DNA of 46,945 bases, taken from the NCBI GenBank assembly GCA_035703895.1, contig DASSXJ010000085.1, positions 1 through 46,945 on the forward strand, given 5' to 3'. This DNA is from a bacterium (lineage in GTDB: Bacteria; Sysuimicrobiota; Sysuimicrobiia; Sysuimicrobiales; Segetimicrobiaceae). Below are positions 1-46,945 of this stretch, one piece after another. The first letter of the stretch is position 1; each line of letters begins with the position of its first letter. Position numbers and translations under genes: made by a program. Under the pieces are notes generated by a model. That model did not search any database. It was not told the origin of the DNA and saw only the letters and a list, made by a program, of their open reading frames with translations.

Positions 1-38
1 GGTATTCGCGAGACGGGCGAGTCTCCTCCTCTTCGGAT

Positions 39-941
39 TTACCCCTGGGCCTCGTACACCGCCAGTCCAACCCGGGCGATCGCCATCTGCCCGTCGAGGT
101 CGTCGCCGAGATCCTTCCCAAACACCGAGATAACGCAGGGCCCCTGGGGCGTGGTCAGGATCCCCACGTCGTTGCTGACCCGACTCAGTGAGCCGGTCTT
201 GTGGGCGAACTCGGTCCGAGGAGGAAGCAACAGGGGCAGGCGGTTGCGGACCTGCTGGCGCCCCATGATATCGAGCATCCTCCGGCAGACCTCAGCGGGC
301 AGCGTGGCCTGGACGGTCCCGACCCCGTACGCCGCGCGGGCCACCTGCTCGAGGAGTCGGCCAATCTCCTGGGGTGTTGTCATGTTGACGCCTTCGCCAT
401 GGTACACGCGGCTGTCCGGGTCGATCTCCCTCCGCCGGAGGCGTTCGGTCGCGAGATCGCGGGTCTCGGGCCCGGGCGGCGCGCCTCCCAGCCCCACAAG
501 TTCGTAGAGCAGCCCGCGGCAGTCCAACGCGACCGTGGTGCGCTCGAGCCCGCACGCGCGCAGGCGGGCGTTCACCGCCTCCTTGGTCAGACGAGCCAGG
601 AGGATGTCGGTGGCGGTGTTGTCGCTGACGATGATCATGAGCGTGGCCAGGTCGCCCACGGTGACGGCGGTTCCCGCGGACACCTCCTTGAGCACCCCCG
701 ATCCCGGCGACCTCATCTCATCCGTGAGCGTAACGCGCTCCTCTAGGGACCTCTCCCCCGCGTGCACCCGGCTGAGGAGCTCGGCAAGGATCGGGACCTT
801 GAACACGCTCGCCATCGGGAACAGTTGATCCGCGTGCACGCTAACCCGCTCCCCGGTCCCGAGCGCGTGCACGTACACGCCCAGCGTCCCATCGAGCCTG
901 GCCGCGATGCTCCGAATGCGCCTGCCCAAGTCTCTCTTCAT
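39..941 (-). CDS. class A beta-lactamase-like serine hydrolase, leaderless
   Basis: 300 aa with the class A serine hydrolase motif order: S45-V-F-K48 (SxxK nucleophile), S106-D107-N108 (SDN) and K248-T-G250 (KTG). Family knowledge makes it a penicillin-recognising acyl-enzyme hydrolase. No signal peptide is visible; the N-terminus is basic (MKRDLGRRIR) without a hydrophobic core, so it would stay in the cytoplasm unless the start is misplaced. A canonical omega-loop ExxLN is not obvious where expected (about residues 138-150), so beta-lactam hydrolysis is uncertain. The ATG overlaps the rsmG stop as ATGA and a GGAGGAGGAG run sits just upstream, so it is translationally coupled and is the last gene of the rpmH operon visible here. 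Confidence 0.85.
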   Translation of the reverse strand: MKRDLGRRIRSIAARLDGTLGVYVHALGTGERVSVHADQLFPMASVFKVPILAELLSRVHAGERSLEERVTLTDEMRSPGSGVLKEVSAGTAVTVGDLATLMIIVSDNTATDILLARLTKEAVNARLRACGLERTTVALDCRGLLYELVGLGGAPPGPETRDLATERLRRREIDPDSRVYHGEGVNMTTPQEIGRLLEQVARAAYGVGTVQATLPAEVCRRMLDIMGRQQVRNRLPLLLPPRTEFAHKTGSLSRVSNDVGILTTPQGPCVISVFGKDLGDDLDGQMAIARVGLAVYEAQG

Positions 942-1648
942 CTCCTCCTCCTCGGTGACTCTCGCGACCCCAGAGGGCGCCTGCCCGGTACGCCGGGGCG
1001 GCGCGGGTACGCCGAGGGGGTCGGCGCGACCTTTCGCACGACGATCATCCCAAATGCGCGGGCTTCCGCAGCGCCCCCCAGCAGCCGCAGACCCGCCGCC
1101 GCGGCGCGCATCTCCGCGTCGGCGTGGGATCCCTTGGGAAACACCGCGACGCCCCCCACCCGCACCAAGGGCAGCGCGAGCTCGGCGAGCACCGGAAGCG
1201 ACGCCACTGCGCGGGCCGTCGCCGCATCGTATTGCTCGCGGTGGGCCGGCGTCCGGCCCAATGCTTCGGCCCGCGCGTGGACGACATCCGCATTGGCAAG
1301 CCCAAGGGCGCGCAGGACCACACCGAGAAACCCGGCCTTCTTGCGGGATGCTTCCACCAGCAGCACACGCACCGCCGGCCGCGCCACGGCGATCGGGACG
1401 CCGGGCGTGCCCGACCCGCTTCCCAGATCGACGACCGTCCCTCGATCCGGAAGATGCGGAAGGCAGGCCAGGGCATCGACGACGAGGACGCGGGCGGCTG
1501 CTGCTTCCGTCTGGACCCCGGTGAGATTGAGGCGATCGCGCCAGGACACCACGAGCCCAACGTAGCGCTCGAGGAGGGCATACTGGGAGGGAGTGAGATC
1601 GATGCCGAGCGCGGCGCCGGCGGACTTGAGGATCGGCCCGACGGACAC
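938..1648 (-). CDS. rsmG: 16S rRNA (guanine-527-N7)-methyltransferase RsmG (GidB)
   Basis: 236 aa Rossmann-fold SAM methyltransferase. The SAM-binding loop VVDLGSGSGTPGVPIAV (about residues 72-88) is the RsmG form of motif I, and TARAVASL in the middle matches the family RA-VA-L motif. It methylates N7 of G527 in the 530 loop of 16S rRNA. The start is GTG at 1648, 7 nt after the jag stop, with GGACGGAG between them as ribosome site. The C-terminal 25 residues are Arg/Pro-rich and poorly conserved. In many genomes mnmE and mnmG lie between jag and rsmG; both are absent here. Confidence 0.95.
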   Translation of the reverse strand: MSVGPILKSAGAALGIDLTPSQYALLERYVGLVVSWRDRLNLTGVQTEAAAARVLVVDALACLPHLPDRGTVVDLGSGSGTPGVPIAVARPAVRVLLVEASRKKAGFLGVVLRALGLANADVVHARAEALGRTPAHREQYDAATARAVASLPVLAELALPLVRVGGVAVFPKGSHADAEMRAAAAGLRLLGGAAEARAFGMIVVRKVAPTPSAYPRRPGVPGRRPLGSRESPRRRR

Positions 1649-1655
1649 CTCCGTC

Positions 1656-2438
1656 CTACGGGCGCATGTGGTTGTGCGAACGGGACCGGAATCTCCCCTG
1701 CGGGCGCCCAGACGCCCCCGCGGTGCTGGAGGATGATGCTCCGCGGGGGGTGATCACCACCCGGCGCTCCGGATCCTCGCCTTCGCTGTGTGTCGTTACA
1801 CCGCCGTCGGCCGCGAGGGTCGTGTGGATGATCCGCCGCTCGGCCGCAGACATCGGCTTCAGCGCGAGCGGGCGCCCGCTCCGCCGCACCCGCTCAGCGA
1901 ATCGGCGGGCCATATCCTCCAGCGTTTCCACCCGACGCTCCCGGTAGCGCTCGACGTCGACGATCACGGGGATCCGGCGCCCCTGACGATGCGCCACGAT
2001 CAGGTTCACCACCAAATCGAGCGCGTCCAGGGTTTGACCTCGGCGTCCAATCAGGGGGGCAAGATCGGGCCCGGTCACCGAAACGTGGATCTGCCCGGCC
2101 TCTTCCCGCCCGGAGGCGGAGGCGTGGAATCCCATCGCCTCGATCAGAGAAGTCGCGACACCCTGGGCCAGCTGAATCAGCTCCGCGGCCTCGGCTTCGG
2201 GCAGGGCCGAAGCCTGAGGAGCCGCACGCGAGGGTTCAGGAGCCCCCTCTTCTCCTTCGTCCATCTCCGAAAGGAGCGTGAGCCGGACCCGGGCCAGACG
2301 CGACCCGAGCCCGAGAACGCCGCGGCTCCCTTCATCGAGCACCATGAGATCCGCGTCTTCGCGTCGCGCCCCCAGCGTCCGAAGGGCGTCGCGTATCGCC
2401 TCCTCGACGGTCCGCCCGGAGCCTTCAGCCGATCTCAC
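1656..2438 (-). CDS. jag: Jag/KhpB RNA-binding protein (Jag_N-KH-R3H)
   Basis: 260 aa starting at GTG 2438, which overlaps the yidC stop as GTGA. The frame stays open far upstream, but that part is an out-of-frame shadow of yidC. Domains in order: Jag_N (residues 1-55, with the VEEAIRDALRTLG and GVLGLGSRLARVRL signatures), an acidic linker (56-85), a KH domain (about 88-160, GPDLAPLIGRRGQTLDALDL) and R3H (about 160-232, with RYRERR and LALKPMSAAERRIIH). The tail is Ser/Arg-rich. The family binds RNA and links cell elongation to envelope growth in Gram-positives. A good ribosome site (AAAGGAG) lies 10-12 nt upstream inside yidC. Confidence 0.93.
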   Translation of the reverse strand: MRSAEGSGRTVEEAIRDALRTLGARREDADLMVLDEGSRGVLGLGSRLARVRLTLLSEMDEGEEGAPEPSRAAPQASALPEAEAAELIQLAQGVATSLIEAMGFHASASGREEAGQIHVSVTGPDLAPLIGRRGQTLDALDLVVNLIVAHRQGRRIPVIVDVERYRERRVETLEDMARRFAERVRRSGRPLALKPMSAAERRIIHTTLAADGGVTTHSEGEDPERRVVITPRGASSSSTAGASGRPQGRFRSRSHNHMRP

Positions 2439-3244
2439 CTGCGCTTCGCTCCTTTCTTGCCCTTGGGTACCGGGGCGGGCTGAACGGAGTTCCTCGATGC
2501 GGGCTGTTTGGCATTCCCAGACGCCTGAGCCTGCGCCACGATCTGGGATTTGGGCGGAGCGGTGATCATCGGATGGGGCCGGCCAACCACCCACAGATAC
2601 TCGCCCAGGTAGGCCATCGTGGACACGATCATATAGATCGACACTCCAACCGGGTAGATGGTGGCGAACCACGCCATCATGACCGGCATGAGAATCAGCA
2701 TCCGCGCCTGCTGGGGATCCGTGATCGTCATGCGCTGCTGCAGCCACATCGTGACAAAGATGAGGACGGGAAAGATCAGGAGCAGGAGACGCTCGGGATG
2801 TCCGGTCCCTACCTCCGACATGATCTGGCTGAGATTCGGCGCTTGGTCGAGGCGCATCCACGGGATGCCGAACACGGCCGCGGTGCCGAACAACCCCTTC
2901 TTGTAGAGGAGCTGCCACAGGGCGATGAACACCGGCATCTGCACGATCATCGGGAGGCACCCCATGGCGGGGTTGACCTTGTGGGCCCTGTACAGCTGCA
3001 TGATCTCCCGGTTCAGCGTTTGCGGGTCTTCCTTGTACTTCCGCCGGAGGGCCTCCACGTGGGGCGCCACGACCTGCATGCCCTTCATGGATTTCAACTG
3101 CGTGCGGGTGAGCGGGTGGAGGACCAGCTTGACCGCGAGCGTCAGGAGCACGATCGCCAGCGTGTAGTCGTGCGCAAAACCATAGAAAAACTGCAGCGTC
3201 GCGCTCAGCGCCTGCGTGATCGGGCTGATCAACTGCTGATACAC
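2435..3244 (-). CDS. yidC: membrane protein insertase YidC (short, SpoIIIJ/OxaA type)
   Basis: 269 aa, the short Gram-positive form without the large periplasmic P1 domain. No lipobox is seen near the N-terminus. Hydrophobic segments lie near residues 22-45, 93-115, 152-172 and 185-220. The 60KD_IMP core is recognisable: HPLTRTQLKSMKGMQ, a charged loop PHVEALRRKYK, NPAMGCLPMIVQMPVFIALW, and a basic tail KGKKGAKRR typical of ribosome binding. It inserts membrane proteins alone or with SecYEG. The start is GTG 3244 with AGGGAGG 9-10 nt upstream. It lies between yidD and jag, the usual order. Confidence 0.96.
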   Translation of the reverse strand: MYQQLISPITQALSATLQFFYGFAHDYTLAIVLLTLAVKLVLHPLTRTQLKSMKGMQVVAPHVEALRRKYKEDPQTLNREIMQLYRAHKVNPAMGCLPMIVQMPVFIALWQLLYKKGLFGTAAVFGIPWMRLDQAPNLSQIMSEVGTGHPERLLLLIFPVLIFVTMWLQQRMTITDPQQARMLILMPVMMAWFATIYPVGVSIYMIVSTMAYLGEYLWVVGRPHPMITAPPKSQIVAQAQASGNAKQPASRNSVQPAPVPKGKKGAKRR

Positions 3245-3262
3245 CTACGAACCTCCCTGGGC

Positions 3263-3484
3263 CTACGGCACGGGATCGTACCCGCCCGGGTGGAACGGAT
3301 GGCACCGAAGCAGACGCCGCAGGGCCAGCCAGCTTCCCCGGAATACGCCGTATCGTGTGACCGCTTGGGCCGCATACTCCGAACATGAGGGGAAGTATCG
3401 GCAGGACGGGGAGGTGAATGGCGAGATCCACCGCTGGTACAGGCGGATCATCCCCAACCCCATCGCGTTAGCGACCCGACTCAT
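3263..3484 (-). CDS. yidD: membrane protein insertion efficiency factor YidD
   Basis: 73 aa, usual length for the family. The signature is complete: an amphipathic N-terminus ([11 protein letters not shown]), the [11 protein letters not shown] cysteine motif (about residues 28-38), [33 protein letters not shown] at the end with the characteristic CHPFHPGG element. It is a small peripheral membrane protein that assists YidC. The ATG at 3484 lies inside rnpA (17-nt overlap), as is common, so the two are probably coupled. Confidence 0.95.
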
Positions 3485-3794
3485 ACGGCGACCCCTCTAG
3501 CATCCGCCCGGCGGCGCACAGCGTCTCCATCTCCGATACGATCAACTCGAATGGGGCGGTCAACACCGGGGGGCGGGCCACCAGTACGAGATCCCCATGA
3601 TCATGAAGGCGGCTCTCCAGCCGCCTGAACGCCTCGCGCAGACGTCGCTTGGCCCGGTTCCTGGCTACGGCCCCCCCGAACCGTTTTCCGGCGGTAATGC
3701 CGACCCTCCGGCGCCCGTCAGTCGGCCGGACATACACCACCAGCGTCGTCCCGAGAAACCGGCGTCCCTCCCGGTAGACTCGCCGGAACTCGAT
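3468..3794 (-). CDS. rnpA: ribonuclease P protein component RnpA (5' end uncertain)
   Basis: The protein subunit of RNase P, which matures the 5' end of tRNA. The core motif [16 protein letters not shown] (the RNR box) is unmistakable. The first ordinary start is GTG 3740, giving 90 aa, but translation upstream in the same frame gives [18 protein letters not shown], exactly the expected first helix and strand of RnpA. Coding therefore runs at least to the ATC at 3794. The frame stays open to the rpmH stop (TAA 3834-3836) with no ATG, GTG or TTG between. ATC 3794 and ACG 3815 are possible non-canonical starts; the alternative is an indel at the run of eight C (G on the plus strand, about 3802-3809). 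The end given here marks the conserved homology, not a proven start. Confidence 0.85.
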
Positions 3795-3833
3795 AGAACC
3801 AGGGGGGGGATCCGTCCGCGCCGCTGCGCTTCC

Positions 3834-3971
3834 TTAGGATGGGGCCAAACGCTGCCGTCCCCGGGCGCGCCTACGGCGCAGGACGTTTCTACCGCCGGGG
3901 GTCCGCATTCTCGTGCGGAATCCGTGGGTCTTGCTGCGATGCCGTCGGTTTGGTTGGAATGTGCGCTTCAT
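3834..3971 (-). CDS. rpmH: 50S ribosomal protein L34
   Basis: 45 aa, standard length. It begins [19 protein letters not shown] and continues [20 protein letters not shown], a textbook L34. The ATG is at 3971 with GAGAGGGG about 8 nt upstream. The stop TAA (3834-3836) is in the same reading frame as rnpA and is followed at once by GGAAG, a likely ribosome site for rnpA. It is the first gene of the leftward operon leaving the origin. Confidence 0.97.
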
Positions 3972-4031
3972 GGGGCGCCCCTCTCAATCTCCCAGCGGCC
4001 GGCAGCGGACGGGCGGGCCGTGTGTGAGCCC

Positions 4032-4061
4032 ACTATAGCATAGGATCGTCTAACCGTTCAA
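4032..4061 (-). promoter_or_regulatory. sigma-70-type promoter of the rpmH operon
   Basis: On the minus strand TTGAAC (4056-4061) is followed after 18 nt by TATAGT (4032-4037), which is preceded by TGC, making an extended -10. It lies 60 nt upstream of the rpmH ATG and points leftward. The match is good enough to propose it as the main promoter. Confidence 0.7.
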
Positions 4062-4097
4062 CGCAGGTCACCGAAGGCCCGCGAAGACCGCGGTGGT

Positions 4098-4263
4098 TGG
4101 GGATAACCCTTGGACAACTACCAGGGTTATCCAGATTCTCTGCCGGAGAGCGACATGCCGGACGGAGGTAGTCATCCGAATCATGCGTCCGATGGGGAAC
4201 TCGTGATCGAGAAAAGAGGAGATCGTCGAGGTTGTCCACAATCTTTTCCACACCTGTGGATAA
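4098..4263. other. oriC, left part: DnaA-box cluster upstream of dnaA
   Basis: Five DnaA boxes within about 165 bp, measured against TTATCCACA: 4098-4106 (TGGGGATAA, minus, one mismatch), 4127-4135 (TTATCCAGA, one mismatch), 4232-4240 (TTGTCCACA, one mismatch), 4244-4252 (TTTTCCACA, one mismatch) and 4255-4263 (TGTGGATAA, minus, perfect). The last three are packed head to tail. This corresponds in position to the incAB side of the bipartite Bacillus origin. Genes on both sides point away from here. Confidence 0.8.
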
Positions 4264-4332
4264 CGTTCGGGAGCCGGATATTTAGGCCCTATTACCACAG
4301 TTCCCTCAGCGATCCCGAATCTACAGGGCTGA

Positions 4333-4349
4333 GAAAATCGTAGATTTTC
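4333..4349. repeat. perfect 7-bp inverted repeat with 3-nt spacer (operator-like)
   Basis: GAAAATC-GTA-GATTTTC, in an AT-richer pocket about 150 bp upstream of the GHKL/winged-helix gene. It could be an operator for that regulator or part of origin architecture. No T-run follows, so a terminator is unlikely. The function is inference. Confidence 0.45.
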
Positions 4350-4499
4350 GAGATCGCATCTCTCCACAACGATGACCGTCCAGCCGCCCGTCATGGAGAG
4401 CGAGAAAATATTGACCCCCATCGCCGGTTGTGAAGGATCCGTGAAGGATGGGACCTGCCCACATCCAATTCTGAGGCTCTGCACACGGAGACAGGGTGC

Positions 4500-5288
4500 A
4501 TGCAGGATTTCTTCCTGCGGCTGATCGCGAAATCAAGGGGAACCCAGGAGGAAGGCCTGGCCCCCGAGGTGCGTCTGGCTGTCTATGACTCGCTGCTTGC
4601 GCCGCCGCAGGTCATCTCACTTTCCGCCGAAGATTTCAACGAGCTCGTTGGGGAGCTAGCCTCCAAGACGCATAATTATGCGAGGGAACGCGGAGGGAAA
4701 ATCCCCTTTGTCGTCATCAGAGAGATCGTGGAGAATCTCATTCACGCGTACTTTCAGGACGCCGTGGTGACCATCATGGACGACGGCAACACGATCCGTA
4801 TCTCTGATCAGGGCCCGGGGATCCGGGACAAGGACCGCGCATTTCTCCCGGGATTCACGACAGCCACCCGGGAGATGCGGCAGTTTATCAAAGGGGTCGG
4901 TTCGGGCCTGCCCGTGGCGCGCGAACAACTCGCGTTCTTGGGAGGCGCGATCTCCGTCGAGGATAACCTTGAGCATGGAACGGTGGTGACGCTGAGGGTC
5001 GGTCCGGGGCCGCGGGGGGTCCCGGGGCCCTCGCTCCCCCCCACGCAGCCGGACCGGGTCCGCGACACGCGGATCACGGACCGGCAGCGCAAGGCGCTTC
5101 TGCTCATCGCGGAACTGGGATCCGCCGGTCCGTCGACGATCGCCAAAGAGCTCGGGGTGAGCATCAGCACCGCCCACCGCGAACTCGACGCCTTGGCGAA
5201 GATCCAGCTCGTGGCTTCTCGAGGGGCCGGAAAACGCACCCTGACCGAAGAAGGGATCGCCTACCTGGATACGGTGTTCAAGCCCTAG
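4500..5288 (+). CDS. soluble GHKL ATPase fused to a winged-helix DNA-binding domain
   Basis: 262 aa. Residues about 40-168 form a GHKL/HATPase_c domain: N-box REIVENL (E75, N79), G1 box DQGPGI (103-108), F-box-like LPGFTTA, G2 box GVGSGLP (132-138) and the closing strands GTVVTLRV. A Pro-rich linker (about 170-188) leads to a winged helix (about 191-258, GPSTIAKELGVSISTAHREL as recognition unit, then a wing with RGAGKRTLT). No transmembrane segment and no DHp phospho-acceptor domain are seen, so this is not an ordinary sensor kinase. It could be an ATP-responsive repressor or a SpoIIAB-like partner-binding kinase. It sits between two DnaA-box clusters and ends 16 nt before dnaA on the same strand, so co-transcription is likely. 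I cannot name a characterised homologue. Confidence 0.85.
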   Translation: MQDFFLRLIAKSRGTQEEGLAPEVRLAVYDSLLAPPQVISLSAEDFNELVGELASKTHNYARERGGKIPFVVIREIVENLIHAYFQDAVVTIMDDGNTIRISDQGPGIRDKDRAFLPGFTTATREMRQFIKGVGSGLPVAREQLAFLGGAISVEDNLEHGTVVTLRVGPGPRGVPGPSLPPTQPDRVRDTRITDRQRKALLLIAELGSAGPSTIAKELGVSISTAHRELDALAKIQLVASRGAGKRTLTEEGIAYLDTVFKP

Positions 5289-5304
5289 CGCATGGAGGAC
5301 ACGA

Positions 5305-6675
5305 ATGGCTCCTGAGCACAGCGCGGCCGGTGAAGTCTGGCAGCAGGCCATGCCGCGCATCGAGCGCCAGCTGACCAAGCCCAGCTTCGAAGCATTTTTC
5401 AAGCATATGCGCCCGATGGCGCTCCACAAAAACGTCTTCGTCATCTCCGTCCCCAGCCTGTTCGCCAAGGAATGGCTGGAAGGACGGTACCGGCGCTTGA
5501 TCACCGAGACCCTCCAAGACATTCTCAGACACGGCGTGGATGTCGAGTTCATTGTCGCCGACAGCGAGCCCGTGTCCCCCGCCCCGACCCGACAGCCCGT
5601 CACCACCCGGGCGGGTGGCGCGGATGCGCTGATCATTACGGGACGGTACACGTTCGAGACGTTCGTCATCGGCAGCGGCAACCGGTTTGCGCACGCGGCG
5701 GCCCTGGCCGTCGCCGAGGCGCCCGCCAAAGCGTACAATCCGCTGTTCATCTACGGGGGGGTCGGATTGGGGAAGACCCACCTCCTGCAGGCGATCGGCC
5801 ATCACGTCCTCACGCACAAGCAGATGGCCAAGGTGATGTATGTCTCATCGGAAAAGTTCACCAACGATCTGATCAACTCGATTCGCGACGACAAAACCGT
5901 GGAGTTCCGGAACAAGTACCGCACCGCCGATGTGCTGCTGATCGACGACATTCAGTTTCTCGCAGGCAAGGAACGCACGCAGGAAGAGTTCTTTCATACC
6001 TTCAATGCCCTCCACGAATCCAGCCGTCAGCTGATTATCAGCAGCGACCGGCCTCCACGCGAGATCCCCACGCTTGAAGATCGCCTGCGGTCCCGCTTCG
6101 AATGGGGCCTGCTCGCGGACATTCAGGCCCCCGACTATGAGACGCGGATCGCGATTCTCCGCAAGAAAGCGGAACTCGATGCCATCGACCTCCCCGATGA
6201 GGTGGCGCAGTACATCGCCGAACGGATCTCCTCAAACATCCGCGAACTCGAAGGGGCGCTCAGCCGCCTCCGTGCACATGGACAGATGTCCCGAGCCCCA
6301 CTCTCGGTCGATCTTGCCGCCGATGTGCTCCGTGAAATTCTCCCGCAAACACGTGTTCGTCCCATCACCATCCCGACCATCCAACGCGCGGTCGCGGAGT
6401 TCTTTGGCATCCGGGTCGAGGAGATGAAAGCCAAACGGCGGACCAAGGGTGTCGCCTTCCCCCGTCAGGTCGCCATGTACCTCTCGCGAGAGTTAACCGA
6501 CGCTTCCCTGCCCCGAATCGGCGAAGAGTTCGGAGGACGGGATCACACCACCGTGATGCATGCCTGTGACCGTGTGAAAGCCGCGGTGATTCAAGATATC
6601 CATCTTGCCGCAGGGATCAAGAGCCTTGTGGACAACTTTCGGACGGAGCGCCCAGGCGGGGTGGACAAGGTATAG
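5305..6675 (+). CDS. dnaA: chromosomal replication initiator DnaA
   Basis: 456 aa with all four domains. Domain I is residues 1-80; domain II is a short Pro/Thr-rich linker (about 88-108). Domain III is the AAA+ ATPase, with Walker A GGVGLGKTH (151-159), Walker B LLIDDIQFL (211-219) and box VII LEDRLRSRFEWGL (258-270). Domain IV is the helix-turn-helix, with GGRDHTTVMHA (410-420). DnaA-ATP binds the boxes flanking this gene and opens the origin. The ATG at 5305 has GGAGG 6 nt upstream. A DnaA box inside its 3' end (6627-6635) allows autoregulation by the downstream cluster. Confidence 0.98.
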   Translation: MAPEHSAAGEVWQQAMPRIERQLTKPSFEAFFKHMRPMALHKNVFVISVPSLFAKEWLEGRYRRLITETLQDILRHGVDVEFIVADSEPVSPAPTRQPVTTRAGGADALIITGRYTFETFVIGSGNRFAHAAALAVAEAPAKAYNPLFIYGGVGLGKTHLLQAIGHHVLTHKQMAKVMYVSSEKFTNDLINSIRDDKTVEFRNKYRTADVLLIDDIQFLAGKERTQEEFFHTFNALHESSRQLIISSDRPPREIPTLEDRLRSRFEWGLLADIQAPDYETRIAILRKKAELDAIDLPDEVAQYIAERISSNIRELEGALSRLRAHGQMSRAPLSVDLAADVLREILPQTRVRPITIPTIQRAVAEFFGIRVEEMKAKRRTKGVAFPRQVAMYLSRELTDASLPRIGEEFGGRDHTTVMHACDRVKAAVIQDIHLAAGIKSLVDNFRTERPGGVDKV

Positions 6676-6850
6676 TTTTAACCTTCCTGAGCGATAGTGT
6701 GGTTCTACCCATAGTAGATCAGGGATAACCACCTAAGGGCATCAAGAGGTTGTCCACAGGGCAAAATCCGTGCTGATCCTCGTGCGGACGTGGATATGCA
6801 CATAATCCACAGGTTCTACTACGGGTACGACGAATCTTTATTAATAAAAT
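6627..6850. other. oriC, right part: DnaA boxes, trio-like repeats and AT-rich unwinding element
   Basis: Boxes with one mismatch to TTATCCACA: 6627-6635 (TGTGGACAA, minus, in the end of dnaA), 6750-6758 (TTGTCCACA) and 6803-6811 (TAATCCACA). Directly after the last box come two CTA triplets (6816-6821), a short GC-containing spacer, then an AT tract at 6833-6850 (AATCTTTATTAATAAAAT). The order box, trios, AT tract resembles the basal unwinding system described for the Bacillus origin between dnaA and dnaN. This is the best site for strand opening in the window. Confidence 0.75.
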
Positions 6851-6873
6851 AGCCCTTAGGGAGGGCTGTGTAT

Positions 6874-7983
6874 ATGCGCGTACAGTGCTCGCAAGAGCAC
6901 CTCTTACGCGAGGTCCAAACGGTAAGCCGTGCGATCTCGAGCCGGGCCAGTATGCCGATTCTTGGAAATCTTTTGCTGGAAGCAACAGACGGGCATCTCA
7001 AGATCGCGGCGACCGATCTCGAGCTCGGCATCGAGGCACAGATCACTGCAACGGTGGGTGAAGCCGGCAGCATCACCCTTCCCGCCCGCATTTTTGGGGA
7101 TATTGTCTCAAATCTCCCGGTCTCAACGATGACGTTGGATGTCAGTGAAGGCGACACGAAAGCACGGATTACCTGCGACACCATTAAGTTTGAGATCCTC
7201 GGTCTTCCTGCAGCTGATTTCCCGTTGATGCCGTCGAATAGTGGCGAGGTGGTCGCACGGATCGATGCCGGTGTGTTCCGTACAATGATCCGTCAAACAA
7301 GCTTTGCTGTGTCCACGGATGAAACGCGCCCATTCTTAACGGGAGTCTACCTCGTTTTGGAAGATGGTGACGGTCGGTTGGTAGCGACCGACGGCGGTCG
7401 ACTGGCGCTGCGAAAGGTTAAGTTGGTGGAGAGCTCGAGAGGCAAAATCGCGGCGATCGTTCCCAGCAAGACGATGGCCGAATTGGTGCGGGCCCTGGGG
7501 GGTGTCGATGGTGACGTCGCTATCGCATCGCATGAAAACCAGCTGATCTTTACCGCGGCCGGTCTGCGCTTTGTTTCACGGCTGATCGCCGGACAATTTC
7601 CTCCTTACGAAAAGGTGATCCCGGCAGAGTTCAAGCAGCGCATCAAGGTCGGGACCGAGCAGTTGCTTCGGGCGGTCCGTCGAGCCAGCATCACCGCCCG
7701 GGACTCCGCCAACGTTGTGCGGCTTGCCGCGGATGAAGGGACGCTGACCATCAGTTCGAACACGCCCGAAGTCGGCAAGGCGCAGGAAGATATCGAGGTC
7801 CGGGCGGAGGGGGAAGCGATCCAGGTCGCGTTCAACGCGAAGTTCCTTCTCGACGCGCTCGCGAATATGGACACCCCCGAGGTGTTCTTCGAACTGACCG
7901 GATCGCTCAGCCCCGGTGTGCTGCGGCCGGTGGATCACGTGGACTACCTCTACGTGCTTGCCCCCGTCAGGGTCTACGGATAG
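6874..7983 (+). CDS. dnaN: DNA polymerase III beta subunit (sliding clamp)
   Basis: 369 aa from ATG 6874 (MRVQCSQEHLLREVQTVSRA), three repeated clamp domains of about 120 aa. A GTG lies two codons earlier (6868), but AGGGAGGG (about 6857-6864) is 9 nt from the ATG and only 3 from the GTG, so the ATG is preferred. Family features: PILGNLLLEA early, LIAGQFPPYEKVIP in the third quarter, and the C-terminal LAPVRVYG close to the canonical clamp ending. It forms the dimeric ring that tethers the replicative polymerase and other peptide-clamp partners. Confidence 0.97.
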   Translation: MRVQCSQEHLLREVQTVSRAISSRASMPILGNLLLEATDGHLKIAATDLELGIEAQITATVGEAGSITLPARIFGDIVSNLPVSTMTLDVSEGDTKARITCDTIKFEILGLPAADFPLMPSNSGEVVARIDAGVFRTMIRQTSFAVSTDETRPFLTGVYLVLEDGDGRLVATDGGRLALRKVKLVESSRGKIAAIVPSKTMAELVRALGGVDGDVAIASHENQLIFTAAGLRFVSRLIAGQFPPYEKVIPAEFKQRIKVGTEQLLRAVRRASITARDSANVVRLAADEGTLTISSNTPEVGKAQEDIEVRAEGEAIQVAFNAKFLLDALANMDTPEVFFELTGSLSPGVLRPVDHVDYLYVLAPVRVYG

Positions 7984-8014
7984 CCGGCGGGACGAACGCG
8001 GCCCCGCGGATGTC

Positions 8015-8215
8015 GTGATCACGACGGCCGAGATTACCCTCGGCGATGCGTTGAAATGGGCGGGCATCGCGCCGACCGGAGGTCAGGCAAAACTCTTGAT
8101 TCGGGCCGGTCGCGTGGCGGTCAACGGGACCGTTGACCGCCGGCGGGGCCGCCGGCTCGTCCCGGGGGACCGGTTCGCGGTCTCTGGACGGGAGTACCGC
8201 GTTGTGGCTCGCTGA
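8015..8215 (+). CDS. S4-domain RNA-binding protein (YaaA/RlbA type)
   Basis: 66 aa, a single S4 fold: EITLGDALKWAGIAPTGGQA, then KLLIRAGRVAVNGTVDRRRGRRLVPGD. GTG 8015 is chosen because homology starts there; the frame is open further upstream but out of family context and overlapping dnaN. A gene of this type between dnaN and recF is standard in Gram-positives. It is thought to bind rRNA or ribosomal particles. It overlaps the recF start by 14 nt. Confidence 0.88.
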   Translation: MITTAEITLGDALKWAGIAPTGGQAKLLIRAGRVAVNGTVDRRRGRRLVPGDRFAVSGREYRVVAR

Positions 8216-9302
8216 GCTCCGGCTGCGCGATTTCCGAAACTACGCGGTGACGGATCTGACGTTCGGTCCCGGGGTCGCCTTCCTCGTTGGCTCGAACGCG
8301 CAGGGCAAGAGCAATCTCCTCGAAGCGATCTACACGGTGGCGTTGGGCCGAAGCCCGAGGGTTGGCCGTGACGTGGAAGTGATCCGGTTTGGCCAGGATC
8401 GCGCGTACGTCCGCGCCGGCGTGCAGGGGACCAGGGGGCAGACGATCGAGGTCGCGTTTGATCGGGCGAGCGGAGCGCGGCGCGTCAAGGTGAACGGGGT
8501 CTCGGCAACGCGCGGCCAGTTGCTGGGCCGGTGCGCTGTCGTCCTCGCGGGGTCGTTGGATGACGAGATGATTCGGGGGGCGCCCACCCACCGGCGGCGG
8601 GTCATGGATGCCGCGCTGGCGCAGGTCAGCCCGTCCTACTTTTTCGCGCTGACCCGGTATGCACGGGTGCTCCGGCAGCGGAACCAGTTGTTGCGGGCGT
8701 CGGCGGGCGCCGCGATTCTGGCGCCCTGGGATGATCAGTTGGTGGAGTTGGGGGCGATGCTGATCGGCCGGCGGCGGGCGTTCGTCGGCCGGCTCGCCGC
8801 ATGGGCGGCCGACCGTCACGCCCGATTGGGGGGCGGGGACGAGCGCCTCGAGATCTCGTATATCTGTGCGGTCGGCGACGACGAGGAGCGCGAGGCGTTG
8901 CGGCGCGCGCTGGAGGCCGGCCGAGCCGAGGATCTCCGGCGCGGAGTGACCCAGGCCGGTCCGCACCGGGATGACCTTCAGTTCACGATCAACGGGGTCG
9001 ACGTGCGAATGTTTGGCTCTCGGGGGCAGCACCACACCGTGGCGCTGAGCCTGCGGCTCGCCGAGGTGGACCTGCTGCGGGAAGAGTTGGGTGAGTGGCC
9101 CGTGGTGCTGCTCGACGACGTCATGGCACACCTCGACGCCTCGAGGCAGGCTCTGTTGCTTCGGGAAGTCGACGGCCCGCAGGTGTTGCTGACCCATACC
9201 GAGATTCCTTCGTGTGCGGATATCCCCATGCGTGTGCTGCGCGTCCGGTCCGGCGCCATCGCGGAGGACTCGAGTGTTTCGGCTCGGGGATCTGCTCTCT
9301 GA
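8202..9302 (+). CDS. recF: DNA repair and replication protein RecF
   Basis: 366 aa from TTG 8202 (LWLAELRLRDFRNYAVTDL), placed 7 nt after GGGAG (8190-8194); the frame is open further up but the homology is not. Walker A is GSNAQGKSN (about residues 31-39), the SMC-like signature region contains DDLQFTINGVDVRMFGSRGQ, and Walker B is VVLLDDVMAHLD near residue 305. It loads RecA at gaps through RecFOR. Its 3' end overlaps dciA by 29 nt. Confidence 0.96.
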   Translation: MWLAELRLRDFRNYAVTDLTFGPGVAFLVGSNAQGKSNLLEAIYTVALGRSPRVGRDVEVIRFGQDRAYVRAGVQGTRGQTIEVAFDRASGARRVKVNGVSATRGQLLGRCAVVLAGSLDDEMIRGAPTHRRRVMDAALAQVSPSYFFALTRYARVLRQRNQLLRASAGAAILAPWDDQLVELGAMLIGRRRAFVGRLAAWAADRHARLGGGDERLEISYICAVGDDEEREALRRALEAGRAEDLRRGVTQAGPHRDDLQFTINGVDVRMFGSRGQHHTVALSLRLAEVDLLREELGEWPVVLLDDVMAHLDASRQALLLREVDGPQVLLTHTEIPSCADIPMRVLRVRSGAIAEDSSVSARGSAL

Positions 9303-9603
9303 CGCCCTCCGATCGCTGGTGGGGCCTCGTCGGGCTTGGCAGGCGGGGGTCCTCGACGCGTGGCCCGAGGTCGTCGGCGAGCTGCATGCCCGTCATACGA
9401 GAGCGGCCGGCATCCGCGGGAACGCGCTGGTGGTGACGACGGATCTCCCCGCGCTGTCGTATGAACTCCGGCTGCGTCGGGATGCGCTGGTCGTAGCCCT
9501 CAACCGGAAAGTGGGGGGAGCGGCGATCCAGGATATCCAGGTCGTGATACGGCCGTCGGGGGAGTCCGACGCGGCGGATTCGACGGCCACGAGCGGCGGG
9601 TGA
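9274..9603 (+). CDS. dciA: DciA-like replicative helicase loader (DUF721)
   Basis: 109 aa from GTG 9274, which follows GGAGG by 6 nt inside the end of recF. The DUF721 core is visible: LGDLLSDALRSLVG, then WQAGVLDAWPEVVGE with the conserved W..VVG, HTRAAGIRGNALVVTTDLPALSYELR, and a final IQDIQVVIR strand. The family is the ancestral DnaB helicase loader, fitting its place in the dnaA-gyrA block. The C-terminal 15 residues are low-complexity. Confidence 0.87.
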   Translation: MFRLGDLLSDALRSLVGPRRAWQAGVLDAWPEVVGELHARHTRAAGIRGNALVVTTDLPALSYELRLRRDALVVALNRKVGGAAIQDIQVVIRPSGESDAADSTATSGG

Positions 9604-9609
9604 GGCGGC

Positions 9610-9873
9610 GTGTACGTACACCTTGGTGGAGATGTCGTGGTGCCTATCCAGGAGATTGTCGGCATTTTCGATTTCAGGCTGCTGCACGACAGCGAGGACA
9701 ACCGGAAGTTCATGGACACCGCCCGCCGGCAGGGGAGGATCCGGTCCGAGGTCCCCACGGAGGACACCAAGGCGGTGGTGGTCACGGCCACCGCGGTGTA
9801 CACGTCGGCGATCTCTTCGCTGACGCTTCAGAAGCGGGTGACCCACGTCCAGTGGGGGTTGAGCCAGGGGTAA
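9610..9873 (+). CDS. DUF370 / RemB-like regulatory protein
   Basis: 87 aa, start GTG 9610 just after the dciA stop with GAGGCGG as ribosome site. The pattern MYVHLGGDVVVPIQEIVGIF and the end VYTSAISSLTLQKR match the DUF370 family in its YaaB/RemB form, which in Bacillus also sits between recF and gyrB and affects matrix gene expression. The assignment rests on motif and context; the function in this organism is inferred. Confidence 0.85.
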   Translation: MYVHLGGDVVVPIQEIVGIFDFRLLHDSEDNRKFMDTARRQGRIRSEVPTEDTKAVVVTATAVYTSAISSLTLQKRVTHVQWGLSQG

Positions 9874-9882
9874 TCCGGGGGT

Positions 9883-9911
9883 TTGACCCGGGTGGTCAAT
9901 TTTGGTAATAT
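9883..9911 (+). promoter_or_regulatory. sigma-70-type promoter before gyrB
   Basis: TTGACC (9883-9888) and TAATAT (9906-9911) with a 17-nt spacer, in the 144-bp gap before gyrB. This is close to consensus. The leader of about 100 nt shows no clear riboswitch. Confidence 0.75.
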
Positions 9912-9978
9912 AAGTTGAAGGAACTTTCACGGCGTGGCGCCCGCCATGCCCTCTAAACCGAGTTGTGCCCTTTACTGA

Positions 9979-11934
<1,956 letters not shown>

Positions 11935-11938
11935 TACC

Positions 11939-14377
11939 GTGGCCGCCGAAGAAAGCATCATCACTCAGCCGATCGCGCAGGAGATGCGGACATCGTACCT
12001 GGACTATGCGATGTCCGTCATCGTCAGCCGCGCGCTGCCGGATGTTCGGGACGGGCTCAAGCCGGTCCAGCGCCGTATCCTCTACGGCGCCTCCGAGATG
12101 GGCCTGAGCCCCGATCGGCCCTACCGGAAGTGCGCGCGCGTCGTCGGCGATGTGATGGGCCGGTATCATCCGCACGGGGACGTCCCGATCTACGAGGCCC
12201 TCGTGCGGATGGCCCAGGAGTTTAGCTTCCGGTACCCGTTGATCGATGGCCAGGGCAACTTCGGCAGCGTCGACGGCGACCCGCCCGGGGCGATGCGCTA
12301 TACCGAGGCGCGTCTGTCCCGCATGGCGATGGAGCTCCTGGCCGATATCGACAAAGAGACCGTGCCCTTCACTCCCAACTTCGATCAGACCCTCGAGCAG
12401 CCGGTCGTCCTCCCGAGCCGGGTGCCCAACCTCCTGATGAACGGTGCCGCTGGGATCGCGGTGGGGATGGCGACGAATATCCCCCCCCACAACCTCGGCG
12501 AGCTGCTGGATGCGCTGATCGCGCTGATCGACAACCCCAAGCTCGAGGTGGAGGACCTCCTGAAGATCGTCAAAGGTCCGGACTTCCCGACCGGTGGCCT
12601 GATCCTCGGCCGGGAGGGGATCCGCCAGGCGTACTTGGAGGGACGGGGGAGCATCATCGTTCGCGCCAAGGCTGCGATGGAGGAGCTGCGGGGTGGGCGG
12701 GTCGCCATCATCGTGACCGAGATCCCGTATATGGTGAACAAGGCCTCGCTGATCGAGCGGATCGCGGAACTCGTGCGCGAGAAGAAGCTCAACGGGGTGA
12801 GCGATCTCCGCGACGAGAGCGACCGGCAGGGCATGCGGATTGTGATCGAGCTCCGCCGCGATGTGAACCCCCAGATCGTGCAAAATCAGCTCTTCAAGCA
12901 CACGCAGATGCAGACGACCTTCGGGGCGATCATGCTCTCTCTGGTCGACGGCGTCCCGCGGGTGCTCACCCTCAAGCAGATGCTCGCGTACTACTTGGAG
13001 CACCGCAAGGTCGTCGTCACCCGGCGGACGGAGTTCGAGCTCAAGAAGGCGAAGGCCCGCGCGCACATCCTCGAGGGCCTCAAGATCGCGCTCAAGTCGC
13101 TCGACGAGGTGATCGCGCTGATCCGCAAAGCCAAAGACGTCCCGGCCGCCCGGACAGGGTTGATGAAACAGTTCAAGCTGAGCGAGCTGCAGGCCGAGGC
13201 GATCTTGGAGATGCGGCTCCAGCGGTTGACGCAACTCGAGCGCGAGAAGCTCGACGAGGAATACAAGGCGCTGATCAAGGCGATCGCCTACTACGAGGAC
13301 GTGCTGCGCGACGAACGCAAGGTGTTCGCGATCGTCAAGACGGAGCTCCACGAGGTGAAGGAGCGGTTCGGGGACGCGCGGCGGACCCGGATCACCGGCA
13401 AGGATGCGGAGCTGGAAGAGGAGGATCTGATCCCCGACGCGGACATCGTCATCACCCTTACGCACAACGGGTATATCAAGCGGCTTCCGCTCGAGACCTA
13501 CCGGCGGCAGCACCGCGGCGGCCGCGGCGTCGTGGGGATGGGGACGAAGGAGGAGGACTACGTGGAGGTGGTGACCATCACCACGAACCACGCGTTCGTG
13601 CTCTTCTTCAGCAACCGCGGGAAAGTGTACCGGGTCAAGGCGTACGAAGTGCCGGAGGCCGGCCGAACGGCCAAGGGCACGAGTCTGATCAACCTCATCA
13701 ACGTCGCCCAGGGCGAGCGGGTCAACGCGATCATCCCGATCCGGTCCTTCGAGGACGCCGGCTTCCTGTTCTTCGCGACCAAGAAGGGCTTCGTGAAGAA
13801 GACGGGGTTGATGGAGTTCATCAATGCAAAGCGCGCGGGCATCGTCGCGATCTCCCTGGATAAGGACGACGAGCTCGTCGCCGTGCGATTCACCGACGGG
13901 AAGGAAGAGATCATTCTGGCCACCCGGCGCGGGCAGGCGATCCGCTTCAAAGAAGCCAACGTGCGCGAAATGGGGCGCGCGGCCCGCGGTGTCATCGGGA
14001 TCGCGCTGCGCAAGGACGACGCCGTCGTGGGCATGGCGATCAGCGGCGAGGGAGGATATCTCCTTGTGGCGACCGAGCTCGGGCTCGGGAAGCGGACGCT
14101 GCTGAGCCAGTACCGCCTGCAGCGCCGCGGCGGCTCAGGCGTGCGAAGCATCCGCCTGACCCCGCGCACGGGCGGCGTCGCCGCGATCCGGGCGGTCAAC
14201 GATCAGGACGAACTGCTGGTCATCACCGCGCAGGGGATCGTGAACCGCCTCCTGGTCAAGGATATCTCAGCCCAGGGCCGGGAGGCGCAGGGCGTCCGGC
14301 TCCAGCGGCTCGACGAGGGCGATCGCGTGTCGGCGATGGCGCCGATCGTCGTCTCCGACGACACGGCCGACGCGTAG
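11939..14377 (+). CDS. gyrA: DNA gyrase subunit A
   Basis: 812 aa from GTG 11939. The catalytic Tyr is Y121 in [12 protein letters not shown]. The GyrA box is Q524-HRGGRG530, a variant of QRRGGKG, so it is gyrase rather than topoisomerase IV; six beta-pinwheel blades fill residues about 505-800. The quinolone-determining region reads [17 protein letters not shown]: the positions of E. coli S83, A84 and D87 hold V82, P83 and E86. Four nucleotides after gyrB, hence one operon. Confidence 0.98.
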
Positions 14378-14391
14378 GGGGGCCGGCGGGG

Positions 14392-14802
14392 TCAGGCCCA
14401 GACGGCCAGGATGAGGCCCATGAGCACCAGCGCCACGCCCTGATAGCCGTTGACCAGCCAGTACAGCTTGACCGGCCGGCCTTCGAAGATGAATCCCCCC
14501 GCGCTCGTCGTCAGCACGAACCCGATCCACATCGTCAGCGCGACCTTCACGCCGCCGATCGCCGTCATCGCGTTCGCCCACCGCAGGACGTGGGCGAGGA
14601 CAAACGACAGTACCAGCGCGGCGACGAACATCATCGAGTAAGCCTGCGGCATCGCCCCCGTCTGGAGATCCTCCGGCTTCTTGCCGATCAACTGCATCCA
14701 CACGTTCCCGAACACCGGCGGCGCGTACCAAATCGCTCCGAGGATCATGGACACGAGCGCCGCGACAACGACCGCGACGTAATTGATGTGGACCTGCGGC
14801 AA
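14392..14802 (-). CDS. DUF1761 family membrane protein
   Basis: 136 aa with four predicted membrane helices (about residues 6-28, 52-75, 82-104, 110-135). The DUF1761 features are the early ILGAIWYAPPVFGNVWM and the later WIGFVLTTSAGGFIFEGRP. The start is set at TTG 14802 because GGAGG lies 8 nt before it; a GTG at 14823 is upstream of that ribosome site. Function unknown. It converges on gyrA with a 14-nt gap and no evident terminator. Confidence 0.8.
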   Translation of the reverse strand: MPQVHINYVAVVVAALVSMILGAIWYAPPVFGNVWMQLIGKKPEDLQTGAMPQAYSMMFVAALVLSFVLAHVLRWANAMTAIGGVKVALTMWIGFVLTTSAGGFIFEGRPVKLYWLVNGYQGVALVLMGLILAVWA

Positions 14803-15014
14803 GGCACTCACCTCCGCTGGCACGGCTTCACCAGGAATGTGTGTTTCCCTGCCGGTGCGACGCGCCCACGTCCGGCGTGTGATCGCACGGAGCAGGGACG
14901 GTCCTTGCCGCCCGGCGAACGTAGGAGGGCGGAATGCGCGCCGGGCCGAATCTCTCCATACGCGGACGGGCGAGGCTCTCGACGCGAACGGTGAGCCGGA
15001 GGAGGAGCAACGCG

Positions 15015-15500
15015 ATGGATGCCGCGGTGCAGGCGCTCGTAGCCCACCTCGATGAGATGTGGGAGGGACTCCTGCGGGATGTGGCCGGGGCGGACGACAC
15101 CCGCTTTCACTGGACGCCGGGTGCGGAGTTCAACTCCGTGGCGATCCTCCTGCGTCATCTCGCCGGCAGTGAGCGCTATTGGATCGGCGAAGCGATAGGC
15201 GGGATTCCCAGCCAGCGGGCGCGTGAACAGGAGTTCCTGCATGATCAGCCGCGGCGGGCGGACGTCCTGCACGCGGTCGACGTGGCGCGGCGACTGACGC
15301 GCCAGGTCCTCGCGCCCCTCTCGATGGCCGCTCTCGAGGCGGAGACCGCGCCATCGGTCACGACGGGCACGCCGCCCCGCCGCCCGACCAAGTTGTGGTC
15401 GCTGCTGCACTACATCGAACACCTAGGGTATCATCGCGGGCAGGCGTTGCTCTTGCTCAAACTTGCGCGGACGGCTCCTCGCGAGGCTGCGTCCCGCTGA
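15015..15500 (+). CDS. DinB-like metal-binding four-helix protein (DUF1572/DUF664 type)
   Basis: 161 aa from ATG 15015, preceded by GGAGGAGGAG. The helical bundle carries the DinB histidine pattern: ILLRHLAGSERYW (first His), and HYIEHLGYHRGQALLLL near the C-terminus (further His). Family members bind a metal through three His; some are mycothiol- or bacillithiol-dependent transferases. Which one applies cannot be told. The 211 bp before it hold only divergent leader sequence. Confidence 0.83.
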   Translation: MDAAVQALVAHLDEMWEGLLRDVAGADDTRFHWTPGAEFNSVAILLRHLAGSERYWIGEAIGGIPSQRAREQEFLHDQPRRADVLHAVDVARRLTRQVLAPLSMAALEAETAPSVTTGTPPRRPTKLWSLLHYIEHLGYHRGQALLLLKLARTAPREAASR

Positions 15501-15513
15501 TCGAGGTTCCACC

Positions 15514-15933
15514 ATGTACTGGAATGAGTGCCTGAAGACCCACGCTCGGCTGCGGAAGATCATCGGGGCCCTGGGGTTCACACACGTCGACCCGTCCCGG
15601 ATCTTCTGTGTCCGCGGATACGGCTCGACCTCGGAGGCGTGGGCTCGGATCTGGGGGCTGCCGACCCTCTGGCAGCAGGTGCTCGGCACACGACCCGCGT
15701 ATGTCGTCGAGATCATCGAACCTGAGTTCAGCCGCCTGCCGCCGGGCGAACAGGATCGGGTCCTGATCCACGAGTTGCTCCACATCCCCCGCACGTTTAG
15801 CGGTGCGATCCGGCCACACCGGTCGCCCAGCTTCCGGATCAACCGCAGGACGGTCGAGCGCTTCTACCAGCGCTTTATCGCCAACAGCCGGAAGCACGCG
15901 CCACGCCGCCGCCGTTCATCCCATCGGAGGTAG
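15514..15933 (+). CDS. putative zinc metallopeptidase (HExxH)
   Basis: 139 aa. The HELLHIPRTFSG stretch at about residue 88 gives a HExxH zinc site, and a further His (PHRSP) follows about 15 residues on. The N-terminal WARIWGLPTLWQQVLGTRPAYVVEII resembles the small putative metallopeptidase domain family. ATG 15514 is chosen for GAGG 7 nt upstream, 13 nt after the DinB-like stop, so the two are probably one transcript. No signal peptide. The C-terminus is very basic (RRRRSSHRR), which may mean nucleic-acid contact. Confidence 0.78.
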   Translation: MYWNECLKTHARLRKIIGALGFTHVDPSRIFCVRGYGSTSEAWARIWGLPTLWQQVLGTRPAYVVEIIEPEFSRLPPGEQDRVLIHELLHIPRTFSGAIRPHRSPSFRINRRTVERFYQRFIANSRKHAPRRRRSSHRR

Positions 15934-15963
15934 CCCCGGCTACCGGAAGGCGACACGGCGTGG

Positions 15964-15986
15964 AGCGCCCGACCCTTTAGGGCGCT
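15964..15986 (+). terminator. 7-bp hairpin before tatA
   Basis: AGCGCCC (15964-15970) pairs with GGGCGCT (15980-15986) across a 9-nt loop. No U-run follows, so intrinsic termination is doubtful. A TAGAAT hexamer (15999-16004) just downstream may be the -10 for tatA. Confidence 0.35.
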
Positions 15987-16027
15987 GCCCACGTAGTGTA
16001 GAATGGTGATTCCGGAGGACGTGAGAG

Positions 16028-16411
16028 ATGTTCGACAACCCTGAGAAGCTGTTCATCATCCTCATCATCGCGTTGTTTATCTTTGGTCCGCAGAAGCTCA
16101 TCGGGCTCGGCGGAGCCATGGGCCGGGCGATCAGGGATTTTCGGAGCGCGGTTCGCGACGCCCAGGAGCAGTTCAGCACGGCGGTCGAAGAGGTGCACAA
16201 GACGGAAGACACGTTCTCGTCGACCGAGCCGGCGGCGCTCCCTGCGCCCGAACCGGTCACCCCGACGTTCCCGATGATCGGGGGTGCGGCTCCGGCGACG
16301 GCCGCCGCCGACTCCTCCACCTCGGGCGACCTCGATCTCGAGGGCCCTCACTCGCTCGCATCTGAGCCGTCCTCGCAGGCCGTGCTGGAGTCCCTCCAGC
16401 GAAAGGAATAA
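16028..16411 (+). CDS. tatA: TatA/TatB-like twin-arginine translocase subunit
   Basis: 127 aa. One N-terminal membrane helix (LFIILIIALFIFGPQKL) with the FGP hinge, then the amphipathic helix GGAMGRAIRDFRSAVRDAQ, as in TatA/TatB, followed by a long disordered Ala/Pro/Thr tail. GGAGG stands 9-13 nt before the ATG. It would form the Tat pore for folded proteins. No tatC is in this window, so it acts with components encoded elsewhere. Confidence 0.9.
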   Translation: MFDNPEKLFIILIIALFIFGPQKLIGLGGAMGRAIRDFRSAVRDAQEQFSTAVEEVHKTEDTFSSTEPAALPAPEPVTPTFPMIGGAAPATAAADSSTSGDLDLEGPHSLASEPSSQAVLESLQRKE

Positions 16412-16459
16412 CCACCGCCTCGGGTGTCTGTGCGATGACCGGGCACGGGTGATCGCCCG

Positions 16460-17095
16460 GTGATCCGCGTCTATCTGGTGCGTCACGGCCAGACCCTATG
16501 GAACGCCGAGGGGCGCTGTCAGGGCCGGATGAACATCGAACTGAGTCCCCTCGGGAGATCTCAGGCCGCGCGCCTGGCCGGTGTCCTTGCCGCCGTGCCG
16601 CTCGCGGCGATCTACAGCAGCCCGCTCATCCGCGCGTGGGACACGGCCCTGGCGATCGCTGCGCCCCACCGGCTCCCCGTCGTCCCGGTGGCAGATCTCC
16701 ATGAGATCGACTTGGGGGTGTGGGAGGGCTTGACCGAGGGGGAGATCACCCAGCGCTTTGGCGACGTCGTCGCCCGCCGCCGCCGCGATCCCGAGCACGT
16801 CGTGCCTCTCGAGGGCGAGTCGCTGCACGAGGTGCAGGCGCGAGCGCTGCGGGCGGTGGAGGAGATCCTCGCCCGGCACGACGATGCGACCATCGCGGTG
16901 GTGGCCCACGGGGCGGTGAACAAGATGGTGCTGCTCTCGGCCCTCGATGCCCCGCTGAGTTCGTACTGGCGGATCCGCCAAGACAACGCTGGGATCAGCA
17001 TCGTGGATGTGTATGGCATTCACAGGGTCGTGCGAGTGATGAACGAGACGGCGCACCTGGCGGATATTGGAGAAGAGCGCGCCGCCGCCGAGTAG
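16460..17095 (+). CDS. histidine phosphatase family protein (phosphoglycerate mutase-like)
   Basis: 211 aa. The catalytic LVRHGQTLWNAEGRCQG lies at residues 6-22 (His 9), SPLIRAWDTA gives the second Arg, E is in DLGVWEGLTEGE, and VVAHGAVNKM holds the second catalytic His. The arrangement suits an alpha-ribazole phosphatase or broad phosphatase as well as a mutase; the substrate is unknown. The start is GTG 16460 with no strong ribosome site. Confidence 0.9.
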   Translation: MIRVYLVRHGQTLWNAEGRCQGRMNIELSPLGRSQAARLAGVLAAVPLAAIYSSPLIRAWDTALAIAAPHRLPVVPVADLHEIDLGVWEGLTEGEITQRFGDVVARRRRDPEHVVPLEGESLHEVQARALRAVEEILARHDDATIAVVAHGAVNKMVLLSALDAPLSSYWRIRQDNAGISIVDVYGIHRVVRVMNETAHLADIGEERAAAE

Positions 17096-17110
17096 CGGGC
17101 GCAGCCCCGG

Positions 17111-17689
17111 CTACTTCGTGAAGATCGGCAGGGTCCCGAGCGAGATGAGGTTGGGGTTCTCGTACCCGCCCTCTTCGAGCAGCACCGTGGCGCGGGCGAT
17201 GACCTGGGCGCCGACCTGAGTCAGCAAGTCCTCGGTGGCTCGCAGGCTGCCTCCGGTGCTCACGACATCATCGACGACGACGACCCGGCTCCCGTGCAGC
17301 CGGTCGGCTTCGGGCCCATCGAGGACGAGCGTCTGCGGGGCTGCGGTCGTGATCGACTTCACCGTGACGGTCAGCGGCCGCTTCATATAGCCCTTCACGC
17401 TCTTCCGCAGCACGATGTAGGGCCGGTACCGGCCGGTGATGGGGTCGGAGAGGTAGGTGGCGACCATGTGGACGAGCGGCAGGGCTTTCGCTTCGATTGA
17501 GACGACGTAGTCAAATTCCATGGGCTGGAGCCGGGCGGAGATGGCTCGGGCGCAGGCGTTGGTCAGCTCCACATCTCCCCAGAGCACGAATGCCGCGATC
17601 CACAGCGAATCCGAGATCGGCACGACGGGAAGCCGCCGGCGGAGTCCGGCCACCTCGATCTCAAAGTACTCCTGACCCTCGTATTTCAT
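17111..17689 (-). CDS. purine/pyrimidine-type phosphoribosyltransferase
   Basis: 192 aa from ATG 17689, which has GGAGG 6 nt upstream; an ATG two codons earlier abuts the ribosome site. The PRPP-binding loop RVVVVDDVVSTGGSLRA (about residues 136-152) is diagnostic, and EFDYVVSIEAKALPLVHMVA is the region before the hood. It resembles adenine phosphoribosyltransferase (Apt) or the PRTase-type regulators; the exact base is unclear. It is convergent with the phosphatase gene and divergent from aroE. Confidence 0.86.
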   Translation of the reverse strand: MKYEGQEYFEIEVAGLRRRLPVVPISDSLWIAAFVLWGDVELTNACARAISARLQPMEFDYVVSIEAKALPLVHMVATYLSDPITGRYRPYIVLRKSVKGYMKRPLTVTVKSITTAAPQTLVLDGPEADRLHGSRVVVVDDVVSTGGSLRATEDLLTQVGAQVIARATVLLEEGGYENPNLISLGTLPIFTK

Positions 17690-17728
17690 CCGCATCCTCC
17701 GCCCGGTGGGGCATCTCGGCCATCTGAC

Positions 17729-17757
17729 ATTCTGGCACGGGGGCCGACACCTGTCCA
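17729..17757 (-). promoter_or_regulatory. promoter of the phosphoribosyltransferase gene
   Basis: On the minus strand TGGACA (17752-17757) and CAGAAT (17729-17734) have a 17-nt spacer and lie 40 nt before the ATG. The -10 is moderate. Confidence 0.5.
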
Positions 17758-17769
17758 GCCCGGCCCGGC

Positions 17770-17799
17770 TTGTGCTGCCGGCGGGTCGTTCCCTATAAT
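17770..17799 (+). promoter_or_regulatory. promoter of the aro operon with perfect TATAAT
   Basis: TATAAT (17794-17799) with TTGTGC (17770-17775) 18 nt upstream. Transcription would start near 17806. This excludes the TTG at 17799 as a used start codon for aroE. Confidence 0.6.
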
Positions 17800-17828
17800 T
17801 GGGGGGACGTGCGGAGGCGAATACGGGG

Positions 17829-18692
17829 ATTGACGGGACGACAACGGTCGTTGGCGTTATAGGGGACACAGTCCGGGGAACCCTTTCGCCTCGGCTCCAC
17901 AACGCGGCGTTTGCCGCGCTGGGGCTGAACTGGTGTTACGTGGCATTTCAGGTCACTCGGGACCGCCTGGAGCAGGCACTCCGGGGATTGCCCGCGCTCG
18001 GGATTGCCGGAGTCAACGTCACGGTCCCGCACAAGGAAGCCGTCCTCGCCTATCTGGACGACGTCACGGATGACGCGCGGATCGTCGGCGCGGTCAACAC
18101 GATCCGGGTGGAGGGCGGCCGCTTGAGCGGGCACAATACCGATACGAGCGGCATGCTCGACGCGCTCGTGCGCGATGGCGGGCTCACCATGAAAGGGCAG
18201 CGCGCCGCGATCGTGGGGGCGGGCGGCGCAGCCCGCGCCGCCGCGTTCGCGCTGGCCGGCGCGGAGGCGGCGGCCGTGACCATCATCAACCGGAATTGGG
18301 ACCGGGCGGCGGCGCTTGCCGACGCCGTTCGCCGGGCGTTCCGCTGCGCGGTCGATGCGGTCCCCCTCGATGCAAACCCGGTCACGGCGGCGCTCCGGGA
18401 GGCGACGCTCCTGGTGCAGGCCACGACCGTCGGCGGCGCACAGCGGGAGCAGTCGCCCGTCCCCGCGGAGGCGCTGCATCCGGGGATCTTCGTGATGGAC
18501 ATGATCTACAATCCGCACGAGACCACCCTGCTCCGGGAGGCCCGCGACGTAGGGTGCCGGACGCTCGGAGGCCTCCCAATGCTCGTGTACCAGGGCGCCC
18601 GGGCGTTTGAAATCTGGACGGGCCGGGCCGCCCCCCTGCACGTGATGCGCGACGCGGTGGGGCTGCCCGCGGAGACGGCATCCACGACATGA
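17829..18692 (+). CDS. aroE: shikimate dehydrogenase (start codon uncertain)
   Basis: NADP-dependent reduction of 3-dehydroshikimate. The conserved pieces are all here: GTLSPRLHNAAF (substrate Ser pair), GVNVTVPHKEA (catalytic Lys), GAVNTI, GHNTDTSGM (catalytic Asp), and the cofactor loop GAGGAARAAAFALA. About 287-297 aa. The frame opens at TTG 17799, but that overlaps a perfect TATAAT. GGAGG (17813-17817) points to a start near 17823-17829, where the in-frame codons are ACG and ATT and no ATG, GTG or TTG exists. ATT 17829 is chosen as in infC; this is inference. First gene of the aro operon. Confidence 0.88.
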   Translation: MDGTTTVVGVIGDTVRGTLSPRLHNAAFAALGLNWCYVAFQVTRDRLEQALRGLPALGIAGVNVTVPHKEAVLAYLDDVTDDARIVGAVNTIRVEGGRLSGHNTDTSGMLDALVRDGGLTMKGQRAAIVGAGGAARAAAFALAGAEAAAVTIINRNWDRAAALADAVRRAFRCAVDAVPLDANPVTAALREATLLVQATTVGGAQREQSPVPAEALHPGIFVMDMIYNPHETTLLREARDVGCRTLGGLPMLVYQGARAFEIWTGRAAPLHVMRDAVGLPAETASTT

Positions 18693-18711
18693 GCGGGACG
18701 GTGGCGCGCGG

Positions 18712-19851
18712 GTGTTGAGGTTCCTGACCTCCGGAGAATCCCACGGCCGAGGCCTCCTGGTCGTGGTCGAAGGCATGCCGGCAGGCGTGCCCCTCGGCGA
18801 GGACGAGATCAACGGGCAGCTGGCGCGCCGGCAGCGCGGCTACGGACGCGGCGGCCGGATGCAGATCGAGCAGGACCGCGTAGAGATTTATGCCGGGGTG
18901 ATGGGCGGTCTGACGATCGGCGCGCCGATCGGGATGCACATCGGGAACAAGGACTGGCGCAAGAGCGAGCCTCCGCTCACGCAGCCGCGCCCCGGGCATG
19001 CGGACCTCGCGGGCGCGCTCAAATACCATTTCGATGATGTGCGCCGGGTGCTCGAGCGATCGAGCGCGCGCGAGACCGTGTCACGCGTCGCCGTGGGTGG
19101 GGTGTGCCGGGTGCTGCTGGCGCAGTTCGGGATCACCCTGGCCAGCCACGTGGTCGAACTCGGCGGCATCGCGATCACCCGCCGCCCCGAGCGGTACGAG
19201 GACATTCCCAAGATCGCCGAGGAATCCCCGCTGCGCTGCGTCGATCCGGAGGCCGAGGTCCGCATGATCGCGGCCATCGACAAGGCCAAAGAGGACGGTG
19301 ATACGCTCGGCGGCGTGTTCGAGGTCGTCGCGACCGGCCTCCCGATCGGGCTCGGCTCGTACGTCCACTGGGACCGCCGGCTGGACGGCCGGCTCGCACA
19401 GGCGGTCATGTCCATCAACGCGATCAAAGGCGTGGAGATCGGGGAAGGGTTCCAGGAGGCGCGGCTGCCGGGGTCCTCGGCGCACGACGAGATCTTCTAT
19501 GATCCCTCTCGCGGGTTTTACCGCAGTACGAACCGGGCCGGCGGGACCGAGGGCGGCATGACGACGGGGGACCCGCTCGTCGTCCGCGTGGCGATGAAGC
19601 CCCTCAGCACCCTTCGGAGCCCGCTCGCATCGGTGGATATTGTGACCAAGGAACGCGTGGAGGCGGCGGTCGTCCGCAGCGATGTGACCGCGGTCCCCGC
19701 CGCCGGCGTGATCGGCGAGGCGATGGTGGCGTTCGTGCTCGCGGATGCGATGCTCGAGAAGTTCGGTGCGGACAGCCTGGATCAGATGCGCGCCGCCTAC
19801 GAGGCCCACCGGCGGTGGGTCCGCGCCGGCCCTCAGCGCGGGCCATCGTAG
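18712..19851 (+). CDS. aroC: chorismate synthase
   Basis: 379 aa, GTG start. Signatures: GESHGRGLLVVVEGMPAG near the start, RRQRGYGRGGRM (FMN/substrate), RVLERSSARETVSRVAVG, and the late RAGGTEGGMTTG. It converts EPSP to chorismate with reduced FMN. Nineteen nt after aroE in the same operon. Confidence 0.97.
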   Translation: MLRFLTSGESHGRGLLVVVEGMPAGVPLGEDEINGQLARRQRGYGRGGRMQIEQDRVEIYAGVMGGLTIGAPIGMHIGNKDWRKSEPPLTQPRPGHADLAGALKYHFDDVRRVLERSSARETVSRVAVGGVCRVLLAQFGITLASHVVELGGIAITRRPERYEDIPKIAEESPLRCVDPEAEVRMIAAIDKAKEDGDTLGGVFEVVATGLPIGLGSYVHWDRRLDGRLAQAVMSINAIKGVEIGEGFQEARLPGSSAHDEIFYDPSRGFYRSTNRAGGTEGGMTTGDPLVVRVAMKPLSTLRSPLASVDIVTKERVEAAVVRSDVTAVPAAGVIGEAMVAFVLADAMLEKFGADSLDQMRAAYEAHRRWVRAGPQRGPS

Positions 19852-19859
19852 TCACGCCG

Positions 19860-21494
19860 GTGGAAGCCAACGTTGTGCTGATTGGGTTCATGGCCACGGG
19901 CAAGTCCGCCGTCGGCGAGCTCGTCGCCTCTCGCCTCGGGCGTCCCTTCATCGACACCGACGCGTTGATCGAAGCGCAGGCCGGGCGGCCGGTTCCCCGG
20001 ATTTTCGCCGAGATGGGCGAGGCCGCATTCCGCCGGCTTGAGGCGGGCGTGGTGGCGGATGCGGCCGCGCGAAGCGGCTGCGTCATCGCGACGGGGGGCG
20101 GCGTCGTCCTCAGCCCTGACAACATGGACCGCCTCCGCCGGGGCGGGCTCGTCATCGCGCTTCACGCGGATCCGCGGGCCATCCTGGCGAGGGCCGGCGG
20201 CGTTGGGGACCGGCCGTTGTTGGGGGACGATCCGGAAGGCAATGTGCGCCGCCTTCTCGATGAGCGGGCGCCGCTGTACCGCGCCGCCGATCTCGCGATC
20301 GAGACCTCGTCGCTCTCGGTCGACGCCGTCGCCGACCGCGTGGTCGCCTTTGTCCGGGCGCGCGCGGGGACCGGGGCCGCCCGGACGGCCCATCCCCATC
20401 TCGCGTGCGTGCGGGTGGATCTGGGCTCCCGGAGCTACGACGTCTGGATCGGCGAGGGAGTGCTCGAGGATGCCGCCGCGTACATGGAGCGCTGCGGGAT
20501 CCGGGGCCGCCTCGCCCTGCTCACGCATCCGCGCATTGACGCCCTGTACGGCCGCGCGCTGGCCGACCGGCTGCGCGTGGCCGGCTACGACGTGGTGGCG
20601 CTCACGGTCCCGGCGGCGGAGTCGAGCAAGAGTCTCCGAGTGGCCGAGCGGATGTATCACGCCCTGATCGATGCGCGGTTCGACCGGCACGCGGCCCTGC
20701 TCGCGCTCGGCGGGGGCGTGGCGGGCGATCTGGGAGGGTTCGTCGCCGCGACGTTCCTGCGCGGCATCGCCTGGGTGGCGGTGCCGACGACGCTCCTCGC
20801 GCAGGTCGACGCCAGCATCGGCGGGAAGACCGGGATCAACCTGCGCGCCAAGAACCTCATCGGCGCCATCCACCAGCCCGCGCTCGTCTTGTCGGATATC
20901 GGGACCCTGCGCTCGCTGCCGCCCCGGGAGGTACGGTCCGGGATGGCCGAAGTGGTCAAGACCGGCGTGATCGGAGATCCGCTCCTGTTCGAGTTCGTCG
21001 AGCAGCGCCCTCGGGCAATCCTCCGCCGCGACCCCGAGGCGCTGGCCTGGATCGTCGGCCGGTGCGCGGCATACAAAGCCGGTATCGTGGCCGGGGATGA
21101 ACGGGAGGCCGGCGAGCGTATGGTGCTCAACTACGGTCACACGATCGGTCACGGCATCGAGGCTGCGGCGGGATACCGAGGATTCACCCACGGCGAAGCC
21201 ATCGCCGTGGGCATGACGCTCGAAGCCCAGGTGTCCGCCCGGCTCGGCCTTTGCGATGCCGTCCTGGTCGAGCGTCAAACCCGCACGCTGGCCGCGCTCG
21301 GCCTGCCCGTTCGGCTGGGGGCGCTCGGGCGCGGGAAGGCCCCCGCCTCTGACCGGATTCAGGCGGCAATGGCGCACGACAAGAAGGCCAGCGCGGGCCG
21401 GCTCCGCTTCGCCCTGCCCGAGGCGCTGGGGCGCACGGTGATCCGCGACGACGTTCCACCCGCGCTCGTGGAGGAGGTGCTTGCCGGTGGTTAA
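19860..21494 (+). CDS. aroKB: bifunctional shikimate kinase / 3-dehydroquinate synthase (AroKB fusion)
   Basis: 544 aa from GTG 19860 (8 nt after aroC). Residues 1 to about 165 are shikimate kinase: Walker [13 protein letters not shown] (9-20), DTDALIE, and [11 protein letters not shown] linker then leads to dehydroquinate synthase (about 180-540) with [51 protein letters not shown] and the metal-binding [12 protein letters not shown]. The frame is open 15 codons further up, inside aroC, so the exact start is uncertain. Similar fusions are known in Thermotoga. It joins step 2 to step 5 of the pathway. Confidence 0.94.
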
Positions 21495-22005
21495 AGTCCT
21501 GGTGCTCCACGGGCCGAACTTGAACCTGCTCGGGGAGCGTGAGCCGTCGGTGTACGGTGCGATGACGCTCGCGGAAATCGACCGGCGGATTCAGGCGCTG
21601 GCGCGCGCGGAGGGGGCCTCGGTTGACACGTTTCAGAGTAATCATGAAGGCGCGATCATCGATCGCCTGCACGCCTCGCGCGGGCGATACGACGCGGTCG
21701 TGATCAACCCGGGCGCCCTGACCCACTATTCGTTCGCGCTCCGCGATGCGATCGCGTCGATCCCGGAGCCGGTGATCGAAGTTCACCTCTCCAACATTCA
21801 CGCGCGGGACGCGTTCCGGCACACATCGGTCGTCTCCCCCGTTGTGAAGGGGCAGATCGCCGGGTTCGGCGTGCACAGTTACCTGCTGGGCCTGCGCGCG
21901 GCGCTGGCGGTGGTAGCGCAGGGAGAGTCCGCGCAACAGCCGTCGCGGCGCGCACCGCGCACGGCTCGGCAGCGGCGCGCGGGGGCGTCGCGGAGGAAGC
22001 CCTGA
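21487..22005 (+). CDS. aroQ: type II 3-dehydroquinate dehydratase
   Basis: 172 aa. The family core is intact: [19 protein letters not shown] (with the catalytic Tyr), [28 protein letters not shown], and [18 protein letters not shown] with the catalytic His. Start GTG 21487 is 9 nt from GGAGG; TTG 21481 is closer. It overlaps the aroKB end by 8 nt. A basic C-terminal tail of about 25 residues ([19 protein letters not shown]) exceeds the usual length of about 146 aa. Confidence 0.95.
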
Positions 22006-22056
22006 GCGCCCGTCGAAGCAACACGCCACCATGACCGGAACGCCGGGAGGCTGACG

Positions 22057-22428
22057 ATGCGGTTCCGCGGAGTTCGGGGGGCGGTGACGGTCGACGCCAA
22101 CACGGAGAAGGCGATCCTGGATGCCACCTACGACCTCCTCCAGCAGATGATCAAGGCGAACGAGGTCGAGGCGGATGACATCGCCGGCGTCATGTTTACC
22201 GTGACGTCCGATTTGAACGCGGCCTTTCCCGCCGAGGCGGGCCGGCGGCTTCCCGGCTGGGCGCATGTCCCGTTGATGTGTGCGCAAGAAGTGCCGGTCC
22301 CCGGCGCCCTCCCGCGGTGCGTGCGCGTGCTCATGCTCGTCAACACCACGAAGACCGCGGGGGAGGTGGAGCACATCTACCTCCGCGAAGCGGAGCGGCT
22401 CCGCCCGGATCTGACCTCCAAGCCGTGA
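22057..22428 (+). CDS. aroH: chorismate mutase, AroH class
   Basis: 123 aa, the monofunctional trimeric type. The active-site residues of the Bacillus enzyme appear at the same numbers: R7, E78, R90 and Y108. Key segments are MRFRGVRGAVTVDANT and QEVPVPGALPRCVRVLMLVN. It turns chorismate into prephenate, which TyrA, encoded further right, oxidises. A GGAGG-type ribosome site is 6 nt upstream. Confidence 0.95.
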   Translation: MRFRGVRGAVTVDANTEKAILDATYDLLQQMIKANEVEADDIAGVMFTVTSDLNAAFPAEAGRRLPGWAHVPLMCAQEVPVPGALPRCVRVLMLVNTTKTAGEVEHIYLREAERLRPDLTSKP

Positions 22429-22440
22429 CGCCGGCCGAGC

Positions 22441-23736
22441 ATGGCCGGTGACCGTGTTCGCCCGCTCGTAGTCTCCCCGGGACGCCCGCTGCGGGGCGTC
22501 GTGCGCGTCCCCGGCGACAAGTCCATCTCCCACCGTGCGGCGATCCTGGGCGCGATCGCGCACGGCACGACCCGGATCTGGGGATTTCTCCGCGCCGAGG
22601 ACTGCCTGTCGACCCTGCGGTGCCTCCGGGCCTTGGGCGTTGCGATCGACGACCGCGGGAGCGAGATGGAGATCCGGGGAGGCGGGCTCCGCGAGCCTGA
22701 GGAGATCCTGGACGTCGGCAACTCGGGGACCACGCTACGCCTGCTCGCCGGCGTGCTCGCGGGACAGCGCTTTCACAGCGTGCTGACCGGGGACGCCTCG
22801 ATCCGCCGCAGGCCCATGGATCGCGTTGTCGACCCGCTGCGCCGGATGGGCGCCAGGATCTCCGGGCGCGAGGGCGGGCGGCTCGCGCCGCTGGCGATGA
22901 GCGGGGGAGAGCTGCGCGGTATCACCTATGCCACCCCGGTGGCGAGCGCCCAGGTGAAGTCCGCGCTGCTGCTCGCCGGGCTCTTTGCGGACGGCGACAC
23001 GGTGGTCCAAGAACCGCTGCAGAGCCGCGACCACACCGAGCGCATGCTCGGCGCGTTCGACGCCGAGGTCGTCCGCGGCGGCCTCACGGTCCGGCTGCGG
23101 GGCCCCCAGGCGCTCAGCGGGACCGAGGTCCGCGTGCCTGGGGATCTCTCGTCCGCCGCGTTTTTCCTCGTCGCCGCGGCGCTGGTCCCCGGTTCCGAAT
23201 TGGCGGTCGCCGGCGTGGGCCTGAACCCGACCCGGACCGGCGTCCTCGACGCCCTGAGGATGATGGGAGCTGCCGTCGAGGTCCGGGACCTCAAGGAAGA
23301 AAGCGGGGAACCGGTGGGCACCGTCCTGGTGCACGGCGGTCACCTCCACGGGACGGTGATCGGCGGAGATCTGATCCCGCGTGCCATCGACGAACTGCCG
23401 GTGCTCGCGGTTGCGGCCTCCCTCGCGGAGGGCGAGACCGTGATCCGGGACGCGGCTGAGTTACGGGTAAAGGAGTCGGACCGCATCGAAGCGCTCGCGC
23501 GCGAACTGGGCCGCCTCGGAGCGAGGGTCGAGGCACGGCCGGACGGTCTCGCCATCGTCGGGACGCGGCGGCTGCGGGGTGGACGTGTGGCGAGCGCAGG
23601 GGATCACCGCATCGCCATGGCCCTCGCCGTGGCGGGGCTCTGCGCCGACGGGGCGGTGACCGTCGACGATCCCGCCTGTATCGAGACGTCGTTTCCTGGG
23701 TTTGCGGACGCTCTCCGCCACGCGACCGGCGGATGA
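22441..23736 (+). CDS. aroA: 3-phosphoshikimate 1-carboxyvinyltransferase (EPSP synthase)
   Basis: 431 aa. Motifs: VPGDKSISHRAAILGAIA near the N-terminus, LDVGNSGTTLRLLAGVLAG, SIRRRPMDRVVDPL, ATPVASAQVKSALLLAGL, and near the end RVASAGDHRIAMALAVAGL. GNSGTTLRL is the form seen in Bacillus-like enzymes. It joins shikimate-3-phosphate to PEP. Its TGA overlaps the next ATG as ATGA. Confidence 0.97.
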   Translation: MAGDRVRPLVVSPGRPLRGVVRVPGDKSISHRAAILGAIAHGTTRIWGFLRAEDCLSTLRCLRALGVAIDDRGSEMEIRGGGLREPEEILDVGNSGTTLRLLAGVLAGQRFHSVLTGDASIRRRPMDRVVDPLRRMGARISGREGGRLAPLAMSGGELRGITYATPVASAQVKSALLLAGLFADGDTVVQEPLQSRDHTERMLGAFDAEVVRGGLTVRLRGPQALSGTEVRVPGDLSSAAFFLVAAALVPGSELAVAGVGLNPTRTGVLDALRMMGAAVEVRDLKEESGEPVGTVLVHGGHLHGTVIGGDLIPRAIDELPVLAVAASLAEGETVIRDAAELRVKESDRIEALARELGRLGARVEARPDGLAIVGTRRLRGGRVASAGDHRIAMALAVAGLCADGAVTVDDPACIETSFPGFADALRHATGG

Positions 23737-24476
23737 GCGACCATGTGCTTCAGCTGCTGGCGGCTTCGGCCATCGTGTGCCTGGCGTCGATGATCAAGGG
23801 CACGATCGGGTTCGGATTCCCGCTCGTGGCGGTCCCGTTGCTGTCGACCCTGATGGGGCCCCGGGTCGCGATCCCGGTCGTCGCGATTCCCACGCTGCTC
23901 AGCAATGTGCTCGTCTTTCGCCGCGGCGGCGCCGGCGGTGCTCCTGCGGCGATGTGGACGGCGCTGAGCGGTCTCGCGGTGGGGACGGTAGCGGGGGCGC
24001 TCCTGCTCGGGTCGCTCGACGCGCGCCTTGTGTCCGGGCTCGTCGGGCTCGTCGCCATCCTGTATGTGCTCGCGACCGCGCTCCGCTTGACGGTGAGGGT
24101 GCCCGCCGCGTCGGCCCGGCAGGTCGGGCCGGTGTTCGGCGTGCTCGCGGGACTGATGGGTGGGGCCACGGGGATCTCCTCCCCGCTCATGGCCAGTTAC
24201 CTGCTGCTCCTCCGGCTCGAGAAGCGGGAGTTCGTCTTCTGGATCACCGTGATGTTCTTCATCGTCAACATCGCCCAGGTCGCCACGTACTTCCGCCTCG
24301 GCCTCTACGCGGTGCCGGTGCTGACCACCGCGCTCCTGGTCTGCGTGCCCATGGTGATCGGGACCCTCGCCGGCCTGGCGCTGCAGGACCGGCTCGCGCC
24401 CAGGTTGTTTGAGCGGGTCGTGCTCGTCGTGGTCTTCGCGGCCGGGCTCAACCTGGTGGTGCAGAGCCTTCGATAG
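23733..24476 (+). CDS. TSUP (TauE/SafE) family membrane transporter
   Basis: 247 aa with about eight hydrophobic segments. The two half-repeats show the TSUP glycine/proline pattern: GTIGFGFPLVAVPLL early and GLMGGATGISSPLMASYLLLL in the middle. The family exports small anions such as sulfite or sulfonates. It is translationally coupled to aroA, so it may be co-expressed with the aro genes; the substrate is unknown. Its last 29 nt overlap the 3' end of the opposing dehydrogenase. Confidence 0.88.
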   Translation: MSDHVLQLLAASAIVCLASMIKGTIGFGFPLVAVPLLSTLMGPRVAIPVVAIPTLLSNVLVFRRGGAGGAPAAMWTALSGLAVGTVAGALLLGSLDARLVSGLVGLVAILYVLATALRLTVRVPAASARQVGPVFGVLAGLMGGATGISSPLMASYLLLLRLEKREFVFWITVMFFIVNIAQVATYFRLGLYAVPVLTTALLVCVPMVIGTLAGLALQDRLAPRLFERVVLVVVFAAGLNLVVQSLR

Positions 24477-25482
24477 CTTCTTCCCTGCGCTGCCGTACGT
24501 GCTCCCACGTTTCGGGATTGACCAAGTGTGCAGGCCGCTCGCCCCTCAGGACGTGGAGGATCTGGCCCGCGGCGGATACGGACAGATCGCGCGCCGCTTC
24601 CGCCGTGAGGCCCGCCACGTGGGGGGTCAGGATGAGGTTGTCCAGCGCGTAGAGTGGACTGTGGGCGGGCGGCGGCTCCGGGTCAAACACATCGATCGCT
24701 GCTCCACGGATCCAGCCTTCGCGGAGGGCACGAATGAGCGCGGCCTGCTGGACAATTGGGCCGCGCGCCGTGTTCACCAGGAACGCGTGCGGCCGCATCC
24801 GGCGGAGTTCAGCCTCGCCAATCATCCCGCGCGTGTCGTGCGTCAACTCCGCATGAACCGAGACGAAGTCGGGCTCGCGGAGCACGCCGGAGAGATCCTC
24901 GACCCGAACGGCGCCGACCTCCTCGGCTCTGCTGGAGGGCACGTACGGGTCGTACGCGAGGACGCGCATGTGAAAAGCCGCGACGCACTTTCGGGCGACC
25001 TCGGTTCCGATCGTGCCGAGCCCGATGAGCCCCACCGTCCGGCCCTCCAGGCTGATTCGGGCCGACCCGTCTCGGTTGGCCCAGCCGTCGCCTTTTCTCG
25101 TGGCCGCATCGGAGCGAGAAATCTGCTTCGCCAGGTCGAGCATCAGGGCGACCGTATGCTCGGACACCGGGATTGTCCCCAACCCAGGGTTGTTCACCAC
25201 GGCGATTCCCCGCTCCGTCGCCTCTGGAATGTCGACCGCATCGGTGCCGCGCCCGGATGTACTGATCACCAGGAGCCGGCGTCCCTCGCGGATGGCATCC
25301 CCCCTGAGGCGCGTCGGATAGCGCACCCACACCGCCGAGGCCGTGCTGATTGCCTGGAGGATCGCCTCGTGGTCCGGGTCGCTCAGCACGTGGACATCGG
25401 CGTGGGCGGCCAAGAGTGCCTCGCCGGCCTTGTCGTACATCGATCCGACGAGCAGGACCTTGGGGCGCGTTGGTGAGGTCAT
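24448..25482 (-). CDS. D-isomer-specific 2-hydroxyacid dehydrogenase (SerA-like)
   Basis: 344 aa. The NAD-binding core has TVGLIGLGTIGTEVARKCVA (about 148-167). The catalytic triad is placed as usual: Arg in the SVHAELT-to-TARGPIVQ region, Glu before DVFDPEPPP, and His in LILTPHVAGLT. It is similar to phosphoglycerate dehydrogenase and hydroxypyruvate reductase without the C-terminal ACT domain. The ATG overlaps the upstream CoA-transferase stop as ATGA, so both are one minus-strand unit acting perhaps on a 2-hydroxy acid. Substrate unknown. Confidence 0.92.
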   Translation of the reverse strand: MTSPTRPKVLLVGSMYDKAGEALLAAHADVHVLSDPDHEAILQAISTASAVWVRYPTRLRGDAIREGRRLLVISTSGRGTDAVDIPEATERGIAVVNNPGLGTIPVSEHTVALMLDLAKQISRSDAATRKGDGWANRDGSARISLEGRTVGLIGLGTIGTEVARKCVAAFHMRVLAYDPYVPSSRAEEVGAVRVEDLSGVLREPDFVSVHAELTHDTRGMIGEAELRRMRPHAFLVNTARGPIVQQAALIRALREGWIRGAAIDVFDPEPPPAHSPLYALDNLILTPHVAGLTAEAARDLSVSAAGQILHVLRGERPAHLVNPETWEHVRQRREEAIEGSAPPG

Positions 25483-26681
25483 CGGGTCGCTCCTCCAACG
25501 ATGCCGCGAGCGCGGAGCCGGCTGATCTCCTCCCGGCGATAGCCGTAATCCATGAGGATCTCATCGGTATGCTGTCCGGGGTCCGGCGGCAGGTCGAGCC
25601 GTGCCGCCCGCTCGCCGTCGATAGTAATCGGCAGGTTCGCGAGGCGAAGGTCGGGGATCGCCGGGTGGGGCACAGGTGGAAACAAGTTAAGCGCCTCCAC
25701 CTGAGGATCCGCCGCGACCTCGTCCAGCTTTCGCACCCGGCTACAGGGAATGTCGCCCGCGAGTAGCACCGCCTCCCACTCGCGCGCCGTCCGCGTCAGA
25801 AACCGTGCTTCCAGGATCTCGTGCAGGGCGTCGCGGTTGGTGACACGGTCGGCGTTGGTACGGAACCGGGAGTCTCCGGCGAGCTCGGGGGTGCCGAGCG
25901 CGTTACACAACCGCTCGAAGATCGAGGTGTTCCCCGCTGCGAGTTGCAGGTAGCCGTCGCGCGTGGCAAAGCCCTCGTAGGGCGCGATCATGGCCGCCCG
26001 AGAACCGACGGGCCCCGGCGCGCGGCCGGTCGCGAGGTAGGCAACGAGGTGATAGCCGACCCAGGCGACGCCGGTTTCGAGCAGGCTCGTTTCGATCCGG
26101 CAGCCGCGCCCGCTCCGCTCGCGGGCGTGCAACGCGCCGAGCACGCCCAGTGCTGCCCACATCCCCGCCCCGATATCCACAATCGATGGGCCCGTGCGGC
26201 ACGGCGGCCGGCCCGGCTCGCCGGTCATGCTCATGATGCCCGAGTACGCCTGGATGACCGGATCATACCCCGGGCGGTCCGCGAGCGGTCCGGTTGACCC
26301 GAATCCGGTGATCGAGCAATAGACGATTTTGGGGTTGCCGGCGCGGACGTGTGCGTAGTCCAGCCCACGCTTTGCCAGGCTGCCGGTGCGAAAGCTCTCG
26401 ACGAGCACGTCCACCTCCGCGGCGAGGCGGCGCACGATCGCTTGGCCGTCCGGATGGTCGAGGTCGACGACCAGGCTTCGCTTGTTGCGATTGAAACTGA
26501 GAAAAATCGTGCTGATGCCGTTCCAGTCGGGCGGCCGCCACTCGCGCGTGTCGTCGCCAACGCCGGGGCGCTCCACCTTGATGATGTCGGCGCCGAGGTC
26601 CCCCAGGATCATTGAGCAGAATGGCCCGGCGATGTTGCGGGTCAGGTCGAGGACGCGAATACCGTCGAGGACCGCCGCCAT
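25479..26681 (-). CDS. CaiB/BaiF family CoA-transferase (class III)
   Basis: 400 aa from ATG 26681, which has GGAGGG 8 nt upstream; the frame stays open further, out of family. Features: GIRVLDLTRNIAGPFCSMIL, LGADIIKVERPGVGDDTR, FNRNKRSLVVDL, VESFRTGSLAKRGLDY, SITGFGSTGPLADRPGYD and SIVDIGAGMWAALGVL (holding the catalytic Asp). Class III enzymes move CoA between organic acids such as formate/oxalate or carnitine types. Partner of the dehydrogenase below it. Confidence 0.93.
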   Translation of the reverse strand: MAAVLDGIRVLDLTRNIAGPFCSMILGDLGADIIKVERPGVGDDTREWRPPDWNGISTIFLSFNRNKRSLVVDLDHPDGQAIVRRLAAEVDVLVESFRTGSLAKRGLDYAHVRAGNPKIVYCSITGFGSTGPLADRPGYDPVIQAYSGIMSMTGEPGRPPCRTGPSIVDIGAGMWAALGVLGALHARERSGRGCRIETSLLETGVAWVGYHLVAYLATGRAPGPVGSRAAMIAPYEGFATRDGYLQLAAGNTSIFERLCNALGTPELAGDSRFRTNADRVTNRDALHEILEARFLTRTAREWEAVLLAGDIPCSRVRKLDEVAADPQVEALNLFPPVPHPAIPDLRLANLPITIDGERAARLDLPPDPGQHTDEILMDYGYRREEISRLRARGIVGGATR

Positions 26682-26831
26682 AGACTTACCCTCCGCCCTG
26701 CGACGTCGCGCGCATGATCTCACCTTTTCCTTAGTCTGCAGCTTGCGGATTCGCTGTCCATGGGTTTGGCGTCCTTCCTGGCCCCCGCGGGTACGGTTTC
26801 CCCTCATCTGGTGCAATCGCTTGACGCGGTA

Positions 26832-26840
26832 TGCTATGAT
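26832..26840 (+). promoter_or_regulatory. extended -10 promoter of the T-box operon
   Basis: TGCTATGAT gives an extended -10 (TGnTATGAT). The best -35 candidate at 17 nt, TGCAAT (26812-26817), is poor; a TTGACG at 26821 is too close. Start near 26847, just before the T-box stem I. Confidence 0.5.
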
Positions 26841-26859
26841 GTACTGTACATTCACGAAC

Positions 26860-27158
26860 GACCAAGCCCGATGACGGGGGCGAGTACGCCCGGTCGGCGA
26901 GTGCACAGAGACCCGCGTGAACGGTGGAAGCGCGGGCGCGCGCCGGGGCGGAATGGACCCCTGAGGGGTTGAGGCGAACGGCGGCGCAGCCGCCGAGTAG
27001 CCGCCGCCGGCGTCCTCTGCCGTTACCGGAGGTAGGACCTGGCGCCATCCGGCGCCGGTCCGGTGAGCGTCCCGGCCGAGAGGCCGGGAAAGTGGGGTGG
27101 TACCGCGGGTGGTGCACGAGACCTCCCGTCCCGAGGGGACGGGGGGTTGTTGTGTTTT
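26860..27158 (+). promoter_or_regulatory. T-box riboswitch, UGG (Trp) specifier
   Basis: Stem I begins near GATGACGGGGGCGAGTACG (AGTA GA-motif at about 26883-26886), with the distal AG-bulge region ACAGAGACCCGCG and GGTGGAAGCGCGGGC. The specifier loop shows GGAA-TGG-ACCCC, TGG at 26954-26956, reading Trp. Stem II/III elements and a CCGTTA motif follow (27020-27025). The antiterminator T-box is GGGGTGGTACCGCGGG (27094-27109), with TGGT as the UGGN bulge that binds the tRNA NCCA end. A strong terminator ends the leader. Uncharged tRNA-Trp would stabilise antitermination and switch on aroF-tyrA-trp. The T-box is certain; the Trp specifier is very likely. Confidence 0.9.
27122..27158 (+). terminator. 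intrinsic terminator of the T-box leader
   Basis: CCTCCCGTCCC (27122-27132), loop GAG, then GGGACGGGGGG (27136-27146): an 11-bp stem with one G-U pair, followed by TTGTTGTGTTTT. It competes with the antiterminator. Confidence 0.88.
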
Positions 27159-27180
27159 CTAGGGGCTGAGGAGGCGGTAC

Positions 27181-28203
27181 ATGATCGTCGTCATGGGGCC
27201 CGGACACACCCGGCCGCAGCTGGATGCGGTCATCCAAAAGATCGAAGAAGGCGGCCTCAGCGTGCAGATCAACGAGGGCGTCGAGCGGATCGTCATCGGC
27301 GTCATCGGCGAGAGCCACACCAAGGAGCTTCTGCGCGAGCACATCGAGGCGATGCCGGGCGTCGAGAGCGTTGTCCGCATCCTGCAGCCGTACAAACTGG
27401 TGAGCCGGGAGTTCCACGGCGGCGGCGATTCGACCGTCTGGGTGGGGGACGTTGCGATCGGGGGCAGCCGCGTGGTCGTGATCGCCGGTCCCTGCTCGGT
27501 CGAGAGCCGCGAGCAGGCCCTCGAGACGGCGCGGGCGGTGAAGGGCGCAGGGGCGCAGCTGCTCCGCGGCGGCGCGTTCAAGCCGAGGACCTCCCCGTAC
27601 TCGTTTATGGGACTCGAGGAAGAGGCACTCAAGATTCTGGCGGAAGCCCGCGAGCTCACCGGGCTGCCCGTCGTCACGGAAGCGATGGACGCGCGGCAGC
27701 TCGAGCTGGTCGTCAAGTACGCAGACATGGTGCAGATCGGCGCGCGGAACATGCAGAACTACACGCTTCTCCGGGATGCGGGCCGCGTGAAGCGTCCGGT
27801 GATGCTCAAGCGGGGACCGGGCGCGACGATCGAGGAGCTGCTGCTCGCGGCCGAATACATCATGGCCGAGGGAAACCCCAACGTCGTGCTCTGCGAGCGC
27901 GGCATCCGGACGTTCGAAAACTACACGCGGTTCACCCTCGACCTCAACGCGGTGCCGGTGCTGAAACGCCTGACGCACCTGCCGGTGATCGTCGATCCCT
28001 GCCACGGGACCGGCAAATGGGAGTTCGTCACGCCGATGGCCCGGGCGTCTGTAGCGGCGGGCGCCGACGGCCTGCTGGTGGAAGTCCACCCCGAGCCCGC
28101 CCGGGCGTTGAGCGACGGGCCGCAGCAGCTCACGCCGCAGAACTTTTCACTGATGATGCAGGAGCTCGACGCGATCGCCCTCGCCGTGGGGCGGCGCGTC
28201 TAG
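27181..28203 (+). CDS. aroF: 3-deoxy-7-phosphoheptulonate (DAHP) synthase, Thermotoga type
   Basis: 340 aa. The N-terminal ferredoxin-like regulatory domain (about residues 1-70) precedes the barrel, as in Thermotoga and Bacillus-type (I-beta) enzymes, where Tyr or Phe act as feedback inhibitors. Barrel signatures: [79 protein letters not shown] and [17 protein letters not shown]. It makes DAHP from PEP and erythrose-4-phosphate. First gene after the T-box; GAGGAGGCG lies before the ATG. Confidence 0.97.
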
Positions 28204-28215
28204 CGGCGGGCGTTC

Positions 28216-29094
28216 ATGTTTCAGCGCGCAACGCTTATCGGCGTGGGCCTGATCGGAGGCTCGCTCGGCATGGCGCTGCGTGCGCGGGGGCTCGCCCGCG
28301 AGGTCGTGGGTGTCACACGAACGGAGGCGGCGATCCCGGCGGCCCGGAGCCGCGGGGCGATCGACCGGGGCACCGTGGACCCCGTGGCGGGCGTGGACGG
28401 AGCGGACCTGGTGATCCTGGCTGTTCCCCCCGAGCAGGTCGTGCCGGTGGCCCGGCGCGTGATCCCGTCCCTCCGGCGGGGGGCCTTGGTCACCGATGTC
28501 GCGAGCGTCAAGGGCGATCTTGTCCGGTCGGTCGACGCGTTGATCGGGGCAGAGGCCGCGGTGACGTTTGTGGGCGGGCACCCCATGGCGGGCAATGAGG
28601 GTCAGGGCATCGCCGCGGCGGAGCCTGGATTGTTTGAAGGGACCGTGTACCTTCTGACGCCCACCCCCACCACCCCGCGCGCGGGCGTCGACCGGCTCGC
28701 CGATCTGGTGAGGGCGTTCGGCGCGCTCCCCATCGAGATGGCGCCGGAAGAGCACGACCGGACGGTGGCGCTGGTCAGCCACCTCCCGTATCTCGTCGCG
28801 GCAGCGCTGATGGGGGCGACCGGCGACGCCGTCCCGGCGGCGGGCCCCGCGTTTCTCGGGGCGACGCGGGTCGCGGGGAGTCCCGTGGCGCTGTGGGCAC
28901 AGATCTGCCGGCTGAACCGTGAGCCGATTCGGCTCGCCCTGCGCGCATTTCGGGACGAACTGGCCCAGCTCGAGGCGGCGATCGGGAACGGGGACCGGCT
29001 CGACGCGCTCCTCGAAGCCGCGCGAGATGCCCGGCGCCGGCTCGGCATGCACAGCAGCATCCCGGACACGGATAGGAAGGAACGGGGCGGATGA
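28216..29094 (+). CDS. tyrA: prephenate dehydrogenase
   Basis: 292 aa. The Rossmann motif GVGLIGGSLG (residues 9-18) is at the N-terminus. Catalytic-region signatures are FVGGHPMAGNEGQGI and VSHLPYLVAAALMG. It makes 4-hydroxyphenylpyruvate from prephenate with NAD(P). No ACT domain, so feedback control is not evident. The TGA overlaps the trpE ATG, hence coupled. Confidence 0.95.
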   Translation: MFQRATLIGVGLIGGSLGMALRARGLAREVVGVTRTEAAIPAARSRGAIDRGTVDPVAGVDGADLVILAVPPEQVVPVARRVIPSLRRGALVTDVASVKGDLVRSVDALIGAEAAVTFVGGHPMAGNEGQGIAAAEPGLFEGTVYLLTPTPTTPRAGVDRLADLVRAFGALPIEMAPEEHDRTVALVSHLPYLVAAALMGATGDAVPAAGPAFLGATRVAGSPVALWAQICRLNREPIRLALRAFRDELAQLEAAIGNGDRLDALLEAARDARRRLGMHSSIPDTDRKERGG

Positions 29095-30575
29095 TGACAC
29101 AGGCGCTCGTACTGGAACCTGGGACGCAGGAGTTCGACCGCCGGGCGCGGGAGGGCAACCTCGTGCCCGTGTCGTGCGAGGTCGTCGCGGATCTCGACAC
29201 GCCGATCTCCGCGTTCCTCCGTCTGCGCGGCCTTCCCCATCCCTACCTGCTCGAGAGCGTCGAAGGGGCGGAGAAGGTCGCCCGGTACTCGTTCCTCGGC
29301 GCCCAGCCGCGGATGCTCCTCAGGGCCTACCCGACGTACGTGGAGATCGACGAAGGGGGCGTGGTCCGGCGGACCACACAGGACCCGCTGGAGGAGGCGC
29401 GGGCGATACTGCAGCGGTACCGGCCGGTGGCCGATCCGACGCTGCCGCGGTTCTACGGCGGCCTTGTCGGCTGGTTTGGATACGATCTGATACGGACGAT
29501 CGAGCATCTGCCGAACCGGCCCCCGGATGACCGCGGCCTGCCCGTGTGCAGCCTGCAGCTCGCCGACACGGTGATGATCTTCGACCATCTGCGCCATCGG
29601 ATCCGGATCGTGGCCAACGCGCTCGTGGACGACGGGGCGGAGCGCGCCTATCGCGCCGCGCGCGAGCGAATCGAAGAATGGCTCGAGCGCCTGCGACGGC
29701 CCTTGTCCGAAGCGGCCGCCGCGGCGGCGCTCCCCACGCTGGCGGTCCGCTCCAACATGACCCGCGAGCAGTACGTGGCGGCCGTCCGCCGGTGCAAAGA
29801 GTACATCTACGCCGGCGACGCGTTCCAGATCGTGTTCTCACAGCGCTTTGCTGTCGAGACCGGCGCCCTCGATCCGTTCGCCGTCTACCGCGCGCTCAGG
29901 ATGATCAACCCGTCCCCATTCATGTTCTTTTTGGAGGGCGAGGACGCCACACTCGTGGGCGCTTCCCCGGAGCTCCTGGTCCGCCTCGAGGACGATCTCG
30001 TCGAGATGCGGCCCATCGCCGGCACGCGGCGGCGCGGCCTGACCGAGGACGAAGACCAGCGGCTCGCCGAGGAGATGCTGGCCGACGAGAAGGAACGCGC
30101 AGAGCACGTCATGCTGGTCGATCTGACCCGGAACGATATCGGGAGGATCGCCAGGTACGGCACGGTGCGCGTGTCCGAGTTGATGGCGGTCGAACGGTAC
30201 TCGCACGTCATGCACATCGTGAGCAATGTCCAGGGGCGCCTCGCACCCGGCCGGGATGCGATCGACGTCCTGCGTGCCGTGTTTCCGCACGGGACCGTCA
30301 GCGGCGCTCCCAAGGTGCGGGCCATGGAGATCCTGGACGACCTCGAGCCCACGGCGCGCGGGCCGTACGCGGGCGCCGTCGGGTACGTCGGGTACGGCGG
30401 CGCGCTCGATACCTGCATCGGGATCCGCACGATCGTCATGAAGGACGGCGTGGCATATGCGCAGGCCGGCGGGGGGATCGTGGCCGACTCCGATCCGTCC
30501 GCCGAGTACGACGAGACGATCAACAAGGCCAAGGTGTTGATCCGGGCGATCGAAACGGCGGGGCGGGGGCTGTAA
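29091..30575 (+). CDS. trpE: anthranilate synthase component I
   Basis: 494 aa. The N-terminal Trp feedback site has PYLLESVEGAEKVARYSFLG (LLES motif, about residues 51-70). Catalytic signatures: REQYVAAVRRCKEYIYAGD, FFLEGEDATLVGASPE, PIAGTRRRGLTEDED, HVMLVDLTRNDIG and FPHGTVSGAPKVRAMEI. It converts chorismate to anthranilate with TrpG. Presence of the LLES motif suggests Trp inhibition in addition to T-box control. Confidence 0.97.
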   Translation: MMTQALVLEPGTQEFDRRAREGNLVPVSCEVVADLDTPISAFLRLRGLPHPYLLESVEGAEKVARYSFLGAQPRMLLRAYPTYVEIDEGGVVRRTTQDPLEEARAILQRYRPVADPTLPRFYGGLVGWFGYDLIRTIEHLPNRPPDDRGLPVCSLQLADTVMIFDHLRHRIRIVANALVDDGAERAYRAARERIEEWLERLRRPLSEAAAAAALPTLAVRSNMTREQYVAAVRRCKEYIYAGDAFQIVFSQRFAVETGALDPFAVYRALRMINPSPFMFFLEGEDATLVGASPELLVRLEDDLVEMRPIAGTRRRGLTEDEDQRLAEEMLADEKERAEHVMLVDLTRNDIGRIARYGTVRVSELMAVERYSHVMHIVSNVQGRLAPGRDAIDVLRAVFPHGTVSGAPKVRAMEILDDLEPTARGPYAGAVGYVGYGGALDTCIGIRTIVMKDGVAYAQAGGGIVADSDPSAEYDETINKAKVLIRAIETAGRGL

Positions 30576-30578
30576 CCC

Positions 30579-31190
30579 ATGATCCTGGTCATCGACAACT
30601 ACGACTCCTTCACCTACAACCTCGTCCAGTATCTCGGCGAGTTGGGGGAAGCGCCGCAGGTATTCCGCAACGACGCGATCACGGTGCCTGAGATCGCCGC
30701 GCTGGCGCCCGAGGCGGTGGTGATCTCGCCCGGACCGTGTACGCCGGGGGAAGCCGGGGTCAGTACGCCGATGATCCCCGCCCTCGTCGGCCGGGTGCCG
30801 ATCCTGGGCGTGTGCCTAGGGCATCAGTGCATCGGCGCCGCGCTCGGCGCCCCGGTCATCCGCGGTCGGGCGCCTGTCCACGGGAAGACCTCGTGGGTCC
30901 ACCACGACGGCCGGACGATCTTCAAGGGCCTGCCGAGCCCGCTCGTCGGGACACGGTACCACTCGCTCGTCATCGACGAGGCCGGGCTGCCCGAGTGCCT
31001 CCAGGTGTCGGCGCGCACGGAGGATGGCGTCATCATGGGGGTGCGCCACCGCGACGCGCTGGTGGAAGGCGTGCAATTTCACCCCGAGTCTATCCTGACC
31101 GAGCACGGCCACGCCCTGCTGAAGAATTTTCTGGACCTGGCACGGTCGTCACGGACGCCGGAGACGCGGGCCGGGGCCGGGGAGGGGTAG
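30579..31190 (+). CDS. trpG: anthranilate synthase component II (glutamine amidotransferase)
   Basis: 203 aa class I amidotransferase. [18 protein letters not shown] opens the protein, [10 protein letters not shown] is the TrpG/PabA box, the nucleophile is C79 in GVCLGHQ, and [13 protein letters not shown] holds His and Glu. It may also serve p-aminobenzoate synthesis. Three nt after trpE. Confidence 0.96.
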
Positions 31191-31193
31191 GGG

Positions 31194-32210
31194 ATGGCGC
31201 TGAGGGCGGCGATCGCGAGGGTGGTCGGCCATCACACGCTGACCGAGGAGGAGGCCCACGAGGCGATGGGCATCATCATGGACGGCGAGGCCACCCCGGC
31301 GCAGATCGCCTCCTTCATCACCGCGCTCGCGGTGCGCGGGGAGACGGCCGAGGAGATCACCGGGTTCGCCCGGGCGATCCGCGAGCACGCCGTCACGATC
31401 ACGCCCCGGGCCGACCACATCGTCGACATCGTGGGAACGGGCGGGGACCGGCTCAACACCTTTAACATCTCCACGGTCGCCGCGTTCGTGATCGCGGGTG
31501 CCGGGGGCCACGTGGCGAAGCACGGCAACCGGGCCGCGAGCAGCAAGTGCGGAGCCGCCGACGTCCTCGAGGCGCTCGGAGTCAACCTTCAGGCGCCCCC
31601 CGAGGTGGTGCAGGCCTGCGTCGAGGATGTCGGATTCGGGTTCATGTTTGCACCCCACTTCCACCCCGCGTTCAAGCACGCGCTCGCGCCGCGCCGCGAG
31701 ATTGGGATCCGGACGGTGTTCAACATTCTCGGCCCGCTGACCAACCCGGCGCGCGCCCGACGGTATCTCCAAGGTGCGCCAAGCGCCGCGCACACGGAAC
31801 TCATGGCGCGCGTGCACGTGTCGCTCGGCGCCGACCGGGTATTTGTCGTCCACGGACAAGACGGCATGGACGAGATCTCGATTTGCGCGCCGACGCAGGT
31901 GTCGGAGGTGGAGGACGGGACCGTCCGCACCTACACGCTGAGCCCCGAGGACTTCGGGTTCTCGCGTGCCCCGCTCGCGGCGATCCGCGGGGGGACCCCG
32001 GAGGAGAACGCGGAGATCTGCGTGAGCATCTTGCAGGGAGAGCGGGGACCGCGCCGGGACATCGTGGTGATGAACGCCGGCGCGGCGCTGGTGGCTGCCG
32101 GGGTCGCCGTGAAGACCCCCGACGGCATCGCCCTGGCCGCCCGGAGCATTGATTCCGGCGCCGCGTACGCGAAGCTCGAAGCGCTGCGCCTGCGGACCAA
32201 GTTTGCCTGA
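31194..32210 (+). CDS. trpD: anthranilate phosphoribosyltransferase
   Basis: 338 aa. Family signatures are DIVGTGGDRLNTFNIST (PRPP loop), AKHGNRAASSKCGAADVLEA, FGFMFAPHFHPA and RTVFNILGPLTNPA. It adds phosphoribose to anthranilate. ATG starts 3 nt after trpG. Confidence 0.97.
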   Translation: MALRAAIARVVGHHTLTEEEAHEAMGIIMDGEATPAQIASFITALAVRGETAEEITGFARAIREHAVTITPRADHIVDIVGTGGDRLNTFNISTVAAFVIAGAGGHVAKHGNRAASSKCGAADVLEALGVNLQAPPEVVQACVEDVGFGFMFAPHFHPAFKHALAPRREIGIRTVFNILGPLTNPARARRYLQGAPSAAHTELMARVHVSLGADRVFVVHGQDGMDEISICAPTQVSEVEDGTVRTYTLSPEDFGFSRAPLAAIRGGTPEENAEICVSILQGERGPRRDIVVMNAGAALVAAGVAVKTPDGIALAARSIDSGAAYAKLEALRLRTKFA

Positions 32211-32220
32211 GGCGAAGCCG

Positions 32221-33006
32221 GTGACCGGCGTCCTGCACGAGATCGTCGCCCACAAGCGGACAGAACTCGCCGAACGCCGGCGCCGCGTCCCGCTCGACGA
32301 GGTGCGCCGCCGCGCGGCGGGGGCGGATCCGGCGCGCCCGTTTCTCGCCGCGCTCCGGGGTCCGAAGATCCGGCTCATCGCGGAGGTGAAGGGCGCCTCA
32401 CCCTCCGCCGGTACGATCCGCGCGGCGTTCGACCCCGCCGCGATCGCTCGGGGATACGAAGGCGCAGGGGCCGCGGCGATCTCGGTCCTGACCGACGCGC
32501 GGTATTTTCGGGGCGCGGACGAGCACCTGGTCTCGGTGCGGCGGGCGGTGCGGGTGCCCGTCCTGCGAAAGGACTTCGTCGTCGACCCATACCAGGTATA
32601 CGAAGCGCGCGCGCTCGGGGCGGACGCCGTCCTCCTTATCGTGATGATCCTCCCGCCGCCTGCGCTGGCGGAGCTCCTGGGGCTGGCGCAGGAGCTCGGC
32701 ATGGCCGCGCTCGTCGAGGTGCACTCGGACGCGGACCTCGATGGCGCGCTCGCGGTTCGCGCGCCGCTCATCGGGATCAACAACCGTAACCTCGACACGC
32801 TCGAGACATCGCTCGACCCGGCGCGCCGGCTGCATCCCCGTATCCCCGACGGGGTGACGGTGGTCGCCGAGAGCGGGATCGAGGAGCGGCCGCAGGTCGA
32901 GGAGATGGAGCGGCTGGGTATCCACGCGGTCTTGGTAGGCACGGCGCTGATGCGGGCGCCGGATCCGCCGGCCCGCGTGCGGGAACTGCTCGGGATCAGG
33001 AGATAG
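32221..33006 (+). CDS. trpC: indole-3-glycerol phosphate synthase
   Basis: 261 aa from GTG 32221, 10 nt after the trpD stop, with GAGGCG upstream. Barrel motifs: IAEVKGASPSAGTIR (substrate Lys), ISVLTDARYFRGADEHL, PVLRKDFVVDPYQV (catalytic Lys), GINNRNLDTLETSL and VAESGIEERPQV. Ring closure of the ribulose intermediate to indoleglycerol phosphate. Confidence 0.97.
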   Translation: MTGVLHEIVAHKRTELAERRRRVPLDEVRRRAAGADPARPFLAALRGPKIRLIAEVKGASPSAGTIRAAFDPAAIARGYEGAGAAAISVLTDARYFRGADEHLVSVRRAVRVPVLRKDFVVDPYQVYEARALGADAVLLIVMILPPPALAELLGLAQELGMAALVEVHSDADLDGALAVRAPLIGINNRNLDTLETSLDPARRLHPRIPDGVTVVAESGIEERPQVEEMERLGIHAVLVGTALMRAPDPPARVRELLGIRR

Positions 33007-33045
33007 CGGGGCGGCCGCGGAGGCCGTCCGGCGCAGGGAGGGATC

Positions 33046-34113
33046 ATGACAGCCACGGAAACGAAGGTCAGGCCGGTGACGCGGACGACGGGGGGGAAGC
33101 GGGGCCGCCTCCTCACAGGGGACCGCCCGACCGGCAAGCTCCACCTGGGCCACTACGTCGGATCGCTCGAGAACCGCCTCCGGCTCCAGGAGGAGTACGA
33201 GTGCTTCTTCCTGGTTGCCGATTATCACACCCTGACGACCGGCGCCGAACGGACTCGAGAGGTGGCGGGCAACATCCGCGAGCTTGTCCTCGACTACCTC
33301 AGCATCGGGATCGACCCGCACAAGAGCACGATCTATCTGCAGTCCTTGATTCCTGAAGTGGCGGTGCTCCACCTCATCTTCTCCATGCTGACCGCGGTCC
33401 CGCGTCTCCAGCGCGTCCCCACCCTCAAGGAGGTGATGCGGGACCTCAAGCTCGAGACCGCGTCGCTCGGCCTGCTCTCGTATCCGGTGCTCCAGGCGGC
33501 CGACATCCTGATGGTGCGGGCGGACGTAGTGCCGGTGGGGAGGGACCAGGCGAGCCACCTCGAGGTCACACGCGAGATCGCCCGGCGGTTCAACGAGCTG
33601 TACGGCACTGTGTTCCCGGAGCCCGAGACCGTGACCGGCCGTGTGGGCACGCTGGTGGGGACGGACGGACAGGCCAAGATGAGCAAGTCGCTCGACAACG
33701 CGATCTACCTTTCGGATGACGCCGCGACGGTGACGCGCAAGGTCAGTAAGATGTTTACAGATCCGACGCGGATCCACCCGACCGACCCCGGCCACGTGGA
33801 AGGCAATCCCGTCTTCATTTACCATGACGCGTTCAATAAGGACCGCGCCGAGGTGGACGAGCTCAAGGACCGCTACCGTAAGGGCACAGTGGGCGACGTC
33901 GAGGTCAAGCAGCGGCTCGCCCGCGTCCTCAACGAGTTCCTGGACCCGATCCGCGAGCGGCGGGCCGGCTTTGCGGCGGACCCAAAGCACCTCGAAGAGG
34001 TGATCATCGAAGGGAGCCGCGGGGCGCGCCGCGAGGCGCAGGAGACGCTGCGTCTCTGCCTCGAGCGGATGGGGATGGACTACTTCCGCACGGGCGCGCA
34101 GGATCGGCCGTAG
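33046..34113 (+). CDS. trpS: tryptophanyl-tRNA synthetase
   Basis: 355 aa class I synthetase. The HIGH equivalent is [10 protein letters not shown] (after GDRPTG), the KMSKS loop is [13 protein letters not shown], and [22 protein letters not shown] is the family's tRNA/Trp pocket region. It has an N-terminal extension of about 25 residues. It charges tRNA-Trp, the effector of the T-box upstream, so operon output and the sensing signal are linked. It sits between trpC and trpF, an uncommon place. Confidence 0.97.
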
Positions 34114-34121
34114 CCGGCCTC

Positions 34122-34754
34122 GTGATGGTGCGCGTCAAGATCTGCGGGATCAAGCGGCTCGAGGACGCCCTGGCTGCGGTGGACGCCGGGGCCGATGCGA
34201 TCGGGCTGAACTTCTGGCGTCCCGGCCGCCGGTACGTGACGCCCGAGACCGCCCGCGTGATCGCACGCGCGATCCCGCCCTTCGTCGCCCGGGTCGGGGT
34301 GTTCGTGGATGAGGACCCCGAGACGATTCATGAGATCGCCGCGCTCTGCGGCCTGGACGCGCTGCAGCTGCACGGGTCCGAGACCCCGGAGTTCTGCCGG
34401 CAGTTCGACCGGCCGGTGATCAAGGGCGTCAAGGTCCGCGGCGCACAGAGCGTCGACGGGCTCGCCCGATACCAGGTGGCCGCGTTTCTGCTGGACGCAG
34501 ACGTGCCCGGCGAGATGGGCGGGACCGGCCGGCGATTTGATTGGGCCCTCGCCGTCCGTGCCAAGGAGGCGGGGCCCGTGATTCTGTCCGGAGGGCTCAC
34601 GCCCGAGAATGTGGCCGACGCGATTCGGACCGCGACCCCCTACGCGGTGGATGTGGCGAGCGGGGTCGAGACCGACGGGCATAAGGACCCGGCGAAGATC
34701 AGGGCGTTCGTGGCTCAAGTACAGCAATGGAATAACGCGGAGGTGCGGCGATGA
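34122..34754 (+). CDS. trpF: phosphoribosylanthranilate isomerase
   Basis: 210 aa. [23 protein letters not shown], then [14 protein letters not shown] (catalytic region), [24 protein letters not shown] and [15 protein letters not shown], with [18 protein letters not shown] at the end. Catalytic Cys in KICGIK. GTG 34122 or the adjacent ATG 34125 both fit. It overlaps the trpB ATG as ATGA. Confidence 0.95.
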
Positions 34755-35953
34755 CCGTCCAGCCCCACACAGAGGTGCGTTCCCGGGGGCGGTTCGGCGC
34801 ATATGGAGGGCGGTACGTGCCGGAGACGCTGATCCCGGTCCTCGACGAACTGGAGGCCGCGTACACCGCGGCGGTCCGCGATCCTGCGTTCATCGCCGAA
34901 ATGAACCGGTATCTTAAAACCTTCTGCGGCCGGCCGACTCCCCTGTATTTCGCGCGGCGGCTGACCGAGAGGTGCGGCGGCGCACGGATCTACCTGAAGC
35001 GCGAGGATCTCCTCCACACCGGGGCGCACAAGATCAACAACACAATCGGTCAGGTGCTCCTGGCGGTGCGCATGGGGAAGCGCCGGATCATCGCGGAGAC
35101 CGGGGCGGGCATGCACGGCGTAGCCACGGCTACGGCCGCAGCGGCATTTGGCCTCCCCTGCGACGTATACATGGGCACCGAGGACATAGAGCGTGTGGCC
35201 CTCAACGTGCTTCGGATGAACCTCCTGGGGGCCCGCGTCATCCCGGTCGACTCGGGCAGCCGGACGCTCAAGGACGCCATCAATGAGGCGCTGCGGGACT
35301 GGGTGACCAACGTGGCGACCACCCTGTATGTCATCGGCTCGGTGGTGGGCCCGCATCCATATCCCACGCTCGTCCGTGATTTCCAGTCGGTGATCGGCCG
35401 CGAGGCGCGGGCGCAGGCGCTCGAGGCGGAGGGCCGGCTGCCGGACTGTGTGGTTGCCTGCGTCGGAGGGGGGAGCAACGCGATGGGGCTCTTCCATCCA
35501 TTTAAAGATGACCCCGGCGTGGCGATGGTCGGCGTCGAGGCCGGCGGGCTGGGGCTCGCCTCGCAGCAGCATGCCGCCACCCTGTGCGCGGGAAGCCCGG
35601 GGGTGCTGCACGGGGCGATGAGTTATCTCCTCCAAGACGCCGACGGCCAGGTGCTGCCTACGCACTCGGTCTCCGCCGGACTCGACTATCCGGGCGTCGG
35701 CCCCGAGCACGCCTACTTCAAGGACATGGGGCGCGCCCGGTACGTCTCAGTCACCGATACCGAGGCGCTCGAGGGATTTCACCTGCTCTGCCGCACGGAG
35801 GGGATCATCCCGGCGCTCGAGCCCGCCCACGCGGTGGCCTATCTCCGCGAGCTTGCGCCGCAGTTGGGCCGGGACCGGGTCATCGTGCTCGGTCTCAGCG
35901 GCCGCGGTGACAAGGATGTCGACACGGTCAGGAAGATGGGCCCTCAACCGTGA
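34751..35953 (+). CDS. trpB: tryptophan synthase beta subunit
   Basis: 400 aa, PLP enzyme. [19 protein letters not shown] opens it; the PLP Lys is in [30 protein letters not shown] and [13 protein letters not shown] (phosphate loop) follow. Typical TrpB1 form with the COMM-region sequence. Couples indole from TrpA to serine. Confidence 0.97.
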
Positions 35954-36759
35954 TCCCCGCGACGACCGGCAATCGCCTGACGAAGGCGCTGGCGGACCTG
36001 CGGGCGCGCAACCGGCGCGCGCTGATCCCGTATGTGATGGCCGGAGACCCCACGCCGGAGGCAACCGTGCGCCTCGCGGAGATCCTGGTTGACGCGGGCG
36101 CCGACGTCATCGAGCTGGGCGTGCCCTTCAGCGACCCCATCGCCGACGGTCCGGTCAACCAGCGCGCCGGGCTCCGGGCAATGGCGCACGGCATGAGCCT
36201 CCGGCCCGCGTTGGACCTGGTGGCGCGCCTGCGCGAGCGCATGACGGTCCCGCTCGTCTTTATGACCTATTACAACCTGATCCTTCGGATCGGCCTTCAC
36301 CGGTTTTGCCGCCACGCCGCCGGTGCCGGGCTGGACGGGCTGATTGTCGCGGATCTCCCGCCCGAGGAGGGAGGCGAGCTCGGAGCCGCTTCCCGGCAGG
36401 AGGATCTGGCCACCATCTTCCTGCTCGCGCCGACCAGCACGGAGCAGCGGATCCGGGCCGTCGCCGCGGCGTCAACGGGGTTTGTCTATTGCGTCTCGAG
36501 AACCGGTGTCACCGGTGTGCGGGACGAGCTGCCCGAGGGCGTGCGGGAGCTGGTCCTGCGGATCCGGGAGCAGACGGACACGCCCATCTGCGTGGGGTTC
36601 GGCCTGAGCCGGCCCGAGCAGGTGCGCGAGGTCGCCTCGGTCGCCGACGGCGTCATCGTCGGCAGCGCCCTCGTGCAGATGATCGAGGAGGCGCCGGACG
36701 CCCTCGACCGCGTCGGGATGTTCGTGCGCACACTGAGGTCGGCGATCGACGATCGGTGA
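35950..36759 (+). CDS. trpA: tryptophan synthase alpha subunit
   Basis: 269 aa. Catalytic Glu and Asp appear in [18 protein letters not shown] and [31 protein letters not shown] and [14 protein letters not shown] complete the barrel. GTG 35950 overlaps the trpB stop (GTGA). It cleaves indoleglycerol phosphate. Last gene of the T-box operon. Confidence 0.96.
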
Positions 36760-36769
36760 CCGGCGGGCA

Positions 36770-36799
36770 TTGACAGCCCCCAAGTGGGGCACATACCGT
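36770..36799 (+). promoter_or_regulatory. possible promoter of the citrate synthase gene
   Basis: A perfect TTGACA (36770-36775) lies 11 nt after trpA, with TACCGT (36794-36799) 18 nt on as a weak -10. The CCCC..GGGG hairpin between them may affect it. Confidence 0.4.
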
Positions 36800-36835
36800 G
36801 GGAAGAGGGCCGGTCGGGCTCCAGCCGAAAGGGGG

Positions 36836-37993
36836 ATGTCGCTCGTGCAGCCGCAGGTGCCGGGGGGTTCCGTCCACGTCAGCGAGGGGCTGGAAGGGGT
36901 CGTCGTCGCAGACAGCCGCATCTGCTTCGTCGACGGGATCGAAGGCCGGCTCCTGTACCAGGGCTACGACATCCACGATCTCGCCGAGCACGCCTCCTTT
37001 GAGGAGGTGGCGTACCTCCTGTGGCACGGCGAGCTCCCCACGCGTGCTCAGCTCGACCAGCTGAACCGTGATCTCGTCCAAGCCAGGGCGCTCCCCGCGC
37101 CGGTGATGTCGCTCATGAAGGCGTTCCCAAAGGACGCGCTCCCCATGGACGTCCTGCGCACCGCGGTCTCGATCCTCGGACTCTCCGACCCCGATGGAGG
37201 CGACAACTCGGCCGACGCCAACGTGCGGAAGTCGATCCGGCTCACCACCCAGGTGGCGACGCTCGTCGCCGCGATCGGTCGGCTTCGTGCGGGAACAGCC
37301 CCGGTGGCTCCCGATCCCAGCCTCGGTCACGCCGCCAACTTTCTCTACATGCTCTGGGGGAAGGCCGCCGACGCCGAGAGCGTGCGCGCCGTCGACATCG
37401 CGCTGGTGCTGCACGCCGACCACGAGCTCAACGCCAGCACCTTCTCCGCCAGGGTCACCGCCGCAACGCTCGCGGACATCCATTCCGCGATCACGTCCGC
37501 GATCGGCACGCTCAAAGGGCCCCTGCACGGGGGCGCCAACGAGAACGTCATGCGGATGCTGCTCGAGATCAAGGACCCCGCCAAATCCATCTCCGCGGTG
37601 GCCGGGATGCTCGCGGCGAAGAAAAAGATCCCCGGGTTCGGCCACCGAGTCTATAAGACGGAGGATCCGCGGGCGACGCACCTGAGACAGATGTCGGAAA
37701 CTCTCGGCAGGACGCACGGGCAGCCCCAGTGGTTCGAGATGTCCCGGGAGATCGAGCGCTACATGCTGCGCGAGAAGCACATCTACGCCAACGTCGACTT
37801 TTACTCAGCGTCGGTGTACTATGCGCTGGGCATCCCGCTCGAGCTATTCACTCCAGTGTTCGCCGTGAGCCGGATCAGCGGATGGACGGCTCATGTCCTC
37901 GAGCAGTACGCCGACAACCGCCTGATCCGCCCTCGGGCCGAGTACGTGGGCCCGCGGCGGCGGGTGTTCACCCCGATCGACCAGCGCCGCTAG
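36836..37993 (+). CDS. citrate synthase family protein
   Basis: 385 aa from ATG 36836; GTG 36845 has the better spacing from the GGGGG ribosome site, and an upstream TTG at 36770 overlaps the promoter. Catalytic elements: GPLHGGANENVMRML (first His), IPGFGHRVYKTEDPR (second His), NVDFYSASVYYALGIP (Asp). It condenses acetyl-CoA or propionyl-CoA with oxaloacetate; 2-methylcitrate synthase remains possible, since the size (about 385 aa) is that of the dimeric Gram-positive group. Confidence 0.94.
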   Translation: MSLVQPQVPGGSVHVSEGLEGVVVADSRICFVDGIEGRLLYQGYDIHDLAEHASFEEVAYLLWHGELPTRAQLDQLNRDLVQARALPAPVMSLMKAFPKDALPMDVLRTAVSILGLSDPDGGDNSADANVRKSIRLTTQVATLVAAIGRLRAGTAPVAPDPSLGHAANFLYMLWGKAADAESVRAVDIALVLHADHELNASTFSARVTAATLADIHSAITSAIGTLKGPLHGGANENVMRMLLEIKDPAKSISAVAGMLAAKKKIPGFGHRVYKTEDPRATHLRQMSETLGRTHGQPQWFEMSREIERYMLREKHIYANVDFYSASVYYALGIPLELFTPVFAVSRISGWTAHVLEQYADNRLIRPRAEYVGPRRRVFTPIDQRR

Positions 37994-38000
37994 GCCCTCG

Positions 38001-38030
38001 CGCGCCCGCGCCAGGCGTCTGGCCGGCGCG
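38001..38030. terminator. shared hairpin between convergent genes
   Basis: CGCGCC (38001-38006) pairs with GGCGCG (38025-38030) around an inner GCCAG-GCGT-CTGGC hairpin (38010-38023). It fills the 37-bp gap between two converging genes. No U-tract, so termination strength is unknown. Confidence 0.5.
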
Positions 38031-38822
38031 TCAGCCGATCACATCTTCGCCGCCGTCGACGCCGATCACGTTGCCGGTGATCCACTCCGTCCCGGGCCGG
38101 CACAGCGCGGCGATCGCGCGGGCCACATCTTCAGGAATCGTGAGCCTCCCCGAAGGATTCCGTCTGAGCGCGGTCTCGGCGATGACTTCATGTCCGGGGA
38201 TCTTACGGAGCGCGGGCGTGTCGGTGACCCCGGCGCGAATGGTATTAACGGCGATCCCGCGCGGCGCCAACTCCATCGCCAGCTGTCGCGTGTGCGATTC
38301 CAGCGCGGCCTTTGCCGCCGACACCGCGCCGTAGTTCGGGAGCACTCGTGTGCCGCCGGCACTCGTCATCGCAAAGATCTTTCCGCCCGTGCGCATCATT
38401 CGCCGATGGACAAGATCTTGCACCCAGTACACCAGGCTGTGTGCCATCACGGTGAGCGTCATGTCCATCTGGGCGGCCGTAATGGCGTCCTGGGGAGTGT
38501 CAGCGACATAGGGCCGGAGGTTTCCGAACGCCAGGGAGTGGAGGAGCACTGCGACGGCGCCCGTCGGTCCCATCTCTTCCGCCGCGCGGAACAGGACTTC
38601 TTCACGCCGCTCCGGATCAGCTGCGTTGACGTTGAAGAACAACGCCCGCCGGCCGGTGGCCCGGATCCCGTCGATCACCTGCTCGACGTGAGGGAGGGTC
38701 GATCTACGGTCCAGGTGGACGCCGATGATGTCGTAGCCGATGCGGGCCAGTTCGAGACTCGTCGCTTCTCCGAACCCGCTGCTGGCGCCCAAAATCAGAG
38801 CCCAAGGTCCCGTGTCTGCCAT
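38031..38822 (-). CDS. SDR-family enoyl-ACP reductase-like protein
   Basis: 263 aa from ATG 38822 with GAGGCG upstream; the frame is open above but not homologous. The cofactor loop is LILGASSGFGEA (residues 10-20). The active site is S154, Y164 and K171, with six residues between Tyr and Lys rather than the usual three. That spacing is the mark of enoyl-ACP reductases of the FabI/FabL type, so this could supply the last step of fatty-acid elongation. The C-terminal GTEWITGNVIGVDGGEDV is the common SDR end. Oxidoreductase identity is sure; ENR activity is inferred. Confidence 0.85.
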   Translation of the reverse strand: MADTGPWALILGASSGFGEATSLELARIGYDIIGVHLDRRSTLPHVEQVIDGIRATGRRALFFNVNAADPERREEVLFRAAEEMGPTGAVAVLLHSLAFGNLRPYVADTPQDAITAAQMDMTLTVMAHSLVYWVQDLVHRRMMRTGGKIFAMTSAGGTRVLPNYGAVSAAKAALESHTRQLAMELAPRGIAVNTIRAGVTDTPALRKIPGHEVIAETALRRNPSGRLTIPEDVARAIAALCRPGTEWITGNVIGVDGGEDVIG

Positions 38823-39041
38823 GCGCACGCCTCGGTCGCGGGATGACGTAGGCGTTCCGGCGGGCCGGGCGTCCATCGACTCCGCGGGGCTGCCTGGGGA
38901 GAATTTCGCGTCGGGTGTAGGGTTCCCTTCGGCGCCGGCCCTCGACGCCGTCAGGGGGGCGAGACGACAGCCGCCGGCGTGGACCAACGCGACGCTGCCA
39001 GCCGTCCAGGTACACGAGACGGCCGGCAGCGTACGACTGGG

Positions 39042-39254
39042 CTAACGGTCGGCATGCTCCTGGTCTCCACGGAACTGCCCGGCCGGCTGATCGTTGTCGC
39101 CCGCGACCGTTCCCAGGTCACTCGACTCGGGTGTGGCTACGATCGACGTGATGGACGAGTCGCGATCGCCCCAATTCCCCTCATCGGCAAACGCCGCCGC
39201 CGCAGGGAGAAGGATGGCTACCCCTAGAGCCAGTGCCACGAGGATCTTCAGCAT
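39042..39254 (-). CDS. small secreted acidic protein, unknown function
   Basis: 70 aa. A clear signal peptide (MLKILVALALGVAILLPAAAAFA, then DEGN) is followed by a short, acidic, low-hydrophobicity mature part of about 46 residues. A strong ribosome site (AAGGAGGG, 7-8 nt from ATG) supports it as a true gene. No family recognised. The downstream end is next to the SDR gene start region. Confidence 0.75.
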   Translation of the reverse strand: MLKILVALALGVAILLPAAAAFADEGNWGDRDSSITSIVATPESSDLGTVAGDNDQPAGQFRGDQEHADR

Positions 39255-39402
39255 TGTCGTCCCTCCTTGGCTTTCAGATTGACCCCATCATAGGCCGCGA
39301 CTGTGGATTACGAGATGAACCGGTTCACGTTCGGAGTGTGATGTTTGTCACAGTCGACTACCCTTGCCGCCGATGTCCGGAAGATTCTATGATGAGCATG
39401 CG

Positions 39403-40656
39403 ATGATCGTGACCCCAGTGCGAGTCAGCCGGCAAGGAGCCATCCGATTCCTGTTGGAGGCGCAGCACCTGCGCCGCGGCATGACGCACGATTCCCGAGG
39501 CACCACGACTGCCGCTGCCGTCCTCGGGGAGATCCGTCACCTGGAGTGCGTCCAGATCGATCCCGTGGCGGTCGTGGAGCGGAACCAGCATCTCGTGCTG
39601 GCCGCCCGCATGGCGGGGTACCTGCCGCAGACGCTCGCAGAGCTCCTCCGGCGCCGCAAGGTGTTCGAATACTGGGCCAACGCCGCCTGTGTCGTTCCGG
39701 TGGAAGACTATCCCCTCTTCGAGGGCACCCGCCGCCGATACCGCAAGCGCCTCGCGCCGGACCTGACTGCGCTGCGCTCGGTCGTGCGCCATGTCCTTGC
39801 CGAGCTCGAGGCTCACGGCCCCTTGGCGGCTCGCACCTTTGTCTCGGATCATCGCGTCCGCGGCGCCTGGGATCTCAGCGATGCCAAGACCAAGGCGACA
39901 TCGCATGCGCTCAGCCTTCTCCTCAAGGTCGGAGACATTATCGTGGTTAAGCGCGAGGGTCTCGAACGGTACTTCGATCTCCCGGAGCGGGCGCTGCCGG
40001 CCGATCTGCTGGAGCGCGCCCGCGCGTTCAGCGCGGCCGACGCGGACGAGTCGATGCTCGAGAAATACCTCAGAGCATATCGTGTGTTCGACGCGGGTGA
40101 TCCTCGGTTCGGATGGCGAGCGATGACGGTGGCCGCCCGCCGTGATGTCCTGCAGCGCCGTGCCCGCAAGGGCGCCGTGGTACCGCTCACCATCGACGAC
40201 GTCGGACGGCAGTATTTCGTGAGGAGCGAGGACCTCCCCGCCCTCCGGCGGCACGAGCGGGCCGCCAGATCTGAGGCGGCGCTCGGGGACGGAGCTCCGA
40301 TGCGCTTCCTGGCGCCGCTAGACAACCTGCTGTGGCGCCGCAACCGGATCTCGGACCTCTTTCGATTCGAATATACGTGGGAGGTGTACCTCCCTCTGCC
40401 GAAGCGACGATTCGGGCACTACGCGATGCCCATCCTGTTTGGCGACCGGTTCGTCGGCCGCCTCGACCCCCAACTCGACCGGGAGCGCCGTCGCCTGGTC
40501 ATCAGGCTCCTGCAGCTGGAGCCGCAGATGCGGATCACGATGCGGCTGCGCACGGCCCTACGCACGGCCCTCGAGTCGTTTGCCCGCTTCCACGGCGCAG
40601 CGGAGCTACACATCGACCGCACGATTCCAGCCGGACTGCGACGGATGCTCCCATGA
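39403..40656 (+). CDS. winged-helix DNA-binding protein, YcaQ/AlkX-like (crosslink repair glycosylase family)
   Basis: 417 aa from ATG 39403; ATG 39373 and TTG 39364 are other options, none with a clear ribosome site. Family features: an early HLECVQIDPVAVVERNQHLVL, the FEYWANAACVVPVEDYPLF segment, three winged-helix modules through the middle, and FLAPLDNLLWRRNRISDLF with FEYTWEVYLP near the C-terminus. Characterised members unhook interstrand DNA crosslinks or remove alkyl adducts; here the activity is inferred from the family. Basic throughout. Confidence 0.88.
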   Translation: MIVTPVRVSRQGAIRFLLEAQHLRRGMTHDSRGTTTAAAVLGEIRHLECVQIDPVAVVERNQHLVLAARMAGYLPQTLAELLRRRKVFEYWANAACVVPVEDYPLFEGTRRRYRKRLAPDLTALRSVVRHVLAELEAHGPLAARTFVSDHRVRGAWDLSDAKTKATSHALSLLLKVGDIIVVKREGLERYFDLPERALPADLLERARAFSAADADESMLEKYLRAYRVFDAGDPRFGWRAMTVAARRDVLQRRARKGAVVPLTIDDVGRQYFVRSEDLPALRRHERAARSEAALGDGAPMRFLAPLDNLLWRRNRISDLFRFEYTWEVYLPLPKRRFGHYAMPILFGDRFVGRLDPQLDRERRRLVIRLLQLEPQMRITMRLRTALRTALESFARFHGAAELHIDRTIPAGLRRMLP

Positions 40657-40738
40657 ATGTCTGCCGCACACCATCTGACCCCACGCGCGTAAGCCCAGGT
40701 CACCTGGATCACGATCCGCCAAAAAGAAAGGAGTGCCC

Positions 40739-41176
40739 GTGTCCAACCTGTTGGACCGCATCCGGATGGCCATGCGCGGCGAGGCACCCTACCCCCCGAT
40801 CGCCGAGTTGATCGGATTCACTGTCGCCGACCTCCAACCTGGACGTGCGGTCGTCGAATTCGAGGCAACCGAGCGCCATGCCAATCCCATGGGGACCCTG
40901 CATGGGGGTGTCCTGTGCGATATCGCCGACGCGGCCATGGGGATGGCGTACGCGGGAACGCTCAACGATGGGGAGACCTTCACCACACTCGAACTGAAGA
41001 TCAACTTTCTCAGGCCGGTGTGGACGGCCCGCCTGCGCGCGACCGCGATAGTCGTCCACCGGGGTCGCACCGTCGGGCTCGCCGAGTGCGACGTGACTGA
41101 CGAGCAGCAGCGGTTGATAGCCAGGGCGACCAGCACGTGCATGACGCTGCGTGGAGAGCAGGCCAAGGAGCGGTAG
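40739..41176 (+). CDS. PaaI-type hotdog-fold thioesterase
   Basis: 145 aa from GTG 40739, which is 5 nt from AAGGAG; a GTG two codons upstream overlaps that ribosome site. The hotdog motif HANPMGTLHGGVLCDIADAAMG (residues about 45-66) holds the catalytic region of the PaaI family, and TTLELKINFLRPVW is the following strand. It probably hydrolyses acyl- or aryl-CoA; the substrate is unknown. Confidence 0.9.
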   Translation: MSNLLDRIRMAMRGEAPYPPIAELIGFTVADLQPGRAVVEFEATERHANPMGTLHGGVLCDIADAAMGMAYAGTLNDGETFTTLELKINFLRPVWTARLRATAIVVHRGRTVGLAECDVTDEQQRLIARATSTCMTLRGEQAKER

Positions 41177-41182
41177 GACCGC

Positions 41183-41386
41183 ATGGCGACCGGGTCTGGT
41201 CAGGAGAGGAACACCCGCGTTTCGAGCATCATCAAGGCGGCGCGTCGCGCCATCTATCAGGCATTCCCTGGACCCTGGCCGATGCCCCGGGAGGCACCGA
41301 AGTCACCATCCTTTGCGAGAACGTTCCCGAGGGAATACGCCGAGCGACCACGAGACGGGGCTTATCTCGGTGCGTTCACCGAGTAG
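41183..41386 (+). pseudogene. decayed SRPBCC/AHSA1-type START-domain gene
   Basis: About 68 codons hold pieces of one family in three frames. The N-terminal RVSSIIKAARRAIYQAF (frame of 41183) jumps to WTLADAPGGTEVTILCENVP (frame +2), then PSDHETGL (third frame), then GAFTE and a stop back in the first. In intact relatives these segments lie in order within one chain of about 150 aa, with some 90 residues between the first two. A large deletion and frameshifts are therefore likely. GAGGAAC-type sequence is near but the gene cannot be functional. Confidence 0.75.
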
Positions 41387-41425
41387 CAGGCTGTGCCGGC
41401 TCACGCCGGCACGAGGAGCTGGAAC

Positions 41426-42631
41426 ATGGGCACCCCAGGTCTTTCGAAGTCGAGGCTCGAGCGAATGCATCACGTGTTGTCGGGATACGTCGACCGGAAA
41501 GAGGTGCCCGGGCTCGTTGCGCTCGTCAGTCATCATGCCGACGTGCATGTGGAGACGCTCGGCACAATGGCGGTCGACCATCCGGCGCCGATGACGCGCG
41601 ACACGATCTTTCGCATCGCGTCGATCACGAAGCCCATTACTGCCGTCGCGGCAATGATACTGGTAGAGGAATGCAAGTTACGGCTCGACGAATCGATCGA
41701 ACCGTGGCTGCCGGAGCTTGCACATCGTCGTGTGCTGAAATCCATGTCCGCGCAGCCCGACGACGCGGTTCCTGCGCTGCGCGCGATCACCGTTCGCGAT
41801 TTGCTGACGTTCCGCATGGGTCTCGGCAGTGTGATGGCCATGCCGGGTACGTATCCGATTCAGAAGTTGATGCGTGAATATCGGATTGGCGGCGACGGTC
41901 CACCACACCCTTCGCGGGCGCCCGGCACAGAAGAATGGCTGCAGAAGCTCGGTTCGCTGCCGTGGATGGCGCACCCGGGCGAGCGGTGGATGTACCACGT
42001 GAGTGCCGATGTCCTGGGGGTCTTGATCGCGCGCGTATCGGGACAACCCCTCGGCACGTTCATGCGCGAGCACATCTTCGACCCGCTCGGAATGAAAGAC
42101 ACGGCATTCCACGTGCCGTCCGGAAAAATCGACCGCTTGCCTGCGTGCTACTTCTTCAACCGTGGGACGAACACGCTGGAGGTGTTTGACGGCGTGGCGT
42201 ACAGCGCATGGCGGTCTGAGCGGTCGTTCGAATCAGGCGGAGGCGGGCTCGTGTCGACGATCGATGACTATTTTGCCTTCAGCCGCATGATGCTGAACAA
42301 AGGCCGGCACGGCCGCGAGCAAGTTCTTTCACGCGCCGCCGTGGAGCTGATGACTGCAGATCAACTCACGCCTGCGCAACGCGCAGGGTCCGAGATCTTT
42401 TTCGGTGCGTATCGCAGCTGGGGCTTCGGAATGGGGGTGGACATTCGGCGCAACGAAATCTTCCACACACCGGGCCGATTCGGTTGGGACGGCGGCTTCG
42501 GCACATCCGCATATACGGACCCCGTAGAGGGAATGATCGGCATCCTCTTTACGCAGCGCATGATGGATTCACCGGAACCGCCGAAGGTATTCACCGACTT
42601 CTGGACACTGGCGTATGGAGCAATGGAATAG
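41426..42631 (+). CDS. beta-lactamase-family serine hydrolase (class C / esterase type)
   Basis: 401 aa from ATG 41426, with GAGGAG about 9 nt upstream. The catalytic SxxK is in FRIASITKPITAVAAMI, and the Tyr motif is WMYHVSADVLGVLIARVSG (YxS-like). FIFDPLGMKDT-like FDPLGMKDTAF and GGGGLVSTIDDYFAFSRMM are typical of PF00144. No signal peptide is seen, so an intracellular esterase or peptidase is more likely than a secreted beta-lactamase. Unrelated in family to the class A-like gene at the left edge. Confidence 0.9.
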   Translation: MGTPGLSKSRLERMHHVLSGYVDRKEVPGLVALVSHHADVHVETLGTMAVDHPAPMTRDTIFRIASITKPITAVAAMILVEECKLRLDESIEPWLPELAHRRVLKSMSAQPDDAVPALRAITVRDLLTFRMGLGSVMAMPGTYPIQKLMREYRIGGDGPPHPSRAPGTEEWLQKLGSLPWMAHPGERWMYHVSADVLGVLIARVSGQPLGTFMREHIFDPLGMKDTAFHVPSGKIDRLPACYFFNRGTNTLEVFDGVAYSAWRSERSFESGGGGLVSTIDDYFAFSRMMLNKGRHGREQVLSRAAVELMTADQLTPAQRAGSEIFFGAYRSWGFGMGVDIRRNEIFHTPGRFGWDGGFGTSAYTDPVEGMIGILFTQRMMDSPEPPKVFTDFWTLAYGAME

Positions 42632-42690
42632 GCAACACGCTACGGGCAACGGCCATGACCCCCTCGCTTCGCGCAGCGCATCGATAGATA

Positions 42691-42699
42691 TGCTAGAAT
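42691..42699 (+). promoter_or_regulatory. extended -10 promoter of tRNA-Lys
   Basis: TGCTAGAAT fits TGnTATAAT at five of six positions. It ends 9 nt before the tRNA. No convincing -35. Confidence 0.5.
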
Positions 42700-42708
42700 C
42701 CGAGACGT

Positions 42709-42784
42709 GGGCCGTTAGCTCAGCGGGTAGAGCGCCGGGCTTTTAACCCGGGCGTCGCGGGTTCGAGTCCTGCACGGCCCACCA
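42709..42784 (+). tRNA. tRNA-Lys, anticodon TTT
   Basis: 76 nt with encoded CCA. The acceptor stem GGGCCGT pairs with ACGGCCC (42774-42780). The D-arm begins GCTCAGCGGGTAGAGC, the anticodon stem CCGGG/CCCGG encloses CTTTTAA with anticodon 42742-42744, and the T-arm has GGTTCGAGTCC. All tertiary positions look normal. Confidence 0.98.
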
Positions 42785-42813
42785 ATCAAGGGATAGCGAA
42801 GAGGTCTTACCGT

Positions 42814-42835
42814 CTGCTACTCCCCTGCTACTCCC
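42814..42835 (+). repeat. 11-bp tandem direct repeat after tRNA-Lys
   Basis: CTGCTACTCCC occurs twice head to tail (42814-42824 and 42825-42835), 30 nt beyond the tRNA. It may be part of an attachment region or a chance microsatellite. Confidence 0.6.
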
Positions 42836-42902
42836 TGCGTATCGCGAGCGACTCAGAGTCCCGCTTGATCAGTCGGAACCCTGTAACTCTCGTGACGGTA
42901 CC

Positions 42903-43251
42903 GTGAATACCTCTGGGGGTGCCGTGCGGGTGTGTCCTCGCTGCGGACGGCCGGTGGAGCGCCGGCCCGAAGGCCCGCTGGTGCTCCCCGTCTTGCAAGG
43001 CGAGATTCTATCTGGAGCGGCGGCTCACGACATCTACCCATAGGTACGCCCCTGGAACGCCGCAGCGAGTGGGAATTCCCGGTCCTCAAGCGATTCTGTG
43101 GGCGATCCTCGGCCAGCTTGTCGAGCTGGAGGCGCGCCTGCCGTCCGGGCCCGATGTGAGCAGTGCCTTCGGTCGTGCGCTGCTCGCTGTGGATGCCTTG
43201 AGGGAACTGGCTGAGGCGCGTATGACCCAGCATGCTCACCCGAGCCCATAG
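42903..43251 (+). pseudogene. frameshifted small zinc-ribbon protein
   Basis: The first part, from GTG 42903, reads VRVCPRCGRPVERRPEG, with CxxC. The second, in another frame from about 42970, reads RWCSPSCKARFYLERRL, with CxxxC, then an alpha-helical tail rich in Ala and Glu ending LAEARMTQHAHPSP. Joined they make a plausible four-cysteine ribbon as in many small CPxCG...WCSxxCR proteins. One base lost between about 42960 and 42979 explains it. It may be a true pseudogene or a sequencing error. Confidence 0.55.
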
Positions 43252-43335
43252 GGCGCCAATCGGGAATAGCCAGCATGGAAATTCGGTTCAACTGGAAGTA
43301 TCGAAGCTAGGGTGGCAAACCCAAGGAGGAGTCAC

Positions 43336-44082
43336 ATGAACACCCCTGTTGTCCTGATCACTGGCGCCCTTACTGGTATCGGCCGTGCCACGGCTCTTTC
43401 GTTCGCTCACGAAGGCGCACGGATCGTCGTCTCCGGCCGCCACGAGGAAGCTGGCAAGGCGCTCGCCACCGAACTGCGCACGCTCGGTGTAGAAGCCGAG
43501 TTTGTTCGTGCCGACGTGCGTCACGAGGACGATGTGCGTAGCCTGGTCGATAAGACCGTCGCGCGCTTCGGTCGCCTGGACGTAGCTGTCAACAACGCCG
43601 GTACAGAGGGTGAGCCCGGCCCGGTGATGGAACAGTCCGCCGAGACTTATGCCGCTATCTTCGACACTAACGTGCTCGGCACACTGCTGAGCATGAAGCA
43701 TGAGTTGCGCGTGATGGTTCCGCAAGGAAGCGGCAGTATCGTCAATGTGTCGTCTGTCTTCGGCCACACCGGCGCTGGTGGCGCGTCGATTTATGTGGCG
43801 AGCAAGCACGCGGTTGAAGGTCTTACTAAGTCGGCGGCCCTCGAAGTAGCGGGCACCGGTGTACGCGTCAATGTGATCGCCCCTGGTCCGATCGACACCC
43901 CGATGCTGAATCGATTCACCGGAACGGACGAAAGAAAAGCGGACTTGGCATCGACGGTGCCGCTCAAGCGCGTGGGGCGACCCGAGGAGATCGCTCAGAC
44001 CATCGTCTTTATGTCCTCCGACAATGCATCGTACATCACGGGTGCGTCGTATCTCGTCGATGGTGGAATGCTGGCCGCGTAA
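43336..44082 (+). CDS. short-chain dehydrogenase/reductase (classical SDR)
   Basis: 248 aa from ATG 43336, with AAGGAGGAG 5-13 nt upstream. The cofactor loop is TGALTGIGRAT, with NNAGTEGEPG and the triad S-Y-K in VNVSSVFGHTGAGGASIYVASKHAVEGLTK. APGPIDTPML is the usual substrate-loop start, and the end is SYLVDGGMLAA. It reduces or oxidises an unknown alcohol/ketone with NAD(P). Confidence 0.94.
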   Translation: MNTPVVLITGALTGIGRATALSFAHEGARIVVSGRHEEAGKALATELRTLGVEAEFVRADVRHEDDVRSLVDKTVARFGRLDVAVNNAGTEGEPGPVMEQSAETYAAIFDTNVLGTLLSMKHELRVMVPQGSGSIVNVSSVFGHTGAGGASIYVASKHAVEGLTKSAALEVAGTGVRVNVIAPGPIDTPMLNRFTGTDERKADLASTVPLKRVGRPEEIAQTIVFMSSDNASYITGASYLVDGGMLAA

Positions 44083-44164
44083 GGCAATAGAAGAACAGGC
44101 GCGTTGTCCGAGCACAGAAAGATATTGGATAAATCCTGAGATCAGAAACAAGAATGGAGTTTTT

Positions 44165-44767
44165 ATGAAAATTATTTTGATTGGCGCAAACGGAACGATC
44201 GGCGAACAGGTTCAAAAGGCATTCGCGGGCGCTGGCCATGAGATAGTCAAGGTCGGACGCAAATCAGGCGATTTCCAAGTCGAGATCGAAAACCGCGAAA
44301 GTGTCCGGAAGCTTTATCAGGCCGTCGGCTCGTTTGATGCCGTGGCCATTGCAGCAGGCGAAATCGCATTTGCTCCGCTTTCGGAACTCACCGCTGAAAA
44401 GTGGCAGTTGTCGTTGGGAAGCAAGCTCATGGGTCAGATCAATCTGGTTCAGGAGGCGATCCCGTTCATCAAAGAAAAAGGATCCTTCACTTTGATTTCG
44501 GGCGCTCTTAACGACGAACCGATCTTCGCCGGCGTCGCGGCTTCAGCCGTCTCGGGCGCGTTGGAAGGTTTTGTTCGGGCTGCCGCAATTGAACTTCCTA
44601 AGGGATTGCGTATCAATGTGGTGAGTCCTACGGTCCTAAAAGAATCCGAAGCTCATTTTGGTCCGTTCTTTCCCGGCATGATTCCGGTCGAAGGATGGAA
44701 AGTTGGACAAGCCTACAAACGCGCTATCTTGGGGGCGCAAACCGGCCGCGTTTACAAAGTTGATTGA
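44165..44767 (+). CDS. SDR-like protein without catalytic Tyr-Lys
   Basis: 200 aa from ATG 44165, shorter than usual SDRs. MKIILIGANGTIGEQVQKAF is the nucleotide loop and VRAAAIELPKGLRINVVSP the late segment. At the active site position the sequence is SGALNDEPIFAGVAASAV, without YxxxK. This atypical subgroup exists in proteobacteria, so it may be a binding or divergent enzyme. Its base composition is visibly lower in GC than its neighbours and A/T third positions are frequent, pointing to transfer. Confidence 0.88.
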   Translation: MKIILIGANGTIGEQVQKAFAGAGHEIVKVGRKSGDFQVEIENRESVRKLYQAVGSFDAVAIAAGEIAFAPLSELTAEKWQLSLGSKLMGQINLVQEAIPFIKEKGSFTLISGALNDEPIFAGVAASAVSGALEGFVRAAAIELPKGLRINVVSPTVLKESEAHFGPFFPGMIPVEGWKVGQAYKRAILGAQTGRVYKVD

Positions 44768-44969
44768 GCTTAACCCAGCTGTCCGCCATTCTTTGTGCTT
44801 GAGCCGCCGTGCCGAGGAGGATGTCCACGAACGCTTCGTCGTCCCACTCTAGGCGTGAGGGATTCCAGGGACCCCAATCGGGTAGGCCGCGGACGTGGAG
44901 TCGGCCGCCGAGGATGGTGGCGGGGAAGAAGCGGTCGGAATAGGCCACGGTGTCAAAGGCGAACGGCAA
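44724..44969 (-). pseudogene. gene remnant of unknown family
   Basis: The minus-strand frame reads FAFDTVAYSDRFFPATILGG, then GLPDWGPWNPSRLEW, which looks like real protein with aromatic and turn residues. No ATG/GTG start and no ribosome site precede it; TTG 44969 is the only candidate, and the frame is open for about eight more codons to a stop. Its end runs into the antisense end of the SDR-like gene, so the original C-terminus is probably replaced. No family recognised. Confidence 0.4.
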
Positions 44970-45017
44970 GGGATAGCCGCATGCACTCCCGACCCTTCAC
45001 GGATGTCATATCATAGC

Positions 45018-45437
45018 CTATTTCTTTCGGACTAACTGGATGGATGTGATATCGCGGACGTCTTTGTATTGCAGATCGGCAACGGTCGGCCGTTGGATTT
45101 TGGCCCAGAGCTTTGAGGTGCCAATATCCTTCGCGCCGTCGAAGGTGAAGAAGGCCCATTGGATCGCGCCTCCGCTGGGCAGCTGCGGTCCGCGGTGGTT
45201 CTTCATCCTCTCATCCTCCGTCCCAGTGGCCTTGTAGAACTGGTAGACTTTTTCAAACGGATCGGGGGTGACGTACACTTCGCTCTCGACGCCCGGTCCG
45301 TTCTGCGGGTTGCTGTTCGCAAGCTGCTCTAGCTGCGGATCGCGTCGCGCAGCAGGATACACCTTGAACTCGGCCGCAGCCGACACTGCGCTTAATGCGA
45401 GGATCACCGCGCACAGTATCACCTCCCTTGTCTTCAT
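45018..45437 (-). CDS. secreted or periplasmic protein of unknown function
   Basis: 139 aa from ATG 45437. A signal peptide (MKTREVILCAVILALSAVSAAA) is followed by FKVYPAARRDPQLEQ and FEKVYQFYKATGTEDERMKNH. Charged, soluble mature part, no Cys cluster. GGGGGGCGAG abuts the ATG as a poor ribosome site. No recognised family. The 287 bp between it and the next minus-strand ORF hold only a hairpin (see 45611-45636) and no other gene. Confidence 0.72.
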   Translation of the reverse strand: MKTREVILCAVILALSAVSAAAEFKVYPAARRDPQLEQLANSNPQNGPGVESEVYVTPDPFEKVYQFYKATGTEDERMKNHRGPQLPSGGAIQWAFFTFDGAKDIGTSKLWAKIQRPTVADLQYKDVRDITSIQLVRKK

Positions 45438-45610
45438 CTCGCCCCCCATCAATGAATTCGTTACTTCGCCACAATGATCTCCCCCCGCCGGTTGCGGGCC
45501 CGATTCTCCTCCGTCGTGTTCGGGTACCGAGGCTTGAGCTGACATTTCCACTAGTATCGCTTCGACCGAGGCTTTCCATACTACCCGCCCGGTCCCTGCC
45601 GAACGAATAA

Positions 45611-45636
45611 GGGGCCAGCCGCGAAGGACTAGCCCC
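45611..45636 (-). terminator. hairpin with short T-rich tail, minus strand
   Basis: GGGGCCAG (45611-45618) and CTAGCCCC (45629-45636) pair with one mismatch. Read on the minus strand it is followed by TTATTC. It would end leftward transcription before the secreted-protein gene. Confidence 0.35.
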
Positions 45637-45724
45637 CAGGGGGAGGAGGTCCAAGATTGGCCGTCCGGACACGTCCTCCCGAAAATTATGTTACGTTTTC
45701 TCGCGAAGGCATTTTTAGACTGTT

Positions 45725-45904
45725 CTACGCTCTGCGACGGATCAAGTTCCCACGAGCCGCCGTGACCACGACTGTATGCTCCTTAGCTAGCTTGATGAGA
45801 TTGGCGGGACTGATGGTATCGCCCACAATGCCATGGCCCGCGATCTCGCAAACTTGAACGCCGGGCCCCGGCGCTAGCATCAAATTCCGTTCACCTTCTG
45901 GCAT
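45725..45904 (-). CDS. hypothetical small protein
   Basis: 59 aa from ATG 45904 (or GTG 45910). It contains GVQVCEIAGHGIVGDTISPA and ANLIKLAKEHTVVVTAARGN, protein-like in pattern, but no family is recognised and no clear ribosome site precedes it. A plus-strand ORF (TTG 45657) after GGGAGGAGG overlaps it; only one can be real and neither is proven. Confidence 0.3.
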   Translation of the reverse strand: MPEGERNLMLAPGPGVQVCEIAGHGIVGDTISPANLIKLAKEHTVVVTAARGNLIRRRA

Positions 45905-46010
45905 AGCCACCAGCGTGGCGGGCGCTCAAGCTCCCTGAATAGATCACACTCCGAAGGAGGTCATGGATGTCAGCAAGAGAGCAAGAACCGAATGTAGCTC
46001 TGGTAGAGTC

Positions 46011-46385
46011 TTATGGCGAAGAACGGTCGACTACGAAGGTCGTCCTGTTCTTAACCGTTCCGCCAATGAGAACCCGCACATTGTAGACTCCAAAGTCAGG
46101 AAGGCGAACTCCAGGAAAACCAATGTAGGCGTGCGCAGTTCCCGTATGGCTTAGAAACGCTTCACCATCCGCGCTTGCAGTCGGCCCGGATGGCGAGACA
46201 ATCTCTACGGTGATTCGGGCGCGTTCGTTTGGATTCCCGGACAAACGTACCGCGACGACTATGTGGGCGTACCGCGCTGGGACGCTGGGTACTCTGATGA
46301 TGTCAAAGATGCCGATCAGGTTAGGCTTCCCCGCTTGATCTGAAAACGCGTTATCACATACGATCACCCAGTCGCAATCGATCAT
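46011..46385 (-). CDS. DUF6941 family protein
   Basis: 124 aa. It starts WVIVCDNAFSDQAGKPNLIG, the DUF6941 opening, then IFDIIRVPSVPARYAHIVVA, and closes with VYNVRVLIGGTVKNRTTFVV. Such proteins are small beta-sandwiches of unknown role, frequently found as lone genes in many phyla. The ribosome site AAGGGGA is 6-7 nt from the ATG. Good real-gene candidate. Confidence 0.8.
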   Translation of the reverse strand: MIDCDWVIVCDNAFSDQAGKPNLIGIFDIIRVPSVPARYAHIVVAVRLSGNPNERARITVEIVSPSGPTASADGEAFLSHTGTAHAYIGFPGVRLPDFGVYNVRVLIGGTVKNRTTFVVDRSSP

Positions 46386-46911
46386 GATCGTTCCCCTTCG
46401 GCCGCGCCGCGCTGATAGCCGTGGCCGTCTGAGGTCTCCCCGTGGGTTCCATCTTCCTTCCCTTTCGGAAGGACCCTGTGCAACTGAATTTGCCTGTCTA
46501 GAGGTACGAGGTTATGGACGCACCCCGGCAGAGGGGTGGGTGCCGGTATCCGCCTTCGTCGATGTGCTCATGCGCACCGCTTCTTCGTCTGCCCTTTCTG
46601 CCAGCGAACTCGCAAAGCATGACGGGCGCTCTCGCCGGCAGCTACCGTATAAGCTCGATGGACCTGCAAAGCACCACGCCGTCTAAGCAAACAAAGTTTC
46701 GACGAGCATCTATTCGGATTTCGAACTATTGAGGAAATGTGCAATAATGGGCATGTTAGCCCTCGTCCCCTCTCCGTCCTCATGGCTCGCATCTTGACGA
46801 TAATCGGCCTCGGTGCCCTGGGTTTACATCCCATGGCACATGAAGGTTGAGAAAATTCAGTGAGTTGAGATGGGGAATCTCTTGCAACAAATTCTCTGAC
46901 GGAGGTGGCAC
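46386..46911. other. 526 bp without a supported gene
   Basis: Both strands carry short open frames without ribosome sites or recognisable families. One stretch on the plus strand (46575-46622) reads HRFFVCPFCQRTRKA then stop, a CxxC ribbon-like trace that may be a gene relic. An A/T-richer part (46685-46760) may hold regulatory sequence for the next gene. Confidence 0.5.
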
Positions 46912-46945
46912 ATGCCCAAGTACCTCGTCCAAGCTTCGTATACCA
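46912..46945 (+). CDS. GYD-domain protein, 5' end only
   Basis: The first eleven codons read MPKYLVQASYT, the classic start of GYD-domain proteins, with GGAGGTGG (46901-46908) as ribosome site. The window ends here. Function of the family is not established. Confidence 0.7.
   Translation, partial: MPKYLVQASYT

Follow-up and report, generated by a model that had tools for sequence, protein, structure and literature searches.

What does a protein that joins a GHKL ATPase domain to a winged helix do when its gene lies at the replication origin, directly before dnaA? The question is raised by a gene, here called X, in a genome of Sysuimicrobiota, the phylum of CSP1-3 (PMC11604079). The gene is part of the window, by which we mean the whole stretch of DNA that was analysed (46,945 nucleotides). 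A first-pass annotation had proposed that an ATP-sensing DNA-binding protein at this place could couple energy state to dnaA expression or to origin firing.

Organization of the oriC-dnaA locus

The order in the window is rpmH, DnaA boxes, X, dnaA, DnaA-box-like sites and dnaN, with the following features:

3834..3971, minus strand: rpmH, divergent, the left boundary of oriC
4098..4263: oriC cluster of DnaA boxes upstream of X (4098-, 4127+, 4232+, 4244+, 4255-), strongly conserved in the family alignment
4404..4437, plus strand: dyad GAAAA-N25-AGGA on the 5' side of X, its distance to X almost constant in Sysuimicrobiota
4500..5288, plus strand: gene X, ATG start, 262 amino acids, first gene of the oriC-dnaA unit
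5305..6675, plus strand: dnaA, directly 3' of X after a gap of 16 nt
6627..6811: DnaA-box-like sites from a box scan (6627-, 6750+, 6803+), at the end of dnaA and in the dnaA-dnaN gap

DnaA boxes with at most one mismatch occur 11 times in the window against 2.3 expected, and the cumulative GC skew has its minimum at about 5-8 kb, as an origin should show. The stop of X at 5288 and the start of dnaA at 5305 bear out the 16 nt spacing given in the first-pass annotation. The two DnaA-box clusters between which X had been placed are also present (4098-4263 and 6627-6811), but they enclose X together with dnaA, not X alone. Across the loci studied the gap between the two genes usually falls between -4 and about 100 nt, and because it is short and a promoter-like element precedes X, co-transcription of X and dnaA is likely. 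This element, the dyad GAAAA-N25-AGGA, is a post-hoc pattern, framed after looking, and is found at the conserved position in 19 of 34 Sysuimicrobiota compared to 0.4 expected in shuffles. It may serve the X-dnaA unit as a promoter or other regulatory element, perhaps one of an unusual promoter class.

Several other features of the window were observed. A block at 4358-4400, downstream of the main DnaA boxes, contains TCTCTCCACAA, TGACCG and CGTCAGCGGCA and is conserved within the taxonomic family of the window genome; it opens with a diverged DnaA box, and another part reads TGAC..GTCA. On the minus strand, an open reading frame at 39-941 resembles a class A beta-lactamase-type serine hydrolase and adjoins rsmG (938-1648), a gene beside which parA and parB often stand. 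Between recF and gyrB, a DUF721/DciA-like gene (9214-9603, plus strand) was recognised by position and sequence and is the expected candidate for the helicase operator of this lineage.

Domain composition of the X protein

The following parts of X, all encoded on the plus strand, were delineated from domain searches, the alignment of relatives and a structural model:

4503..4538: N-terminal amphipathic helix, residues 2-13, a helix predicted with low confidence and assessed by hydrophobic-moment comparison
4563..4628: beta hairpin, residues about 22-43, PEVRLAVYDSLLAPPQVISLSA, conserved and family-specific according to the relatives' alignment and the model
4713..5000: Bergerat/GHKL ATPase domain, residues 72-167, matched by Pfam HATPase_c above the curated cut-off (E = 1.4e-12)
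5001..5072: Pro-rich variable linker, residues 168-191, of low model confidence at 173-180 and differing in length between relatives
5073..5279: C-terminal winged helix, about residues 192-260, from Pfam matches below cut-off and the model

Residues between the N-terminal helix and about position 22 form a variable linker. The hairpin that follows is well conserved (R25 in 202/219, A27 in 213/219, Y29 in 209/219 and P36 in 212/219 proteins). In the AlphaFold2 model, for which 41 aligned relatives of X served as input, the mean pLDDT is 82.9, the winged helix scores mostly 90-98 and the linker before it is disordered. The winged helix, found in all aligned members, is matched by MarR, IclR and HVO_A0261_N below the Pfam cut-offs (for MarR, 23.2 bits against 24.6), and Pfam DIP2311-like_C also touches it below cut-off. 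No Pfam models other than HATPase_c and HTH match X and its 41 relatives. X reaches none of the curated NCBIfam families, and searches of PHROGs and PADLOC gave only weak matches at the domain level. The set of parts described initially, namely GHKL boxes at N79, DQGPG (103-107) and GVGSG (132-136), a linker and a winged helix, is supported. The accompanying statement that X lacks a membrane domain is right as far as transmembrane segments go, none of which are present, but must be qualified for the amphipathic N-terminus, which is of a membrane-targeting-like type in Bacillota members.

ATP site and probable class of ATPase

The ATP-binding boxes of X, with residue counts drawn from an alignment of 228 proteins, are the following (all on the plus strand):

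4722..4736: N box, E75-I-V-E-N79, with a catalytic-type Glu (E75, 225/226) and a Mg-binding Asn (N79, 226/226)
4806..4820: G1 box, D103-Q-G-P-G107 (D103, G105 and G107 each 226/226)
4893..4907: G2 box, G132-V-G-S-G136, followed by L-P (G132 and G136 227/227, G134 226/227)

H82 (226/226) and G149 (227/227) are also invariant, and nearly every X protein retains an intact ATP site. In GyrB, MutL, Hsp90, SpoIIAB and PDK the general base is a Glu that precedes the N-box Asn by four residues; histidine kinases depend on an acceptor His instead of this GHL-type residue. X has the Glu at this position. A profile comparison of X with the GyrB encoded in the window pairs E75 with the E of EVVDN and N79 with its N; the comparison as a whole scores low (hhalign probability 3%), and the register of the motif is clear. 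The transducer (S5-like) domain is absent from behind the Bergerat domain of X, where the disordered linker and the winged helix are found, and no DHp/HisKA domain with a phospho-acceptor His was detected by Pfam in X or its 41 relatives, consistent with the earlier statement that X has no phospho-acceptor domain. Judged from these sequence features, X is probably an active GHL-type ATPase, or a kinase similar to SpoIIAB and PDK, rather than an orphan histidine kinase. The invariance of E75 indicates more than a passive ATP sensor, pointing to an enzyme that hydrolyses ATP or phosphorylates.

Distribution of X

When 84,980 species genomes were scanned, 359 relatives were found, the best 80 of which belong to CSP1-3, UBP13, deep Actinomycetota and Bacillota (phylum names here are those of the database records or our reading of these records). 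Contigs found by homology to X include metagenome-assembled genomes named ANGP1 and CSP1-3. X is present in all 28 near-complete genomes of Sysuimicrobiota, in 3/3 genomes of the UBP13 phylum and in 15/17 genomes of one class of Bacillota; in broader samples it was found in 37 of 349 Bacillota and 120 of 297 Actinomycetota, and in a Thermoleophilia class 54 of 119 have it. Members have E-values below about 1e-25 and other GHKL proteins of the same genomes are above about 1e-12; since the two are so far apart, the family is sharply bounded. The window genome has a single copy, as do other carriers. We also considered a mobile origin of X and rejected it; collections of plasmids, phages and viral contigs contain no match.

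Many relatives in the Thermoleophilia class lack X and have an otherwise normal oriC-dnaA region, so X is dispensable there and hence not universally essential.

Linkage of X to dnaA

Whether homologues always stand next to dnaA was analyzed at 265 X loci, which hold 228 different C-terminal sequences and come from Sysuimicrobiota/CSP1-3, UBP13, Actinomycetota and Bacillota. In 255 of them dnaA lies immediately downstream on the same strand. The other ten comprise three contigs that stop within X or shortly past it (L054, L198 and L270), one overlapping open frame that is linked to dnaA (L095), and six closed chromosomes on which X is the last gene and dnaA is at or near base 1 (L167, L169, L171, L172, L173, and L272, where the dnaA frame opens at base 124). 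No copy of X away from dnaA was found among the 265 loci of these four phyla, so the scattering of homologues that the first-pass annotation named as a refutation was not observed.

Of 158 loci in which rpmH was found, 153 have it divergent and upstream of X. In other loci with several kb of upstream sequence, mostly from Thermoleophilia, rpmH and yidC are gone and X is still with dnaA; the X-dnaA linkage outlasts the left arm (rpmH, rnpA, yidC) where this arm has moved. Conversely, in 20 genomes of the Thermoleophilia class that lack X, rpmH is mostly about 340 nt before the DnaA match, and a wide profile detected no remnant of X. On both counts X behaves as a clean cassette, with dnaA/oriC rather than rpmH as its partner.

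By eye, the left side of oriC in two Thermoleophilia-type loci (L064 and L082, positions 1-4500) is now occupied by ThiT-, thiamine pyrophosphokinase-, MoeA- and sortase-like genes, and in L060 Ddl-like and aminotransferase-like genes replace those of the left arm.

An apparent fusion of X to DnaA in three Thermoleophilia loci was discarded: the tblastn matches ran past the stop codon, and the translation has a stop in each. Tree distances showed no coevolution of X with DnaA in excess of that with DnaN (r 0.48 vs 0.67). Four loci that are probably from Coriobacteriia (L161, L162, L165 and L176) have DnaA proteins whose matches to that of the window score much lower (E about 1e-50 to 1e-64), owing to extra stretches or divergence, than those of most other X carriers (E below 1e-120).

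Potential DNA target

The recognition helix of the window protein reads S-x-S-T-A-H-R-E-L and its wing GKRTL. Across phyla, the pattern [SA]-T-A-[YFH]-R-[DE]-L in the helix and GKR.L in the wing is conserved, with R227 present in 214/224, T224 in 205/224 and R246 in 209/223 proteins. Because both elements are conserved across phyla, they suggest that X members have a common DNA target.

Searches of 163 regions upstream of X, trimmed and with DnaA boxes masked, returned weak motifs and no shared palindrome or operator within or across phyla. The same search without masking recovered the DnaA box, with a log-likelihood of 970 vs 91 in shuffles, and this is the only strong shared motif near X. 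The inverted repeat at 4333-4349, offered in the first-pass annotation as a binding site to be tested, is indeed present in the window, but 11 relatives from the same taxonomic family do not preserve it, so its role as an operator is unsupported. Another palindrome, TGAAAAG-NN-CTTTTCA, scored far above shuffles, yet it corresponds to the first codons of the divergent rpmH and was rejected. The target of X may lie outside the region searched, be loosely specific, or be the DnaA boxes themselves.

Relation to known systems

Several known proteins resemble parts of X. GHL ATPases (GyrB, MutL, Hsp90 and TopoVI-B) have in common with it the E-x-x-x-N box with catalytic Glu and the DxGxG and GxGxG boxes, and NCBIfam gives a weak MutL match; however, X has none of their transducer, topoisomerase, nuclease or chaperone parts. 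The best Foldseek match over both domains is DIP2311 (PDB 3lmm; E 1.6e-07, 278 columns, 15% identity, TM-score 0.46), in which a GHKL-like domain is likewise followed by a C-terminal winged helix. DIP2311 carries an extra N-terminal domain, AlbA_2 (Schlafen-type). X and its 41 relatives have no match to AlbA_2 and just about 70 residues ahead of the GHKL domain, and lacking that domain X falls outside the DIP2311 family, whose AlbA_2 - HATPase_c_4 - winged helix arrangement is, to our knowledge, not tied to dnaA.

Among regulators, YabA, SirA, Soj, Hda, DiaA/HobA, SeqA and Noc would act at or near the step proposed for X. Noc is nearest in design, with a membrane helix, a nucleotide switch and a DNA-binding domain. 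We know of no DnaA or oriC regulator that contains a GHKL domain or whose gene immediately precedes dnaA, and none of the curated models of known DnaA/oriC regulators in Pfam and NCBIfam matches X. Neither Pfam, NCBIfam, PADLOC nor PDB contains a GHKL-winged-helix protein obligately paired with dnaA, and targeted full-text searches of the open-licence literature found no published description of X. The initial impression that no system of this design has been described is therefore upheld, no function being assigned in the libraries and literature searched. The domains are known; as judged from sequence comparison, obligate pairing of a GHKL-winged-helix protein with dnaA would be a new system.

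Proposed role of X

We propose, with a probability of roughly 0.6, that X is a DNA-binding protein switched by ATP, probably a dimer, whose dedicated partner is DnaA or oriC. In favour of this reading are the strict linkage to dnaA, the near-invariant catalytic residues, the predicted fold, the recognition helix and wing kept across phyla, and the likely co-transcription with dnaA. As a soluble GHL-type protein it would bind ATP and probably hydrolyse it, and the nucleotide would change its conformation, most likely by dimerisation. The winged helix would contact DNA, most plausibly within oriC or the control region of dnaA. X, whose gene shares a unit with dnaA, would most likely modulate initiation, with either sign of effect, altering the assembly or action of DnaA at the adjacent boxes or adjusting expression of the X-dnaA unit. 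A more specific version, for which we would offer somewhat less than even odds, makes X the first GHKL-type regulator of initiation to become known, a switch that hydrolyses ATP, binds DNA and licenses or restrains origin firing. Energy sensing by X, as first proposed, is a guess. Three observations count against a DnaA/oriC partner: no operator was found, X shows no special coevolution with DnaA, and relatives dispense with it.

The last of these, together with the lack of a regulator-target motif in the 163 upstream regions, would also be expected if X were an ordinary regulator or ATPase unrelated to initiation and kept at dnaA by slow change of gene order at the origin, where rpmH-dnaA-dnaN-gyrB is itself an ancient order. 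Against this stand the count of 0/265 unlinked copies over four phyla and the survival of the dnaA linkage where that to rpmH and yidC is lost, and we regard such a bystander as improbable. Nearly on a par, and likewise unlikely, is a Ser/Thr kinase or anti-factor similar to SpoIIAB/RsbW or PDK, with DnaA or another replication protein as its partner and a winged helix that serves protein contact or localisation at oriC. SpoIIAB/RsbW and PDK/BCKDK are, like X, built on a small Bergerat domain whose catalytic Glu stands four residues before the N-box Asn, and in a PDB profile search BCKDK was the best match of X, the alignment showing FTTA and GxGxGLP boxes in common. Yet these proteins have no winged helix, and that of X is conserved like a DNA reader. 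KinB, CheA and SpoIIAB ranked lower in the search (SpoIIAB E 0.004), and the anti-sigma F model of NCBIfam (TIGR01925) gives 24.0 bits where its cut-off is 135. In the window, none of the genes beside X encodes a STAS, PP2C or sigma-factor protein, and among the neighbours annotated in the loci examined, which are rpmH, yidC, dnaA, dnaN or other unrelated upstream genes, there is no anti-anti-sigma or sigma gene.

A Noc-like tether, with the N-terminal helix on the membrane, the ATPase as switch and the winged helix holding or positioning oriC, is more improbable still. It would fit the Bacillota proteins (n=28), 96% of which open with a basic amphipathic helix (D > 0.68); these starts (L116-L145) are MinD-like, of the membrane-targeting type, for example MSWFKRLFGG and MASFLLRLFGKGK. 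The signal is far weaker in Sysuimicrobiota (43%) and in Actinomycetota (22%), the latter resembling DnaN (23%; DnaA 11%), Coriobacteriia-type proteins keep just a short MK[ST]F[FY] start, and the start codons of X were assigned by rule. On sequence grounds, the N-terminal helix offers a lead to contact with a membrane or a protein and is not a trait of the family as a whole. A degenerate or orphan histidine kinase, which the HATPase_c domain and many weak histidine-kinase matches in NCBIfam might bring to mind, is already contradicted and has hardly any probability left: X has no DHp/HisKA domain, sensor or response regulator, its GHL-typical E75 is practically invariant, and aligned members have the winged helix.

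Possible significance for initiation control

What is understood of bacterial initiation control comes largely from work on E. coli, B. subtilis and Caulobacter, and Hda, SeqA, YabA, SirA, Soj and CtrA are lineage-restricted regulators. If X, read as a protein dedicated to DnaA or oriC, is an initiation controller, it would be a widely used and unrecognised one, serving CSP1-3, UBP13 and lineages of Actinomycetota and Bacillota, and in at least four phyla it would supply a further nucleotide switch next to the AAA+ switch that DnaA itself carries. The presence and absence of X within one class provide natural deletion strains, which make the idea directly testable.
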